A program made the translations under genes and the position numbers. A DNA stretch of 64,000 nt from Geomonas sp. RF6 (GTDB taxonomy: Bacteria > Desulfobacterota > Desulfuromonadia > Geobacterales > Geobacteraceae): contig NZ_CP087999.1 in NCBI RefSeq assembly GCF_021044625.1, forward strand, positions 3,059,001 through 3,123,000. The letters are read 5' to 3'. The notes under the pieces were generated by a model. That model made no database searches, was not told where the DNA came from, and saw only the letters and a list, made by a program, of their open reading frames with translations. Below, in pieces: positions 1 through 64,000 of the stretch (its first letter is position 1; each line of letters opens with the position of its first letter).

Positions 1-421
1 CGTTCGTGCTCTGCGCCATGTTGACGTCATCGTTCGGGTTCACCGCCTGGTACGCCCCGAGCTCCCCCCCGAGGATCTCCTCCGCGCGGTTGGCAAGCAC
101 CTCATTGACGTTCATGTTGTGGGAGGTCCCGGCGCCCGCCTGGAAGGGGTCGACCACGAACTCGTCCGCGTACCGCCCCGCGAGCGCTTCATCGGCCGCC
201 TGCATTATGGCCTTGCCGATCTCGGGCTCCAGCCGCCCCGTCCCCATGTTTGCCTCGGCTGCACACTTCTTTATCAGGAGCGTCGCACGCACGAGCGCGC
301 GGTGCGGCTTGAGACCGGAAATGGGGAAGTTCTCGATCGCCCTCTGGGTCTGGGCGCCGTAGTACGCTTTCGCAGGGAGTTCAACGACCCCGAGGGTGTC
401 CTTCTCTTGGCGAGTCGCCAT
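1..421 (-). CDS. aspA: Aspartate ammonia-lyase, N-terminal part (runs off window)
   Basis: The first 140 residues of a fumarase/aspartase superfamily enzyme; the rest lies beyond base 1. Aspartase deaminates L-aspartate to fumarate and ammonia in the cytoplasm, feeding the reductive or oxidative TCA steps. The translation contains AGAGTSHNMNVNEVLANRA and NPNDDVNMAQSTN, the first two conserved blocks of the family. The 'GAGTS' form and the YQAVNPND context fit aspartase better than class II fumarase, but the third signature block that would settle this is outside the window. ATG at 419-421 is preceded by AAGGAG. It lies 18 bp downstream of the rubrerythrin-like gene on the same strand, so the two are probably co-transcribed. 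Confidence 0.8.
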   Translation of the reverse strand, partial: MATRQEKDTLGVVELPAKAYYGAQTQRAIENFPISGLKPHRALVRATLLIKKCAAEANMGTGRLEPEIGKAIMQAADEALAGRYADEFVVDPFQAGAGTSHNMNVNEVLANRAEEILGGELGAYQAVNPNDDVNMAQSTN

Positions 422-439
422 GGCTGCTCCTTTTGATCC

Positions 440-880
440 TCATTGCCGCAGCGCGTCGTACCGCTCCGAGATGACCCGCAGGTGCTCTTCCTCTTCCCGA
501 CGCAGCGTCTCGATCATCCCTTTCCCTTCCGGGTCGCTGCTTTTCTGCAGCAGCTCGTCGTAGAAGGCGATACCCTTCCTCTCCACCTCCATGGCGAGGC
601 GCAGCGCCTCCAGGTCGTTGGTGTGGAAACCGACCCCGGTCGGCTCAAGGGGGACGGTGGCGCCGGCATAGAAGACCCGCTCTCCCCCGCGGTCCAGGGC
701 GTTGTACAGTTCGGAGAGCTTCAGATAGTGGACCTCTTCCGTCTTGGCGAGCCAGCGAAAGATCCTCTTCCCCTCTGCACTGAAGGTTTTCTGCTCGGCT
801 TCGGTGTAGAAATCGAAAGTCTCCTTCTCGATCTCCATTCCGCGCATCAGGGCGTCCATCACCTCTTTGTTGGCATCCAT
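440..880 (-). CDS. Rubrerythrin-like ferritin-family diiron protein
   Basis: A 146-residue four-helix ferritin-like protein. Glu-rich helix motifs appear in order: IEKETFDFYTEAE near residue 17, a TEEVHYLKLSELY segment near 47, a second E..E repeat around MEVERKGIAFYDELL near 97, and RREEEEHLRVISERY near 128. This is the ExnExxH pairing expected for a diiron site in rubrerythrin-type proteins. The C-terminal rubredoxin domain of classical rubrerythrin is absent, so it is a short rubrerythrin/erythrin-type protein. Family members act in peroxide reduction or iron handling in anaerobes; the exact activity here is inference. ATG is preceded by AAAGGAGCAGCC, a strong ribosome-binding site. The upstream partner of aspA. 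Confidence 0.8.
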   Translation of the reverse strand: MDANKEVMDALMRGMEIEKETFDFYTEAEQKTFSAEGKRIFRWLAKTEEVHYLKLSELYNALDRGGERVFYAGATVPLEPTGVGFHTNDLEALRLAMEVERKGIAFYDELLQKSSDPEGKGMIETLRREEEEHLRVISERYDALRQ

Positions 881-981
881 GGCTGCTCCTTTCCCTTCCG
901 TCAGCTAAGACCCCTAAAGTTAAATGATATCTCCTTTCATCCCGCGGTGCGCGGTGCGGCTCCAGGTGCCGGGACGGCCGG

Positions 982-1638
982 TCAATCCTCTTCTGTCGTC
1001 CGCTGCGCGGTCATCTGGTTGAGCTGCAGCAATTCCTCGATCGTCCGGGCCTCCAAAACGGCACACCCGAGCGCCGCCGGGACCTTCAGGTCGACGTCGT
1101 AGCGGTCGCCGACAAAGAGGGTTTCCTCCGGCGGGTAGCCGATCTCCTGTAGGATCTTGCGGATCACCGACTCGTCCGGCTTCGGGCTCCAGAAGTCCTC
1201 GATGGTGAAGACCTTCTTGAAAAACCCGGCGACGCCGATCTGCGCCATTATGCGGCCGGAGAGTTTTCTGTTGTTGTTGGTGTAGAGGAATAGGTCGAAT
1301 CTGCGGGAGAGTTTCTTGAGGAGCTGGGTGACGCGGGGATCGACCGAAAGGTGCCGTTCGGGGTTCACTCCTGCCGCGAATGAGGCGTGGAGCGAACGGA
1401 GGTCACCCCCCATGGCGATGACGGAATGGCTCAAGGTGCCACCATGCTCCGCCTGCCGGCAACGTTCCCGCTCTAGGATCTCTGCGGCCTCGGCTTCGTC
1501 GACATCCTTCAGCCGCGCGATGTAGCGCAAGGCGCTGTCACTTACCTGCTGGCCGATCTCCTCGTTCTGGTACAGGGTGCCGTCGAGGTCGAAGATCAGC
1601 GCCTTGATGCGGCTATGAGAGGGTGATGCAGGTGTCAT
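982..1638 (-). CDS. HAD-superfamily hydrolase
   Basis: A 218-residue haloacid-dehalogenase-fold phosphatase. Motif I is IFDLDGTLYQNE (nucleophile Asp about residue 17), motif II is the LYTNNN segment, and motif III/IV is the PKPDES...LFVGDRYDVDLKVPAALG segment, all in the expected order. Such proteins dephosphorylate small phosphometabolites; the substrate cannot be read from sequence. I place the start at the ATG at 1638 (preceded by AAAGGGC) rather than the in-frame GTG at 1677, because the shorter form begins just before the conserved core. Monocistronic as far as can be seen. Confidence 0.85.
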   Translation of the reverse strand: MTPASPSHSRIKALIFDLDGTLYQNEEIGQQVSDSALRYIARLKDVDEAEAAEILERERCRQAEHGGTLSHSVIAMGGDLRSLHASFAAGVNPERHLSVDPRVTQLLKKLSRRFDLFLYTNNNRKLSGRIMAQIGVAGFFKKVFTIEDFWSPKPDESVIRKILQEIGYPPEETLFVGDRYDVDLKVPAALGCAVLEARTIEELLQLNQMTAQRTTEED

Positions 1639-2112
1639 AGCGTTTGCCCTTTGAAGGTGTGGTCCCTCGTGCTGCACACAGGTTATAAGGCATGGTCACT
1701 TCTTTGTCAATGAGAGGCGCATCATTGAGAAAGGAGAGGTAAATACTTCTGTGTGATCTGACTCAACTCACTGTCACAGGACGCGGATTCACTCTAGATT
1801 CAGTTGCAGGAGATGCCTTTATCTTGCTCAATCCGGAGCGATCATCAGAAAAGAAGTCCAAAGGTTGATGCCGCTCCGGAGCCATTAACAGAAGCAGCCT
1901 CATTGATCCAGTCCTTTTTTCAGGGTCATCCGAGAACTCGGGGGACAGCCGGTCGGACTTCCCCTCCCCCCTTGCGGGGGAGGGACAGGGTGGGGGGGAA
2001 GGTGCCACCATTTCAGCCACATAGCAGCTTCGCCCACCCCCTGTCCCCCTCCCGTCAAGGGAGGGGGGATCTTCCTGACGCCGGCGCCCCGGAATTCCCG
2101 GAGAGCCTTTTT
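1639..2112. repeat. Intergenic stretch with an inverted pair of REP-A repeats
   Basis: There is no gene in this stretch. Bases 1958-2075 hold two members of the REP-A family in inverted orientation: a C-tract, a TTGCGG/GTCAA-type turn, a G-tract, then ACAGGGTGGGGG. The left unit reads on + and the right unit on -, so the pair could fold into a long cruciform. The flanking sequence includes GAATTCCCGGA (about 2091-2101), a motif that also accompanies REP-A units near 9.6, 20.5, 39.8, 40.0 and 41.7 kb. Confidence 0.75.
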
Positions 2113-3114
2113 TCATGCACCGTCGTAGAGGGCGCAGGTCTGACGCGCCATCGCCGCCAGTTCCTGTCGCAGGTCGTGCGGTGCGAGGAGTTCCGCATGG
2201 GCGCCGTAGGAGAGGATCCAGGAGAGGATCTCCATCCTGCCGCCGGCGCGGAAGGTGAGGACGACGGAGCCGTCTTCCTGCGCGGCCACCTCCTGCGAGG
2301 GGTGCCACACCCGGTCCCGCACCGCGTGCGCGATGCCGGGAGAGAAGCGCACCTTCACCTCCATGATCGGCTCCGCCACGAGCCCAAACGCCGTCTGCAG
2401 GGCCTGCTCCGGCGTGAAGTCCTCCGGAATCTCGAAGCGCTCCTTCAGGACCTCCACGCCGCAGATCCGCTCCAGCGCAAAGGTGCGCAGCGCCTGGCGG
2501 TTGTGGGCGAAGCCCAGCAGGTACAGTCCTCCCTTCTGGAAGAGCACCGTGTAGGGGTCGACGCGGTAGTTTGCCGCTTCCCCGCGTCCGGCGGGGAGGT
2601 AGGAGATGACGATGCTCTGCTGGAAAAGGAGCGCCTGGCGGATCGACTCCAGCGCGTCGTGGCACTTGCTGTAGTCGCGCCGCCCCTGCAGAAGCGGGTG
2701 CGCGACCTTGGCGATCCGCTCCATGTGGGCGGCGAAACGTGGGGGGAGGACCGAGTTCACCTTCCGGAAAACGGTGGCGACATCCTCGGCGAAGGGGGTC
2801 CCTTCCAGGAAATCGATCTGGGAGCGGATCAGCGAGAGGGTCATCAGCTCCTGGAGCGAGAAGCTGATGGGGGGGACGTCCTTGAAGCCGGTGATGAAGC
2901 GGAAAAGCTTTTCCCCTTCCTCCCAGTCGAAAGTGAGGGGGTACCCGGCTTCCTGGATCGCGATGAGGTCGCGCTGGATGGTGCGCCTCCCCACACCGGT
3001 CTCTTCTTCGAGCTCGGTGAGGGAGACGCCGTGGCGTGCCTCGATCAGGCGGATGATGTCGTGCACCCGTGCCGCCTGCGAGTATTTCTTCGAGGGCCTA
3101 CCCTTGCGGGGCAT
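2113..3114 (-). CDS. HTH-WYL transcriptional regulator
   Basis: A 333-residue protein with an N-terminal DeoR/HTH_11-type winged helix (about residues 10-70; [21 protein letters not shown] is the recognition region) followed by a WYL domain. The WYL core is seen at about residues 165-235 with [10 protein letters not shown] and [19 protein letters not shown], and a C-terminal WCX-like extension follows. WYL proteins sense small ligands, often nucleotides or DNA-damage signals; the targets are unknown here. Its ATG lies inside the 3' end of the helicase gene with a 17-bp overlap, indicating translational coupling in one operon, helicase first. Confidence 0.85.
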
Positions 3115-4513
3115 CTGCTGCTGGTTTCTTGCGGGGACGCCGGCGGCGCTTCTTCTTTGCCGCTGCCTCGCCGTTTTCGGCCGGCTGCCCCCCTTCGGTC
3201 GACGGTGCCGGCGCCGCTGCCTGCTCTGCTGCCGCCGGCTTTTCTCCTTCCGCCGGGCGCCGCTTCCCGCTGGAGCGAGGCTTCTCGCCCGATCGCGGCT
3301 TCTCGCCGCGGCCCCCCTTCTTCGGATGCTTCGGCTCCGGGTGCGGGCGGGGCTTGCTCCTCTTGTAGTCGTGCACGAACATCTCGTCTTCCGCCCACTC
3401 GGTCGGGATCTTCTGCTTTATATAATCCTCGATCGCTTCCAGGTAGAAGGCGCCGTCCTCGTCGGCCAGTGAGATCGCTTTCCCCTCCGCGCCGGCGCGC
3501 GCAGTCCTGCCGATGCGGTGCACGTAGTCCTCGCAGTCCTGCGGCAGGTCATAGTTGATGACGTGGGAGACGCCGTCGATATGGAGGCCGCGGGATGCGA
3601 CGTCGGTGGCGATCATGATCGGGAGCGTGCCGTCCTTGAAATCCTCGAGGATCTTCAGGCGCTTTCTCTGCTCCACGTCACCGGAGATGACCCGGCAGGG
3701 GAAGTCGTTGGCGCGCAGGCGGTCCTGGAGGAACTCCGCCTCCCTCTTCGTGTTCACGAAAACCATCGTGCGCGCCATCCCTTCCTTGCGCAGGAGCCCG
3801 AGGAGGAGGGGGAACTTCTCCTTGCGCGACACGTGGTAAAGGACCTGCTCCACGCGCTCCGCGGTCATCTGCTCCGGGGTCACCGAGACCTTTTCCGGCA
3901 TGTTCATGAACTCGTAGGCGAGCTCCATGACGCGCGTGTTGAGGGTCGCCGAGAAGAGCATGTTTTGCCGCTTGTCGTAGTTGGGGAGTTTCCGGAGGAT
4001 GTAGCGCAGGTCGGCGATGAAACCCATGTCGAACATGCGGTCCGCCTCGTCGATGACGAGCGCCTCCACTTCTCTCAGGGAGTAGACCTTTTGCTTCAGG
4101 TAGTCGATGAGGCGACCAGGGGTTCCGATGACCACATCGGCGCCGGCCTTCAGCGCGTCGCGCTGCTTCATGTAGTCGACGCCGCCGTAGATCGCCTGGA
4201 TGGTGAAGCCGGTGTGCTTGCCGAGCGTCTGGGCGTCCTTCTCGATCTGCACCACCAGCTCGCGCGTCGGGGCAAGGATGAGCGCCCGCGGGTTTTGAGG
4301 CGTGCCGGACCTTTCCTGGCTGAGGAGCCTGGTAAAGAGGGCGATGAGGAAAGCTGCGGTCTTGCCGGTGCCCGTTTGGGCCTGGCCGGCTACGTCTTTG
4401 CCGGAGAGTGCAAGAGGCAGGGATTTTTCCTGGATGGGGGTGCAGTCGGTAAAGCCCGTTTCCTCGATCCCCTTCTGTACCAGTGGGGGGAGGGGCAATT
4501 CTGCGAATTTCAT
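3098..4513 (-). CDS. DEAD-box ATP-dependent RNA helicase (RhlE-like)
   Basis: A 471-residue cytoplasmic RNA helicase. All the DEAD-box motifs are present in order: Q motif region ([13 protein letters not shown]), motif I AQTGTGKT, Ia APTRELV, Ib [30 protein letters not shown] and [13 protein letters not shown] basic, Pro/Ala-rich tail (about residues 375-471, ending [11 protein letters not shown]) replaces a structured C-terminal domain, which is typical of RhlE/RhlB-type helicases that bind RNA non-specifically. Likely roles are ribosome assembly or mRNA turnover, inferred from the family. ATG is preceded by AAAGGAAAAAG. The 3' end overlaps the WYL regulator. Confidence 0.92.
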
Positions 4514-5052
4514 GATGGCTTTTTCCTTTTTTTACCTGATTTCAAGAGGATATCATTAACATAAAGTGCCGTAAATGGCAATGCGAAAGGGTGCGAGGCG
4601 GGATTTAATGCGGCATCGCTTCGGTGACCGAAGTGGGACATTGCGTAGCCGGGGGAGCCGCCACCCGTCCATGTCGCCGGGGGAGCCGCCACGTCCATGT
4701 AGGCCGGGATAAGCCGCCAGGCGTTCCCGGCAGTCCACAACAGACGCAGCCGCCCAGGTGGGAATGGTTGTAGTAGAGCAGGAGTAGGCGTCCCCTCCCT
4801 TCCAAGGGGAGGGTCAGGGTGGGGATGGCGTTAAACCGTCGTTGCCTGAGTCGAGCGCACCCCATCCCCCTCCTGTCCTCCCCCTTGAAAGGGGAGGGAC
4901 GTAGCGCCGGCGGCTGAGGTTATATTGAACAGTTTCTGCACGTCCATAAGTAAAAGCGTCGGTCGGGGATGCGGCGCCGACCCGTTTTTCCTCTTTTATC
5001 CCCGGCCCCCCCTGTGCTATTTTCTTCCGAGAAATCTCTGCAAAGGAAGCCC
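4514..5052. repeat. Intergenic stretch with REP-B, a short tandem and REP-A pair
   Basis: No gene is evident. Bases 4648-4700 contain two near-copies of a segment built on GCCGGGGGAGCCGCCAC followed by GTCCATG. A REP-B unit (TGTAGGCCGGGATAAGCC...GCGTTCCCGGCA) spans about 4697-4731. A REP-A pair in inverted orientation (CCCCTCCCTTCCAAGGGGAGG / CCTCCCCCTTGAAAGGGGAGG type) spans about 4790-4905. The helicase promoter must lie near 4514-4600, but I could not identify a convincing -35/-10. Confidence 0.7.
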
Positions 5053-5685
5053 ATGCAATCGTTTATTCAGATCGAATCCCCGAACTATCTCAAACTTGAA
5101 GCGCTCGCATCGCCGCCGGACTGGAGCGCCATCTTTGGCAACAACAACCCCATCGCGCTGGAGATCGGCTGCGGCATCGGCGACTTCATCCTCAAGACCG
5201 CCATCGATCACCCCAACGTCAACTTCATCGCCATCGACTTCTACAACAAGGGGTGCTGGAAAACCTGCCGGCGCCTGGACCGTCACGGCATAACGAACGT
5301 GCGGGTGCTGCGCGACGAGGCGCGTCTATTTATTACCGACCGCATCCCCAAGGGGAGCCTGTCGGCGGTGTACATCAACTGCCCCGACCCGTGGCCGAAG
5401 AAGCGGCACCGGAAGCGGCGCCTGGTAAGCAGCCACTTCCTGGAGTTCCTGCGCGAATACCTCGCCCCCGGCGCCAACTTCTACTTCGCCACCGACTTCG
5501 ACGACTACGGCATCGACGTAGCGGAGTTCATGCCGCAGGTTTCAGGGTTCCGCAACGCCTTCGCGCCCGACCTCTACCGGCACGACTTCCCCGGCTACCA
5601 CAAGTCGAAGTACATGCAGAAGTTCCTCGCCGAAGGAAAGAACATCTTCTTCGTGCACTACAAGCTCGCCCCCGGCTCACTCTGA
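5053..5685 (+). CDS. trmB: tRNA (guanine-N7-)-methyltransferase
   Basis: A 210-residue SAM-dependent enzyme that methylates N7 of G46 in tRNA. The SAM-binding motif is [10 protein letters not shown] (about residues 37-46); the family motif [16 protein letters not shown] follows at about 110-125; and the C-terminal [19 protein letters not shown] block is also typical of TrmB. The start is the ATG at 5053, nine bases after AAAGGAAG; the longer in-frame frame back to 4969 has no ribosome-binding site and encodes a Pro-rich non-conserved leader. Followed at once by an intrinsic terminator, so it is probably a single-gene unit. Confidence 0.93.
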
Positions 5686-5695
5686 TCCACTCAAG

Positions 5696-5724
5696 AGGGC
5701 CCTCGATTCAGAGGGCCCTTTCAC
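5696..5724 (+). terminator. Intrinsic terminator after trmB
   Basis: The stem AGGGCCCTC (5696-5704) pairs perfectly with GAGGGCCCT (5711-5719) around a 6-base loop, followed by a T-rich stretch. It begins 11 bases after the trmB stop. Confidence 0.8.
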
Positions 5725-5849
5725 TTCCTTCTTCTCTTTCTCGCCCCCTCATCATCGCCCTATATTTAGTACGTCGGAACTGATTTTTGCCCTCGTCGAT
5801 CCGCGTGATACGCGCTACTGCGTTTGCTCACCCAATCGCCCCTTTGTGG

Positions 5850-5878
5850 TTGACATTCCTGTTAAACGGCGTGTACAA
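5850..5878 (+). promoter_or_regulatory. Possible sigma-70 promoter for iorA
   Basis: TTGACA at 5850-5855, 17-bp spacer, GTACAA at 5873-5878. The -35 is perfect and the -10 is weak. It lies 35 bp upstream of the iorA ATG. Confidence 0.4.
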
Positions 5879-5912
5879 GCAAGGTCGTTTTGCAAGAGTG
5901 CGAGGTGAGTCG

Positions 5913-7727
5913 ATGGCATTGAGCGAGCAGAAAAGGATGCTGCTGCAGGGCAACGAGGCACTGGCGCGAGGACTGGTGGAGAACGGCTGCGTGGTCGCCG
6001 CCTCGTACCCCGGTACCCCCGCTTCCGAGATCCTCTCCGCGATACAGAAATGGCAGGCGGCCGAAAAGGTGCCGATGCACGTGGAGTGGGCGGTAAACGA
6101 GAAGGTTGCGCTGGAGATCGCCTACACCGCCAGCCAGACCGGGCTGCGCGCCATGACCGCGATGAAGCAGGTCGGCCTGAACGTCGCCTCCGACCCCCTC
6201 ATGAGCGCCGCCTACCTCGGCGTCGTCGGCGGCTTCGTCGTCGTCAGCGCTGACGATCCCGGCCCCCATTCTTCCCAGACGGAGCAGGACAGCCGCCTCA
6301 TGGCGATGCTGGCGAAGATTCCGGTCCTTGATCCGGCGTCCCCTGCCCACGCCCGCGAGCTGGCCGCTGTCGCATTCGAACTCTCCGAAGCATTCCGCGT
6401 CCCGGTCATGCTGCGCCCCACGACGCGAGTCTGCCACGCCTGCCAGGACCTGGAGCTGAAGCCGGTGCAGGATCTGGCGCGCGTCGCCGATTTTCAGAAA
6501 GATCCCGCCCGCTGGACCGCCACACCAAAGTTCCGCTACCAGCTGCACCTCCAGCTCAATCAGAAGCTCGCGGACATTGCCGCATACCCCCCCACCGCCC
6601 CGATCTGCCATAACCCCCACGTCACCAGCCGAAAGGCAGTCGTCGCCTCCGGCCCCGTCGCGAGCTATGTGAAGGAGACCCTCGACGATCTTGGCCTGTG
6701 GGACTCCCTTTCCTTCTACCAGGTCGTCCAGCCCTATCCGCTGCACACAGAATTCAGCGCGCAGGTCCTGGAGAAGCACGACGAGATCCTCGTTCTCGAA
6801 GAGACGACCGGCGTCATCGAGATGCAGTTCAGGGAGCGCAACAAGGTGCGCGGCAAGCTGAGCGGCGCGGTGCCGGAGGCGGGCGAGCTTCTCCCCGAGA
6901 CGGTGGAGCGGATTGTTGCCGGGTTTGCCGGGGTGCCTGCGTCCCCCGTCCCCCAGGTGGCGCAGCAGGGTGGCAGGCGCCCGACGCTCTGTCCCGGATG
7001 CCCGCACCGGGCGAGCTTCTACGCCATCAAGAAGGCGGCGCCGAAGGGGATCTACCCGAGCGACATCGGCTGCTACACCCTCGGGGTCAATCTCGGCGCG
7101 GTGGACACCTTCATCTGCATGGGGGCCGCGGTCAGCCAGGCCGCCGGCTTCTACCATTCCTACCGCATCGGGAACCAGTATCCGGACATCGTCGCCACCA
7201 TCGGCGATTCCACCTTCTTCCATGCCGGGATCCCGCCACTGATCGACGCGCTGGCGCAGGGTGCGCGCTTTGTCCTCGTCATACTCGACAACACCACGAC
7301 CGCGATGACCGGCAACCAGCCGACACCCGCACAGGGGACGCCGTCGGGCCAACCGGTGGAGATAGAGCAGATTGTGAAAGGCTGCGGCGTCCGATTCTGC
7401 AAGACGGGCGACCCCCTCGATCTTCCCGGTTTCACCGCTCTGGTAAAGGAAGCGGTCGCCTTTTCCCATTCGGAGGGGGTAGCGGTGCTGATCGCCAAGA
7501 GCCCCTGCCTTGTCGACCGCAGCCAGCCCCGCAAGAAGAGGCCGCAGCCGGTCGTCGCCGAAAAGTGCACCGGCTGCCAGGTGTGCACGAAGCGCTTCGA
7601 ATGCCCGGCTCTGGTATTTGACGAATCGACGGGGAAGGTAGCGGTCGATTCGATGATCTGCAGCGGCTGCGGGGTGTGCCTCGACGTCTGCCCCGTCGGT
7701 GCCATCGTCAGCAGGGAGGAGGGATGA
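5913..7727 (+). CDS. iorA: Indolepyruvate ferredoxin oxidoreductase, alpha subunit
   Basis: A 604-residue catalytic subunit that uses thiamine diphosphate, CoA and ferredoxin to convert aryl pyruvates (indolepyruvate, phenylpyruvate) to aryl-acetyl-CoA. The pyrimidine-binding N-terminal domain holds AASYPGTPASEI; the ThDP domain carries CPGCPHRASF and the GDSTFFH...LDNTTTAMTG block with the GDS..N motif. A C-terminal ferredoxin-like part has two cysteine clusters, CTGCQVCTKRFEC and CSGCGVCLDVCP, for 4Fe-4S clusters. ATG at 5913 follows GCGAGGTGA; the reading frame upstream to 5787 lacks a ribosome-binding site. Its TGA overlaps the iorB ATG (ATGA), indicating tight coupling. Confidence 0.95.
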   Translation: MALSEQKRMLLQGNEALARGLVENGCVVAASYPGTPASEILSAIQKWQAAEKVPMHVEWAVNEKVALEIAYTASQTGLRAMTAMKQVGLNVASDPLMSAAYLGVVGGFVVVSADDPGPHSSQTEQDSRLMAMLAKIPVLDPASPAHARELAAVAFELSEAFRVPVMLRPTTRVCHACQDLELKPVQDLARVADFQKDPARWTATPKFRYQLHLQLNQKLADIAAYPPTAPICHNPHVTSRKAVVASGPVASYVKETLDDLGLWDSLSFYQVVQPYPLHTEFSAQVLEKHDEILVLEETTGVIEMQFRERNKVRGKLSGAVPEAGELLPETVERIVAGFAGVPASPVPQVAQQGGRRPTLCPGCPHRASFYAIKKAAPKGIYPSDIGCYTLGVNLGAVDTFICMGAAVSQAAGFYHSYRIGNQYPDIVATIGDSTFFHAGIPPLIDALAQGARFVLVILDNTTTAMTGNQPTPAQGTPSGQPVEIEQIVKGCGVRFCKTGDPLDLPGFTALVKEAVAFSHSEGVAVLIAKSPCLVDRSQPRKKRPQPVVAEKCTGCQVCTKRFECPALVFDESTGKVAVDSMICSGCGVCLDVCPVGAIVSREEG

Positions 7728-8254
7728 TGAAGCAGCAACTCGTCCTGAGCGGCCTCGGCGGCCAGGGGATTCTCTTTGTCACGCGGCTCCTTGCGGAGAC
7801 GGCGATCGCCAAGGGGTACCCGGTTCTGACCTCGGAGACGCACGGCATGGCGCAGCGCGGCGGCGTGGTGATCTCACATCTGAAGGTGGGGGACTTCGCC
7901 AGCCCGCTGGTGCGCCCGGGGCAGGCCGACGCGCTCCTCTCCCTCAAGGGGGAGACGCTCCCCCTGCACCTGCATTTTCTGAAGGATGGCGGATTCTTCT
8001 CAACCAACGCGAAATCGGTCCCGGCCGTTGCCGAAGGTATAAACGGAGTACTTGTCGATGCCGACAGCCTCGCGCTGCAGCTAAAGGACCCGCAGGCGGT
8101 CAACCTGATCGTGCTGGGGCGGACCGTGGCGCAGCCGGGAAAGCTTTTTTGCACTGCCGAGGATATCGAGGATGCCCTGAGAGAGAGGATGAAGGGGAAG
8201 GAAGCCGCGCTCGCCCGCGCGTTGGCGGCGTTTCGTGCCGGACTCGAAGCGTAA
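7724..8254 (+). CDS. iorB: Indolepyruvate ferredoxin oxidoreductase, beta subunit
   Basis: A 176-residue gamma/beta-type subunit of 2-oxoacid:acceptor oxidoreductases. The nucleotide/CoA-contact motif GLGGQGILFVTRLLAE is at residues 9-24, followed by SETHGMAQRGG, both diagnostic. Forms the heterodimer with IorA. The ATG overlaps the iorA stop by four bases and follows GGAGGAGGG; a second ATG follows immediately (MM). paaK begins 53 bp downstream, so iorA-iorB-paaK forms one aromatic 2-oxoacid operon. Confidence 0.93.
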   Translation: MMKQQLVLSGLGGQGILFVTRLLAETAIAKGYPVLTSETHGMAQRGGVVISHLKVGDFASPLVRPGQADALLSLKGETLPLHLHFLKDGGFFSTNAKSVPAVAEGINGVLVDADSLALQLKDPQAVNLIVLGRTVAQPGKLFCTAEDIEDALRERMKGKEAALARALAAFRAGLEA

Positions 8255-8307
8255 GGGGCGCCGCGTCATCCCTGCACGTTCAGGATTCGAAAGGAGTAAC
8301 AAACGTA

Positions 8308-9603
8308 ATGCTGAAAAGGTTTCCTGCGAAAGTCTCTTCCGCCGCCGAACTGGAGGCGTTCCAACTCGAGGGGCTGAAATGGAGCGTCGAGCACGCCTTT
8401 GAGAACAACCCCTTCTACAGGGAAAAGCTTACGGCCGCCGGGGTGACCCCCGCCTCCATCAAGAGCCTCGACGACCTGAAGCGCCTTCCCTTCCTCGCTG
8501 CGCAGGACCTCGCCGACGGCTACCCCTTTGCACTGCGCAGCGCCCCTTTCAGCGATCTTGTCCGCATCCACGCCTCATCAGGCACCACCGGAAAGCGCAA
8601 GGTGCTCTGCTACACCCAGAAGGACCTGGACGACTGGCAGTACATGTTCGCCCGCTGCTACGAGCTCGCCGGGCTGACCCGGGAGGACCGGGTGCAGATT
8701 GCGGTCGGCTACGGGCTGTGGACTGCAGGGGTGGGATTCCAGCAGGCATGCGAGAAGTTCGGCGCCCTCGCGATTCCTGTCGGGCCCGGGAACCTGGAGT
8801 TGCAGACGAGCCTTCTGATCGACCTGCAGGCGACCGTATTCTGCTGCACCGCCTCCATGGGGCTTCTGCTCGCCGAAGCGGTGAACGCGAAGGGGCTCAA
8901 GAACCAGCTCAACCTGAAAAAGATCATCCTCGGGGCCGAGCGCAGCAGCAATGCGGCACTGGAGACGATGAAAGAGTACCTCGGGGTGAAGGAGATCTAC
9001 GACATCACCGGCCTCACGGAACTCTACGGCCCCGGCACCGGGCTCTCCTGCCGCTACGGCACCGGCATCCACTACTGGGCCGATCACTACATCCTCGAGA
9101 TCCTCGACCCCACGACCCTGGAGCCGGTGGCGCCGGGAGAGGTGGGGGAGATGGTGTACACCACCCTTGGGAAGGAAGGGGCACCCCTCATCCGCTACCG
9201 TTCCCGGGACCTCACCCGTCTCCTGGAAGGGGACTGCCCCTGCGGGTGCTGGCTGCCGCGCCACGACAGGATTCTCGGGCGCTCCGACGACGTGGTGATC
9301 TTCCGCGGCGTGAACGTGTACCCGGGACAGGTCGACGAAGTCTTGAATGCCGTGCAGGGGATCGGCAGCGAGTACCAGGTCTTCTTTGACCACCATGAAG
9401 ATGGCAGGGACTACATGCTGGTGCGCGTCGAGCGGGCGAAAAACGGCGACGCGCTCCCGGACGACAAGATCATGAAGCAGATCGTCTCCGGCATCAAGCA
9501 CACCCTGATGATCTCCTGCTCGGTAGAGCTGGTGGAAAACGGCACGCTGCCCCGCTCGGAAAGGAAGACGAAGAGGATTTTCGACAATCGGAAGTTCGAG
9601 TAA
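8308..9603 (+). CDS. paaK: Phenylacetate-CoA ligase
   Basis: A 431-residue AMP-forming ligase that activates phenylacetate (or a related aryl acetate) to its CoA ester. The adenylate motif SSGTTGKRKV is at about residues 90-99; DITGLTELYGPG is the A5-type motif; the DRILGRSDDVVIFRGVNVYPGQVDE segment holds the hinge and the PaaK-specific C-terminal domain. ATG at 8308 follows AAAGGAGTAAC. Lying behind iorAB, it links aryl pyruvate oxidation with aryl acetate activation; in an anaerobe this could run either as amino-acid fermentation with ATP recovery or as aryl acetate assimilation. The direction is inference. Confidence 0.93.
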   Translation: MLKRFPAKVSSAAELEAFQLEGLKWSVEHAFENNPFYREKLTAAGVTPASIKSLDDLKRLPFLAAQDLADGYPFALRSAPFSDLVRIHASSGTTGKRKVLCYTQKDLDDWQYMFARCYELAGLTREDRVQIAVGYGLWTAGVGFQQACEKFGALAIPVGPGNLELQTSLLIDLQATVFCCTASMGLLLAEAVNAKGLKNQLNLKKIILGAERSSNAALETMKEYLGVKEIYDITGLTELYGPGTGLSCRYGTGIHYWADHYILEILDPTTLEPVAPGEVGEMVYTTLGKEGAPLIRYRSRDLTRLLEGDCPCGCWLPRHDRILGRSDDVVIFRGVNVYPGQVDEVLNAVQGIGSEYQVFFDHHEDGRDYMLVRVERAKNGDALPDDKIMKQIVSGIKHTLMISCSVELVENGTLPRSERKTKRIFDNRKFE

Positions 9604-9676
9604 GGGCACAAACGGTTTTTCCGGAAATTCAGCGGAGCCTCAGTACATTTCCACGAAGCGCTGACGAGGCCCTCGC

Positions 9677-9705
9677 GTTCCCCCCTTTGCGAAGGGGGGA
9701 CAGGG
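9677..9705 (+). repeat. REP-A left half and 9-bp target duplication of IS copy 1
   Basis: A REP-A unit is interrupted here by the IS element. Its left half ends in GGGACAGGG (9697-9705), which is repeated at 11013-11021 on the other side. Removing the element and one duplication restores an uninterrupted REP-A unit like those at 14.6, 17.8 and 20.6 kb. Confidence 0.9.
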
Positions 9706-11012
9706 CAGCGTTGTCCGGTTAGGTTCTTGCTCTCTGAAATCTTTGATATTGCTGTACTTTTTGCTTGACATCTGTTGAAGGGTGGCGCGCGCCGCGTTCG
9801 TAACTACGTAATTCGGGAGTGGTTACGACATGCGTCCCTTCAGCAGACAAAAGCCTCAGAATCCTTATGAATTTAATAGACTTCTCGACCCAGTAAAGAG
9901 ATCATGCACCCCTGTTTCTCCACTTACATCGAGAGGTTACCGACCGTTGCAACTGTCATTCGACGATCAGCTAAAGGCCCTTGTCTACTACCATCTCCAG
10001 GAATTCTCTTCTGGAAGAGAACTGATCCAGGCCCTGGAACAGGACAATTTCGCCAAGGAATGTGTTGCGCCACCTAAAGGCGTTAAAAAATCCGCGTTTT
10101 TTGAGGCTATCAACACACGTGGACTCGAACAACTCACTGAAATCTTTGGAGCACTGGCGAAAGAGGCTCGCAAAGTCATTCCCGCCCAACACGCAGAACT
10201 TGGCAACCTTGTTGGCATCGATGGATCTGTCATCGACGCTTTGATGTCGATGGATTGGGCGCAGTACTCAAGCACTCACAATAAAGCCAAAGCCCACGTA
10301 GGCCTTGATCTGAACCGTGGTGTGCCGACGAGTGTGGTCGTGACTGACGCTAACCAGGTGGAGCGGCAGTATGTAGACCGTATCCTCCAGCCTGGCGAGA
10401 CTGCTGTCCTTGATCGAGGGTACCAATGCAACGCCGACTTCGATCAGTGGCAAGAAGACGGCAAACTCTTTATTTGCCGCATCCAGCAGAGAGCCAGAAA
10501 GAAGGTCGTCCGTCAAAATCCTCTTCCGCACAGTGACATCGTCTTTTATGACGCCATCGTTATTCTGGGCAAGAAGGGGCTCACTGAAGGGCAGAAAGAG
10601 CTCCGAGTAGTTGGCTATCGCGTTGACCGAAAGGAATACTGGGTTGCGACAAACCGCTATGACCTTACCGCTGAACAGGTGGCCGAAGCATACAAACTAC
10701 GTTGGAACATAGAGACCTTCTTTGGCTGGTGGAAACGATACCTCAACGTCTACCACTTAATCGCCAGAAGCCAGTATGGCATGATGGTGCAGGTCCTCAG
10801 TGGACTTATCACTTACCTTCTCCTGGCCATTTACTGCCAAGAACAGCATAACGAGCGGGTGAGCATCAATCGTGTCAGAGAGCTAAGAAACAAAATCGCT
10901 AGTGAAGCTGCTGGAATGGCAGCTGAAGCCTCTAGACTGCGAAAAAATGAGGCCAAAAAAAACCGAAAAAAGCAGAAACGACGCAAAGCAAAAACCTAAC
11001 CGGACAACGCTG
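9706..11012 (+). mobile_element. IS4-type insertion sequence, copy 1
   Basis: The element is 1307 bp. It is bounded by perfect 20-bp inverted repeats: CAGCGTTGTCCGGTTAGGTT at 9706-9725 and its complement at 10993-11012. It is flanked by 9-bp duplications GGGACAGGG. It contains one transposase gene. A second copy of identical length and ends lies at 40022-41328 in the opposite orientation. The two differ at only a handful of positions that I could notice, with no change to the protein, so at least one transposition is recent and the element is likely active. Confidence 0.95.
9830..10999 (+). CDS. IS4-family DDE transposase
   Basis: A 389-residue transposase. DDE features are visible: the GIDGSVIDALMSMDWAQYS block holding the first Asp (about residue 128), the AVLDRGYQCNADFDQW block with the second Asp, and the YKLRWNIETFFGWWKRYLNVYHL block with the Y-(2)R-(3)E-(6)K signature of IS4-type enzymes. 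A DUF4372-like N-terminal region (about residues 1-80) is followed by the catalytic core and a basic coiled C-terminus. The last codons run into the right inverted repeat. The protein is identical to the one in the second copy. Confidence 0.93.
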   Translation: MRPFSRQKPQNPYEFNRLLDPVKRSCTPVSPLTSRGYRPLQLSFDDQLKALVYYHLQEFSSGRELIQALEQDNFAKECVAPPKGVKKSAFFEAINTRGLEQLTEIFGALAKEARKVIPAQHAELGNLVGIDGSVIDALMSMDWAQYSSTHNKAKAHVGLDLNRGVPTSVVVTDANQVERQYVDRILQPGETAVLDRGYQCNADFDQWQEDGKLFICRIQQRARKKVVRQNPLPHSDIVFYDAIVILGKKGLTEGQKELRVVGYRVDRKEYWVATNRYDLTAEQVAEAYKLRWNIETFFGWWKRYLNVYHLIARSQYGMMVQVLSGLITYLLLAIYCQEQHNERVSINRVRELRNKIASEAAGMAAEASRLRKNEAKKNRKKQKRRKAKT

Positions 11013-11075
11013 GGGACAGGGGGGATTTGCCTTGGTTCTGCCGTGCGCCCTAGCAGTTGAGTGAGCGGGCTGAAC

Positions 11076-11108
11076 AAAAAAATGGGGATGCGTTTCCGCA
11101 CCCCCCAT
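11076..11108 (-). terminator. Intrinsic terminator for the multicopper oxidase gene
   Basis: Read on the minus strand, ATGGGGGGTGCG pairs with CGCATCCCCAT around a GAAA tetraloop, followed by seven T residues. It lies about 80 bp downstream of the oxidase stop codon. Confidence 0.75.
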
Positions 11109-11132
11109 GGAGGATCTACTGTTCTCGGTGAG

Positions 11133-11167
11133 GCCGGCGGCACTTTGGTGCCGCCGGCTTTTTTTAT
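11133..11167 (+). terminator. Plus-strand intrinsic terminator
   Basis: GCCGGCGGCAC (11133-11143) and GTGCCGCCGGC (11148-11158) pair perfectly around TTTG, then seven T residues. It would end transcripts coming rightwards from paaK or the IS; together with the minus-strand hairpin just to its left it insulates convergent units. Before the IS landed it was probably the paaK terminator. Confidence 0.8.
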
Positions 11168-11185
11168 ATGCGCTTCTTACCTAAA

Positions 11186-13042
11186 CTACGGCACTACCTG
11201 GAAAGGCCGCATCATGTCGTTGTCCTCGTGGTCCAGGATGTGGCAGTGCCATACATATCCCGGTCCCTCCGTGGCGTCGAAGGGGTACCCCGGTCCCGCC
11301 GCCCCCGCCGGTGTGTCGGTCGGTGCAAAGCGCACCGCGATGCGGGTCACCTCGCCCGGGTTCATCCGTACCGTGTCTTTCCACCCTGCTTCATTCAGAT
11401 CAGGCGGAGAAGGTTTCCCGACCAGGTACGGTGCGGGGTCAGGGTTGCCACCGGGAGGGGGGCCGGCCGCAGGGATGAACGCTCCGCCAGGGAATGCCCG
11501 CTCGTAATCCTTCAGGTATTTCCCAGCCTGGTACTTCTGGCGGCTCAGCAGCTGGTACTGGACCAGGTGCAGGTGGATCGGGTGCGTGTCGCCGGTGGTG
11601 TTGATGATCTCCCAAACCTCTGTCGACCCCACCCTCGGCTTTTCAGACACCGGATCCATGAAGTGGCTGTTGTTGAGGAGCACCTCCATCGGCCCGCCCA
11701 TCCCCATCACCTCGTTCAGCGTGAGGCGCCGCACCGGAGTCGAAGCCGTCACCGTTGGCGCCAGCCGCACGATCGGCGTGGGACGCAGAGCCGTTACAGC
11801 CGAGGGATCGAGACTGGTATCCATACCGCTCAGCGGGAGTGCCACCACGACCTTCATGATCTGCCCGAGTGTTGCCGGATCGGGCACTGTGCCGGCCGGG
11901 AAGGGGGCCTTCGCGCTGTTTTGCAGGATGAGCTCGCTCCCTGCTGCCATCCCGCTGAAGTCGACGATGACGTCGGCCCTCTCCCCCGGCGCGAGGGTCA
12001 ATGCCGCGAGCTTCACCGGGGTGTCCAGCAGCCCGCCGTCGGTGCCGATCTGCCAGAAGACCGGTGCTTTCCCTTTCTGCGCGGACCACGAAAGGGTGTA
12101 GAAGCGGGCATTGGAGCCGTTCAGCAGGCGCAGGCGGTAGCGGCGCGGCTCCACGTTCAGGAAGGGCCAGGTCTTCCCGTTCACGACGATGACGTCCCCG
12201 AAGAACTCAGGGTTCCAGTACGGATGATCCTCGGGATTGGTCGGGGGGCCGTTGAGGCCGGCGGGGGAGCCGTCCGGGAAGAGGAGCTGCCCCGCGGTGT
12301 CGAACTGGCGATCCTGTATGGCGATCTCGCGCTCGTACGGGCCGCTCGGAAGGTTCGCCGGCTCGTTGACCGGGTCGCGCAGCAGGTAGAATGCGGCGAG
12401 CCCGCCGTAGACGTTGGTGCGGGTGGTGCCGAGCGCGTGGTCATGGTACCAGAGGGTGGTGGCCTCCTGGCCGTTCGGGTAGGTATAGACCGTGCCGGGA
12501 AAGGTTGCGCCGACCTGGGCGAGATTTGGGGTGAACCACCCCTGCGGGCCGCCGTCGAAGCGGGAGGGGACCTCGCCGCCATGCAGGTGCACGACGGTCG
12601 GGACCGGTCCCGCGTACGGGCTGAAGCAGTCATCCCGGTCGGCGCTCATCATGCACTGGAGGCCGAGCGGGTCGGCCCAGTGCAGCGTCTGGTCGATGGT
12701 CATGTGCCTCTGCAGGACGGGATCGACCAGGTTGTTGTAGTAGGTCACCGTCGTCGGCACGCCGCGCACCGCCTCGATGGTCGGGCCCGGATAGCTGCCG
12801 TTATACCCCCACACCATGGTAGCAGGGAAACCCGCCGGCAGGACCTGCTGGGTGAACTCCGACATGGTGATGCTCTGGGCGGGCCCGAACAGTTTTCCCG
12901 GCGCAGGTAGCTGGTCCACATACTTCGGGATGCTCTTTGGATTGAGAGGCTGCTGGGGCTCCTGCACGGACCCGAGCGCGGCCGACCCAACTGATAGCAC
13001 CGCCAGGCAGGCGAGATAGGTTGCAACTCTTTTCCCTTTCAT
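11186..13042 (-). CDS. Secreted multicopper oxidase
   Basis: A 618-residue laccase-type oxidase with an N-terminal signal peptide (about residues 1-24, KGKRVATYLACLAVLSVGSAALG). All four copper motifs are present: HLHGG, WYHDHALG, HPIHLH near the C-terminal domain, and HCHILDHEDNDMM, the last supplying the His-Cys-His of the T1/T3 sites and a Met axial ligand. Its organisation resembles the CotA/bilirubin-oxidase subgroup and the OmpB-type multicopper oxidases of Geobacter implicated in Fe(III)/Mn(IV) oxide use; the substrate here is inferred only. The ATG follows GGGAGGAGACGACC. Single gene with its own terminator at 11076-11108. Confidence 0.92.
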   Translation of the reverse strand: MKGKRVATYLACLAVLSVGSAALGSVQEPQQPLNPKSIPKYVDQLPAPGKLFGPAQSITMSEFTQQVLPAGFPATMVWGYNGSYPGPTIEAVRGVPTTVTYYNNLVDPVLQRHMTIDQTLHWADPLGLQCMMSADRDDCFSPYAGPVPTVVHLHGGEVPSRFDGGPQGWFTPNLAQVGATFPGTVYTYPNGQEATTLWYHDHALGTTRTNVYGGLAAFYLLRDPVNEPANLPSGPYEREIAIQDRQFDTAGQLLFPDGSPAGLNGPPTNPEDHPYWNPEFFGDVIVVNGKTWPFLNVEPRRYRLRLLNGSNARFYTLSWSAQKGKAPVFWQIGTDGGLLDTPVKLAALTLAPGERADVIVDFSGMAAGSELILQNSAKAPFPAGTVPDPATLGQIMKVVVALPLSGMDTSLDPSAVTALRPTPIVRLAPTVTASTPVRRLTLNEVMGMGGPMEVLLNNSHFMDPVSEKPRVGSTEVWEIINTTGDTHPIHLHLVQYQLLSRQKYQAGKYLKDYERAFPGGAFIPAAGPPPGGNPDPAPYLVGKPSPPDLNEAGWKDTVRMNPGEVTRIAVRFAPTDTPAGAAGPGYPFDATEGPGYVWHCHILDHEDNDMMRPFQVVP

Positions 13043-13358
13043 GGTCGTCTCCTCCCGGCTCTTAATCTGATCGAGATAGCAATCCCTCTACTTCTGTGAT
13101 TGAAACAGGACCTTTGCATACCTGCAGTGCGGGGATCATGCCATATTACTTTCGCTCAAGGTAAGGTGCTGGAAATACTGAGTAAAAAGGCAGGTGCTGC
13201 TCTCTGTAGGCGGGGATAAGGGTGCGCGTTTTTGTGCACGGCAGCTGTTTGGAAGGATCTTTGTACAGCCGTTATTTCATGAAAGGAGACGGGAGAAAGA
13301 AGTTATTGCGGGGTTTGAATAAGGAGGTTGAGCAGAGGGATTGGATCACTTCCGGACG
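13043..13358. other. Intergenic region, promoter side of the oxidase gene
   Basis: The 316 bp lie between the multicopper oxidase and the peptidase gene. A short rightward reading frame (13222-13425) has no conserved features. I see no repeat, RNA gene or convincing promoter. Confidence 0.5.
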
Positions 13359-14366
13359 CTACTCTCCGGAGAGCTCCTGTACCACGCGGTGGACACCGGC
13401 GGTTACCCGCGCCATCCTCTCGTAGTCGAGCTTGTCCGGCGTATCCTGCGCGTCGTGGTAGTAGGGGTATCGGAAGGGAGCCGTGTCGGTGATCATCACT
13501 GCAGGATACCCTTCCTGCCAGAAGGACCAGTGATCGGACCAGCCGATACCCGGAACGACATCAGGGGCCGCTAGACCTTCGGAGGGAAAGGGCGTCGTTT
13601 TCCGGAAGGTGCGGATGACCCGGCGCAGCAGGTTGCAGGACGGAAGGTTACTCACCATCCCGATGAAATTTCCGGTATCGGGATAAAAGCTGCTGAAGGG
13701 GGCAGGATACTGCTGGCTGCCATGCGCGTCGGAGTAGTAGCCGATCGTCTCCAGGGAGAGCATCCCCGCGATCTTGTCCCCGCGCTTTCGGGCGCCTCGG
13801 GTGTACACGCGGCTCCCCATCTCTTCGCTCAGAAACCACGGCGGCTCCTCGTTCACAAACGCCACCAGCCGGACGGTGCGTGCAGGTTTCTGGTCGCGCA
13901 GGAGCCTCGCCAGTTCGAGAACCGCGGCTACGCCTGAGGCGTTGTCGTTGGCCCCCGGAGCTCCCGCGACCGAATCGTAGTGAGCTCCGACGACGACGAT
14001 TTCCTCGGCGTGGGATGTTCCCTTCAACTCGGCCTCGATGTTCACCATCTCCCGCTCGCCGATACGGTACGGCTCTTTTCTGACAGCGTACCCTTGAGCC
14101 CCCAGTTCCTTTTCGATATAGGCCGCGGCATGCTGCAACTCCTTGTAGTGCGTGGTGTTGCGCTCGCCGATATCCTTCGCCAGCACCGTGACATGCTGTC
14201 GCAGCCGCTTTGCCAGTTCCGTCTCCTCCTCTGTCAGCGGGGGTAGAGGGCCTTTATGGGAGCGGCCGGGCATGATGGTCATGCACCCTCCGGTGGTGCA
14301 GATGATGACGAGGATCATGAGGCAGATGACGGCGACCGGGACGCCATGTCGAGCTGCTGATTTCAC
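13359..14366 (-). CDS. M28-family zinc peptidase lipoprotein
   Basis: A 335-residue exported aminopeptidase-like protein. The N-terminus is a lipoprotein signal (PVAVICLMILVIICTTGGC), so it is probably anchored in a membrane facing the periplasm. The dizinc M28 signature is VVVGAHYDSVAGAPGANDNASG (His and first Asp, then the bridging Asp); AFVNEEPPWF supplies the catalytic Glu and the next ligand Glu; YYHDAQDTPDKLDYERM supplies the last His. Start is GTG at 14366, with GGAG upstream. Likely a peptide scavenger; the specificity is unknown. Confidence 0.88.
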   Translation of the reverse strand: MKSAARHGVPVAVICLMILVIICTTGGCMTIMPGRSHKGPLPPLTEEETELAKRLRQHVTVLAKDIGERNTTHYKELQHAAAYIEKELGAQGYAVRKEPYRIGEREMVNIEAELKGTSHAEEIVVVGAHYDSVAGAPGANDNASGVAAVLELARLLRDQKPARTVRLVAFVNEEPPWFLSEEMGSRVYTRGARKRGDKIAGMLSLETIGYYSDAHGSQQYPAPFSSFYPDTGNFIGMVSNLPSCNLLRRVIRTFRKTTPFPSEGLAAPDVVPGIGWSDHWSFWQEGYPAVMITDTAPFRYPYYHDAQDTPDKLDYERMARVTAGVHRVVQELSGE

Positions 14367-14399
14367 AGGGGCTCCATCTTTTCAACGGCGTATGCAGGT

Positions 14400-14656
14400 T
14401 CACCGGAAAAGGTTAAGGCCGGCTTTTATGCCGGAAACGCTGCGCTTATTCCGGCCTACATTGACGTCGCATAAATGTAGGCCGGGATAAGCCAAAGGCG
14501 TTCCCGGCATGTCCACATCCATTCCAGCGAACCCACGGTTTACGTCCCCTCACAGGAGTAGGCGAGGCATCACGTCCCCCCCTTTGCGAAGGGGGGACAG
14601 GGGGGATTTGTTTCGAAAACTCCGGCACCTGCGCCCGCACCGCCCCATGCATCCCT
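14400..14656. repeat. REP-B pair and one REP-A unit
   Basis: Two REP-B units in inverted orientation (about 14417-14461 and 14477-14510; GCCGGAAACGCTGCGCTTATTCCGGC versus GCCGGGATAAGCC...GTTCCCGGC types) flank a short spacer. An intact REP-A unit follows at about 14571-14612. All lie between the convergently spaced peptidase and dehydrogenase genes. Confidence 0.8.
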
Positions 14657-17650
14657 TCACATCTCCGCCGGGAAGTAGTTCACCAAGTGCCCCTTGATGG
14701 TGGCGCCGAAGTCTTCCTCGCGGTCGCCGCGGTACACCATCGACGAACCTATTTCCGCGGCAAGGATGGCGAAGAGGTACTTCTGCGGCAAACGCGTGAG
14801 CCTCTGCCGGTACTTGCGCTCCTCGCGCAGCATCCTCGGGAGGTGCGACAGGATTGCCCGGCGGTAGAGGGGCTGCAGGCAGAGCTCCGGGTGGTCCTGG
14901 AAAAAGTGGAAGATCATGGCGTACAGCTCGTTCATCTCCGTGCTGAGCTCGTCGGAGAACTCGGTACAGCACGTCCCGCCGGGCTGTTCCCGCCGCCTGC
15001 GCAGGATGAGCCGCGCCTCCTCCGCCGCCCGCTTCTCCAAAATCTCCAGCACGTCGCGCACATAGCGCTCCTTCTCCGCCAAAAATTCCTTCTCGCTCAG
15101 CAGCAGGTTCGCGATGATCTCGTAGGAGGAGGAAATAACGCCGCACTTGTTGGCGGAGGCGTCGCGCATGATGATGACGCCTCGCTTCTGCAGCTGCAGG
15201 CGGGCCTCCGGCGTGATGAACGAGTTCGCTCCCTCCACAATGACACGGGCGGACGGGATCCCCTCCGAGAGGAAGTAGCGCTCCCAGTTGTCCTTGTCGA
15301 TCGTCTCCGGCCGCCCCCCGGCGGGAATGAAAAGATCGGCCTCCACGGTGAAGGGGAGCTCCTCATAGGCGCGGGAGAATTCGTCGGTGGACATCCATTC
15401 CTCTTCCAGCCCGGCCGGGGTGCGGGTGACCTTGCGAAAGAGATCGCGCACTCCTTCCCGGCGGCTCCCGGAGCGGAAGATCATGAAGCCGCCAAGGTGC
15501 AGCGCCTGCGGATTGAAGCCGTCCAGGTCCTGCTTCAGCACGATGCGTGAGAGCTCCTCCCGATCCGCGCCGAACGGGTCGTAGACTGCGGCGGTGCCGT
15601 CGAGTATGAGGCGTATCTTCACCTCGGGCGCTCTGTCGAGAAGGATCCGGATTGCGTTTCCCGCCACGTCGCCGTTTGTCCCCCCGGTGAACTTCACCGT
15701 GAAGGGGTCGCGATAGATGTCGATCCCCACCTCCGCCATGGTGATCTCGGCGAACTTTACCACCCCTGTCGAGGTGACGCCGTACTCCTTGTGGTTGATC
15801 CCCACCTGCTTGCTGGAGATGATGCCGATCCCCAGGATGTAGCCGCGCTTGCGGGAGAGCTGCGCGATATTCTCGATCATGGTGTCGTGCAGGTTCTCGT
15901 CGGGACCGAGCTCGATCGGCTCGTCCTGCCGGTAGTAGTCGACGACTGCCGGGTCGCGCGCCACGCCGTTTTTGGTGATGAAGACATCGAGGAAGGCGTT
16001 GGCGACGCCGTACTGCAATTTGTACAGTCGCGGGTACTCCATCTCCCGCTCACCGCTGCGCTTCAGGTCGGAGGCATCGAGGATGAGGACGAGTTTCGAG
16101 CCCCCCTCGTAGATGTCCTTGTTCTTCAGGTGCTGGGTGTGCGCGAGCACGAAATTTTCCCGGAAGATGGTATTGGCGTTGGTGGTGAAGTCGTCGGCGT
16201 TGCGCGCGATGACCGTGCGCCAGCCGCCGCGGGCGATGTCGGAGAAGCCGATGTGATAGCCAAAGCCGTAGCGGCTGAAGAAGAAGGTTACCCGGAAGGG
16301 GATCGCCTGGGGGAGGTCCGCGGTGAATTCGTCGCCGAGTTCCACGAGATAACCCGGGTCGAGCCGGAAGGCGAGCGCCTGCTTGTTGAGGACGAAGAAG
16401 TTCGTCTTCAGGGTGTGCTTGATAAAGATGAGGCAGCAGCGGTAGATGGTGCGCCGCACCTCGTCGAGGTAGCGATGCCCCGTGTTGTACCCCTCCACCG
16501 CCAGCCGCGTCTCCTCCAATGTGGCGCGATAGACGCCGTCGCGGTCCACCAGTTGCGGATCGAAGCGGGCCTTGAAGAGCTTCACCAGTTCGAGCGCGAT
16601 CTCCGGGTGGGAGAAGAAGGCGCTCTGCACGTGGTCGAGCCCGAAGCGGTCCGGGTCTGTGTGGGCGAGGTTCGTGTGGCAAAAGGCGATGAAGGTGTCG
16701 ATGAGGGATGCTTCCCCGCCGCTCATGATCCCTGTGGTCAAAAAGCTGTGGTAGCCCTGCCCCCTGGTGGAGATGATCTGCGTGTTGTAGAGCTCCTCCT
16801 GCAGTCTGCTGAACATGTCGGAGCCGCGGTCCAGCGGTTCCGCCGAATGCCGCGCCACGTAGAAGGTGCCGAGGAAATAGGGGTGGAAGCCGTTTGAGAC
16901 CGTAAGACAGTAGGCCCGGTTCACCCCGATCCCCAGCCGGTGGAAGACCTCCATGATCTGCAGGAGAAAGTCCGTCTGCGGCGGGTTCGCCACCGCGAAG
17001 TGGATCCGCGATTCGTTGCTGCTCTTCGCCGGCTCGACGTCGACGTAGAGCCCTCCGCTACGAACCACTTTTTGCAGCAGCTGGAGCACCTGCGCGACCC
17101 TGAGAGGAGAGGAGTACCTCACGTATCGCTCGTTGTTCACCCAAAGGATGGCGAGGAGCCGTTCGAACTCCTTCATTTCGAAGTCCGGGTACGTTTCCTT
17201 CAGCTGTTTCGCATGCCGTTCCGCGAGGTCTCGCGGTATCTTTGCCTCCCGCCATTTGAGGACTTCTTCGTTCCCCTTCCTGTCGAATTCGAATCGCTGG
17301 ATCTCCAGCTCCTGCGCCATCCCCGGTATGGGCCCCTCGGAATGGGTGAACATGGCGTAGGAAATCTCGCGGTCGTGCCAGTGGCTCAGCGTGTCGTACA
17401 GTGAGCCCGGCACGTTGACCCGGGCGAGGATGAGCATCTTTTCGCGGTCAGCGAGGATCAGCTGGCGGTTGTAGCGCAGGGAGCAAAGCTCCCGTTCCAA
17501 AAGGAGCAAGGCCTGGGGCTCGTCCTGCATAGCGACGAAAAAGTGCGGGGTGATCTGCTCCCTCAGCCACTTCCTGTTTTGCGCCATTTCACATGCGAGG
17601 TCGTTTTCTTCGGTGAAGTTCTGGTCCATGGCGGTACCCCTCTGAGACAT
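14657..17650 (-). CDS. Large NAD-dependent glutamate dehydrogenase
   Basis: A 997-residue enzyme converting glutamate to 2-oxoglutarate and ammonium. Length and content match the large (about 115 kDa) NAD-GDH class. There is a long N-terminal regulatory half (about residues 1-400), then a Glu/Leu/Phe/Val dehydrogenase core beginning near SRYGFGYHIGFSDIARGGWRTVIARNADDFTT, with YEGGSKLVLILDA carrying the substrate-binding Lys and a Rossmann part around VKFTGGTNGDVAGNAIRILL. Two starts are possible: ATG 17650 (AGGAAATGAG upstream) or ATG 17629 (GAGGGG upstream). Transcribed alone. It belongs to the amino-acid catabolic capacity also suggested by aspA and iorAB-paaK. Confidence 0.9.
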   Translation of the reverse strand: MSQRGTAMDQNFTEENDLACEMAQNRKWLREQITPHFFVAMQDEPQALLLLERELCSLRYNRQLILADREKMLILARVNVPGSLYDTLSHWHDREISYAMFTHSEGPIPGMAQELEIQRFEFDRKGNEEVLKWREAKIPRDLAERHAKQLKETYPDFEMKEFERLLAILWVNNERYVRYSSPLRVAQVLQLLQKVVRSGGLYVDVEPAKSSNESRIHFAVANPPQTDFLLQIMEVFHRLGIGVNRAYCLTVSNGFHPYFLGTFYVARHSAEPLDRGSDMFSRLQEELYNTQIISTRGQGYHSFLTTGIMSGGEASLIDTFIAFCHTNLAHTDPDRFGLDHVQSAFFSHPEIALELVKLFKARFDPQLVDRDGVYRATLEETRLAVEGYNTGHRYLDEVRRTIYRCCLIFIKHTLKTNFFVLNKQALAFRLDPGYLVELGDEFTADLPQAIPFRVTFFFSRYGFGYHIGFSDIARGGWRTVIARNADDFTTNANTIFRENFVLAHTQHLKNKDIYEGGSKLVLILDASDLKRSGEREMEYPRLYKLQYGVANAFLDVFITKNGVARDPAVVDYYRQDEPIELGPDENLHDTMIENIAQLSRKRGYILGIGIISSKQVGINHKEYGVTSTGVVKFAEITMAEVGIDIYRDPFTVKFTGGTNGDVAGNAIRILLDRAPEVKIRLILDGTAAVYDPFGADREELSRIVLKQDLDGFNPQALHLGGFMIFRSGSRREGVRDLFRKVTRTPAGLEEEWMSTDEFSRAYEELPFTVEADLFIPAGGRPETIDKDNWERYFLSEGIPSARVIVEGANSFITPEARLQLQKRGVIIMRDASANKCGVISSSYEIIANLLLSEKEFLAEKERYVRDVLEILEKRAAEEARLILRRRREQPGGTCCTEFSDELSTEMNELYAMIFHFFQDHPELCLQPLYRRAILSHLPRMLREERKYRQRLTRLPQKYLFAILAAEIGSSMVYRGDREEDFGATIKGHLVNYFPAEM

Positions 17651-17974
17651 CTCATTTCCTGCAAAGCCAGTATAGCAGCGGTTCTACGTCTTCCTATCAG
17701 TTTTTATCATGAAAGGCAAAAGCTACATCCACCGCAAAGGCGCAAAGGGCGCAAAGGGAAAATCCGCAAAGGAAAGGCTCTTCATGGATTCTGGAAACCA
17801 TGATGTGTGTCCTATCAAAGGCGCAGGCGAGACCCTCACGTTCCCCCCTTTGCGAAGGGGGGACAGGGGGGATTTGCCTTTGATGCCACCTCGGCCGCAC
17901 AAACACCGCCTCTTTCCAGTTGAAAGACTCCCCACGAGCGGTTATTATGCCCCCGGTTTCCAAGGGGGTAGGGA
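17651..17974. repeat. Intergenic stretch with GCAAAGG tandem and a REP-A unit
   Basis: Bases about 17722-17780 have a degenerate run of CGCAAAGG-type heptamers/octamers (CCGCAAAGGCGCAAAGGGCG...). A complete REP-A unit (CCCCCTTTGCGAAGGGGGGA then CAGGGGGGATTTGCC) is at 17839-17880. Divergent region between the dehydrogenase and truD; no gene is seen. Confidence 0.7.
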
Positions 17975-19180
17975 GTGCAACACGAATCGAAGTATCTGAC
18001 GGCGGGAATACCGGGCACCGGCGGGGTCATCAAGGAGACACCGGAGGACTTCGTCGTCGAGGAGATCCCGGCCTATCTTCCGAGCGGTCAAGGTGAGCAC
18101 TGCTACGCGGTGATCGAGAAGCGCGGCATCGCCACGCTCGAGGCGCTCCGGCGCATCTCGCGCGCTCTCGGAGTCCAGGAGCGTGACATGGGGTACGCGG
18201 GAATGAAGGACGCGCAGGGGCTGACCCGGCAGACCATCTCCATCCCGAGAGTCTCTCCCGACGCAGTGCGCGCCCTGCAGATACCCGGAGTCGCTGTCCT
18301 TTCCGCCGCCATGCACGGAAACAAGCTGAGGCTCGGCCACCTGAAGGGGAACCGCTTCACGGTCCGCGTCCGGTCCGTTGCCGGTAACGCCCCCGCCCTT
18401 GCCGAGGAAACGCTGGAGATCGTCCGGAGGCGCGGCCTGCCCAACCGTTTCGGCGTGCAGCGCTACGGCGTCCAGGGAAACACCCACCTGATCGGCGCCT
18501 GCATGCTGCGCGGCGACTATCGCGCCGCCGTCGATACCGTCATCGGCGATCCAAAAGCGGTGGCGGACGAGAGGTGGCGGCTGGCGATCGAGGCATACCA
18601 TCGGGGCGAGCTCGCCGAGGCGCTTTCTCTCTTTCCGCCGCACTTCCGCGTCGAGCGCGACCTGATCGACCGCCTCCTGAAGAGGCCCGATGCGTGGCAG
18701 CAGGCCTTCAACGCCGTCCAGCCGCGCATGAAAAGGCTTTACCTCTCCGCGTTCCAGTCCTTTCTCTTCGACAAGGTGCTCGATGGGCGTCTCGACACGC
18801 TCGATCGCATCCTGCCCGGCGACATTGCCTTCAAGCATGAAAATGGAGCCTGCTTCATCGTGCAAGACGCCGAAGTGGAACAGACCCGTGCCGACTCCTT
18901 CGAAATTTCCCCCACCGGACCGATGTTCGGCTGCACCATGATGGAGCCCTCCGGAGAACAGCTGGAGCTGGAACAGGGGGTGCTGGAGGCGCACGGGGTG
19001 ACGCGGGAATCCTTCGCGCTTCCCGGCGCGCTGCGGATGGACGGCGAACGGAGGGCGCTCAGGGTGCCCGTTTCGGAGACCGTGGTGCAGGGGGAAGGGG
19101 AGAATCTCGTGCTGAGCTTCGCCCTGCCGCGCGGCTCCTATGCCACCTCCCTCCTTCGGGAGATCATGAAGGTCGAGTAA
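17975..19180 (+). CDS. truD: tRNA pseudouridine(13) synthase
   Basis: A 401-residue TruD-family enzyme isomerising U13 of tRNA-Glu. FVVEEIPAYLPSGQGEHCY is the N-terminal family motif, GYAGMKDAQGLTRQ contains the catalytic Asp and family signature, and RFGVQRYGVQGNTHLIG with NRFTVRVR give the RNA-binding core. Start is GTG at 17975 after GGGGGTAGGGA. Followed 62 bp later by the DUF294-like gene. Confidence 0.93.
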   Translation: MQHESKYLTAGIPGTGGVIKETPEDFVVEEIPAYLPSGQGEHCYAVIEKRGIATLEALRRISRALGVQERDMGYAGMKDAQGLTRQTISIPRVSPDAVRALQIPGVAVLSAAMHGNKLRLGHLKGNRFTVRVRSVAGNAPALAEETLEIVRRRGLPNRFGVQRYGVQGNTHLIGACMLRGDYRAAVDTVIGDPKAVADERWRLAIEAYHRGELAEALSLFPPHFRVERDLIDRLLKRPDAWQQAFNAVQPRMKRLYLSAFQSFLFDKVLDGRLDTLDRILPGDIAFKHENGACFIVQDAEVEQTRADSFEISPTGPMFGCTMMEPSGEQLELEQGVLEAHGVTRESFALPGALRMDGERRALRVPVSETVVQGEGENLVLSFALPRGSYATSLLREIMKVE

Positions 19181-19242
19181 GCCGAGAGTGAAAGCGGCTG
19201 ACGGGCGAGTGCCCGTTGGCGAAATGAAATCGGGGTGTTATT

Positions 19243-20493
19243 GTGGCTGCCGTCCCGGGGGGAGTTCCCCCTGAAACCGAGCTTCTGGCGGTGCTGAAAA
19301 AGAGTCTCTACGAGCGCACCCGCCGGCTCGACCCGACGCAGACGCTGGAATTGATCCAGCATCTGAAGGAGTGGGTCGCCGAAGAGGTGACGTTCGAGGA
19401 AGGGGCTGCGGCCTCTCTCGGGAGGCTCCTCTCCGAGCTCAGCTTCTCGCAGTTCGTCGACCAGCTCCCCCCTCTCATGAACAGCTTCGAGCGGCTCGTT
19501 TCCGCCTACTTCGTCAGGCGCGGCTCCGTCTCCGGCTTTTACAGTTTCTGCAACGTGTGGCGCGAGAGGCTGATCCGCAGGACCCTTCTTCTCGCGGAAG
19601 AGGGGCTGGAGCTGAACGACCTGGGCCGCCCCCCGGCGCCCTACGCGCTCCTAGCCTCCGGCATGGCGGGACGGCGCGAGCAGACTCTCGAGGACGCGTC
19701 CCGCTACTTCCTGATATGGAACGGAGATCCCGCCGACTATTTCAACCAGTTTGCCTACCGCATCCTAGCCATTTTGCAGCAGTGCAGCCTCATCGGGCGC
19801 AACGCCGCCGACTTCCTCGGGAAGGTCCTGTGGCGCGGCTCGTACGGGGATTGGGAATGCTGGGTGGCGGGGGACGATGGAATCGCTTCCGACGAGCCCT
19901 CCCGGCGACTGGAGCTTCTCGCGGATCTGCGCTTCATAGCGGGGGACCATGGGGTAGGGGAGCAGGCGCTGCGCCAGGCCCAGGCGACGCTGGAGAGAGC
20001 GCGCGGAACAGAAGCATATCAGTCGATGGCGCAGCGGGCGATCGGTGCCGACCTCGCTCTCACCATAGCCGGAAACGTGCGGCTGGAGCGGAGCGGCGTC
20101 CATGCCGGGTGCGTCGATCTCACAGCTCACGCCATGCGCCCTCTGGTCTCCCTCGTGCGCTTCCTCGCGGTCCAGCACGGGCTCGAGGCCGCCCCGACGG
20201 CAGGGCGGATCGAGGCCTTGGAGGCAATCGGGGCGCTGGAAGAGGATCTCGCCCGCGCCCTTTCCGATGCCCACGATCTCTTCGGAACTCTGAAGATCCG
20301 CAAGGAAATCGCACTGCAGCCGCCGTATGTGGATCCGGCGGAGCTGACGCCCGCCGAGCAGCAGCGTCTGCGCGCGGGGCTCGAATCAGTGCGGCGGTTG
20401 CAAAAAGCCACGCGACGCGTGCTGGCGACGCAAAAGCGAAAGCCGGCCGAAGTGTTGCGAGTCGCGCTCACCGAGCAGGCAGAAGTGGGGTAG
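19243..20493 (+). CDS. DUF294-like nucleotidyltransferase-fold protein
   Basis: A 416-residue cytoplasmic protein that I do not recognise by name. The middle part (YALLASGMAGRREQTLEDASRYFLIW, about residues 138-163) matches the pattern of DUF294 GlnD-like nucleotidyltransferases (usually GSxGRxEQ...D), although the acidic metal ligands look partly altered. The C-terminal part (HAGCVDLTAHAMRPLVSLVRFLAVQHGL then RIEALEAIG...DAHDLFGTLKIRKEI) fits the DUF294 substrate-binding helical domain. CBS and cNMP domains usual in this family are missing. Start is GTG at 19243. It may be a modified, non-catalytic member. It sits between truD and ispE, separated from ispE by a REP-A unit. Confidence 0.6.
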   Translation: MAAVPGGVPPETELLAVLKKSLYERTRRLDPTQTLELIQHLKEWVAEEVTFEEGAAASLGRLLSELSFSQFVDQLPPLMNSFERLVSAYFVRRGSVSGFYSFCNVWRERLIRRTLLLAEEGLELNDLGRPPAPYALLASGMAGRREQTLEDASRYFLIWNGDPADYFNQFAYRILAILQQCSLIGRNAADFLGKVLWRGSYGDWECWVAGDDGIASDEPSRRLELLADLRFIAGDHGVGEQALRQAQATLERARGTEAYQSMAQRAIGADLALTIAGNVRLERSGVHAGCVDLTAHAMRPLVSLVRFLAVQHGLEAAPTAGRIEALEAIGALEEDLARALSDAHDLFGTLKIRKEIALQPPYVDPAELTPAEQQRLRAGLESVRRLQKATRRVLATQKRKPAEVLRVALTEQAEVG

Positions 20494-20519
20494 CCGCTGC
20501 GGCCCTGTTCGTGAATGGT

Positions 20520-20613
20520 TTTCCGGAAATTCCGGGTATGTGTCCCCTTGACGGAGTGGGGGGTGGCCTTACGTTCCCCCCTTTGCGAAGGGGGGACAGG
20601 GGGGATTTGCCTT
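20520..20613 (+). repeat. REP-A unit
   Basis: A complete unit (TTCCCCCCTTTGCGAAGGGG then GGACAGGGGGGATTTGCC) at about 20573-20613, preceded by a TTTTCCGGAAATTCCGG palindrome at about 20518-20534. The palindrome recurs next to the REP-A unit at 9.6 kb. Confidence 0.8.
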
Positions 20614-20718
20614 TGCTAGGCCATTCACCCAACGGGGCTTCACTCTGAGTTGCCCCAAAACTCCCGCAGTTCTGAAGGCTGGAGTACCCGCCAGATAAAA
20701 AGCCAAAGGATAAGAAGG

Positions 20719-21576
20719 ATGACGCAGAAAGCAAAAAAGAAGCTCCAACTGAAAGCGCCTGCAAAGGTGAACTACCGTCTCGACGTGCTGCGCCGCCGTG
20801 AGGACGGCTACCACGACCTCCGTATGGTGATGCAGAGGGTGAACCTTTGCGACGACGTGGAAATAGCGCTGACCGAGACGCCCGGAATCCGCGTAGTCTG
20901 CAACACCCCCGGCGCACCGGACGGAGAGGGGAACATCGCGTGGCGCGCCGCGAACGCGCTGCTGGCGCTTTCCCCCTGGAAAGGCGGGATCGACATCTCC
21001 ATCACCAAGAAGATCCCGATCGGCGCCGGCCTCGGAGGGGGCAGCTCCGACGCCGCGACCGTGCTGATGGGAGTAAACGAGCTCCTGGATCTTTCCCTCT
21101 CCGAGGAGCGGCTACGCGAGATCGGCGTCAAGCTCGGCGCCGACGTGCCGTTTTTCATCTTCAAGAAGACCGCCATAGCCGAAGGTATCGGCGACCGGCT
21201 GACCGCGCTCGAAGGGATGCCGAAGCTGTGGGTCGTGCTCGTCAATCCCGGGATACACATCTCCACCGGCTGGGTCTATCAAAGTTTGAGATTGACAGGT
21301 GAGAAGGTCGCTGCTAATATTCCCCGGCTGTACGGCGGAGTAGGCGATGTTTGCGCGATACTGTCGAACGATCTGGAGCAGGTGAGTTTCGAGCGGTACC
21401 CGGCATTGCCGGCGCTGAAGGAAGAGCTCCTGACGGTAGGTGCTGCAGGGTCGTTGATGTCCGGCAGCGGCTCAACAGTCTTCGCCCTTTTTGAAGAAGA
21501 AAAAACTGCCAAAGCCGCCGCCGCCGAAATAGGCAAGCGTCATGGCTGGTTGTCAGTAGCCGTAGAAACGTTATAA
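20719..21576 (+). CDS. ispE: 4-diphosphocytidyl-2-C-methyl-D-erythritol kinase
   Basis: A 285-residue GHMP kinase of the MEP isoprenoid pathway. N-terminal [24 protein letters not shown] is the IspE signature; the ATP loop is [14 protein letters not shown] (about residues 99-112); [12 protein letters not shown] is the C-terminal GHMP motif. Start is ATG 20719 after AAGGATAAGAAGG. The gene ends 11 bp before tRNA-Gln. uppS, dxr and cdsA at 54-56 kb supply other steps of the isoprenoid and lipid pathways. Confidence 0.95.
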
Positions 21577-21587
21577 AAGAATATTAT

Positions 21588-21662
21588 TGGGGCGTCGCCA
21601 AGCGGTAAGGCACCGGATTTTGATTCCGGCATTCCCAGGTTCGAATCCTGGCGCCCCAGCCA
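21588..21662 (+). tRNA. tRNA-Gln (anticodon TTG)
   Basis: A complete cloverleaf: acceptor TGGGGCG/CGCCCCA, anticodon stem CCGGA/TCCGG with loop TTTTGAT (anticodon TTG), T-arm CCAGGTTCGAATCCTGG, discriminator G and encoded CCA. The 3' half is duplicated at 22339 onward. Confidence 0.97.
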
Positions 21663-21885
21663 GTAATAAAAGAGGGTTAGCACCACAAGGTGCTAACCCT
21701 CTTCGCTTTTGTGAGATGATGCAGATTCTGACGCGCGATCATTACGGGGGCAACTGCCTCGATCTCGCTGTAGCCGCCAATTATCCCTCACTTCTGCTTC
21801 TGGAAAGCGATACAACTTCTTATATACGCGCTTTCCTTCTCTTTCCCCTTTAGAAAACTTATGAACTTATGGGCGTCCCTCTTCA
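21617..21885 (+). repeat. 269-bp direct repeat, left copy (tRNA 3' half plus downstream)
   Basis: Starts in the anticodon loop of tRNA-Gln and continues past the terminator to CGTCCCTCTTCA. The right copy at 22339-22607 has the same length and differs at scattered positions, including compensating changes in the terminator loop. The arrangement is that of an integrase attachment site at a tRNA 3' end. Confidence 0.9.
21671..21710 (+). terminator. Terminator of tRNA-Gln
   Basis: AGAGGGTTAGCACC pairs with GGTGCTAACCCTCT around ACAA, then TCGCTTTT. The same hairpin type recurs at 22393 and 33551, and in degenerate form near 26370. Confidence 0.85.
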
Positions 21886-22017
21886 GTCCTGGGCGTCCCT
21901 CTTCAGTCCCCCGGCAGCAAGGGCCGCCTCCAGGTCGGAGATCGTCACCCCATGAGGTGCTGCGGCGACGACATTCTCTATCTGCCGTAATTCTTGCTCG
22001 GAAAGTTGCTTCGGCAC
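21883..22017 (-). pseudogene. Truncated wHTH-type regulator fragment
   Basis: A 44-codon minus-strand reading frame from GTG (22015-22017). It encodes PKQLSEQELRQIENVVAAAP then HGVTISDLEAALAAGG, which looks like the N-terminus of a winged-helix protein of the kind seen in front of some Fic or regulatory proteins. It loses this character at the junction with the 269-bp repeat, where a duplicated GGGCGTCCCTCTTCAGTCC supplies the stop. I infer an N-terminal remnant of an excised or decayed integrated element. It is too short for a firm family assignment. Confidence 0.45.
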
Positions 22018-22030
22018 GATGGCTGCCCTT

Positions 22031-22101
22031 TGCGTCACGAAAATGGTATTTGTGACGTTATATAGCCCTTCGTGACGCTAAAAGCAACTTTCGTGACGCA
22101 A
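22031..22101. promoter_or_regulatory. Cluster of four TTTCGTGACGCA-type boxes
   Basis: The GTGACG cores are at 22033-22038 (reverse), 22052-22057, 22072-22077 and 22093-22098, i.e. spaced about 19-21 bp, two helical turns. A further partial box (GCGACACGAAA) is near 22124. They lie directly upstream of the truncated regulator on the minus strand, so they look like operators, perhaps autoregulatory. Confidence 0.6.
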
Positions 22102-22338
22102 AAAGCTTTACTCGGGTGCCAATGCGACACGAAAGGTATGGCCACAGATCGTTCAACGGAAGCAGGGCTTTTATCGCCCAAGCAGATACTGTATCCCACG
22201 TTTTTGGAGCAAATTTGGAGCAGTGCCACCCAAAAAGCCACCATTTTTGCCCTTGCACGATCATCCGGGGTAAAATGAGATGTGCTGTGATCAAGTGGTT
22301 ATGCTCGCAAATTGCTGGCAAAAATTGTCCCAATGAAA

Positions 22339-22607
22339 ATTTTGATTCCGGCATTCCCAGGTTCGAATCCTGGCGCCCCAGCCAGTAATAAAAGAGGGTT
22401 AGCACTGAACGGTGCTAACCCTCTTCGCTTTTGTGAGATGATGCAGATTCTGACGCGCGATCATTACGGGGGCAACTGCCTCGATCTCGCTGTAGCCGCC
22501 AGTTATCCCCCACTTCTGCGTCTGGAAAGCGATACAACTTCTCGTATACGCCCTTTCCTTCTCTTTCCCCTTTAGAAAGCTTATGAACTTATGGGCGTCC
22601 CTCTTCA
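22339..22607 (+). repeat. 269-bp direct repeat, right copy (partial tRNA-Gln)
   Basis: A second copy of the tRNA-Gln 3' half (from the anticodon loop), CCA end, terminator hairpin (22393-22424, loop changed to TGAAC with compensated closing bases) and about 180 bp beyond. No 5' half of a tRNA precedes it, so it is not a functional tRNA gene. Confidence 0.9.
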
Positions 22608-22647
22608 TCCCCCAGGCCTGTTGTACATTTTGTGCGTTCTGCCACCC

Positions 22648-23580
22648 TTACCTGCCGACATTTTCTCCGTCGCCGATTAGCAGAGGTACACTTGCTATCC
22701 CCTTATATTCATAGATTGCCCTTGCCCGACAAATCAATCTTTTGTCTTGCGACAAGATAGCAGTACAAAAAGCGCCGTTTGCGATATGTTTCGCATCACT
22801 CATGACATTAGGGACTTTTTGTAGCTTTCGACATTTCCTTTCTGCCTGAAATCCAAGTATATCCATTACAGAACAACAACCTATTATGCCAAGATAAATT
22901 GGCCACTCATCGTATCCTTCCTTCTCAATAGGATCAAATCCAAAGAATTGATCGAGGCTCATCCCTGGGCATGATGGGCGAACGATCTCCCAAATCTTCA
23001 GTAGCTGATTTTGACCACTGATTGAACCAATAGCCCCTTTGCCGTCACCGAATGCTTTCCTAGTTTTTATGATGTCGTTGCCTGTTTTCAACATCTCTTC
23101 AATCATTGCAGCGAATCCTGTAGTGATAGAGTCTAATCTAGCAATGAACCCCTGCTGAGATGGTAAATCTTTAGTCAGATTAAAAAACGCTGCGGCAAGT
23201 GTAGCAGGAAGTTCTCTGAATGGACCTTCGTCGCTGCCGCCGTTCACCCATGCCACGAATGGGTCGAAGAGATTTTGGTAGTCTCCAAATCCACTGGTAG
23301 ATTCAATATAAGAATTATAATGATGCAAAGGACTTCCGTCTTGCATTAATTTGGCAGTCCCAGATATTTTCAATCGAGCATTCAGCTCGAGGTCAAGTAA
23401 CTTTGCATCCATGTCTTCTAGTGCAGACAGGTATTGTTTGGGATCAGAAGATCTTCGAATCTCAGCAAAGTGCTCCTTCGAATATACCCAACAAATCTCT
23501 GGGAATCTCGGCATGTGAAGTTTTCGCTCAACAAGTAACCCCACTATATTTTGGTCTACATAAACTAGATGCTTGTTCAT
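22648..23580 (-). CDS. PIN-like domain protein of unknown function
   Basis: A 310-residue protein with AT-richer composition than its neighbours. I do not recognise a named family. The N-terminus KHLVYVDQNIVGLLVE resembles a PIN-fold first strand with an acidic residue, ICWVYSKEHFAEIRRS could hold the second, and the C-terminal MSDAKHIANGAFCTAILSQD then KRLICRARAIYEY strongly recalls the PIN D..H.A.A......L.T.D..L pattern. The middle is a long helical insert. Start is the ATG at 23580 (AGGAGCGCC upstream) rather than the upstream 23601 codon. It stands alone, next to the tRNA-Gln repeat, as a transferred cargo gene might. A toxin or defence nuclease is possible; no antitoxin is seen beside it. 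Confidence 0.6.
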   Translation of the reverse strand: MNKHLVYVDQNIVGLLVERKLHMPRFPEICWVYSKEHFAEIRRSSDPKQYLSALEDMDAKLLDLELNARLKISGTAKLMQDGSPLHHYNSYIESTSGFGDYQNLFDPFVAWVNGGSDEGPFRELPATLAAAFFNLTKDLPSQQGFIARLDSITTGFAAMIEEMLKTGNDIIKTRKAFGDGKGAIGSISGQNQLLKIWEIVRPSCPGMSLDQFFGFDPIEKEGYDEWPIYLGIIGCCSVMDILGFQAERKCRKLQKVPNVMSDAKHIANGAFCTAILSQDKRLICRARAIYEYKGIASVPLLIGDGENVGR

Positions 23581-23730
23581 GGCGCTCCTGTTCTGGTGCA
23601 TTAGGGTGATGAGTTTGATCGGGCCTAACGCCAGATTTTCCAGTTACTCCGTGAGGCCGGATCGCCTAATGTCCAACTGCAGGCGCAAGGGGACTCCCGG
23701 GACACGAACACTAGATTCGCGGGGAAGAGA

Positions 23731-23769
23731 AGAGGACAGGCTACTTTTCAGAAAGTAGCCTGTCCTCTT
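23731..23769. terminator. Bidirectional intrinsic terminator
   Basis: AGAGGACAGGCTACTTT pairs with AAAGTAGCCTGTCCTCT around TCAG, with T-rich sequence on both outer sides. It ends the EamA gene on the minus strand. Confidence 0.8.
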
Positions 23770-23794
23770 TCTGCTCCCGATCCGGTTTGCGACA

Positions 23795-24712
23795 TCACGC
23801 AGTGCGGACCCTGCTTTTCACCTGGAGCACCAGAGGCCACAGCTCGGAGCAGAGCATGCCGGCGAGCATGAGGGTGCAACCGAGGAAGCCGCGGGGGCCC
23901 AGTATCTCCCCGAGGAAGCACCACCCCCAGATGGCGGCGAACACTCCCTCGGCACTCAGGATGACGGCGGTATGCGCGGGATGGGCGTCTCGCTGCGCGA
24001 CCACCTGCATGGTGTAGGCAAAGCCCACGGAGATCAGACCACCGTAGAGGATGGGACGCCATGCGGCGCAGATGGCCGTCACGGTTACCGGCTCGAAGAT
24101 GAACGCCGTGATCAGGCTCAGCACCGAACAGACGGCAAATTGCAGTGCAGAGAGCTTGAAGGCGTCCAGTCGCGGGGAGAGCCAGCCGATCAGGAGCACG
24201 TGCCCGGCCCAGAAAAAGGCGCCGGCCAATTCCAGCAGATCGCCAAATCCCATGGTGAACCGGTCGGTGACACTCAGAAAGAAGAGGCCGACGGCCGCCA
24301 GGATAGCACCTAGCCAGGTGCCAGTACTCGGCCGCTGTCCCCAGAGGCAGCCCAGCAGCGGTACCAAAACGACATAGAGGCCGGTGATAAATCCAGCGTT
24401 TCCGGCGGTAGTGTAGGCGATGCCGACCTGCTGCAGTGACGCCCCCAGGAAGAGCGCGGCCCCAGCCGTGAGCCCGCCATACAGGTGTGCGCGCGGGCCA
24501 CCCCGCGGCAGGGCGCCGTGGTAGGGAGCCTGCTGGCGACGTTTCAGGTACACCAGGGGTAGCAAGGAGAGGCTGCCCAGTGCAAAGCGTACCCCGTTGT
24601 AGGTAAAGGGGCCGAGGAAGTCGAGTCCCTTTCGCTGTGCGACGAACCCGCCGCCCCAGATCGCTGCGATGAGGAGGAGTAAGAGGTCAGATTTGAGGGT
24701 TTTGGCTTTCAT
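23795..24712 (-). CDS. EamA/DMT-family transporter
   Basis: A 305-residue inner-membrane protein with about ten hydrophobic segments arranged as two five-helix EamA repeats (first beginning LLLLLIAAIWGGGFVAQ, second near LLELAGAFFWAGHVLLIGWLS). AEGVFAAIWGWCFLGEILGPRGFLG is the typical end of the second repeat. Family members export metabolites, amino acids or drugs; the substrate is unknown. The start is ATG 24712 (GGAAGGAAGCGC upstream), not the further upstream codon at 24745. Transcribed alone. Confidence 0.9.
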   Translation of the reverse strand: MKAKTLKSDLLLLLIAAIWGGGFVAQRKGLDFLGPFTYNGVRFALGSLSLLPLVYLKRRQQAPYHGALPRGGPRAHLYGGLTAGAALFLGASLQQVGIAYTTAGNAGFITGLYVVLVPLLGCLWGQRPSTGTWLGAILAAVGLFFLSVTDRFTMGFGDLLELAGAFFWAGHVLLIGWLSPRLDAFKLSALQFAVCSVLSLITAFIFEPVTVTAICAAWRPILYGGLISVGFAYTMQVVAQRDAHPAHTAVILSAEGVFAAIWGWCFLGEILGPRGFLGCTLMLAGMLCSELWPLVLQVKSRVRTA

Positions 24713-25181
24713 GCGCTTCCTTCCGCTCTTATTCGGGCGCACCACGGTGGGCGCGGGGCCTAATGCTCCATCTTTTTTCCGCGAATGTCAAAAACATTGC
24801 ATCGCCTGTGAAAGTTATGTCCGTAAGTGCACCTGCTTCGGGAGCAGGGGGTGCGGACGCGGCAGCGTGACTCAGGTTGAACCCCTCCGGCATCGAAGAT
24901 CCGCAGGTCTTATCGTCAAACCCTCAAATGCGAAGCCTGAGCCCACAGTTCTTGCGTCAAATCCCCAAATGCAAAGCCTGACCCCACAGTTTCTTGCATG
25001 AGAAGCCATCAGGTATAATTTCATCGAGGCTGGAACTGCTCGAACACGGGCGCCGGGGGCTTCTGGTTACGTCAACCGTACCAGAGTCAGCCGTGGCCTC
25101 AGGAGAAGCTGATCAGTTGATTGAGCCGGCTTCGCCTCCCGCCCAGTGCATTTGCTGCTGCAGACCACAGGAGGAAGGGTT
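24713..25181. repeat. Intergenic stretch with two copies of the AAATGCAAAGCC repeat
   Basis: A degenerate copy (CAAACCCTCAAATGCGAAGCC then TGAGCCCACAG, about 24917-24948) is followed by a good copy (CAAATCCCCAAATGCAAAGC then CTGACCCCACAG, about 24957-24989). These are the first of six copies between 24.9 and 35.4 kb. No gene or RNA is recognised in the rest. Confidence 0.75.
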
Positions 25182-26330
25182 GTGGTTAGTCTGCAAATTC
25201 CGCAAGAGGAAACCTCTTTTATCCGCCGCTATGGCATCGGGCTTCTTGCTGCAGCCGGCGCGATCGGTTTGCGCGTGGCACTCATCCCTCTATTGGGGGT
25301 CAAACCCCCATACATAACCTTCTACCTGGGGATCGTCGTTGCCGCAGCGTTCGGTGGCATGGGGCCAGCATTGCTCGTCACCTTCCTCGGGGTTGCCTTT
25401 GGTTTCGTCATCCTTCCTGCCGAATCGGTGGTTGTCGAGCAGGAGGTCGCGCGACTTGCCCTTTTTGTGCTCAGCGGGTTTGGCATCGGCCTGATTGCGG
25501 AGGGGATGCACCGTCACCGCCGGACGGTACAGAAACAGAAACAGGACCTGCAGCGGTCACACGACGAACTTGAGAGGCTGGTTCAGGAACGGACGGAGGA
25601 GTTGCGGAGAAAGGAGTTGTTGCTGGCGCAGCAGAGCCGGCAGGCGGCCATGGGCGAGATGATCAACAACATCGCCCACCAGTGGCGTCAGCCTCTCAAT
25701 GCCCTCGGCTTGACCGTTCAGTCCTTGCCTATGCTGCATGATGCGGGCGAACTGACTGCCGACGCTTTGAACAAATCGACGCAAAAGTCGATGGAAATCA
25801 TCAAGCACATGTCTGAAACCATCGATGACTTCCGGAACTACCTGAAGCCCGACAAGGAGAAGGTGAAATTTCGCACCAGCGACGTTATCTCCAGGGTGAT
25901 GAAGCTGACGGAGGATTATTTCAAAAGCTTTAATATCGTCATCGAAGTACAGGTTCGGGTCGATCCGGTCATTGTGGGGTACCCCAACCAGTTCGGCCAG
26001 GTGCTACTGAACATCCTGCTTAACGCCCGAGACGCATTCGTCGAGCGGGTGGCAACCTCCGGGAAGATCATCATCACCACCGATACAGAAAATGGCAGGG
26101 GCGTCATCACCATTTCCGACAATGCCGGCGGCATTCCCGAAAAGATCCTGAACAAGATCTTCGAGCCTTACTTCACGACCAAGGGCCCTGAACGTGGCAC
26201 CGGGATCGGCCTGTTCATCTGCAAGTCCATCGTTGAGAACGATATGGGTGGAAAGCTCCTGGTGCGGAACATCCCGGGCGGTGCAGAATTCAGAATAGAG
26301 TGTGAAATGACTTCAACGTCTGCAGTCTGA
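25182..26330 (+). CDS. Membrane sensor histidine kinase (DUF4118-like sensor)
   Basis: A 382-residue kinase. The first about 105 residues hold four short membrane segments of DUF4118 type (GLLAAAGAIGLRVALIPLLG; ITFYLGIVVAAAFGG; ALLVTFLGVAFGFVI; LALFVLSGFGIGLI). A coiled linker follows, then the phosphoacceptor INNIAHQWRQPLN, and an HATPase domain with N box QVLLNILLNARDA, ISDNAGGIP, IFEPYFTTK and GTGIGLFICKSIV. Start is GTG 25182, nine bases after GGAGGAAG. There is no receiver-domain partner beside it; the NarL-type regulator at 41.7 kb is distant. The signal is unknown. Confidence 0.9.
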   Translation: MVSLQIPQEETSFIRRYGIGLLAAAGAIGLRVALIPLLGVKPPYITFYLGIVVAAAFGGMGPALLVTFLGVAFGFVILPAESVVVEQEVARLALFVLSGFGIGLIAEGMHRHRRTVQKQKQDLQRSHDELERLVQERTEELRRKELLLAQQSRQAAMGEMINNIAHQWRQPLNALGLTVQSLPMLHDAGELTADALNKSTQKSMEIIKHMSETIDDFRNYLKPDKEKVKFRTSDVISRVMKLTEDYFKSFNIVIEVQVRVDPVIVGYPNQFGQVLLNILLNARDAFVERVATSGKIIITTDTENGRGVITISDNAGGIPEKILNKIFEPYFTTKGPERGTGIGLFICKSIVENDMGGKLLVRNIPGGAEFRIECEMTSTSAV

Positions 26331-26339
26331 TCTCCTCGT

Positions 26340-26521
26340 CCCCGAACAAGCCACCTTCCCCCTGGAGTGTTAGCAGCATGAGGTGCTATCCCTCCTGTCG
26401 TTTCGGATGCAGGTTTTGGTGCACGTCAATGCCTGTCCCGGACGCGCGATCCCATCACCAAATCCCCAAATACAAAGCCTGACCCCGCAGATCCTGCAGT
26501 AGCAGGGTGGATTCTATTCTT
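26340..26521. repeat. Degenerate terminator hairpin and AAATGCAAAGCC-type repeat
   Basis: Near 26368-26398 GGAGTGTTAGCAGC...GGTGCTATCCCTCC is a decayed relative of the tRNA-Gln terminator hairpin. At about 26458-26490 lies a copy of the 30-bp repeat (CAAATCCCCAAATACAAAGC then CTGACCCCGCAG). Confidence 0.65.
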
Positions 26522-27611
26522 AATTGCACCAGTTGATGTAAAAGCAGGACATGACAGGCAAATCTGGTAGTGTGTGAAGCGCGACCAACACATACCCCAG
26601 GAGGAGCCCGCCATGTCCCACACGCATCTTACAGAAAATGAGCGATATGTCATCAGCCATTTGAAGGTGGCGAAATTTAGCCTTCGCGAAATCGGCCGTA
26701 GGCTTGGACGCCATCACACAAGCATCATGCGCGAGATTGCGCGCAACGGCCCGACATACCCCGATGGAGTTTACTGGTACACCTTCACGCATGGCACTGC
26801 GCTTAAACGTCGTCACCAGCCCAGGTCTTTCCGGCGGCAGGACAACGCCGATCTGGTCGCTTACGTTGAAGAGAAATTGATGCTGGATTGGCCACCTGAA
26901 GCCATTGCCGCCAGGCTCAAAATGGATTTCCCAATGGACCGGGCGATGCGCATCAGTCATGAAACCATCTACCGCTGGATTTACCTAGACGCCAGAGAAG
27001 GTGGCGAGCTTCACAAGCATCTTCGCCGTCGGAGGCGGAATCGCCGTAGGCAAACGCGCTACTGCGCAGGACGGCGGTTCATTCCGGGTCGAGTCTCAAT
27101 TAAGGAGAGGCCGGCAGTAGTTGGTACCAGAGAACGATTTGGGGACTGGGAAGGCGACACGCTGCACGGTGCGAAAGGCGCAGGAAACCTTGCCACGTAC
27201 GTTGAGCGCAAGAGCCGCTTTTTACTTGCCGCAAGACTCGCAGACAGAAGGGCCGCAACCATGACGGATCATAGCGCGAGGTGCTTCAGCCCTCTGCCCG
27301 AGATCCTCTGCCAGACAGTAACCGTTGATAACGGTAGTGAGTTTGCGGAATTCAAAGATCTGGAAACTAAGACAGGGCTTACCGTGTATTTCGCGGATCC
27401 TTATGCGTCTTGGCAGCGTGGCACCAATGAGAACACAAACGGCATCTTGCGGCACTACTTTCCGAAGGGGTTCGACTTCAGGACCCTATCAGAGGAAGAA
27501 ATTCAGCAGGTCGTGAAACAGGTCAACGATCGACCACGAAAGTGCCTCGGCTACCGGACTCCTGCGGAAGTTCTGCGTGCATCATTCGGTGGTGCATTTA
27601 CAACTTGAATT
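26522..27611 (+). mobile_element. IS30-family insertion sequence (ends approximate)
   Basis: The transposase gene is bracketed by imperfectly related ends. The left begins AATTGCACCAGTTGATGTAA at 26522. The right, read inward, begins AATTCAAGTTGTAAATGC at 27611. Both share AATT then AGTTG and TAAA, consistent with degenerate IS30-type inverted repeats. I could not fix the exact limits or a target duplication. Its right end abuts a group II intron remnant. Confidence 0.6.
26613..27608 (+). CDS. IS30-family transposase
   Basis: A 331-residue transposase. There is an N-terminal HTH pair (LTENERYVISHLKVAKFSLREI; RRLGRHHTSIMREIARNG), typical of IS30, then a DDE core: FGDWEGDTLHG (first Asp), TVDNGSEFAEF (second Asp) and the RGTNENTNGILRHYFPKG segment with the catalytic Glu. 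Start is ATG 26613 after AGGAGGAGCCCGCC. The gene appears intact and ends inside the right terminal region. Confidence 0.92.
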   Translation: MSHTHLTENERYVISHLKVAKFSLREIGRRLGRHHTSIMREIARNGPTYPDGVYWYTFTHGTALKRRHQPRSFRRQDNADLVAYVEEKLMLDWPPEAIAARLKMDFPMDRAMRISHETIYRWIYLDAREGGELHKHLRRRRRNRRRQTRYCAGRRFIPGRVSIKERPAVVGTRERFGDWEGDTLHGAKGAGNLATYVERKSRFLLAARLADRRAATMTDHSARCFSPLPEILCQTVTVDNGSEFAEFKDLETKTGLTVYFADPYASWQRGTNENTNGILRHYFPKGFDFRTLSEEEIQQVVKQVNDRPRKCLGYRTPAEVLRASFGGAFTT

Positions 27612-27696
27612 CACCCAGGAATGAGAAGTACGGCCTGATCAAAGTGCCCAGTCAGCTGGTTGGACGAAAGCGCATGCCTTGCGGTGAAGAACATCG

Positions 27697-27770
27697 GAAA
27701 GCCGGATGCGGGAAAACTGCACCTCCGGTTTGATGAGGGAGGACAGGGTAACACCTGCTCTCTACTCTAT
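27697..27770 (+). ncRNA. Group II intron 3' end (domains V and VI), remnant
   Basis: Bases 27699-27731 fold as a domain V: lower helix AAGCCGGA/TCCGGTTT, a two-base bulge (CC) on the 3' side, and upper helix TGCGG/CTGCA capped by a GAAAA loop, with the AGC triad in place at 27700-27702. A domain VI-like hairpin follows (GGGAGGACAGG...CCTGCTCTC) with an unpaired A near the end and a terminal CTAT at 27770. No reverse-transcriptase frame or 5' intron end is present upstream; the IS30 element sits there instead. A truncated, probably inactive intron. Confidence 0.65.
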
Positions 27771-27949
27771 CCGCCCTGCCTGTTTTCGCTTGTGCAGATT
27801 GTGGGTTTAATTTAAAGTTCTGCGCCTGGTCCATAGCCTTGTGGACCTCTCTCTAAACATTCTTCAGCGGCATATGTACTGACATACCGCTGCAGCTAGC
27901 GTGCTACGTCCGACGACAGTTCGAAATAAAGTTGTGTACGGGAGATTGG

Positions 27950-28450
27950 ATGAAAAACACGATATATGTGCTGACATGCTTGTTGTTCTTTGCCTTGATC
28001 AGTGGCTGCGGCGGCAGCTCAGGTGCGCCTTCTTCTCAACCCGTGGGAACGGACGTTATTCAGAAATACAGCCTGATGGTAGAAGGACAACCAGATACCA
28101 CTTCCCTCACGTTGCCCCTGCACTTTACGGATGCGGAGTGGAGTGTGAAAGAGGCACTGTGTAAAGAGGCTGGTTATGATTTGGCTCCCTATGCGGGCCA
28201 GACTGTATCCGTAACCAGATACAGTATAGAGGAAAGGTACTATCCCCCCGGGGCTCTCCCACAGGATGACGTGGACAGCCGAGTGCCCCCCCCCATGGGG
28301 TTGTTGCTGGACCTCTGGGTGGTCTCCGCTGATCACGTTACCGTCGGAGCTTATGTCTCTGCCAGAGAGACTACTCAGCTCCGGGACTATCTCTCGCTGG
28401 GAATTATGAATTCACCATGGATTGCTGTGAACGATCCGAAAATAATATAG
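27950..28450 (+). CDS. Small lipoprotein of unknown function
   Basis: A 166-residue protein with a lipoprotein signal peptide (KNTIYVLTCLLFFALISGC, Cys about residue 20) and a Gly/Ser linker. The mature part (KEAGYDLAPYAGQTVSVTRYS, then LLLDLWVVSADHVTVGAYVS) loosely recalls DUF4830-type domains in having a G.DL..Y.G..V...Y block, but I cannot assign it firmly. ATG 27950 follows GGGAGATTGG. It precedes the membrane protein/ATP-grasp operon by 57 bp on the same strand and may be its first gene. Confidence 0.7.
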   Translation: MKNTIYVLTCLLFFALISGCGGSSGAPSSQPVGTDVIQKYSLMVEGQPDTTSLTLPLHFTDAEWSVKEALCKEAGYDLAPYAGQTVSVTRYSIEERYYPPGALPQDDVDSRVPPPMGLLLDLWVVSADHVTVGAYVSARETTQLRDYLSLGIMNSPWIAVNDPKII

Positions 28451-28507
28451 CTGAAATCCTCCTTCATCTTGAACCGATGCGACAGGTGCTCCACTAAAGG
28501 ATTATTG

Positions 28508-29776
28508 ATGGGTTTTGAGAAAAAAGAGCCGGAAAAGATAAGACTGGAGCAGAGAGACGAGCCTGTGGAGCCGGAGGGAGCGTCTTTTACGGTGGTGTAT
28601 GATCCGTGGAAAAAGGTGCTGGTGGTCCTTTTCTCCTTGGTCCTCTTTTCGTCCGTTATTCCTTTTTTCGTCGGGGATCTCGCAGCATTCGAAGTTATAG
28701 GGGTGATATTCCTCGCCTACGGCGCCTGGTATGTCGGCGATTGCCTGTTTACCCGTGAGTTCACCTTTGCTCCTGATCGCGTTGTCAAAAAGGGTCTCTT
28801 AGGGCGAAAGGAAATCCCGGCTGATGCCTTGATAGCCACCGCCAGTGAGCAAAAGATCCGTTTATGTCCTGGGACCGCGAAGAACCTTCGCGAATCGGTA
28901 ACGGTGCGGGGTTTCCTCATTCACGAGGTGGAAGCTTCTGAAATAGAGCGCTATGCGGCCAGCATTCATCTTCGAAAGCACGGAGCTAAATCCCCCCACG
29001 CTTTAGCCATCACCTACTTTGAAGAGGCGGCTTCGTCCTACCTGATGATGGCGGGGCTCTTCATTCTCTTCGGTGTCGTCGCTATCTTTACCGCCGGGAT
29101 CTCTGAAAACGCCTTTACCGGCCTGGCACCAACCTTTTCAGCTGATCTCCCCCGCTTCGCATGCATCGTCCTCGCGATACTCGCATACCTCCTTTTGCGC
29201 GCCTGGGCTCCCACAAATGGCGTTGAGAGTGCCGGAAGGGACACTGTCACCAATCGGCTGAAACAGCTTGGTGACAAGGCATTCCGCTGCGCAGTCACCT
29301 CAACTGCGGTCGCTGCGCTTGGCCTCGTGCTCCTCCTCATGTTCGCCAACATGCTCGACTTTTACGTCTTCCTGTTGGTCGGCGTGCTCTACTTCTGGGA
29401 TTTTTACCCGCGGCTTTCGACGTGGGATAAGGTAGCGCGCGGAGAACCGGCCGCCGCAGCCAGTGGCCCTGTGCGTACCGTGTTGCCGAGGCGCTCGCTT
29501 CAGGTGTCCCTCGTTCTCATGGGGACGCTGGCGGTGATGAGCTACGGGGAAAGCCGCCACTTCCTCTACGCCACCCGCAAAGACTGCACGGATGACTGGG
29601 GCGAAGACAACTGCGAGGAGGCCCCGACTTCTGGCAGCCACGGCGGCGTGCGCTACTACCGGCCGCGCTACCAGAGTGGGGGCGGCAGAGCGACACGTGC
29701 GGTCGGTGTGCAAACGATTAGCCGCGGCGGATTCGGGTCACTCGGTCGATTCCACGCATCCTTCGGGGGGGGCTGA
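28508..29776 (+). CDS. Multi-pass membrane protein with YgiB/YjfM-like C-terminal tail
   Basis: A 422-residue protein. Membrane segments appear at about residues 36-55 and 57-78 (VLVVLFSLVLFSSVIPFFVG; FEVIGVIFLAYGAWYVG), then a soluble stretch, then several more (YLMMAGLFILFGVVAIFTAG; ACIVLAILAYLLLRAWA; AALGLVLLLMFANMLDFYVF). The end (CTDDWGEDNCEEAP, then SRGGFGSLGRFHASFGGG) resembles the C-terminus of DUF1190 proteins YgiB/YjfM, including the VQTISRGGFGS motif. Its stop overlaps the ATP-grasp gene start (TGATG). I infer a fusion in which a DUF1190-type domain is attached to a membrane module. Start is ATG 28508 after AAAGGATTATT. Confidence 0.7.
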   Translation: MGFEKKEPEKIRLEQRDEPVEPEGASFTVVYDPWKKVLVVLFSLVLFSSVIPFFVGDLAAFEVIGVIFLAYGAWYVGDCLFTREFTFAPDRVVKKGLLGRKEIPADALIATASEQKIRLCPGTAKNLRESVTVRGFLIHEVEASEIERYAASIHLRKHGAKSPHALAITYFEEAASSYLMMAGLFILFGVVAIFTAGISENAFTGLAPTFSADLPRFACIVLAILAYLLLRAWAPTNGVESAGRDTVTNRLKQLGDKAFRCAVTSTAVAALGLVLLLMFANMLDFYVFLLVGVLYFWDFYPRLSTWDKVARGEPAAAASGPVRTVLPRRSLQVSLVLMGTLAVMSYGESRHFLYATRKDCTDDWGEDNCEEAPTSGSHGGVRYYRPRYQSGGGRATRAVGVQTISRGGFGSLGRFHASFGGG

Positions 29777-30915
29777 TGAGGCGGCTTGCGGTCGAGCCAC
29801 GTGCAGAGTGGCGGGAGCGGGTGGAGTCGGTGGGAATGCTCTACCACACCATCGACGATGAGATCTACTGGGACGAATCCGCCTGCTACGAATTCACCCG
29901 GAGCGAAATCGACACCCTGGACCTGGCCACGGCAGAGCTGCAGTCCCTCTGCATCCAGGCGGTGGAGGAGGTCATCCGTCGCAATCTCTTCTCCCGGCTG
30001 GCGATCCCGCAAGCCTTCGTTCCGAAGCTCATCGCCTCATGGGAGATGGACGAGCCCTCCCTCTACGGACGCTTCGATCTCAGTTGGGATGGCAGCGGCC
30101 CCCCAAAACTCCTCGAGTACAACGCGGATACCCCCACCTCGCTGTTGGAGGCAAGCGTGGTGCAGTGGTTCTGGCTCCAGGACACCCACCCGCAGGCGGA
30201 TCAGTTCAACTCCATCCATGAAAAGCTCATCTCCTTTTGGCGGAGCTGGCCGTACGTGCTGCGCGACCCCATCCACTTCGCCTGCGCCGCTGGCAGCATG
30301 GAGGACCTGGGAAACGTGGAGTACCTGCGCGACACCGCGGTGCAGGGCGGTTTTGAAACCCACCGCCTCTTCATGGAGGAGATCGGGTGGAACCAGGTGA
30401 CGCGGCAGTTCGTCGGCCTGGACGAGGAGCCGATCCGCACCCTCTTCAAGCTGTACCCATGGGAGTGGATGGTTCGGGAGGAATTCGGTCCCTGTCTCGC
30501 TGAGGCCAATCTGCGCGTGATCGAGCCGGCGTGGAAGATGGTACTCAGCAACAAGGGGATACTCCCCATTCTCTGGCAGCTCTTCGAGGGGCACCCAAAC
30601 CTCCTCGAGGCGACCTTCGATGAGACGCCCCTCCAGGGAGATCATGTGCGCAAGCCGCTCCTGTCGCGCGAGGGGGGAAACGTGGAGATAATCCGGGGAG
30701 GGGGCGTGGTGAGCACGTCCGGGACCTACGGCAGGGAAGGGTACATCTTTCAGCGCTACGCGCCGCTTCCGGACTTCGACGGGAACTTTCCGGTGATCGG
30801 GTCGTGGGTCATAGGTGGCGACCCCGCCGGTATCGGGATTCGTGAGGACTGCAGCGAAATCACCACCAACGGCAGTAGGTTCATTCCGCACTATTTCGTG
30901 GAGGATTCGATATGA
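29776..30915 (+). CDS. Glutathionylspermidine synthase-like ATP-grasp protein (YjfC/YgiC type)
   Basis: A 379-residue protein of the GSP_synth family. FDLSWDGSGPPKLLEYNADT then PTSLLEASVVQWFW (about residues 95-130) is the diagnostic substrate/ATP region; EPAWKMVLSNKGILPILWQLF and KPLLSREGGNVEI give the later ATP-grasp motifs. The amidase half of bifunctional Gsp enzymes is absent, as in E. coli YgiC and YjfC. The family forms a peptide-amine bond, but the true substrate of YgiC/YjfC-type proteins is unknown. Coupled at both ends: 1-bp overlap with the upstream gene and ATGA overlap with the DUF350 gene. Confidence 0.9.
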   Translation: MRRLAVEPRAEWRERVESVGMLYHTIDDEIYWDESACYEFTRSEIDTLDLATAELQSLCIQAVEEVIRRNLFSRLAIPQAFVPKLIASWEMDEPSLYGRFDLSWDGSGPPKLLEYNADTPTSLLEASVVQWFWLQDTHPQADQFNSIHEKLISFWRSWPYVLRDPIHFACAAGSMEDLGNVEYLRDTAVQGGFETHRLFMEEIGWNQVTRQFVGLDEEPIRTLFKLYPWEWMVREEFGPCLAEANLRVIEPAWKMVLSNKGILPILWQLFEGHPNLLEATFDETPLQGDHVRKPLLSREGGNVEIIRGGGVVSTSGTYGREGYIFQRYAPLPDFDGNFPVIGSWVIGGDPAGIGIREDCSEITTNGSRFIPHYFVEDSI

Positions 30916-31328
30916 ACTCGGTAACCTTGGCAGAATCGTTGGGAGGAGCAAACGACTTCCTGCTGCACTTCCTCTCCGCAGTGATACTGGTGCTGGCCTT
31001 CTCAGTGGTGTACCTGAGAGTCACGCCATACCCGGAGCTGCGACTGATCCGCGAGGGGAAGGTGGCACCGGCGCTAAGCTTCAGCGGAGCGCTCCTTTGT
31101 TTCGTCATCCCTGTCGCCAGTGCCATAGCCCACAGCGTTTCACTGCTCGACATGGTCGTGTGGTCGCTGATCGCGCTGGTAATCCAGATAGCGGTCTTTC
31201 TGGCGCTGCGTATTTGCTTTTCCGATCTCTGCAGGGGGATAGCCGCCAACGACCCCGCCCCCGCCGTCCTCCTGGGCGTCGCATCGATGGCCGCGGGGAT
31301 CCTCAATGCTGCCAGCATGACGTACTGA
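30912..31328 (+). CDS. DUF350 membrane protein (YjfL-like)
   Basis: A 138-residue integral membrane protein with four hydrophobic segments in two repeats (FLSAVILVLAFSVVYLRVTP; APALSFSGALLCFVIPVASA; LDMVVWSLIALVIQIAVFLA; AVLLGVASMAAGILNAASM), as in DUF350/YjfL. Last gene of the operon, overlapping the ATP-grasp gene by four bases. In enterobacteria YjfL, YjfM and YjfC are encoded together, which supports reading this as the same system; the biochemical role is unknown. Confidence 0.85.
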   Translation: MNSVTLAESLGGANDFLLHFLSAVILVLAFSVVYLRVTPYPELRLIREGKVAPALSFSGALLCFVIPVASAIAHSVSLLDMVVWSLIALVIQIAVFLALRICFSDLCRGIAANDPAPAVLLGVASMAAGILNAASMTY

Positions 31329-31731
31329 AGGGAAATGCGGTACCTGCTGCCTTTGCGGAGAGGGACCCCTTTGATCTGTGGGATCTATCCCTCACCTCTC
31401 CATCCGACTGTCCTGGCAATCTCTTCACCCTTTGTGCGGTCGCGGTAAATGTTATGTAGAAAAGGCATCCAGAATCGTCTATGCGACCTTGATCGATATT
31501 GAGGAAATGGGTCGTTTAGAAAAGCCTTTTTTATGGCGGGCCTCTCTCTCCCCGAAGATCTCATCACCAAATCCCCAAATGCAAAGCCTGACTCCACAGA
31601 CACAGACTGAGCCCCACGACACAGAAAGAGAGGCGCTTTTGAGCGCGTCATTCACTGCTGTAGTAAAATCACTGTTAAATAGGTGATAAAAAGTATCACT
31701 GAGTCCATCGCCGAAGTTGCGGAGGCATTGG
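31329..31731. repeat. Intergenic stretch with one AAATGCAAAGCC repeat copy
   Basis: A repeat copy lies at about 31567-31599 (CAAATCCCCAAATGCAAAGC then CTGACTCCACAG), followed by a second, partial echo (ACACAGACTGAGCCCCACG). No gene is seen otherwise. Confidence 0.7.
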
Positions 31732-33351
31732 ATGACACGCACGCTGCTCCTTATGTCAACTCTGATAGCGGTGCTGAGCCTGTCATGCCACCTCTTTGCA
31801 GAGAGCGCGGCACTCCCTGCAAAGGGCTCCGAGCAGGGCGCGGTGAAGACGGCTCCTGTCATGCTGGAAAGGGTTGCCATCTTTTCCATCCCGGCCTACC
31901 ACAGGTATTCCGCGGACGAGCGGGCAGCGAAAATCAGCGAGCGTATAGCAAAGGCCGCTCAAGATTACTCCCTGCGCATCGATACCATTACCACGGAGGA
32001 GACCGATATCTCGACGGAAGTGGTGGCGGGGCAGCGTTTCATCATGTCTGTCTACGACACGGATGCCCGTACCGCGGGGGTAACGCGTCAGCAGCTCGCC
32101 TCCCAGCATGCCGCCAGGATCCGGGCCGCGATCGACCGCTATCGGCAGGAACGCGCACCGAAGGCGATAGCGCACGGCATCATCATGTGCGGCATCGCCA
32201 CCGCCGCCCTGCTGGTAGCACTTTTGTTGGTCCGTATGCTGTTTCGCTGGCTTGTGACCCTTTCAGCAGCGCAAATGTTCCGACCTATCCGGCTCCAGAA
32301 GTTCGAGTTGCTCAACCTGGAGGAGGTGAGGGCGCTCTTTGGCACCGTGATGCGTGCCATCCGGCTCGTGTTGGTTCTGGTACTCCTCTATATTTACACC
32401 ACCTTCGTCCTCGACGCGCTTCCGTGGAGCCGACCCTTCAGCAATGGCATCCTCCAGTACGTCCTCGTCCCGGTAAAGACGATGCAGCTGAAAGTTGTGG
32501 AGTATATCCCCAACCTGATCTTTCTCATCGTCCTCGCCGTAGTCAGCAAGTACGCTCTCAAGTTCATGAAGGTTATTGCGATAGAGGTGGAGCGGGGAAA
32601 CATAACCTTCGCCGGCTTCTATCGTGAATGGGCGAAACCGACATACAAGATCGCCAGATTTCTCTTCATCGCCTTCGTGGCGGTCGTCGCCTTCCCCTAC
32701 TTCCCCGGCTCGCAATCCCCAGCCTTCAAGGGCATTTCAATCTTTATCGGGGTGCTTCTCTCCCTCGGCTCCACTTCGACAGTCTCAAACGTCGTCGCGG
32801 GTCTCGACATGACCTACCGGCGTGCCTACCTGCAGGGAGACTGGATCAAAGTGGGGGAACTGATCGGCGAGGTCACCAGGACGCGGCTTTTGGTCACCCA
32901 TCTGCGCACCTTCAAGAACGAGGAGGTAGTCTTTCCCAACGCGGTCCTCCTCAACAGCCACGTGATAAATTACACCTCTCTGGCGCGTCTGCATGGCCTG
33001 ATCCTCCACACCTCCGTCACCATCGGGTACACGACGCCCTGGCGCCAGGTACATGCCTTGCTGCTGCAGGCGGCCGAGCGGACTCCAGGGGTGCTGAGGG
33101 AACCTCTCCCTTTCGTACTGCAGACGGGGCTGGATGATTTCTACATCCGCTACGAGCTCAATGCCTATACCGATGTCCCGGAGGAGATGCCGGTGATTTA
33201 TTCACACCTGCACCAGAACATCCAGGACCTCTTCAACGAGTTTGGGGTGCAGATCATGTCCCCCCACTACATGCTCGACCCTGCCTGCCCGGCAACGGTT
33301 CCGAAGGAGCAGTGGTACGCCCCCCCGGCGACGCCGCCTGTGTCAACGTGA
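31732..33351 (+). CDS. MscS-family mechanosensitive channel protein
   Basis: A 539-residue membrane protein. A signal peptide (residues 1-25, TRTLLLMSTLIAVLSLSCHL) is followed by an about 110-residue periplasmic domain, then about five membrane segments and a conserved MscS core. In the core, the pore helix is seen as GISIFIGVLLSLGSTSTVSNVVAGLDMTY and the beta domain as GDWIKVGELIGEVTRTRLLVTHL and EEVVFPNAVLLNSHVINYT. The start is ATG 31732 after GGAGGCATTGG. Longer than small-type MscS; the extra N-terminal periplasmic part may sense the envelope. Transcribed alone and ended by the terminator at 33551. Confidence 0.9.
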   Translation: MTRTLLLMSTLIAVLSLSCHLFAESAALPAKGSEQGAVKTAPVMLERVAIFSIPAYHRYSADERAAKISERIAKAAQDYSLRIDTITTEETDISTEVVAGQRFIMSVYDTDARTAGVTRQQLASQHAARIRAAIDRYRQERAPKAIAHGIIMCGIATAALLVALLLVRMLFRWLVTLSAAQMFRPIRLQKFELLNLEEVRALFGTVMRAIRLVLVLVLLYIYTTFVLDALPWSRPFSNGILQYVLVPVKTMQLKVVEYIPNLIFLIVLAVVSKYALKFMKVIAIEVERGNITFAGFYREWAKPTYKIARFLFIAFVAVVAFPYFPGSQSPAFKGISIFIGVLLSLGSTSTVSNVVAGLDMTYRRAYLQGDWIKVGELIGEVTRTRLLVTHLRTFKNEEVVFPNAVLLNSHVINYTSLARLHGLILHTSVTIGYTTPWRQVHALLLQAAERTPGVLREPLPFVLQTGLDDFYIRYELNAYTDVPEEMPVIYSHLHQNIQDLFNEFGVQIMSPHYMLDPACPATVPKEQWYAPPATPPVST

Positions 33352-33369
33352 TGTAGGTCACGTGAGGCG

Positions 33370-33410
33370 GGGTCAGACTCAGCGGGGTCAGGCTTTGCAT
33401 TTGGGGATTC
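33370..33410 (-). repeat. AAATGCAAAGCC repeat, inverted copy
   Basis: The only copy on the minus strand: GGGGTCAGGCTTTGCATTTG then GGGATTC at about 33384-33410, preceded by a second partial GGGGTCAGACT at about 33369-33379. Confidence 0.75.
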
Positions 33411-33550
33411 GCCGAATGGGGAAGGGGAAAAGGACGAGGAGGATGTCCATCGAGGTCGGACGAGGTCGGAGAACTGCGGGGGGAGGCTGGGGAGGGGGAC
33501 GCCCTTGATTTTGGACTTACCCCCTACCTCTCAATTCATTGTCCGGCCAA

Positions 33551-33584
33551 AGAGGGTTAGCAACCACACTGCTAACCCTCTTTT
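33551..33584. terminator. Bidirectional terminator between mscS-like and NSS genes
   Basis: AGAGGGTTAGCA pairs with TGCTAACCCTCT around an 8-base region, then TTTT on the plus side. Same hairpin type as behind tRNA-Gln. It lies between two convergent genes. Confidence 0.8.
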
Positions 33585-33636
33585 CGTCTGTGAGGCAAAA
33601 GCCTTTTTCTGCTCTTAGCAGACCAGCCTCTTTCAC

Positions 33637-35004
33637 TTAGATGAGCTTGAGCCCGCGCAGGAGAATGATCGTGATGATGGCCGGCGCGACGTATTTGACC
33701 TGGAAGAGGAAGAAGCTCACCACACGGCGGTTGGCGAGAGTCCCGTCGTTCGTGAGGGCACTGCGTACCTGTTTCTCCCCCCAGACCCATCCGGCAAAGA
33801 GGCACAGGAAGAGTCCCCCGAGCGGCATGAGAAGATTCGATGTCAGGAAGTCGTAGAGGTCGAACATCGTCATGCCAAGGATCTTGAATCCAGCGAGCGT
33901 GCTGTTGGAGAGGGCTGCGGTGGAACCGATGAGCGCCAGGAGCGTGGCGGTCACCGCGGTCGACTTCAACCGCGACCAGCCGAGGCGGTGGTGCAGGTAG
34001 GCGACCGGAACTTCCATGATGGAGAGCATCGCTCCTGTCGAGGCGATTGCTCCCAGGACAAAAAAGAGAACGACGAAGACGTTGCCGAAGGGCATCTGCG
34101 AGAAGACTGCGGGGATGGTGATGAAAAGAAGCGCGGGCCCGGCTTCCGGCTTGAAGCCGTAGGTGAAGACCGCGGGGAAGATGGCGATACCTGCCAGGAT
34201 GGAGACGGTGAGATCGGCGAGCATTACGCGCAGTGCCGTCATCGGGACGTTCTGGTCGTGGGTAAAGTAACTCCCGTAGGTGATCATCGTCCCCATCCCG
34301 ACGGAGAGCTTGAAGAATGCGAGCCCCATTGCAGTGAGGACGACGGAGCCGGTGACCTTGGAGAAATCGGGGGTGAAGAGGAAGCTCAAGCCCTGTGTTG
34401 CGCCGGAAAGGGTGAGGCTCCGGATCCCGATCATCAGGAGGATGAGGAAAAGGACGGGCATGAGCCGCTTCGTGGTCTTCTCGATCCCCTTGGACACGCC
34501 GAGTACGATGATGAAGCCGACGAACAGGATCACCAGGCACTGCCAGAAGACGGACTGGAACGGGTCTGCGATGAGGCTCTGGAAGGCGGCGGAGGTGACC
34601 TTGGGGTCGCTGGAGAGCACCGCTCCGGTGGCGGACTTGAAGACATAGGCAAAGACCCAGCCGGCCACTTCTGTGTAGAAGGCGAGGATCAGGAAGGCGG
34701 AGAGGACGCCGACGGCGCCGATGAGCCCCCATGTCTCCCGCTGCGGGTGCAGGACCCGGAAGGTGGTAAGTGCGTCCGAGCGGGAGCGGCGGCCGAGCAT
34801 GAGCTCTGCTATCATCACCGGCAGCCCCGTCATCAGTGTCGAAACGAGATAGATGATGAGAAAGGCGGCGCCGCCGTTCAGGCCGGCGAGCGCCGGGAAC
34901 TTCCAGATGTTGCCAAGCCCCACCGCCGACCCGAGTGTCGCGGCGAGAACGCCAAATCCCGATGTAAAAACGTCCCGGTGTTTCACACTTTCCGATTTCT
35001 TCAT
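33637..35004 (-). CDS. NSS-family sodium-dependent transporter
   Basis: A 455-residue inner-membrane symporter of the neurotransmitter:sodium symporter (LeuT-fold) family, with about eleven to twelve membrane segments. The TM1 sodium/substrate motif GFGVLAATLGSAVGLGNIWKFP is at about residues 17-38; LIIYLVSTLMTGLPVMIAELMLGRRSR covers TM2, and STGAMLSIMEVPVAYL the TM8 region. Likely imports an amino acid with Na+; specificity unknown. The start is ATG 35004 rather than the TTG at 35022; GAGAGGTTGG lies upstream. Monocistronic. Confidence 0.92.
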   Translation of the reverse strand: MKKSESVKHRDVFTSGFGVLAATLGSAVGLGNIWKFPALAGLNGGAAFLIIYLVSTLMTGLPVMIAELMLGRRSRSDALTTFRVLHPQRETWGLIGAVGVLSAFLILAFYTEVAGWVFAYVFKSATGAVLSSDPKVTSAAFQSLIADPFQSVFWQCLVILFVGFIIVLGVSKGIEKTTKRLMPVLFLILLMIGIRSLTLSGATQGLSFLFTPDFSKVTGSVVLTAMGLAFFKLSVGMGTMITYGSYFTHDQNVPMTALRVMLADLTVSILAGIAIFPAVFTYGFKPEAGPALLFITIPAVFSQMPFGNVFVVLFFVLGAIASTGAMLSIMEVPVAYLHHRLGWSRLKSTAVTATLLALIGSTAALSNSTLAGFKILGMTMFDLYDFLTSNLLMPLGGLFLCLFAGWVWGEKQVRSALTNDGTLANRRVVSFFLFQVKYVAPAIITIILLRGLKLI

Positions 35005-35795
35005 CCCAGACCAACCTCTCAAAGATTCATTGCAGGTATTCGCTGTTTAATTGTGCGAAACACCAGTTGCGCGGCAGCATACATGTTGCCGCTGCATATT
35101 GGCAAGAGGCATCTTGGAGGTTGGTGCCATCGGAGAAAAAATTCGTCCAAAAATGAGCAGTGACAAAGATTTGCGATGACGGAGGTGGGGGGCTGTAACG
35201 TCGTGGAGCCGCAGCAGATGATTGTGGGAAGAGTATCCGGGGGTGTCTATGGGAGCTCAACGGTATGAGAGTAGGGGATATGCAAAAGGGCGGCCCCCTC
35301 TCCGTCATTGTCAAATCCCCAAATGCAAGGCCTGACCCCGCAGATGACCTTAACTCCCAGAGGGCCTGGCGTTGTTGAAGGCACGGCCCACGGCAGGGAG
35401 AACGTATTGAAGGGGTAACGTGACTGTGACATGGTTTCTTCCCGGGTTGCAGGGCGAGGAGTGGGAAATCCGTGAGATGTTACCAGGTGTTAAAGCGATC
35501 GCAACGGATGTCGAAACCGGTAGAGAAGAAGCTTCCGGATAGGGCAGGGCTTGTTACAGGATGAATGATATTGTAGGAGCGTGTTGTTGGAGCTCGATTG
35601 AAAACGGTGCGTCGGAAACGAAGGAGATAGATTGTATATCAACGTCAACGATGATTTCATGACAGCTGGTCAGCAGCATTACCGGGAGGTCATCCCTCCG
35701 GTATTGCCAGGCATGAAGACGCAATGGTCTGTAGTGCCCCCGGTAAAAATATTTACGCGCATGGAGACTGGGGATTGCGCCATGATTAATAGTGC
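35005..35795. other. Intergenic stretch with one AAATGCAAAGCC copy
   Basis: About 790 bp without a secure gene. A repeat copy is at 35311-35343 (CAAATCCCCAAATGCAAGGC then CTGACCCCGCAG). From 35635 a plus-strand frame preceded by GAAGGAGATAGA starts with TTG (YINVNDDFMTAGQQHYREV then IPPVLPGMKTQWSV) and runs into the hemerythrin 3' end on the opposite strand; it could be a 5' gene fragment, but has no recognisable family. Confidence 0.5.
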
Positions 35796-36266
35796 TTACT
35801 CCCGAAGATACTTTTGGATCAGCTGCCGTACTGTGGAGTCGCACTGGAAGATTCTGTCGGATTGCCTGTTGGAGGAAAGGATGTACTGGGCGAACCTGGC
35901 ATCACTTTTCAGCATGTGGTACTGAACCCAGTTGTTCAGACGCATCGTTTGGTCCAAAGCCTGCTTTACTCTTTCCTCAGGGAGACCCAGTAACTCATAC
36001 ACCATGGTCCTGAAATGCTCGTGCTCTTTCTTGTGCTCCTCCGAGTTGACGTACTGAGTCTGCTTCATGCACAGTTCTTCAAAGTCAAACTGGAATCCGA
36101 CATGAGCAAGGAGGACACGGAGGGTGCTTTTGAGTGACGGCACGGTGATGTCGCTTCTCTTGAAATCATCAAAATACTTCTTCACCAGGTCTCTGAGCAG
36201 CTTGTTCTGTACGTCCAGTTCTTCGATCCCCAGCACATAGGTCATGTCCCACTGGAATTCAGGCAT
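35796..36266 (-). CDS. Hemerythrin-like protein with altered diiron site
   Basis: A 156-residue hemerythrin-fold protein controlled by the upstream riboswitch. The N-terminus FQWDMTYVLGIEELDVQNKL matches bacteriohemerythrin (W...Y.vGi..iD.QH). Of the seven canonical ligands, Glu63, His78, His82, His117 and Asp122 are present (FEELCM, HKKEH, YHMLKSD). The two His that hold the second iron are replaced by Asn21 (D.QN instead of DEQH) and Gln59 (QFDFEE instead of HF..EE); His55 lies one helix turn before Gln59. The length exceeds a bare domain by about 25 C-terminal residues. ATG 36266 has GGAG upstream. It may bind one metal, or none; a sensor or binding role is inference. Confidence 0.85.
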   Translation of the reverse strand: MPEFQWDMTYVLGIEELDVQNKLLRDLVKKYFDDFKRSDITVPSLKSTLRVLLAHVGFQFDFEELCMKQTQYVNSEEHKKEHEHFRTMVYELLGLPEERVKQALDQTMRLNNWVQYHMLKSDARFAQYILSSNRQSDRIFQCDSTVRQLIQKYLRE

Positions 36267-36308
36267 ATAACTCTCCGACAATACATCAGCAGTGCACGGC
36301 GCCACGGG

Positions 36309-36360
36309 AAAATAAAAAAGCCGGGGCCCAATATCAGGTATGATATTTCGGCGACCCGGC
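36309..36360 (-). terminator. Riboswitch expression platform: intrinsic terminator
   Basis: On the minus strand AGCCGGG, an inner hairpin AATATCA/TGATATT, then CCCCGGCT and TTTTTTATTTT. The 5' arm AGCCGGG is also the 3' strand of the aptamer core, so aptamer and terminator exclude each other. This predicts that ligand binding turns expression on. Confidence 0.85.
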
Positions 36361-36421
36361 TGTCTCAGTGAGACCCTTAGGCTTTCCGTCCCATCCTTGC
36401 GGATGGTTTAGTATTGTCGGT
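36348..36421 (-). ncRNA. GEMM-I riboswitch aptamer, cGAMP-type signature
   Basis: The minus strand reads CCGACAATACTAAACCATCC, then GCAAGGATGGGACGGAAAGC and CTAAGGGTCTCACTGAGACA, then GCCGGGTCGCCG. This matches GEMM-I in all landmarks: AAACC, a GNRA-capped hairpin ATCC-GCAA-GGAT, GGGAC.GAAAGCC with the intercalating A47, and a second hairpin with receptor. Numbered on the V. cholerae Vc2 aptamer, position 20 is A instead of G, the change associated with 3',3'-cGAMP-responsive riboswitches of Geobacter. The 21-46 pair is C-G instead of G-C, a compensatory change. It controls the hemerythrin-like gene, 82 bp downstream of the aptamer. Confidence 0.9.
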
Positions 36422-36447
36422 TTATCATGTGTGTCTGGATGGCCCGT

Positions 36448-36476
36448 AAATTAACTCCTGTAGTGGTCTCTGTCAA
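36448..36476 (-). promoter_or_regulatory. Sigma-70-type promoter of the riboswitch transcript
   Basis: On the minus strand TTGACA (36471-36476), exactly 17 bp, then TAATTT (36448-36453). This places the transcription start about 20 bases before the aptamer. Confidence 0.7.
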
Positions 36477-36538
36477 GGCTAAATATCACTGTGTGATTTT
36501 TCACTGCTGGTAGCCTGTGGCATTGACGCCCCCCTCCT

Positions 36539-37294
36539 TCACTCCGCCATGTACCGTTTCACCAGCTGGTACACGGCCTCATCGATACATTCCCGCAGGG
36601 CCCTGTCTATGCCTTCACTCTGGGCTTTCTTGTACGTGAGGTCGGCATCGACGTTGCTGTCGGTCAGCATCCTCAGCATGTTGCCGATCCCCGATGTGCT
36701 GCTTCCTGATGCCTTTATCTCCTTTCTCACCGGTACGGAGTCGATTATCTTTCCGGTGCTCGCGTTGATGATCCGCACGTCCAGGCCGATGCTCTTTGCT
36801 TCCTTGGAACGACTTGTCTCCATTCCGCCCATCGACAGGCCGACTTCTCCCTGTTCTTCACTGCCGCTGTATTCGGAAATGACACCTTCACAGATGTAAT
36901 CCGCCCCCGTCAGCTTGCTGGTGCCGGCGTTGCCGGTGGCTTCTTCACTACTTTGCAGTTCCTTTTCCCGCACCACTCCCGCTTCGAGCCGCTCCCTTTC
37001 CACAACCGCGAAAGCTCCGGAATTCACAAGGGCGGTGACGAACATGTCTGTCGCAGCACGCGAGGAGACGTCGGGGACGCCGCTGCGAAACTCGTAGATG
37101 GCGACGGTCATCTTAGGCCCCGGTTTTATCTTCAGCTTTGTGAGCTTCGATGCTGCGGACTCTTCCTGGTCACCGGCTTTTGAAAAAGAAAACGCCATGC
37201 CCGACCCCGGATAGGCCAGGGCGACGAGTGTCACCATGCCGACTACCACCGCTAGCGACCTGAAAGCCGTGCCTGTAACTCTTTTCGCGCTCAT
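36539..37294 (-). CDS. CsgG-like secreted protein
   Basis: A 251-residue exported protein of the CsgG/curli-assembly-like family. The signal peptide spans about residues 1-35 (ending near PGSGMAFS) and lacks a lipobox Cys. The core shows MTVAIYEFRSGVPDVSSRAATDMFVTALVNSGAFAVVERERLEAGVVREKELQ, TGADYICEGVISEY, LDVRIINASTGKIIDSVPV and a C-terminal helix ending AVYQLVKRYMAE, the usual CsgG order. CsgG itself forms an outer-membrane pore for curli export; no csgA/B-type genes are near. It starts 33 bp after the TIR-protein stop codon on the same strand, so both form an operon, with the TIR gene first. Confidence 0.85.
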   Translation of the reverse strand: MSAKRVTGTAFRSLAVVVGMVTLVALAYPGSGMAFSFSKAGDQEESAASKLTKLKIKPGPKMTVAIYEFRSGVPDVSSRAATDMFVTALVNSGAFAVVERERLEAGVVREKELQSSEEATGNAGTSKLTGADYICEGVISEYSGSEEQGEVGLSMGGMETSRSKEAKSIGLDVRIINASTGKIIDSVPVRKEIKASGSSTSGIGNMLRMLTDSNVDADLTYKKAQSEGIDRALRECIDEAVYQLVKRYMAE

Positions 37295-37327
37295 GTTTCA
37301 CCTCCGCTGTTGCGTGGTTCCCTCCAC

Positions 37328-38707
37328 CTATGGCAGTGAGATCCGCTGACTTTTTCCGGCGGCGAAGCTGATGACGGCTTCGTTGCTCCCGAAGGTGACT
37401 CCCTCTGGAAGGGATGGGACGGTCACCGGTTCCTGGCGCTTTCCGTGCGTCAGGTCGATCGGGATCACCCCGTATTTGTCCTCGTTTCGCACCTTGAAGA
37501 CGACAACTCCCCATTTGCCGTCGGAGGCCTTGTACACCTTCTGGACGCGATCCGGGTCGAGGGAGATGTGCTCCTTCTCTTTTCCGTCAGCGCCTACGAG
37601 GATGACGGTGCTGCGGTCCTGGGTCGTGTTTATCGTGTAGAGCTGCGGAGAAGCCGGCTTTGCTGGCGCGGGTTCGGGCGCCTTTGCTGGAGGCGTAGCC
37701 ATGGCCGTCGTTGTCTTCTCGTCTGCTTTTTCCGCGGGTTTCGTGGAGCCCGTCGGCTGCTCGGGATTCGCCGGAGTGGGGGGCGCTTGCGCGACGTTCG
37801 CCGCTGGGGCGCCGGCAGATGGCTTCTGCTCCGCCGGCTGCGGTGCCGCCGGTGCGGGAGCGGGAGCCGCTGCTGGTGTCGCAGCCTTTTCCGGCTCACT
37901 CCCTTTTGCGGCGGCTGATTGCCCAGATGGTGCCGGCTGTGGCTCCTCCTTTCCTTTGGCCGCTGACTTTGGCCTCTTCGCCTCTTTCTTACTCTGTGAC
38001 GCTGGCGTTGTCCCGGGTACCTTGTCTGACACTTCCGCGGTCGGCCCCCCAGCGGCACTCGTAGGGCCGGTGGCTACTTCCGGCTGAGTTTTCCTCCCCA
38101 TCTGCCCGCTGTACAGGACGACCGCGGTGACGATCGCCGCAAGGAGCAGTGTGCCGGCGATCAGATACCCCCTCCTGGTCCCCTCGTCGTGGTGCGGCCG
38201 ACGCGGTTCAGGCTTTCTCTGTCTTCTGGCAAGGGGGGATGGGGCGATCCCCAGATCCCTTTCCAGCACCTCGCACAGCCTGTTCACATCGTAGTCCCAG
38301 CTTTCGTTGTTGAGCCGAAGGGCCTGGCGCCGGGTGAGGGTTTTCAGGCCGTCTGGCAGATCATCTTCCTTCGGCATCACTGCGTCCTGCACAAGGACCG
38401 GAACGACCCTGATCTTCCGCTCGAGCGCCGCGCTGATTTCGAGTCTCGTGTAATCGTTCGGCTCTTCGAGCCTTCTCCGCCCCGCTGCATCGGTCATCGC
38501 AAGCCAAGCCGGGCCGATGACCGCGATGAGGACCGTGCAGGAACTAACCGCCTTATTGAGCGCCTCTACGAAGTCCTCGCCGATCTCTATCGTGTCGATG
38601 TCCATGAAGACCCGGTCGCATCCGAAGTGGTCCCTCAGATGGTCCGCGAGTCGGCCGGCATACCCAGCGCTGTCGCCGCGCCGGTAACTTATAAAAATTC
38701 CACCCAT
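37328..38707 (-). CDS. TIR-domain transmembrane protein with periplasmic C-terminal domain
   Basis: A 459-residue protein in four parts. Residues 1-150 are a TIR domain (GGIFISYRRGDSAGYAGRL, VFMDIDTIEIGEDFVEAL, VLIAVIGPAW, DYTRLEISAALERKIRVVPVLV); Glu90 in the last block matches the position of the catalytic Glu of TIR NADases. Residues 181-200 (YLIAGTLLLAAIVTAVVLYS) form one membrane helix after a basic stretch, so TIR is cytoplasmic. A low-complexity Pro/Ala/Lys linker (about 205-350) leads to a C-terminal about 105-residue beta-rich domain presumably in the periplasm. The downstream partner is CsgG-like. Function unknown: envelope signalling or a defence sensor are both possible. Confidence 0.85.
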   Translation of the reverse strand: MGGIFISYRRGDSAGYAGRLADHLRDHFGCDRVFMDIDTIEIGEDFVEALNKAVSSCTVLIAVIGPAWLAMTDAAGRRRLEEPNDYTRLEISAALERKIRVVPVLVQDAVMPKEDDLPDGLKTLTRRQALRLNNESWDYDVNRLCEVLERDLGIAPSPLARRQRKPEPRRPHHDEGTRRGYLIAGTLLLAAIVTAVVLYSGQMGRKTQPEVATGPTSAAGGPTAEVSDKVPGTTPASQSKKEAKRPKSAAKGKEEPQPAPSGQSAAAKGSEPEKAATPAAAPAPAPAAPQPAEQKPSAGAPAANVAQAPPTPANPEQPTGSTKPAEKADEKTTTAMATPPAKAPEPAPAKPASPQLYTINTTQDRSTVILVGADGKEKEHISLDPDRVQKVYKASDGKWGVVVFKVRNEDKYGVIPIDLTHGKRQEPVTVPSLPEGVTFGSNEAVISFAAGKSQRISLP

Positions 38708-39432
38708 AGCGTGCTCCTATGCCTATGTCGCTCCCCCTCGCCGGGGGAGAGTCAGCCCAGTCGCCAAAAGTGGCTGGTGAACCGCCTCCGGAATGGTGAC
38801 GCTGATCGGAGAATTCCCGGTCGTGCGGGAAGTGGCGGAGTATTCGGTGTGCGGAAACGCGCGGCTGTGGGAGCTTCTTCAGGAGGGCGGGTAGGAAGGG
38901 AATCGATTTGCCGGGACGAGGTGTCCCCATGCCGGTGGAGTGAATACCACCTTCTTTCAGAGGGTGTGACACGGGGATATGAGAGGCTGCATGCCATTCA
39001 CGTCCTCCGGTGAGGCACTGTCAGGGATCCGGACGCCGCCAGGCGGATGATAAAATTACATCCTCTACATTAAAATAGTACCTCATTTTTGATCGGCACC
39101 CACCTGATAACTTTTTGTATTAACGTAATTTTGGAGGAAAGTTGAGGTGGTTTTTATTTCACCGAATTGGCTGACAAAGGGAGCGGATCGTGTGTTTGCA
39201 GCATGCATGGGGCCGGCGGAGCTGCCGGGAAAGCCTGCGGCTTATCCCGGCCTACATTGAAGTACATTGGAGCCGCTGGCTCGAGTGTGGGGGCACCATA
39301 TCCCGTTTGGATTGCCCACTGCTAACGTCGCTTGCAGTGGTGTAAACTTTATCTTTAAGCACAGGAGGGATCACTTTCGGTGCAACGTCAACCATGACCG
39401 ACCCGGCAAGAGGGCGAGTACAGGAGGTCGAT
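38708..39432. other. Intergenic stretch, AT-rich core with one REP-B half
   Basis: About 725 bp with no gene I can support. Bases 39040-39165 are notably AT-rich. A REP-B unit (GGAAAGCCTGCGGCTTATCC then CGGCCTACATTG) lies at about 39227-39258. Short frames here lack ribosome-binding sites and family features. Confidence 0.55.
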
Positions 39433-39621
39433 ATGGAAGACCTACTGGTCCTGAGTCAGCAGAAACAGATACGCGATCTTACGGAACAGCGAGACAAGGC
39501 GCAGCAGGAGGCTGCTGAGTGGCGGCACCGAGCTGAGGCCATTCACGGTGAATACATGGAACTGCGCGATCAGATACGGCGCGGCGATTTTGTGAAGGCG
39601 AAAAGGTTGAGAGCGGTATAG
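39433..39621 (+). CDS. Small coiled-coil protein
   Basis: A 62-residue, highly charged, helical protein (DLLVLSQQKQIRDLTEQRDK, then AQQEAAEWRHRAEAIHGEYM) with heptad-like spacing. ATG 39433 follows AGGAGGTCGAT, a strong ribosome-binding site, and a terminator follows, so it is probably a real gene. No family recognised. It may associate with a larger partner elsewhere. Confidence 0.6.
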   Translation: MEDLLVLSQQKQIRDLTEQRDKAQQEAAEWRHRAEAIHGEYMELRDQIRRGDFVKAKRLRAV

Positions 39622-39643
39622 CAGGATCCGACCGCAAGCACAT

Positions 39644-39683
39644 GAGGGGGCCTGTCCCAAAGAGGATGGGCCCTCTCTTTTTG
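39644..39683 (+). terminator. Terminator after the small coiled-coil gene
   Basis: GGGGGCCTGTCCC...GGATGGGCCCTCTC with TTTTT downstream; the GGGCC/GGGCCC arms pair around an about 16-base loop. Confidence 0.55.
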
Positions 39684-39739
39684 CGGTGGCGTGACAAGAT
39701 AAGGTTTATCGCGGATTGCGGGGAAGCCGCAGAATGTTC

Positions 39740-40021
39740 CAATGAAGGGCCGCACGAGGCCTCGCGTCCCCCCCTTTGCGAAGGTTCATCCGGGAATTCC
39801 GGGAATTCGGCCCGGGCGCTTCCGTTGACGTGAGGGGATACTAGTGGCGCCGCGCTGGAGCACAGGCTTCCCAGCCTGTACCGCCGCGCCAGCCGCGCGG
39901 TCTGTGGCGGCTGCGCCGCCATCGCAGGCAAGATGCCTACGCTCCAGCGTGGGGTCACCCGGATTCTTTGTAGCGCGTTCCCCAGAATTCCCGGAAGACC
40001 CTTTGCCAAGGGGGGACAGGG
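39740..40021. repeat. Cluster of degenerate repeats ending in interrupted REP-A
   Basis: A broken REP-A unit (CCCCCCCTTTGCGAAGG then an unrelated TTCATCCGGGAATTCCGG, about 39768-39808) is followed by a palindromic segment (GCGCTGGAGCACAGGCTTCC...GCCTACGCTCCAGCG, about 39851-39949). A REP-A left half follows at about 39999-40021, ending in GGGACAGGG (40013-40021), the target duplication of IS copy 2. Confidence 0.75.
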
Positions 40022-41328
40022 CAGCGTTGTCCGGTTAGGTTTTTGCTTTGCGTCGTTTCTGCTTTTTTCGGTTTTTTTTGGCCTCATTTTTTCGCAGTCT
40101 AGAGGCTTCAGCTGCCATTCCAGCAGCTTCACTAGCGATTTTGTTTCTTAGCTCTCTGACACGATTGATGCTCACCCGCTCGTTATGCTGTTCTTGGCAG
40201 TAAATGGCCAGGAGAAGGTAAGTGATAAGTCCACTGAGGACCTGCACCATCATGCCATACTGGCTTCTGGCGATTAAGTGGTAGACGTTGAGGTATCGTT
40301 TCCACCAGCCAAAGAAGGTCTCTATGTTCCAACGTAGTTTGTATGCTTCGGCCACCTGTTCAGCGGTAAGGTCATAGCGGTTTGTCGCAACCCAGTATTC
40401 CTTTCGGTCAACGCGATAGCCAACTACTCGGAGCTCTTTCTGCCCTTCAGTGAGCCCCTTCTTGCCCAGAATAACGATGGCGTCATAAAAGACGATGTCA
40501 CTGTGCGGAAGAGGATTTTGACGGACGACCTTCTTTCTGGCTCTCTGCTGGATGCGGCAGATAAAGAGTTTGCCGTCTTCTTGCCACTGATCGAAGTCGG
40601 CGTTGCATTGGTACCCTCGATCAAGGACAGCAGTTTCGCCAGGCTGGAGGATACGGTCTACATACTGCCGCTCCACCTGGTTAGCGTCAGTCACGACCAC
40701 ACTCGTCGGCACACCACGGTTCAGATCAAGGCCTACGTGGGCTTTGGCTTTATTGTGAGTGCTTGAGTACTGCGCCCAATCCATGGACATCAAAGCGTCG
40801 ATGACAGATCCATCGATGCCAACAAGGTTGCCAAGTTCTGCGTGTTGGGCGGGAATGACTTTGCGAGCCTCTTTCGCCAGTGCTCCAAAGATTTCAGTGA
40901 GTTGTTCGAGTCCACGTGTGTTGATAGCCTCAAAAAAGGCGGATTTTTTAACGCCTTTAGGTGGCGCAACACATTCCTTGGCGAAATTGTCCTGTTCCAG
41001 GGCCTGGATCAGTTCTCTTCCAGAAGAGAATTCCTGGAGATGGTAGTAGACAAGGGCCTTTAGCTGATCGTCGAATGACAGTTGCAACGGTCGGTAACCT
41101 CTCGATGTAAGTGGAGAAACAGGGGTGCATGATCTCTTTACTGGGTCGAGAAGTCTATTAAATTCATAAGGATTCTGAGGCTTTTGTCTGCTGAAGGGAC
41201 GCATGTCGTAACCACTCCCGAATTACGTAGTTACGAACGCGGCGCGCGCCACCCTTCAACAGATGTCAAGCAAAAAGTACAGCAATATCAAAGATTTCAG
41301 AGAGCAAGAACCTAACCGGACAACGCTG
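40022..41328 (-). mobile_element. IS4-type insertion sequence, copy 2
   Basis: Same 1307-bp element as at 9706-11012, in the opposite orientation. Terminal inverted repeats are at 40022-40041 and 41309-41328; flanking duplications GGGACAGGG at 40013-40021 and 41329-41337. It too has landed inside a REP-A unit at the same base. Confidence 0.95.
40035..41204 (-). CDS. IS4-family DDE transposase, copy 2
   Basis: A 389-residue transposase with the same sequence as the copy at 9830-10999, including the two Asp blocks and the YREK signature. The nucleotide differences I noticed between copies are silent (for example in the stretches near 40.55, 40.64, 40.78 and 40.94 kb). Both copies therefore encode a potentially active enzyme. 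Confidence 0.93.
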   Translation of the reverse strand: MRPFSRQKPQNPYEFNRLLDPVKRSCTPVSPLTSRGYRPLQLSFDDQLKALVYYHLQEFSSGRELIQALEQDNFAKECVAPPKGVKKSAFFEAINTRGLEQLTEIFGALAKEARKVIPAQHAELGNLVGIDGSVIDALMSMDWAQYSSTHNKAKAHVGLDLNRGVPTSVVVTDANQVERQYVDRILQPGETAVLDRGYQCNADFDQWQEDGKLFICRIQQRARKKVVRQNPLPHSDIVFYDAIVILGKKGLTEGQKELRVVGYRVDRKEYWVATNRYDLTAEQVAEAYKLRWNIETFFGWWKRYLNVYHLIARSQYGMMVQVLSGLITYLLLAIYCQEQHNERVSINRVRELRNKIASEAAGMAAEASRLRKNEAKKNRKKQKRRKAKT

Positions 41329-41750
41329 GGGACAGGGGGGATTTGACTTGGCCGGGACCCTCCTGCAAAGTGCGCAACTGCTGTGATCTCAAGCACTTTC
41401 CTTGATTCCACTTTCCCAGAAATCTGGTGGGGCCTATGTCGTTGATCTTTAGAGTGCCGCAGCAGCGCGGTTCGAGGACCGAGATGTACTGTTAAACGGG
41501 CTGCGGTTCTGGATGAGACTTGAAGATCAAATCCCCCCTGCCCCCCCTTCGCAAAGGGGGGAACGTTAGGCCGTCTGCATTGCTTCGTGGCAATGTACCG
41601 ACGCTCCCCGGGAACTCCCGGATGGACCTTCGCAAAGGGGGAACCCCAGTTTCTCATCCAGCGCTTCGTGGAGATAGTCGAGGTGCCCTGGAATTCCCGG
41701 ATGAACCCAGGAAACGTACGGGGGGAGAAAGATGGCAGGGGACTGCAGCT
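41329..41750. repeat. REP-A right half, inverted REP-A unit and fragments
   Basis: Bases 41329-41346 complete the REP-A unit split by IS copy 2. An inverted REP-A unit spans about 41526-41567. A fragment (CTTCGCAAAGGGGGAACC) sits at about 41629-41646, and two GAATTCCCGGATG/ACTCCCGGATG segments are nearby. No gene is seen. Confidence 0.75.
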
Positions 41751-42401
41751 TCACCAGGTCGAGACGAGCCCCTCGCGGATGGCGTGGCGGACGAGTTCGG
41801 CAGTGTTGTGGGCGCCGAGTTTCTGCATGATGCGCCGTCGGTGGGTCTCTACCGTCTTTACCGAGACATGGAGGCTGAAGGCGGTTTCCTTCGTGCTGCG
41901 GCCGCTGGCTATATGCTGCAGGACTACCTGCTCCCTCTCCGAAAGGGGGAGTACGGGGTCGGGCGAGTCGGTGGAGATTCTTTTTGTGTAGTCCTTGAGG
42001 AGAAGGTCCTTGATGCGGCCGCAGAAATAGGAGCGTCCCGCTGCGACGGCGCGGATTCCCTCGACGAGTTCCCGCGGGTGGCAGTCCTTCCCGAGGAAGC
42101 CGATCGCTCCGGCTTTGAGCGCGGCCATGACGCACGCCTTGTCGCGGGATGTGGAAAGGACGAGGACGCTGGTATAGGGGGAGTGCGAGAGTATGCGCTG
42201 CGTGGCGGCTATGCCATTCATCTCCGGCAGGTTCACATCCATAACGACGACGTCGGGATTGGCCTCTGCGGCTTTCAAAATGGCTTCTTCGCCGTTTCCT
42301 GCTTCTCCAACGATCTCTATGTCGTCGCTGGCCTCGACGAGGGACTTGATCCCTTCCCGCACCACGGCGTGATCGTCAACCAACAGCAGCTTTATGCTCA
42401 T
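41751..42401 (-). CDS. NarL/FixJ-family response regulator
   Basis: A 216-residue two-component regulator. The receiver domain (1-120) has LLLVDDHAVVREGI, phosphoacceptor Asp in VVVMDVNLPEMNG (about residue 55), the VLSTS switch region and conserved Lys in GFLGKDC. The C-terminal LuxR-type HTH (about 150-216) reads LSEREQVVLQHIASGRSTKE then TAFSLHVSVKTVETHRRRIM. The start is ATG 42401 (AAAGGAGTGCAGAACG upstream); the frame extends upstream without a good start. No sensor kinase is adjacent; DNA targets unknown. Confidence 0.92.
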   Translation of the reverse strand: MSIKLLLVDDHAVVREGIKSLVEASDDIEIVGEAGNGEEAILKAAEANPDVVVMDVNLPEMNGIAATQRILSHSPYTSVLVLSTSRDKACVMAALKAGAIGFLGKDCHPRELVEGIRAVAAGRSYFCGRIKDLLLKDYTKRISTDSPDPVLPLSEREQVVLQHIASGRSTKETAFSLHVSVKTVETHRRRIMQKLGAHNTAELVRHAIREGLVSTW

Positions 42402-43073
42402 ATCGTTCTGCACTCCTTTGCGAAGCCGCATCCAACGGCAAGGCACGGTGAGAGGCCTCCGGGGTGGAATCAATACAAGAAAGGGAGCCACTATTGCCTT
42501 TGCTCATGCCGGAGCGGCATAAGCTTCCAGCGAGTCGTACAGTACATTCAGCTGCTCAAGAGACATTGAGTTTCTGGATATCCAAGTATTGGGATGACAC
42601 AGCACGAGTATAGAGTTGTCAATGTGATTGTCAATAATAATATAAAGACCGCATTGTTATAACAAGATATTAAGAAGTGGAGTAGTAAGAAAAGTTAACA
42701 CAGTGTTAATTTTATTACCACACAGGCAGGGATAAGGAAGTAAGTAAACGTTAAAACCGTCGTTGGATACCGTAAACGCTGCTCGCCCCAATGAGCATGC
42801 GGCTGCCGCTCTGTCAATGCATGATCTTCCGTCTCCAAAGGCAGGAGAGAAGGTATCCGTGCATACACTCTCTGCAGCGGCGGTCCGTGCCGTGTTCCCC
42901 GGAGAAATCCCCTTTACTGCGTGACGTACGGGGGGGCAGCGGCGATCTATCCTCTTGTTTTCCGTTGACTTCACCGCGTGTCTATTGTATTAACTACCCC
43001 TTTGAGACATGGTCTACCAGGGTCCGGCTTGAGCCGGGGAGCCCATCAAAAAGCTAAGAGGGCGGCGCAAGTG
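42402..43073. promoter_or_regulatory. Regulatory region of prs, AT-rich, with a perfect palindrome
   Basis: Between divergent genes. A clear promoter for prs is TTGACT (42965-42970), 17 bp, TATTAA (42988-42993). Farther upstream TTAACACAGTGTTAA (42695-42709) is a perfect 15-bp palindrome within an AT-rich segment (about 42590-42745) and looks like an operator. It may serve the response regulator gene or the right-hand operon. Confidence 0.6.
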
Positions 43074-44024
43074 ATGGAAAACAAGATCAGGGTGTTTAGC
43101 GGCAACTCCAATCCTATTCTGGCGGAAAAGATCTGTGAATGTCTGAAGGTACCGTTGGGCAAGGCAAAGGTGAAGACCTTCTCCGACGGCGAGATCTCTG
43201 TGGAGATCGGCGAGAATGTGCGCGGCAGGGACGTCTACATCGTCCAGTCGACCTGCGCCCCCACAAACAACCACCTGATGGAGCTCCTCATCATGATGGA
43301 CGCCCTGAAGAGGGCCTCCGCCGCCACCATCACCGCGGTCATCCCGTACTACGGCTATGCCCGCCAGGACAGAAAGGCCGCCCCGCGCACCCCGATCACC
43401 TCGAAGCTCGTCGCCGACCTCCTCACCGCCGCCGGTGCAAGCAGGGTGGTCACCATCGACCTCCATGCGGGTCAGATCCAGGGCTTCTTCAACATTCCGG
43501 TGGACAACCTCTATGCCGCCCCGGTTCTCCTCGCGCACCTGAAGACACGCTTTGCCGACGAGCTGGAGAACCTTGTCATGGTTTCCCCGGATGCAGGGGG
43601 CACCGAGCGCGCCAGGGCCTTCGCCAAGCGCCTCGGCTGCACACTCGCCGTCATCGACAAGCGCCGCACCGGCCCTAATGTCGCAGAAGTCATGCACCTC
43701 ATCGGGGACGTGAAAGGGAAATCGGCCATCATCCTTGACGACATGATCGACACCGCAGGTACCCTGACCCAGGCCGCCCAGGCGCTGAAGGACCACGGTG
43801 CGAGCAACATCTACGCCGCCGCGACCCACGGCGTCCTCTCCGGACCGGCGATCGACAGGATCAACGCCTCCGTTATCGAGAAGGTGGTAATCACCGACAC
43901 GGTCCCCGTCGGGGAGAAGGGGGCGAGCACCGAGAAGCTGCGCGTCCTCTCGGTCGCCGATCTCCTTGCCGAGGCGATCCGCCGCATCCACGAAGACGAG
44001 TCCGTTAGCTCGCTTTTCGTGTAA
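43074..44024 (+). CDS. prs: Ribose-phosphate pyrophosphokinase
   Basis: A 316-residue enzyme making PRPP from ribose 5-phosphate and ATP for nucleotide, His and Trp synthesis. [20 protein letters not shown] opens the protein. Key blocks are the flexible-loop region [18 protein letters not shown], the [17 protein letters not shown] segment and the PRPP loop [12 protein letters not shown]. Start is ATG 43074; the frame continues upstream to 42978 without support. Followed by rplY and pth, the common prs-rplY-pth order. Confidence 0.95.
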
Positions 44025-44156
44025 AAACTGTATACTGATTTCGCATAGCCTCGTTTTCCGCCGTGGCGGGAGAGACGAAGCCGGGTTAGTCCCCTCCTGA
44101 TCTCCTGCCCGTTTCAATGCTGCAGAAGTACAAATTCGTCGGACATCGGAGGATGT

Positions 44157-44759
44157 ATGAGTGAATTGGCACTGCAAGTGGAGTTGAGGGAGGAATTGGG
44201 CAAGGGTGTCTGTCGCCGGCTGAGGGCTGCCGGCAGGGTTCCCGCAGTTGTGTTTGGCAGGGGAATGACGTCGGTACCGGTGTCCCTGAACACGAAGGAG
44301 TTGACCCAGGCAATAGCCCAGGCGGGGGGAGCGAATCACATCTTCTCCCTGAAAGGCGCGGCCGGTCTGGAAGGCGCCCCGGTCATCGTAAGTGAGATCC
44401 TTCGTGACCGCTTTAAGGGGATCCCCCTTCATGTCGATCTGCACAAGGTCAACATGGCGGAGAAGGTGAAGGTAAAGGTGCCGGTCAACCTGGTTGGCAC
44501 GGCAATCGGGGCAAAGGAAGGGGGGCTCGTGGACTTCTCCATGCACGAGCTGGAGGTCGAGTGCCTGCCGGCCGAGATTCCCGAGCATATCGACGTCGAC
44601 ATCACTGAGGTGGCCCTGGGGCACTCCCTCCATGTGGGGGATGTGGTCGCTCCGTCGGGGGTGGTTATCCTTGATGACCCCAGCGCCTCCGTGGTCAGCA
44701 TTCTGGGCAGGAAAGCAGCGGAAGAAGTTGAATCACCGGAAGCGACACCTGCCGCATAA
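44157..44759 (+). CDS. rplY: 50S ribosomal protein bL25 (CTC form)
   Basis: A 200-residue long-form bL25 that binds 5S rRNA. N-terminal L25 domain ([31 protein letters not shown]) and C-terminal TL5/CTC beta domain ([40 protein letters not shown]) are both present. ATG follows CGGAGGATGT. pth starts 12 bp after its stop. Confidence 0.95.
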
Positions 44760-44771
44760 CACGGATCATAC

Positions 44772-45347
44772 ATGGCAGCAAAACTCATCGTGGGGCTCGG
44801 GAATCCCGGGCCCCAGTACACATGGACCCGCCACAACGCGGGTTTCATGGTTTTAGACCGGCTGGCTCGCCTCATCAACGTCTCCATCACCAGGAAAGCC
44901 TTCTCCGGGCTTGTCGGGGACGGGGAATGGCGCGGCAACCGCGTGTACCTCCTGAAGCCGCAGACCTTCATGAATCTGTCAGGCCGGTCCGTGGCGGAGG
45001 CGCTCCGTTTCTACAAGCTCTCCCTCTCCGATCTCATCGTAATCCACGACGATCTCGATATCCCGTTCGGTACCATCAAGCTGAAGGAAGGGGGTGGCCA
45101 TGGCGGCCACAACGGCCTGCGCTCCCTTGCGCAGGAGCTGGGTAGCCCGGCGTACTTCAGGGTGCGTGTGGGGATCGGCCGCCCGGAGCGCGGCGAGGTG
45201 GTGAGCTATGTGCTCCAGAACTTCGCGAAGAGCGAGATGGATTCGCTCACCACAGTCCTCGACGGCACGATCGACGCCCTGGAGCTCCTGGTGACCGAAG
45301 GGGTGCAAAAGGCGATGAGCCTCTATAACGGGAAACAGCTGGGGTAG
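44772..45347 (+). CDS. pth: Peptidyl-tRNA hydrolase
   Basis: A 191-residue enzyme that releases peptides from prematurely dropped peptidyl-tRNA. IVGLGNPGPQYTWTRHNAGF contains the catalytic His (about residue 21) and conserved Asn; PQTFMNLSG, DDLDIPFG and GGHGGHNGL complete the active site. Third gene of the prs-rplY-pth group; an inverted REP-A-type unit follows at 45376-45420. Confidence 0.95.
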   Translation: MAAKLIVGLGNPGPQYTWTRHNAGFMVLDRLARLINVSITRKAFSGLVGDGEWRGNRVYLLKPQTFMNLSGRSVAEALRFYKLSLSDLIVIHDDLDIPFGTIKLKEGGGHGGHNGLRSLAQELGSPAYFRVRVGIGRPERGEVVSYVLQNFAKSEMDSLTTVLDGTIDALELLVTEGVQKAMSLYNGKQLG

Positions 45348-45369
45348 CCTTGTCTGCCTCCACTGCGGG

Positions 45370-45421
45370 TCGGGACGAACCCCATCCCCCTCCTGACCTC
45401 CCCCTTGAAAGGGGAGGGGCG
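45370..45421 (-). repeat. REP-A-type unit between pth and ychF
   Basis: CACCCTGTCC-type repeat in minus orientation: CCCCATCCCCCTCCTGACC then TCCCCCTTGAAAGGGGAGGG. Confidence 0.7.
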
Positions 45422-45523
45422 GGTGCCGGCTTTGTCGGTGTCGGTGCCTGTCCTCGGCTCCCGCTGCTGCCTGAGCTCTGCTGAACAAAACATAAATCTG
45501 CTGCACAAAAAGGAAAAGTCTTT

Positions 45524-46618
45524 ATGGGCTTCAATTGCGGTATCGTAGGGCTCCCCAATGTGGGGAAATCGACCATCTTCAACGCACTTACCTCCGCCGG
45601 CGCCGAGTCTGCCAACTACCCCTTCTGCACCATCGACCCGAACGTGGGAATCGTCTCCGTGCCCGACCCGCGCCTGGACAAGCTCGCCGAGATCGTGCAC
45701 CCGGAGCGGATTCTCCCGACGACGGTGGAATTCCTCGACATCGCGGGGCTCGTTGCCGGTGCGAGCCAGGGGGAGGGGCTCGGCAACAAGTTCCTCGGGC
45801 ACATCCGCTCCGTGGACGCCATCCTGCATGTCGTGCGCTGCTTCGAGAACGAGAACGTGGTGCACGTAAGCGGCAGCGTCTCCCCGGTGCGCGACATTGA
45901 AGTCATCCAGACCGAGCTTTCCCTTGCCGATCTGGAGACGGTGGAAAAGCGTATCCAGCGCATGGAGAAGCAGGCGCGCAGCGGCGACAAGAAGGCGAAG
46001 GAAGATATCGAGTTCTGCCTGAAGGTGAAGTCGAGCCTCGAAAAGGGCCTCTCTCCCCGGGCTCTCCCGGAGAACGAGGATGAGCGCGTGACTCTCCGCG
46101 AGATGTGCCTCATGACCGCGAAGCCCGTGCTGTACGTGGCGAACGTGGCGGAGGATGATCTTGAGGGGAAACACCCCTACGTCGATGAAGTGCGCCAGCT
46201 CGCCGCGAAGGAAGGAAATGGCGTCGTCACGATCTGCGGCAGCATCGAGGCGGAAATCTCCGAGCTGGAAGGGGAGGAGAAGCAGGCATTTCTGGAGGAG
46301 ATGGGGCTTCCCGAGAGCGGTCTCGATCAGCTGATCCGTTCCGGCTACGAGCTTCTCGGCCTCATCACCTACTTCACCGCCGGTGTGAAGGAAGTGCGCG
46401 CCTGGACCATCACCAAGGGAACGAAGGCTCCTGGCGCCGCCGGTGTCATCCACTCCGATTTCGAGAAGGGGTTCATCCGTGCCGAAGTCATCGCCTACGA
46501 AGACTTCATAGCCTCCGGCGGTGAGTCGGGCGCCAAGGAAAGAGGGCTCATGCGTCTCGAGGGGAAAGAATACGTGGTGAACGACGGCGACGTTATGCAC
46601 TTCAGATTCAACGTATAG
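45524..46618 (+). CDS. ychF: Redox-regulated ATPase YchF (Obg-like)
   Basis: A 364-residue P-loop ATPase of the Obg family. G1 is GLPNVGKST (about residues 8-16), G3 is [17 protein letters not shown], and a coiled-coil insert precedes the TGS-like C-terminus ([20 protein letters not shown], then [20 protein letters not shown]). It binds ribosomes and hydrolyses ATP rather than GTP; linked to oxidative-stress responses in other bacteria. Separate from pth by 176 bp including a repeat. Confidence 0.95.
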
Positions 46619-46785
46619 GGTACGGAATGCGGGGCAGGGGACGTCAATCAGCCGCTGGATCCTGTTTTTCCTTGCCAAGCAGAAGATAGTATAGTAAAGA
46701 GTACAGTTTCCAAAGAGCGGCGTGCGCGCCGTATCTCCTTGCTCCGGGTCGGACCGGGGCTCAATAACCGTGAGGAGGCAACACT

Positions 46786-47184
46786 ATGAGGATGTACGAG
46801 ACGATTTACATCGTCCAGCCGGACTTAGGCGAAGAAGAGATCAAGGCTCTTTCCGCCAAGGTTCAGGACGTAATCGCCAACATGAACGGCGATTTCAAGC
46901 GCCTTGAGGACTGGGGCACCAGGAAGCTGGCTTACCCGATCAACAAGAACCCGCGCGGTCGCTACTTTTACCTGCGCTTCGACGGCGATTCCGCACTCAT
47001 CGCCGAGCTTGAGCGCCGTCTGCGCCTCGATGACAAGGTCATCAGGTACCAGAGCGTGAAGCTCGAGCAGGACACGGCTGTTGCCGCGGCTGCCCCGGTG
47101 AAGGCTGCCGAGGAGGCTGGTGAGGAAGGGGCTGCAGCAGCTACCGAGGCCCCGGCAGAAGCGACTACTACGGCGGAGGTATAG
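46786..47184 (+). CDS. rpsF: 30S ribosomal protein bS6
   Basis: A 132-residue bS6. [20 protein letters not shown] and the [20 protein letters not shown] block are diagnostic; an acidic/Ala-rich tail (after about residue 100) is longer than in E. coli. ATG follows GAGGAGGCAACACT. First gene of rpsF-rpsR-DUF2232-rplI. Confidence 0.95.
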
Positions 47185-47189
47185 TAAAG

Positions 47190-47468
47190 ATGAGCGAAGA
47201 AAGAGCACCGAGAACTAGCAGCGGCGGCCCGAGGAAGAAAAGACCGTTCCAGCGTCGTAAAGTCTGCCGTTTCTGCGCAGACAAGCAGGTTTCCATCGAC
47301 TACAAAGATCCCCGCACGCTTCGTTACTTCGTTTCCGAGCGCGGCAAGATCATTCCGCGTCGCATCTCCGGCAACTGCTCGAAGCACCAGAGGGAGATCA
47401 CCGAGGCAATCAAGAGGGCGCGCAACATCGCGCTGCTTCCCATCGCGGGGAGCCACGCCAGCGCGTAG
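47190..47468 (+). CDS. rpsR: 30S ribosomal protein bS18
   Basis: A 92-residue bS18 that partners S6. The core [20 protein letters not shown], then [20 protein letters not shown] and [20 protein letters not shown], is unmistakable. Five bases separate it from rpsF. Confidence 0.96.
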
Positions 47469-47471
47469 AGC

Positions 47472-48428
47472 GTGGGCTCAGTCTTGAACCCTCAGACTCA
47501 AGGGCGGATACTGGATGTCATGAAAGGGAGCGCCGCTACGGTGGCGCTCTTTTTTGTGTTTGTATCGGTGCCGCTTTTGGGGATGATCCCCGGCATCTTT
47601 GTCGCCGCCCCGGGCATCTACTTTGCCCTGAAAAGCGGGAGAGTCGTGGGATCGAGCGTGGTGGCCATAACCGCCGCGCTCTTGGCCGGCACCGGCGACG
47701 TTGCCGCAGCGGCTATCTACCTGCTGCAGGGCGGGATCATCACCCTGGCACTCCCGGAATTTCTGATCCGCGGCAAGGGTGGTGCCCGCTCCGTAGTGTA
47801 CACCGCGGCGATCGATCTCGTCGCCCTCCTGGGGGCGGCGCTCCTGTACGGCGCGCTCACCGGAACGGACCTGCACGCGAAGGTCCTGAAGGGGATCGAG
47901 GGGAGCATCAAGCAGAGCGTTCTCCTGTACCAGCAGATGGGGATAAAGGGAGAAGAGTTGACCGCGCTGCAGCAGACGCTTCAGCAGGCAGCGGGAGTGA
48001 TCCTGAACATCTATCCCTCGCTCCTTACCGTCACCCTCGGGGCACTCGCTGCGCTGAATCTCCTGGTGGTAGCGAAGTATGTCACGCGTCTGCCGAGGCC
48101 GGTGCACCTGGGGGAGTTTCGCAAGTACCGTAATCCGGAGCCGCTGGTCTGGCTCCTGATCCTCGCCGGCTTCGGAACGCTGGTCCCGCAGCCGCTGGTA
48201 CATCTTGCCGCACTGAACGTGCTGATCGTACTCTGCGCCCTTTACGCGGTGCAGGGGCTCGCGGTCATCGTCCATTATTTCACCCGGTTCGCAGTACCGA
48301 CCTTCATCAGGCTGATGGCATGCCTGATCATCGTGCTGCAGCCATTTCTCGCCCTCGCCGTAGTGGCGCTGGGGGTATTCGACCTTTGGGGGGACTTCAG
48401 GACCCCCAAAAACAAGGAAAACCTGTAA
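47472..48428 (+). CDS. DUF2232 membrane protein (YybS-like)
   Basis: An about 318-residue integral membrane protein with about eight hydrophobic segments (for example VALFFVFVSVPLLGMIPGIF; IDLVALLGAALLYGALTG; LVWLLILAGFGTLVPQPLVH; LIIVLQPFLALAVVALGVF). Position between rpsR and rplI and the FRKYRNPEPLVWLLIL block fit DUF2232, seen at the same place in many deltaproteobacteria and firmicutes. The role is unknown. The start is uncertain: GTG 47472 directly after rpsR, or ATG 47520 with GGATACTGG upstream. Confidence 0.8.
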   Translation: MGSVLNPQTQGRILDVMKGSAATVALFFVFVSVPLLGMIPGIFVAAPGIYFALKSGRVVGSSVVAITAALLAGTGDVAAAAIYLLQGGIITLALPEFLIRGKGGARSVVYTAAIDLVALLGAALLYGALTGTDLHAKVLKGIEGSIKQSVLLYQQMGIKGEELTALQQTLQQAAGVILNIYPSLLTVTLGALAALNLLVVAKYVTRLPRPVHLGEFRKYRNPEPLVWLLILAGFGTLVPQPLVHLAALNVLIVLCALYAVQGLAVIVHYFTRFAVPTFIRLMACLIIVLQPFLALAVVALGVFDLWGDFRTPKNKENL

Positions 48429-48450
48429 ATCTCAGGCTAGGAGGCATGAC

Positions 48451-48894
48451 ATGCAAGTAATTCTGAAGGAAAACGTTGAGAATCTCGGTCACATCGGCGA
48501 CATCGTGAAGGTTGCTCCGGGGTACGCCAGGAACTACCTGCTTCCGAAGGGCTTCGCCATCGAGGCGACCGAGAAGAACGCGAAGGCACTGGCTCACGCG
48601 AAGCGTCACCTCGAGTACAAGAAGAACCGCGTTCTCGAAGGCGCGAAGCAGCTCGCAGCGAAGATCGAGGCGATCACCATCTCCGTGGCGCATCAGGCTG
48701 GTGAGGATGGCAGGCTCTTCGGCGCGGTGACCAACATCGAGCTCGCAGAGCAGCTGAAGGCTCAGGGCGTCGAGGTGGACAGGAAGCGCATCGTGCTCGA
48801 CGAGCCGATCAAGCAGGTAGGTGACTTCACCGCAGTTGTGAAGATCCACCCGGAAGTTTCCGCGAACCTGAAGGTTTCCGTGGCCAAGGCTTAA
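48451..48894 (+). CDS. rplI: 50S ribosomal protein bL9
   Basis: A 147-residue bL9. QVILKENVENLGHIGDIVKV then APGYARNYLLPKGFAIEATE is the N-terminal domain, followed by the long connecting helix and a C-terminal domain (GRLFGAVTNIELAEQLKAQG). ATG follows GGAGGCATGAC. Last gene of the S6 operon. Confidence 0.96.
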   Translation: MQVILKENVENLGHIGDIVKVAPGYARNYLLPKGFAIEATEKNAKALAHAKRHLEYKKNRVLEGAKQLAAKIEAITISVAHQAGEDGRLFGAVTNIELAEQLKAQGVEVDRKRIVLDEPIKQVGDFTAVVKIHPEVSANLKVSVAKA

Positions 48895-48920
48895 TCCAGG
48901 TTTTTCCTCTGCTTCAACTT

Positions 48921-48959
48921 AAAAGGGCCGCCTCTTTCGAAAGAGGCGGCCCTTTTTCT
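48921..48959 (+). terminator. Terminator of the rpsF operon
   Basis: AAAGGGCCGCCTCTTT pairs with AAAGAGGCGGCCCTTT around CG, then TTCT. Confidence 0.85.
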
Positions 48960-49744
48960 ATGCCTGCACATGCTCCGATACCCGTGCTCGCTTCAAGCTG
49001 GAAACGACGTTGAAGAGCAAATCCCCCCTGTCCCCCCTTCGCAAAGGGGGGGACGAGAGGTCTCGTGCAGTGCTGCGTGGCAATAGGCCGTGAGGGTGCT
49101 GGCGTCGGGTGTGCCGTATAAGCCGCAGGCGTTCCCGGCGTCGGCGCCAGCCGATTTGGTGCTGCCGGCAATTGCCGGAAACGCTCCGCTTATTCCGGCC
49201 TACATTTTTGCGTCCGCACAAACGGGTGAGGGGCGGTGGCGAGGCGGAGCCTCGCGGGCAAGTGCGTTCCCAAGCCGGAGCTTGGGAACGAGGTGAAGGG
49301 GGCGGCGGTGAGGCTGCTTTCGGCGGTATTGTAGGCCGGGATAAGCCGCAGGCGTTCCCGGCGTCGGCGCCAGCCGATTGGGTGCCTGCCAGCAATTGCC
49401 GGAAACGCTCCGCTTATTCCGGCCTACATTCTTGCGTCCGCACAAACGGATGAGGGGCGGTGGCGAGGCGGAGCCTCGCGGGCAAGTGCGTTCCCAAGCC
49501 GGAGCTTGGGAACGAGGTGAAGGGGGCGGCGGTGAGGCTGCTTTCGGCGGTATTGTAGGTCGGTATAAAGCCGCAGGCGTTCCCGGCGTCGGCGCCAGCC
49601 GATTGGGTGCTGCCGGCAATTGCCGGAAACGCTCCGCTTATTCCGGCCTGCATAGGCCACATTCAACGCCACCAAAGGAAAAGGGCCACCTCTGAAGAGG
49701 TAGCCCTTTTTTTGCCTGGTGCAGTCGTCACGGTGGGGGCGGCG
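48960..49744. repeat. REP-A unit plus about 224-bp tandem repeat array (REP-B based)
   Basis: An inverted REP-A unit lies at about 49018-49055. From about 49121 to 49655 a unit of about 224 bp is present about 2.4 times (the AGCCGCAGGCGTTCCCGGCG start recurs at 49121, 49344 and 49569). Each unit contains a REP-B pair with GCCGGCAATTGCCGG and a palindrome GTTCCCAAGCCGGAGCTTGG (plus GAAC). Copies differ at few positions. No gene; the frames here are low-complexity artefacts. Confidence 0.85.
49682..49713. terminator. Bidirectional terminator
   Basis: GGGCCACCTCT pairs with AGAGGTAGCCC around GA with one mismatch, T-rich on both outer sides. It serves the OB-fold gene on the minus strand. Confidence 0.7.
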
Positions 49745-50548
49745 TCAGCTCCCCTTCACGTTTCCGTCCATGATTATGAGCTCGTAGCGATACCCGGCGC
49801 CGAAGTCGATCCTGTTTCTGAGGACACCTTTCACCGTCACCACGTCACCTTCGTTCGGGAGCGTCTTTGTGGTCACCACCAGCTCGTTCGTCTTCTTCGC
49901 CGCGCTCCCGGTGCCGTCTTCAATGTGCAGCCAGTTCTTCTTCAGGATCCTGCTGGCGACCTTCACGACCCTGCCGCGGATCACCACATTCTTCTTTTCC
50001 AGCTTTGCCCTGTTCGCCCAGAGTTCCGCGACGGTATAGGCGTTTGCCCCCTTTGCCTTCGTGACCTTCGCCGGCTTCCCCTTCACAGGCTTCGCGGAGC
50101 CGGGCTTCTCACCCTGGGAGGCGCGCGCCATGGCGGCGTCCATGTTGACCCCTTTGTGGGCCTTCTTGATCGCCTCCGGGCTCATCACTACTTCCTGCTG
50201 GCTGCTCAGGCCGCCGGAGAAGATGATCCTGTCGAACTTGCGGTTTAGCGACTTGCTGTTCAGGTTTTTCATCTCGTAGCCGGGCATGAGGCTTACCTCC
50301 TGCCCCACGGAGATCTTCATCTGCGGAATGGCCACCCACACCTTTTCCCCGGAGCTCTGTTTGAGAAGAATATAGGTATACCCTCCGCCGTCCATCGTCT
50401 CGGCAACCTTCCCCGACAGCGGGATGCTCTGCGGGAGGGGCTTCCCGTTCACGGTGGCGGGGGCTTCGGCGCCGGCGAGGGCGAGCGGTGCGGTGGTCAG
50501 GGTGAAGGCGGTGAACAGCAGGCAGAGTGTAGTGCGAGAAGGGGTCAT
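49745..50548 (-). CDS. Exported OB-fold (nucleic-acid-binding-type) protein
   Basis: A 267-residue secreted protein. Signal peptide residues 1-25 (TPSRTTLCLLFTAFTLTTAP, LALAGA). It contains two beta-rich parts: GKVAETMDGGGYTYILLKQSS (about 45-65), and VAELWANRAKLEKKNVVIRG then RVVKVASRILKKNWLHIEDG (about 175-215), the latter typical of the OB-fold tRNA_anti-like family (V.GRV.K....I....W.HI.DG). A Lys-rich linker lies between. The start is ATG 50548 after AAGGAGCTTTC. Such exported OB proteins are common in deltaproteobacteria; the ligand is unknown. Confidence 0.75.
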   Translation of the reverse strand: MTPSRTTLCLLFTAFTLTTAPLALAGAEAPATVNGKPLPQSIPLSGKVAETMDGGGYTYILLKQSSGEKVWVAIPQMKISVGQEVSLMPGYEMKNLNSKSLNRKFDRIIFSGGLSSQQEVVMSPEAIKKAHKGVNMDAAMARASQGEKPGSAKPVKGKPAKVTKAKGANAYTVAELWANRAKLEKKNVVIRGRVVKVASRILKKNWLHIEDGTGSAAKKTNELVVTTKTLPNEGDVVTVKGVLRNRIDFGAGYRYELIIMDGNVKGS

Positions 50549-50679
50549 GAAAGCTCCTTGGATTATCCCCGTGCCCGGGGGGAATGGGTCGCGACAGAGT
50601 ACTTTTTTACGCGCGTCTTGACAAGCTTTTTGACGTAAACAGAGGGTGCATTCCCTTCGCGATTCATGAGTTTTTACCC

Positions 50680-50708
50680 TTGCCAAGGTAAATGCGCTAT
50701 GTTATAGA
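50680..50708 (+). promoter_or_regulatory. Promoter of the rpsB operon
   Basis: TTGCCA (50680-50685), 17 bp, TATAGA (50703-50708), about 107 bp before the rpsB ATG. Confidence 0.6.
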
Positions 50709-50814
50709 AGTGTGCTGCACAAAATTCGCACGCCATCTGCTTAGTCCCGGCGGTGTCCGCATTCCGCGGATTCCGGGGCCCCTGGTGGCGGAGGAAAAAC
50801 CAAAGGAGAGTACA

Positions 50815-51582
50815 ATGTCGAACATCACCATGAAGGAACTGCTGGAAGCCGGTGTGCACTTCGGGCACCAGACCAAGAGATGGAACCCGAAGATGAAGCC
50901 GTACATCTTCGGCGCGCGCAACGGGATCTACATCATCGACCTGCAGAAGACCGTCCGCCTTTTCAAGAACGCCTACAGCTTCGTCACCGAGGCGGCGCAG
51001 GGTGGCGACTCCATCCTCTTCGTCGGCACCAAGAAGCAGGCACAGGATTCGGTTGCCGAAGAGGCGCAGCGCTGCGGGCAGTTCTACGTGAACGACCGTT
51101 GGCTGGGCGGCATGCTCACCAACTTCGCCACCGTGAAGCAGAGCATCGACAGGCTGAAGAGGCTCGACGCCATGGTCGCCGACGGCACCATCGAGGCGTA
51201 CACCAAGAAAGAAGCGCTGAAGCTCGCCAAGGAGCGTGAGAAGCTTGAGAAGACCCTCGGCGGCATCAAGGGTATGGGCAAGCTTCCGGGCGTCCTTTTT
51301 GTGGTCGACCCGAAAAACGAGGAGATCGCGGTAAGCGAGGCGAAGAAGCTCGGTATCCCCGTCGTCGCCATCGTCGACACCAACTGCGACCCGGACGACA
51401 TCAACTACGTCATCCCGGGGAACGACGACGCGATCCGCGCCATCAGGCTCCTCACCAGCAAGATGGCTGACGCCGTCCTCGAAGGCGCCCAGACCAGGAA
51501 CGCGAAGCTGCAGACCGGCAGCGAAGAGGAATTCGTAGCCGAGTCCGCCGAGTTCGTGGAAGAGGCAGCCGGCGAGGCCTAG
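50815..51582 (+). CDS. rpsB: 30S ribosomal protein uS2
   Basis: A 255-residue uS2. [36 protein letters not shown] and [20 protein letters not shown] are the family signatures. The start is ATG 50815 after AAAGGAGAG; the frame upstream is not supported. First gene of the rpsB-tsf-pyrH-frr group. Confidence 0.96.
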
Positions 51583-51597
51583 TCCCCCCTGCTTTAG

Positions 51598-51725
51598 TTC
51601 CATCCCCTCCTTTCTCCCTCCCCAAGCGGAGCGAGCCCGCGTCCTTTCGGGGAGCGCGGCGGGGATGGGGTCCTTCGACCGTGAAGACTAATACATACTG
51701 ACCCCCGCCTTTCGGGGCGGGGGTG
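51598..51725 (+). promoter_or_regulatory. Hairpins between rpsB and tsf
   Basis: CCATCCCC (51600s) pairs with GGGGATGG about 60 bases later, and GACCCCCGCC-TTTC-GGGGCGGGGGT (about 51699-51724) forms a strong hairpin ending just before the tsf ribosome-binding site. Neither is followed by a T-run, so they may affect processing or translation rather than terminate. Confidence 0.45.
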
Positions 51726-51740
51726 CTATTGGAGGCTTAC

Positions 51741-52391
51741 GTGAGCATTACAGCAGCACAGGTAAATGAACTGAGGAAGGCAACTGGCGCGGGGCTTATG
51801 GACTGCAAGAAGGCCCTCGGCGAAACCGGCGGCGATCACGAGAAGGCGATCGACTACCTGCGCAAGAAGGGTCTGGCAGCCGCCTCCAAGAAGGCCGGCC
51901 GTGCAGCTACCGAGGGTGCGGTAGGTTCCTACATCCACGCAGGTGGCAAGATCGGCGTCCTCGTGGAAGTAAACTGCGAGACCGACTTCGTGGCCAAAAA
52001 CGAGACCTTCCAGGCATTCGTGCGCGACATCGCCATGCACATCGCAGCAGCAAGCCCGATGTTCGTGCGTCGTGAAGAAGTCCCCGCCGAGCTCCTCGAG
52101 CGCGAGAAGGACATCTACCGCGCCAAGGCGAAAGAGTCCGGCAAGCCGGACGCCATCGTCGAGAAGATCATCGAAGGGCAGATCAACAAGTTCTACGCGG
52201 ACATCTGCCTCCTCGAGCAGCCGTACGTGAAGGATCCGGACAAGTCGGTCCAGACCTACCTGAACGAGACGATCGCCACCATCGGCGAGAACATGAGTGT
52301 CCGCCGCTTCGCCAAGTTCGTACTGGGCGAGGGGCTCGCGAAGAAGGAGAGCGACTTCGCGGCCGAGGTTGCCGCTGCGGTCGGCGCTTAA
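51741..52391 (+). CDS. tsf: Elongation factor Ts
   Basis: A 216-residue nucleotide exchange factor for EF-Tu. [20 protein letters not shown] and [20 protein letters not shown] then [10 protein letters not shown] are diagnostic. It is the short form, about 65 residues less than E. coli EF-Ts, as is normal in many bacteria. Start is GTG 51741 after GGAGGCTTAC. Confidence 0.95.
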
Positions 52392-52403
52392 AACGTCCCA
52401 CGG

Positions 52404-52434
52404 GAGCCGGCCAGCAATGGGCGGCTCTTTTTTT
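52404..52434 (+). terminator. Terminator after tsf
   Basis: GAGCCG pairs with CGGCTC around a GC-rich loop, then seven T residues. It lies 36 bp before pyrH, so may only attenuate. Confidence 0.6.
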
Positions 52435-52449
52435 ATCCAAAAACCATAA

Positions 52450-53190
<741 letters not shown>

Positions 53191-53191
53191 A

Positions 53192-53749
53192 ATGATCAAG
53201 GACGTCCTTGCCAACATGAACGCCCGGATGGACAAGACCATCGAGGCGCTTAGGAGGGAGTACCAGAGGGTCCGCACCGGCCGCGCCTCCACCTCTCTTC
53301 TGGACGAGGTGAAGGTGGACTACTACGGCAACCTCTCCCCGCTGAGCCAGGTGGCCACCCTCGCGGTCCCGGAGGCGCGCACCATCACCATCTCGCCGTG
53401 GGAGAACAAGATGATCCCGATCATCGAGAAGGCGATCCTGAACGCGAACCTGGGGCTCACCCCGGCAAACGACGGGAAGCAGATCCGCCTGAACCTCCCG
53501 CCGCTTACCGAGGAGCGCCGCAAGGACATCGTGAAGCAGCTCAAGAAGGACGGCGAGGACGCGAAGGTCGCGCTGCGCAACATCCGCCGCGAGGCGATCG
53601 ACGAGCTGAAGAAGCTGGAGAAGGAGAAGCAGATCTCCGAGGACGAGCTGAAGCGCGCCGAGAAAGAAGTGCAGGATTTCACCAACACCCACGTGGCGAA
53701 GGTGGACGAGGTCTTCGCGCACAAGGAAAAAGAGGTTATGGAGGTCTAG
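53192..53749 (+). CDS. frr: Ribosome recycling factor
   Basis: A 185-residue RRF. IEALRREYQRVRTGRASTSL, YYGNLSPLSQVATLAVPEAR and the C-terminal EVQDFTNTHVAKVDEVFAHK segment are the family blocks. ATG follows AAAGGAGAGTAAA. A terminator lies before uppS. Confidence 0.96.
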   Translation: MIKDVLANMNARMDKTIEALRREYQRVRTGRASTSLLDEVKVDYYGNLSPLSQVATLAVPEARTITISPWENKMIPIIEKAILNANLGLTPANDGKQIRLNLPPLTEERRKDIVKQLKKDGEDAKVALRNIRREAIDELKKLEKEKQISEDELKRAEKEVQDFTNTHVAKVDEVFAHKEKEVMEV

Positions 53750-53816
53750 GACGCTCCGGATCGGGGGGGAGTCTCTCCCCCCCGGCAACCTCTCGCGCGC
53801 CGCGGGGCGCGCACCA

Positions 53817-53846
53817 CCCCTCCAATCCAGGGGATTTTTTGTTTTT
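53817..53846 (+). terminator. Terminator-like hairpin between frr and uppS
   Basis: CCCCT pairs with AGGGG around CCAATCC, then ATTTTTTGTTTTT. A short stem; partial read-through into uppS is likely. Confidence 0.55.
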
Positions 53847-53855
53847 AGGGTGCTC

Positions 53856-54608
53856 ATGAAAACACTCAAGCCGGAAAACCTGCCGCGTCACCTCGCCATC
53901 ATCATGGACGGCAACGGGCGCTGGGCCAAGGAGCGCATGCTGCGCCGCATCGTCGGGCACCGCAAAGGTGTGGAGACGGTCCGGGTCATCGTGGAGGAGT
54001 GCTCGCGCCTGAAGATCGGCTACCTTACCCTCTTCGCCTTCTCTGCGGAGAACTGGCTGCGCCCGAAGACCGAGGTGACTGCGCTCATGGCGCTCCTCAA
54101 GCAGTACATTCGCGGTGAGACCGCACGGATGATGCAAAACGACATCAGGTTCAACGTGATAGGGAACCGTGCCGACCTGCCGGAGGACGTAAACCGCGAG
54201 ATCGACTCGACGATCCAGAAGACCTCGGGAAACCGCGGCATGCTCCTCACCCTTGCCCTTTCCTACGGCGGCCGCCAGGAGATCATTTCCGCCGCACGAA
54301 GGCTCGCGAGTGAGGCCGCCGCCGGCCGCCTCGACCCCGATTCCATCGACGAGAACTCTTTCGGCGCATCGCTCAGCACCGCCGGGATCCCCGATCCCGA
54401 CCTCCTGATACGGACGAGTGGTGAGATGCGCATCAGCAACTTTCTCCTCTGGCAGCTGGCCTACGCGGAGCTCTACTTCACGGAGGTCAACTGGCCGGAG
54501 TTCGACAGGGACGAGCTGGCCCGCGCGCTCAAGGACTACCAGTCCAGGGAGCGCCGGTTCGGCAAGACCAGCGACCAGCTGCGTCGTGGCGGGGAGCAGC
54601 CCTCCTAG
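53856..54608 (+). CDS. uppS: Isoprenyl (undecaprenyl) diphosphate synthase
   Basis: A 250-residue cis-prenyltransferase making the C55 carrier lipid for peptidoglycan and O-antigen. HLAIIMDGNGRWAK (catalytic Asp), FSAENWLRPKTEV, and the DLLIRTSGEMRISNFLLWQL then AYAELYF blocks are present. Start ATG 53856 with a weak ribosome-binding site; GTG 53850 is an alternative. Confidence 0.95.
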   Translation: MKTLKPENLPRHLAIIMDGNGRWAKERMLRRIVGHRKGVETVRVIVEECSRLKIGYLTLFAFSAENWLRPKTEVTALMALLKQYIRGETARMMQNDIRFNVIGNRADLPEDVNREIDSTIQKTSGNRGMLLTLALSYGGRQEIISAARRLASEAAAGRLDPDSIDENSFGASLSTAGIPDPDLLIRTSGEMRISNFLLWQLAYAELYFTEVNWPEFDRDELARALKDYQSRERRFGKTSDQLRRGGEQPS

Positions 54609-54635
54609 CGGGGGACGCCAAGAAAGGAGCTCGCT

Positions 54636-55430
54636 ATCAAACGTCTTGCTTCCGCAGCGGTACTCTTGCCGCTGCTCATACTCTTCATTTTGAAGTCGCC
54701 CCCCGTCTGGTTCGACATCCTCATCGCAGTGGTGGCGGCCATCGGGCTCGACGAGTTCTACCGCATGACCCTCCCGGAGCGCCGCAGCGAAGGGTGGAGC
54801 GCCGCGGTCGTCGGCGCCCTCGCGCTCTTCACCATTCCCTTCGCCGACGGGATGCTCTCCCTCTTTGCCCTCACCGCAGCAGTGCTCGGCTTCTCCCTTG
54901 TCGGCCTCTTCCGCCTGAAGGACATCGCGCAGGCCGCATCCGAGTCCGCCTTCATCTTCATGGGCTTTCTCTACGTCCCGCTGCTCCTTGCGCACTTGAT
55001 CCTCCTGCGCGTCGAGCCGCACGGCGTGGCCTGGATCTTCCTGATGATGGTGATCGTGATGTCCGGGGACAGCGCCGCCTACTACGTGGGCTCGAGCTTC
55101 GGGCGCACGAAGCTCTACCCTGCGGTGAGCCCGAAGAAGAGTGTGGAAGGCTCCCTCGGGGGGCTCGCGGGGAGCGTGATCGGCGCCCTTGTCTTCCGCG
55201 CCCTCTTTTTCGCTGAGCTGACGATCGTCGACGCGGTGGCGGTGGCGCTCCTTTGCGGAGTCCTCGGGCAGCTGGGAGACCTTTTCGAGTCCCTCATCAA
55301 GAGAAGCTGCGGCGTGAAGGATTCCGGCACCCTCATCCCCGGCCACGGCGGAATTCTCGACCGGCTGGACAGCATCCTCTTCGCAGCCCCCGCGGTTTTC
55401 TACTACGCGTACTTCGTGTTCGCGGGGTAG
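54636..55430 (+). CDS. cdsA: Phosphatidate cytidylyltransferase (probable ATC start)
   Basis: A 264-residue membrane enzyme making CDP-diacylglycerol. About seven to eight membrane segments; the C-terminal CDS signature is GTLIPGHGGILDRLDSI. The usual N-terminus of the family (KRLASAAVLLPLLILFIL) is encoded, but the codon in the start position is ATC (54636-54638), six bases after AAAGGAG. No ATG, GTG or TTG lies in frame between the uppS stop and this point; the next is TTG 54666, without a ribosome-binding site and inside the first membrane segment. AUC initiation or a base error is therefore likely. Sits between uppS and dxr. Confidence 0.9.
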   Translation: MKRLASAAVLLPLLILFILKSPPVWFDILIAVVAAIGLDEFYRMTLPERRSEGWSAAVVGALALFTIPFADGMLSLFALTAAVLGFSLVGLFRLKDIAQAASESAFIFMGFLYVPLLLAHLILLRVEPHGVAWIFLMMVIVMSGDSAAYYVGSSFGRTKLYPAVSPKKSVEGSLGGLAGSVIGALVFRALFFAELTIVDAVAVALLCGVLGQLGDLFESLIKRSCGVKDSGTLIPGHGGILDRLDSILFAAPAVFYYAYFVFAG

Positions 55431-55516
55431 AGAGTGAGCTACATCCCTCTTCTGGCGTACTCACGCACAAAATTGCACAGCGCTCTCTTTTCCAACGGCG
55501 CTTGTTATGAGGTATT

Positions 55517-56674
55517 ATGAAAAAGATCGCTATTCTCGGCTCCACCGGATCGATCGGGGTGAGCACCCTCGACGTCGTCGATAAACACCCCGAGATGTTC
55601 CAGGTGGTGGCGCTAACTGCAGGCACCAACCTGGAGCTCCTCAAAACGCAGATCGAGAAGTTCTCCCCAGTGCTCGTCTCGGTTCTCACCGCCGAGCACG
55701 CCGCGCAGCTCGATCGTATGCTCTCCGGGAAGAAACCGCAGATCATGCATGGCGTGGAAGGGCTGATCGCCGCCGCCACCGCGCCGGATGCCACCATGGT
55801 GGTAGCCGCCATCGTGGGCGCCGCAGGGCTTGTCCCGACGGCAGCCGCGATCAGCGCCGGCAAGGACGTGGCACTGGCCAACAAGGAAACGCTCGTCACC
55901 GCCGGGCACCTGATCATGGACCTCGTGCAGGAGAAGGGGGTCAACCTCTACCCGGTGGACAGCGAGCACTGTGCGGTCTTCCAGTCCCTCGTGGGGCACC
56001 GGAAGGAGGACGTGAGCCGCCTCATCCTCACCGCCTCCGGAGGGCCGTTCTGGAGCTGGAGCAGCGAAAAGGTGGCAGGCGCCACCATAAACGACGCCCT
56101 GAACCACCCGAACTGGAGCATGGGAAAAAAGATCAGCATCGATTCAGCGACGATGATGAACAAGGGGCTCGAGGTCATCGAGGCGCGCTGGCTCTTCGAC
56201 ATCCCTGTCGACCGCATCGCGGTGCACATCCACCCGCAGAGCATCATCCACTCCATGGTGGAGTATCTGGACGGCAGCGTCATGGCGCAGCTCGGGATGC
56301 CGGATATGAAAGGGCCGATCGCCTACGCCCTGACCTATCCGGCCCGCATCCCCGCCGGCGTCAAGCCGCTCGACCTCACCAGCCTTTCCGGGCTCACCTT
56401 TCATAGGCCCGATCCGCTGCGCTTCCCGGCGCTCGATCTTGCCTACCAGGCGGCACGCTCCGGCGAGAGCATGCCGGCAGTCATGAATGCAGCCAATGAA
56501 ATCGCCGTGGAGGCGTTTCTCTCGGGGAGGATCGGGTTCGCCGCCATCCCGGTGGCGATTGAAAAGACGATGGAGCTGCACGAACCGCACGCTCTGCGCA
56601 CCTTCGAGGAGGTGCTGGAGGCCGACCGCTTCGGTCGCAGGACCGCCAGGAAGGTCCTGAAGTTCGAGGAGTAA
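55517..56674 (+). CDS. dxr: 1-deoxy-D-xylulose 5-phosphate reductoisomerase
   Basis: A 385-residue NADPH enzyme giving 2-C-methyl-D-erythritol 4-phosphate, the committed MEP step. [20 protein letters not shown] is the NADPH motif; [26 protein letters not shown] and TASGGPFW give the metal/substrate site. With ispE at 20.7 kb it shows the MEP pathway. Followed 36 bp later by rseP. Confidence 0.96.
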
Positions 56675-56710
56675 GACCGAAGCCGTCGCTGCAAGACCGT
56701 AGGGGGGGTA

Positions 56711-57775
56711 ATGACTAGCATATTCTTCGCAATTATCGCCCTGGGGGTGCTGATCTTTATTCACGAGCTCGGGCACTTCCTTTTTGCCAAGGCGTTCGGG
56801 GTAGGGGTCGAGAAGTTCTCCCTCGGATTTGGGCCGAAGATCGTCGGGAAAAAATATGGCGAGACGGAGTATCTCCTCTCCGCATTCCCCCTTGGCGGCT
56901 ACGTCAAGATGGTGGGGGAGGGGGACGACGTCGAAATCACCGAGGAGCAGAGGACAGTCTCCTTCAGCGACAAGTCCGTACTGCGCCGCATCATCATCGT
57001 CGCGGCGGGACCGATCTTCAATCTCCTCTTCGCCTACTTCCTCTTCATCGTCGTCTTCATGATCGGCGTTCCAGCCGTCACCACGAAGGTCGGCGAGGTC
57101 GTCCCGGGGAAACCCGCGGCGCAGGCGGGGATCCTGCCGGGAGACCTTATCACTGCTGTGAACGGCAAGCCGGTGGACCGCTGGGAGGATTTCGCCACCG
57201 TCATCTCCAAGGGGAAGATCGCCCCGATGCAGGTGACGGTCGTGCGCGGCGCGACTGTCATGAACTACAACATGGTCCCGGAGCCCCGCACGACGAAGAA
57301 CCTCCTCGGTGAAACGGTGACCTCCCCGGTGATCGGGGTCGTGGCGGCCGGCGAGACGGTGACGGACCACTTCACTCCGCTGGAGGCGATAAAGCGGGGG
57401 AGCGAGCAGTGCTGGAACGTGATCTCCCTTACCTTCCTCTCCCTGGTGCGCCTCGTGGAGCGCGCCATACCGCTCGACACCATCGGCGGCCCGATCATGA
57501 TCGTGAAGATCGCCGGGCAGCAGGCAGCGGCCGGCGGCGTGAACTTCCTCGCCTTCGTGGCGCTCCTCTCGGTGAACCTGGGGGTGCTGAACCTCCTCCC
57601 CGTGCCGATCCTGGACGGCGGCCACCTCGCCTTTTACATCATCGAGCTCATCATCGGCCGTCCGGTGGGGAAAAGGGCGCGGGAGATAGCGCAGCAGGTC
57701 GGGCTCGTCCTCCTGGTGAGCCTCATGATCCTCGCCTTCTACAACGACATCGCCCGGATCGTGACAGGGAAATAG
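56711..57775 (+). CDS. rseP: Site-2 zinc metalloprotease RseP
   Basis: A 354-residue inner-membrane intramembrane protease. HELGH at residues 18-22 in the first membrane helix and LLPVPILDGGHL near the C-terminus are the zinc site. One PDZ domain (about residues 115-195, VGEVVPGKPAAQAGILPGDL) is seen, against two in E. coli RseP. It cleaves anti-sigma factors and remnant signal peptides in relatives. Confidence 0.94.
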   Translation: MTSIFFAIIALGVLIFIHELGHFLFAKAFGVGVEKFSLGFGPKIVGKKYGETEYLLSAFPLGGYVKMVGEGDDVEITEEQRTVSFSDKSVLRRIIIVAAGPIFNLLFAYFLFIVVFMIGVPAVTTKVGEVVPGKPAAQAGILPGDLITAVNGKPVDRWEDFATVISKGKIAPMQVTVVRGATVMNYNMVPEPRTTKNLLGETVTSPVIGVVAAGETVTDHFTPLEAIKRGSEQCWNVISLTFLSLVRLVERAIPLDTIGGPIMIVKIAGQQAAAGGVNFLAFVALLSVNLGVLNLLPVPILDGGHLAFYIIELIIGRPVGKRAREIAQQVGLVLLVSLMILAFYNDIARIVTGK

Positions 57776-57872
57776 TCGGGGGGAGTAAGGATCCCATCAT
57801 CATTCACGGCCGGGAGGGGAATACCTCCCGGCTTTCTCATCGCTCCAGCAGCAGGCGTAGATCGGAATAGCC

Positions 57873-58586
57873 TTGAAGATTCTCACCTTTGATACCTCCG
57901 GAAGCTCATCAAGCGTCGCACTCTCCCACGGCACCGAACTGATCGGTGAAACCCTTTTCAGCGGCCACCGCACCCCCACAGGGAAGCTCCTCGACGCCGC
58001 CCGCGCGCTCCTCGACACAGCCTCCCTCGCTCCGGCGGATCTCGATGCCTTCGCCGTCTCCCTCGGCCCCGGCTCCTTCACCGGCGTCCGCGTCGGCATC
58101 TCCCTGGTGAAAGGGATGGCGCTGGCGGCAGGGAAGCCGGCGCTGGGCTTCTCCTCCCTCGCCATGCTCGCCGCCAATCTCCCGCTGTGCGCCTGGCAGG
58201 TGGCGCCCCTCTTCGATGCCCGGAAAAGCGAGGTGTATTGCGCGCTGTACCGCACCGGAAGCGGGGTGCCGGTTCCGGTGGCGGCTGAGGCGGTCCTTCC
58301 CCCTGTCGACTTTCTGGCCACCATCACCGAGCCTACCGTCTTTGTGGGGGACGGAGCGCTGAGGTACCGGGAGCTGATCACCGAGACCCTCGGCGACCTC
58401 GCCATCTTCGCCCCCTGGAATGCCCACCTCCCGAAGGCATCGGCGGGGGCTCTTGTTGCCCATGAAGCCGCTCTGGCCGGGGCATTCATCCCTCTCGCCC
58501 AACTCAACCCCCGCTACCTGCGCCTCTCCGAGGCGGAAGTGGCCAAAAAACGGGCCTCCGAAGAATTCAGGAAAAACGCTCCTTGA
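57873..58586 (+). CDS. tsaB: tRNA t6A biosynthesis protein TsaB
   Basis: A 237-residue ASKHA-fold partner of TsaD in making t6A37 of tRNA. ILTFDTSGSSSSVALSHGTE is at the N-terminus; SLGPGSFTGVRVGISLVKGM is the TsaB signature. The C-terminal SEAEVAKKRASEEF segment is usual. Start is TTG 57873. tsaD is not in the window. Confidence 0.92.
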   Translation: MKILTFDTSGSSSSVALSHGTELIGETLFSGHRTPTGKLLDAARALLDTASLAPADLDAFAVSLGPGSFTGVRVGISLVKGMALAAGKPALGFSSLAMLAANLPLCAWQVAPLFDARKSEVYCALYRTGSGVPVPVAAEAVLPPVDFLATITEPTVFVGDGALRYRELITETLGDLAIFAPWNAHLPKASAGALVAHEAALAGAFIPLAQLNPRYLRLSEAEVAKKRASEEFRKNAP

Positions 58587-58922
58587 GTCCCCCCTCCCTT
58601 GACGGGAGGGGGACAGGGGTGGGTGAAGCTGCCATGAGCTGGAACGGTGGCGCCTTCCCTCACACCCTGTCCCTCCCCCGCGAGGAGGAAGGGAACATTC
58701 CTGCAGCCGTTTTAAAAAAATGTTCGATTAAACTGAAAAACGCCGGGAAGGGGGCTGAGCAGGCGCCCGAGTAGCTGTTGACAGTTCTTTTGTAATGTAT
58801 TATGTTGACCCCTCTATTTTTAATCCAACGGTAACCTCCTCTAAATACGAAGAAATTTTACCGTCATCAACTACCGGTTTATTAGCTCCAAACGGTGAGC
58901 GCTCCGGTGCAAGGGACAACAT
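58587..58922 (+). promoter_or_regulatory. REP-A pair and promoter region of ilvD
   Basis: A REP-A pair (GTCCCCCCTCCCTTGACGGG type at 58586-58625, inverse at about 58658-58692) is followed by a strong promoter: TTGACA (58778-58783), 17 bp, TATGTT (58801-58806). The about 110-base leader before ilvD is AT-rich with weak inverted repeats (ACCGG...CCGGT). I see no T-box and no clear leader peptide. Confidence 0.65.
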
Positions 58923-60581
58923 ATGCGTAGCGATACTATTACTCAGGGACTGGAGCGTACTCCGCACCGCGCCCTTCTGAAGGGTACAGGACTTCCGCAG
59001 AGCGAGATGGCGAAGCCCTTCATCGGCATTGCCACCAGCTTCACCGATCTCATCCCCGGCCACATAGGGATGAGGGACCTCGAGCGTTTCATCGAAAAGG
59101 GGATTCACACCGGCGGCGGCTACGCCTTTCTCTTCGGGATTCCGGGGGTTTGCGACGGGATCTCCATGGGGCACAAGGGGATGCACTACTCCCTCCCCAC
59201 CCGCGAGCTGATCGCGGACATGGTGGAGTCGGTCGCCGAGGCGCACCGCCTGGACGGTCTCGTCCTTCTCACCAACTGCGACAAGATCACCCCGGGGATG
59301 CTGATGGCTGCCGCGCGTCTCGACATCCCCTGCATCGTGGTGACCGCCGGTCCGATGATGAGCGGCCGCGGCGTCGAGGGAAGGCGCTACTCCTTTGTCA
59401 CCGACACCTTCGAGGCGATGGCCCGCTACAAGGCCGGCGTCATCGACGACGCCGAGCTCGCCCGCTGCGAGGAGAACGCCTGCCCCGGCGTCGGGTCCTG
59501 CCAGGGGCTCTTCACCGCCAACACCATGGCGATCCTCACCGAGACGCTCGGCATGAGCCTCCCGCGCTGCGGCACCGCCCTCGCCGTCTCTGCCCTCAAG
59601 AGAAGGATCGCCTTTGCCTCCGGCGAGCGAATCGTGCAGATGGTCGGCGAGAACGTCACCCCGCGCTCCATCCTCTCCAGGGAAGCATTCGAAAACGCCA
59701 TCCGCGTCGACCTCGCCCTCGGCGGCTCCTCCAACACGGTCCTGCACCTCCTCGCCATCGCACGTGAGGCCGGGGTAGATCTGCCGCTGGAGACCTTCGA
59801 CGTCCTCTCCCGCCAGACCCCGCAGATTGCCTCCATGAACCCCGCAGGTGAGCACTTCATGGAAGACCTCGACGCGGCAGGGGGCGTGGCAGGGGTGCTG
59901 AAGCAGCTCGGCGACAGCATCCACGACTGCCCGACCGTCATGGGGCTCACCACGAAGCAGATCGTCTCCTCCCTCTCCGACGTCGACGAGAGCGTCATCC
60001 GCCCGACCGCACAGCCGGTGAAGAAGGAAGGGGGGATCGCGGTTCTCTTCGGGAACATCGCTCCGGACGGCGCGGTGGTGAAGCAGTCCGGCGTGGGCGA
60101 GAAGATGATGCAATTCACCGGCACCGCCCGCTGCTTCGACTCCGAAGAGCTCGCCATGCAGGCAATCATGAGCGGCCAGATCAAGAGCGGCGACATGGTG
60201 GTGATCCGCTACGAGGGGCCGAAGGGCGGCCCGGGGATGCGCGAGATGCTCGCCCCCACCGCAGCGATCATGGGGCTTGGCCTCGGCGACTCCGTAGCGC
60301 TCATCACCGACGGCCGCTTCTCCGGCGGCACCCGCGGTCCGTGCGTCGGGCATATCTCCCCGGAAGCTGCGGTCGGCGGCCCGATCGCTCTCGTGGAGGA
60401 CGGTGACCGGATCGAGCTCGACATCCCGTCCCGCTCCCTGAAGCTTCTGGTGAGCGACGAAGTCCTCGCCGAGCGCCGCGCACGCTGGAGCGCACCGGAG
60501 CCGAAGATCAAGAAGGGGTGGCTCGCCCGTTACGCGAAGGTCGTCACCTCCGCCAACACCGGAGCGGTCACCACGGCATAA
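58923..60581 (+). CDS. ilvD: Dihydroxy-acid dehydratase
   Basis: A 552-residue Fe-S dehydratase, third step of valine/isoleucine synthesis. Cluster-related cysteines lie in [13 protein letters not shown] and [37 protein letters not shown] is the C-terminal signature. It opens the ilvD-ilvB-ilvN-ilvC cluster in the same direction. Confidence 0.96.
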
Positions 60582-60639
60582 GTTTTTTTGGGTTAGTGTT
60601 GCAACTCAGCCAGCCAGCAATTGGCAACTCCCGCACCAC

Positions 60640-60682
60640 GTCCCCTCCCTTTCAAGGGGAGGGACAGGGTGGGGATGGGGTT
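60640..60682 (+). repeat. REP-A-type unit between ilvD and ilvB
   Basis: CGTCCCCTCCCTTTCAAGGG then GAGGGACAGGGTGGGGATGG, between ilvD and ilvB. Confidence 0.7.
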
Positions 60683-60750
60683 CAGCAAACAGCAACAATG
60701 AAACGGTCAATAGTGAACACAACGAAGTTTGCAGTCATGCCGGGGGTGTT

Positions 60751-62451
60751 ATGAAGATGAATGGTGCTCGGATAGTGTTGGAGTGCTTGAAGCTGGAGGG
60801 GGTGGATACGGTCTTCGGTTACCCCGGCGGAACCGTCATAAACCTCTACGACGAGCTATTCTCCTTCAAGGAGATCAAGCACATCCTGCCGCGCCACGAG
60901 CAGGCGGGGGTGCATGCCGCCGACGGGTACGCCCGCGCGACCGGCAGGGTAGGGGTGGCGATAGCGACCTCCGGCCCCGGCGCGACCAATACCATCACCG
61001 GGATCGCCACCGCCTACATGGACTCGATCCCCATGGTGATTATCACCGGGCAGGTCCCCACCGCGCTCATCGGCAACGACGCCTTCCAGGAAGCGGACAT
61101 CATGGGGATCACCCGCCCCTGCACGAAGCACAACTTCCTGGTGAAGGACATCAGGCAGCTGGCGACGATCATGAAGAAGGCCTTCTACATCGCCCGCAGC
61201 GGCCGCCCCGGCCCGGTCCTCGTCGATCTCCCGAAAGACGTGCAGGTAGCCACCACCGAGTTCCACTATCCGGACAGCGTGGAGCTGCGCGGCTACAAGC
61301 CGACACTGGAAGGGCACCCGAAGCAGATCGAGAAAGCCGTCTCCATGATCCTGCAGGCGAAGAAGCCGGTCATCTATGTCGGCGGCGGAGCCGTCCTCGG
61401 CAACGCCTGCGCCGAGCTTACCACGCTGGTGCGGCGCCTCGGCGCTCCGGTTACCACCACCCTCATGGGGCTTGGCGCCTTCCCGGAGAACGATCCCCTC
61501 TCCCTCGGGCTGCTCGGCATGCATGGCACCTACTACGCCAACATGGCCGTCTCCAACTGCGACGTGCTCGTCGCCGTCGCCGCCCGTTTTGACGACAGGG
61601 TCACCGGGAAGATTCCGGCGTTCGCCCCGCACGCGAAGATCATCCACCTCGACGTCGATCCCACTTCCATCAAGAAGAACGTGAGGGTCGACCTACCGAT
61701 CGTAGGGGACGTCTGCGAGATCCTGAAGAAGATGCTGAAGGTCATTGAGGAGCGCGACTTGGAGGCGGACAACGCCCGCCAGGGGTACCTGCCGTGGCTC
61801 GAGGAGATCGCCGACTGGAAGGAAAAGCAGCCGATGGCCTACCAACAGGGTGACAAGGTCATCAAGCCGCAGTACGTGATCCAGAGGCTGCGCGCCCTTT
61901 CCGACGAGGATGCCATCGTTGCCACCGACGTCGGGCAGCACCAGATGTGGACCGCGCAGTTCTTCGGCTTCACCCGTCCGCGGACGCTCCTCTCCTCCGG
62001 CGGGCTCGGGACGATGGGTTTCGGCCTCCCCGCCGCCATGGGAGCGCAGGCAGCCTTCCGTGACCGCCAGGTCATCGCCATCTGCGGCGACGGCGGCTTC
62101 CAGATGAACCTGCAGGAGCTGGCCACGATGGTGCAGAACCGCCTCGCGGTGAAGATCTGCATCATCAACAACAACTTCCTCGGCATGGTGCGGCAGTGGC
62201 AGGAGCTCTTCTTCGACAAGCGCTACTCCTCCACCTGCCTGGAGCTGCCGATCGACTTCGTGAAGCTTGCCGAAGCCTTCGGCGCGAAAGGTTTCACCGC
62301 CTCCTCCGTTGAAGAGGTCGACAACGTCATCAAGGAAGGATTCGCCACGCCAGGCCCGGTGATCATGGAGTTCCGTGTCGCCCGCGAGGAGAAGGTGCTC
62401 CCGATGGTGCCCGCCGGCGCGTCCCTCACCGAGATGGTGCTGGCGTCCTAG
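60751..62451 (+). CDS. ilvB: Acetolactate synthase, large subunit
   Basis: A 566-residue ThDP/FAD enzyme condensing pyruvate with pyruvate or 2-oxobutyrate. VFGYPGGTVINLYDELF opens the pyrimidine domain, with the catalytic Glu in ILPRHEQAGVHAADGYARAT. The ThDP motif is ICGDGGFQMNLQELATMVQN followed by INNNFLGMVRQWQELFF. Start ATG 60751 (or 60757). Confidence 0.96.
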   Translation: MKMNGARIVLECLKLEGVDTVFGYPGGTVINLYDELFSFKEIKHILPRHEQAGVHAADGYARATGRVGVAIATSGPGATNTITGIATAYMDSIPMVIITGQVPTALIGNDAFQEADIMGITRPCTKHNFLVKDIRQLATIMKKAFYIARSGRPGPVLVDLPKDVQVATTEFHYPDSVELRGYKPTLEGHPKQIEKAVSMILQAKKPVIYVGGGAVLGNACAELTTLVRRLGAPVTTTLMGLGAFPENDPLSLGLLGMHGTYYANMAVSNCDVLVAVAARFDDRVTGKIPAFAPHAKIIHLDVDPTSIKKNVRVDLPIVGDVCEILKKMLKVIEERDLEADNARQGYLPWLEEIADWKEKQPMAYQQGDKVIKPQYVIQRLRALSDEDAIVATDVGQHQMWTAQFFGFTRPRTLLSSGGLGTMGFGLPAAMGAQAAFRDRQVIAICGDGGFQMNLQELATMVQNRLAVKICIINNNFLGMVRQWQELFFDKRYSSTCLELPIDFVKLAEAFGAKGFTASSVEEVDNVIKEGFATPGPVIMEFRVAREEKVLPMVPAGASLTEMVLAS

Positions 62452-62583
62452 AAGGCGTTTTCCCGCAAGGGAGAGGCTCTCTGCGAAATGGAGGGGAATC
62501 CCCCCTCGCCACTGTTACGCTTTGCTTATGCCGGGCCGGGAGCGGAAGGACTCATCCCGACCCCTGAAGTATCTGGAGGGACC

Positions 62584-63078
62584 GTGCGACACATCATAGC
62601 CGTGCTGGTAGAAAATGAATTCGGAGTCCTTTCCCGCGTGGTGGGGCTTTTCTCCGGGAGGGGGTTCAACATCGACTCCCTCACCGTTGCTCCCACCAAT
62701 GACGAGTCCCTCTCCCGCATCACGCTGGTAACCCGCGGGGACGAGCAGATCATCGAGCAGATCACCAAGCAGCTGAACAAGCTGATCGACGTCATCAAGG
62801 TCATCGACTTTGAGCCGGAGAACGCCATCGAGCGCGAGATGGCCCTCGTGAAGGTGAACGCGGAGGACCAGAGCCGCGCCGAGGTGCTGCGCGTGGCGGA
62901 CATCTTCCGCGCGAAGGTCATCGACGTGACACCGAAGTCGTACACCCTGGAGGCCACCGGTGCGCCGTCAAAGATCGACGCCATGGTGGAGCTCCTGCGC
63001 CCCCTCGGGCTGAAGGAGCTCGTCCGCACCGGCCCCGTCGCCATCGGGCGCGGCTCCAAGGGGTGGAAAGGGCAGTAA
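62584..63078 (+). CDS. ilvN: Acetolactate synthase, small regulatory subunit
   Basis: A 164-residue regulatory subunit with an ACT domain (HIIAVLVENEFGVLSRVVGL then FSGRGFNIDSLTVAPT) and a C-terminal ALS_ss_C domain. It stimulates IlvB and confers valine feedback. Start is GTG 62584 after GGAGGGACC; the frame further upstream to 62488 is not conserved. Named ilvH in some species. Confidence 0.95.
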   Translation: MRHIIAVLVENEFGVLSRVVGLFSGRGFNIDSLTVAPTNDESLSRITLVTRGDEQIIEQITKQLNKLIDVIKVIDFEPENAIEREMALVKVNAEDQSRAEVLRVADIFRAKVIDVTPKSYTLEATGAPSKIDAMVELLRPLGLKELVRTGPVAIGRGSKGWKGQ

Positions 63079-63163
63079 ACGGGCAGTATCCATCACAGCA
63101 CGAACAGAGTGCTTTCTGCATGCGGCCTGGTCGGGACCTCCCGTTCCAGGCCCTTAATCTTAA

Positions 63164-64000
<837 letters not shown>

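Follow-up and report, generated by a model that had tools for sequence, protein, structure and literature searches.

A predicted cGAMP-type ON riboswitch ahead of a hemerythrin-fold gene in Geomonas sp. RF6

A GEMM-I RNA lies directly ahead of a gene encoding a hemerythrin-fold protein on the minus strand of a 64-kb stretch of the genome of Geomonas sp. RF6, which is a single contig of 5.26 Mb. This stretch is the window that we analyzed. The locus raises the question of which cyclic dinucleotide the RNA would bind, whether binding would switch transcription on, and whether the hemerythrin-fold protein is a real output of the switch. Along the minus strand, the end of a CsgG-like gene (36539) is followed by a candidate promoter, the GEMM-I RNA, a terminator, a GGAG sequence and the hemerythrin-fold gene, with no gene intervening between the riboswitch and the last (Table 1). 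From the sequence and its predicted folds, we read the locus as very probably an ON riboswitch that acts on transcription, belongs to the GEMM-Ib (3',3'-cGAMP) type and controls this single gene.

Table 1. Features of the riboswitch locus, in window coordinates.
Feature	Position	Strand	Basis
Candidate sigma-70 promoter, TTGACA (36476-36471), 17-nt spacer, TAATTT (36453-36448)	36448..36476	-	Sequence; -35 perfect, -10 weak
P1 5' strand, AUGAUA, pairs with 36345-36340	36423..36428	-	Predicted fold
GEMM-I aptamer, A20 (GEMM-Ib, cGAMP) type	36347..36422	-	RF01051, full length 1-87
Pocket bases A20 (36412), C21 (36411), U22 (36410), G45 (36387), G46 (36386), A47 (36385)		-	Rfam alignment
P2 hairpin, CCAUCC-GCAA-GGAUGG	36391..36406	-	Rfam alignment and predicted folds
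P1 3' strand, UAUCAU, reused by the inner terminator hairpin	36340..36345	-	Predicted folds
Intrinsic terminator, AGCCGGG (36361-36355, also the 3' strand of P3) paired with CCCGGCU (36325-36319), inner hairpin AAUAUCA/UGAUAUU, U run to 36314	36314..36361	-	Predicted fold
Ribosome binding site, GGAG, 6 nt ahead of ATG	36273..36276	-	Sequence
Hemerythrin-fold gene, 156 aa, start 36266	35796..36266	-	Pfam, AlphaFold2, structure comparison

An earlier sequence-only reading of this DNA had called the RNA a GEMM-I aptamer and proposed scoring it with the Rfam model. RF01051 indeed matches with 49.1 bits, above its gathering threshold of 35 (E = 1.4e-6 for 64 kb), and the model is covered from end to end. 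In the numbering of Vc2, which we take to be the RF01051 model position plus nine, the alignment places an adenine at position 20, the GEMM-Ib letter. Positions 21 and 46 form a C-G pair and positions 22 and 45 a U-G pair, so that the A20 and the compensated flip of the 21-46 pair read from the sequence are both found again on the alignment. Compared with other leaders, that of the window has one extra base between P1 and the core, as judged by eye from the alignment. The model R1, used below, was built without P1 because RNAalifold found no P1 in the leader alignment.

At the threshold applied, 27 GEMM-I RNAs were found in the host genome, and the set A20-C21-U22/G45-G46 is present in 22 of them. 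The remainder have G20 with G21 (three RNAs, L001-L003), A20 with G21 (L004) or G20 with C21 (L022); positions 45-47 of L002, L022 and L026, where the anchor motif occurs twice, were read by eye. The flipped 21-46 pair is thus no peculiarity of this RNA. It is typical of its class within this genome, and we have rejected the idea that it is novel. The RNA of the window is a typical representative of the GEMM-I set of the genome and not a lone variant.

The promoter proposed for the unit is present as a TTGACA and a TAATTT element 17 nt apart, but the latter is weak, sharing three of six bases with TATAAT, and is absent from the list produced by a consensus scan. Within the 60-75 bases upstream of the GEMM-I RNAs of the genome, TTGAC can be seen by eye in 10 of the 27 leaders.

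We have examined the predicted folding of the leader with and without the terminator. For the complete leader of 127 nt the predicted structure is the terminator, with a free energy of -42 kcal/mol and z = -3.7, and one of 200 shuffled sequences was as good. When the leader is cut before the 3' arm of the terminator, the prediction changes to P1, P2 and a stem resembling P3 (z = -2.25), which 6 of 200 shuffled sequences equalled. UAUCAU and AGCCGGG are used in both folds, and the aptamer and terminator states are therefore mutually exclusive. Thus the predicted fold of the complete leader supports the claim that AGCCGGG doubles as the 5' arm of the terminator, and the exclusion of the ligand-bound helix by the terminator in the predicted folds supports a ligand-ON layout. 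From this we infer the step between ligand and transcription that we propose for this leader. The cGAMP riboswitch of pilM has ON logic of the same type (PMC9262584). A simple pattern of a terminator with a U run was found 3' of 24 of the 27 GEMM-I aptamers, and missed at L001, L017 and L022.

Position 20 had been taken as the established mark of riboswitches that respond to cGAMP. It is a position of selectivity, in that an A20G change converts Gm0970 to c-di-GMP, but it is not an absolute mark, because the omcST riboswitch of Geobacter is reported to be sensitive to both cGAMP and c-di-GMP (both from PMC6456294). Exclusive selectivity for one ligand is thus not readable from sequence. The RNA of the window could be a c-di-GMP or dual-ligand switch, working by the same ON mechanism, with c-di-GMP or both nucleotides as its ligand in vivo. 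In addition to the behavior of omcST, this would be consistent with the name given to the RF01051 family by Rfam, c-di-GMP-I, and with the presence of the G20-type RNAs L001-L003 and L022 in the same genome, where c-di-GMP switching may exist alongside. We consider it improbable, since the RNA has A20 together with C21-U22/G45-G46, it took the A20G change to convert Gm0970, and the genome encodes candidate enzymes for the synthesis of cGAMP.

These candidates emerge from a scan of the GGDEF domains. The genome has 31 GGDEF matches. Thirty loci, some of them two halves of one protein, were scanned for motifs, leaving out one weak match without a locus, and the scan gave no output for L049 and L055. 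Hypr GGDEF enzymes are marked by a serine that replaces aspartate (PMC6456294), and two candidates carry it by motif. L046 reads GHLVGS...GGDEY, and its best match in the PDB is 6d9m, which scores 207.5 bits where the second-best entry reaches 148.1; going by its description, we identify 6d9m with the fusion of T4 lysozyme and GacA of G. metallireducens that appears in PMC6456294. L059 reads GYAKGS...GGDDF, and an odd GGDDF motif is also found in GSU1937, the second active enzyme (PMC8835794). The machinery to make cGAMP is therefore predicted to be present in the host, and cGAMP is the likely ligand of the riboswitch in the window.

If cGAMP is the signal, what would it control? The 156-amino acid product matches the Pfam Hemerythrin family (PF01814) with 26.3 bits, just above the cut-off of 25.3, and none of the other eight hemerythrin domains listed for the host scores lower. 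An AlphaFold2 model (pLDDT 89.4, from 13 alignment rows) is a four-helix bundle. On structure comparison the best 14 of the 994 chains aligned are all hemerythrins, with Z scores from 14.3 to 16.6, led by 2avk at 16.6, and the next row has Z = 12.3. Profile, model and structural matches thus agree on a hemerythrin fold.

In classical hemerythrin the O2-binding iron (Fe2) is held by H25 and H54, while H73, H77 and H106 lie on the Fe1 side, and E58 and D111 are the bridging carboxylates. The corresponding residues in the window protein, in the order H25, H54, E58, H73, H77, H106 and D111, are N21, Q59, E63, H78, H82, H117 and D122. DcrH-Hr and bacteriohemerythrin (4xpx, presumably from Methylococcus, and relatives) share with it the four-helix bundle and the last five of these ligands, but they differ at H25 and H54, which are Asn and Gln in our protein, a replacement seen also in its alignment to DcrH-Hr. 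Sequence identity over the structure alignments is 17-23%. We compared the ligands in an alignment of 31 proteins, comprising that of the window, 14 hemerythrins of the Geomonas group that are linked to a riboswitch (described below) and 16 others; a further hemerythrin of the host, L062, falls outside this survey because its match was too weak for the E-value used. The window protein lacks the full set of seven ligands of an O2-binding hemerythrin in this alignment. Glutamine replaces H54 in 3 of the 14 linked proteins, and the other 11 retain all seven ligands. No change at H25 or H54 occurs among the 16 unlinked hemerythrins, one of which (L064) is changed at H73. The three linked genes with glutamine are adjacent in a tree, and therefore reflect few events and perhaps one.

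Variation of the iron ligands has been reported among 106 single-domain hemerythrins, with loss or new function left open by the authors (PMC4919030), so the Asn and Gln changes are not new in themselves. With these two residues the window protein need not carry O2, and it is likelier, on its sequence, to be a one-metal or a sensor or structural version of the fold than an O2 carrier. That it should be an ordinary O2 carrier or buffer turned on by cGAMP is unlikely given the loss of H25 and H54, even though 11 of the 14 linked hemerythrins keep every ligand and O2 sequestration has been suggested as a function of hemerythrins in G. bemidjiensis (PMC2996986). For the modified protein that we prefer, the role that we propose below has about an even chance of being right.

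It is important to ask whether the association of riboswitch and hemerythrin recurs. A survey with Rfam of 32 hemerythrin loci found GEMM-I at that of the window (L060) and at 12 others, and found none at two more hemerythrin loci of the host (L061 and L062). Twenty longer loci were then fetched, chosen largely for GEMM-I already found nearby. Sixteen of these belong to the Geomonas/Citrifermentans genus group (19 genomes, with G037, G045 and G047 outside the survey). At 14 of the 16 an A20-type GEMM-I lies 1.4 kb before the hemerythrin gene, in the order GEMM-I, small protein, DUF4382 protein, hemerythrin, and all 14 RNAs have the A20 pocket set. An upstream GEMM-I is absent from six of the 20 (L106-L111), including the two exceptions within the genus group, L109 and L111, which have a different hemerythrin that falls outside the clade of the 14. 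A hemerythrin-fold target had been regarded as a new kind of output; the combination of A20-type GEMM-I and hemerythrin at these 14 loci means that it is not unique to the locus in the window.

The two intervening genes are homologues of two genes of the host, those for the small protein at L012 and the DUF4382 protein at L020, each of which has its own A20-type GEMM-I RNA. No hemerythrin was found near either in the 6-6.5 kb inspected. The same companions thus stand under A20-type GEMM-I RNAs in both arrangements, and we conclude that the three kinds of product share a regulon. It is arranged as one cluster behind one riboswitch in Geomonas/Citrifermentans, whereas the host genome has three separate riboswitch units. 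The MAG Geobacter sp. UBA4074 provides a third context. Here a hemerythrin ends a run of genes behind an A20-type GEMM-I. The first gene of the run is L,D-transpeptidase-like and shares 58% identity with a different riboswitch target in the host. In a set of 53 named loci, the 1.4-kb arrangement was found in eight and a 3.1-kb arrangement at L129; L144 and L146 have a GEMM-I that does not lie ahead of the hemerythrin on its strand, and the remaining 42 gave no match to R1.

The association does not extend across the family. In 28 other genomes of the family, the Geobacteraceae, not one of the 107 hemerythrins is preceded on its own strand, over a distance of 10 kb, by an A20-type GEMM-I, as judged with R1 at E <= 1e-10 from the best 150 first-look candidates per genome, although the ends of draft contigs may hide some. 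The RNA matches listed numbered 138 and 148, and their positions were compared by eye. We have therefore dropped hemerythrin as a family-wide target of GEMM-I. Even in the host, inspection by eye shows that just one of nine hemerythrins has an A20-type GEMM-I upstream.

The 14 linked hemerythrins form one clade in a tree of 70 sequences (84 rows less 14 near-copies), and so they represent a single event. The window protein has a branch of 3.35 and lies in no supported group, and orthology with the operon hemerythrin of the Geomonas group, to which it is about 30% identical, is unsupported. No relative above 34% identity was found among the matches listed from 117 genomes, which include no other species of the genus of the host, or in the 53 named loci, a set that may omit records from the host itself or from a very near genome.

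It is possible that hemerythrin is a chance neighbour at this one locus. A working riboswitch would have captured a gene at random, and the gene would now be decaying. The long branch, the two missing iron ligands, the lowest of the Pfam scores and the lack of any linked gene among the 107 hemerythrins can all be seen in this light. Such a history is not easily squared with an intact open reading frame, a ribosome binding site and a confidently predicted fold, nor with the two other contexts in which a hemerythrin follows a switch of the cGAMP type; glutamine at H54 in linked but not in unlinked proteins also speaks against it, though this may be one event. Three contexts, though still few, make chance less likely, and we regard incidental adjacency as the less probable account, while giving it more weight than either of the alternatives discussed above.

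In the reading that we prefer, GacA-type Hypr cyclases would raise the level of cGAMP, which would hold P1 and P3 of the aptamer. The terminator could then not form and the hemerythrin-fold gene would be transcribed, while in the absence of ligand transcription would end ahead of the gene. More weakly, from the relatives, hemerythrin may recur as an accessory component of the cGAMP regulon. Its task in cells that adhere to Fe(III) minerals would probably be to handle O2, NO or iron, with the protein of the host species apparently diverged by its exchange of both Fe2 histidines. We suggest tentatively that the Geobacteraceae possess a hemerythrin arm of the cGAMP regulon. A small exported-looking protein, a DUF4382 lipoprotein and a hemerythrin would be kept together in it, whether packed or scattered, while the hemerythrin drifts from diiron O2 binding toward a single-metal fold with loss of Fe2 histidines. 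If this is true, a cyclic dinucleotide known for its role in mineral electron transfer also sets the level of a cytosolic hemerythrin-fold protein, possibly one that handles O2, NO or iron. The locus is simple, with one gene and one aptamer.

The GEMM-Ib riboswitches of Geobacter (pgcA/Gs1761, Gm0970 and pilM) have the same aptamer architecture, A20 and an ON layout based on exclusion of the terminator. Their targets are cytochrome, pilus or envelope genes, in contrast to the hemerythrin-fold protein of the window. GEMM-Ia (c-di-GMP-I) riboswitches such as Vc2 share the RF01051 fold and A47 with our RNA, but the Rfam consensus has G20 and G21-C46 where ours has A20 and C21-G46. The RNA is thus a further member of the established cGAMP-type family of Geobacter, and what draws attention is the recurrent hemerythrin output and the changed iron site. 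Among the papers listed or read in passages, our search found no link between hemerythrin and cGAMP riboswitches, although one listed paper, on a diguanylate cyclase, mentions hemerythrin many times; it did not extend to the target tables of Kellenberger 2015 and Nelson 2015, which may list hemerythrin. There is no mention of hemerythrin in the available parts of PMC8683041 and PMC5732950.

The sequence-only reading had described the known members as controlling genes of extracellular electron transfer. This is too narrow. Published targets of cGAMP riboswitches include lipoprotein transpeptidases (PMC6456294), and in the host genome GEMM-I RNAs precede genes for a NiFe-hydrogenase small subunit, a peptidase M15 protein and a PilZ response regulator, among others. 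Fibronectin type III proteins are also published targets of GEMM riboswitches, with the ligand unstated (PMC2996986).

Several further features were observed. L022 (G000:C1:3266573-3266649) has G20 with the C21-G46 and C22-G45 pairs that otherwise accompany A20, and precedes a GNAT/FemAB-like gene; from its sequence it is possibly a natural intermediate in ligand choice. L004 (G000:C1:2979557-2979643) has the reverse combination, with A20 and an unflipped G21-C46 pair. Among the GGDEF domains, L048 (G000:C1:1470355-1470825) has a threonine at the Hypr position (GHMAGT...GGDEF). Four A20-type GEMM-I aptamers lie in tandem in L028 (G000:C1:3033428-3034088, minus strand), with a terminator pattern after each. 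The gene that follows has a PEP-CTERM-like end, scoring 20.5 bits, just below the cut-off of 20.7, and beyond it are genes that by eye resemble those of polysaccharide export. In L029 (G000:C1, about 1570163-1571122, minus strand) two tandem A20-type RNAs stand ahead of the NiFe-hydrogenase small subunit gene, and three GEMM-I RNAs occur in a row in a relative (G026:C290). Tandem pairs are known from G. sulfurreducens (PMC6456294). Within the window, a TIR-domain protein and then the CsgG-like protein are encoded directly upstream of the riboswitch unit (36539-38707, minus strand), and there is a group II intron match (RF00029, 49.5 bits) at 27697-27770 on the plus strand.
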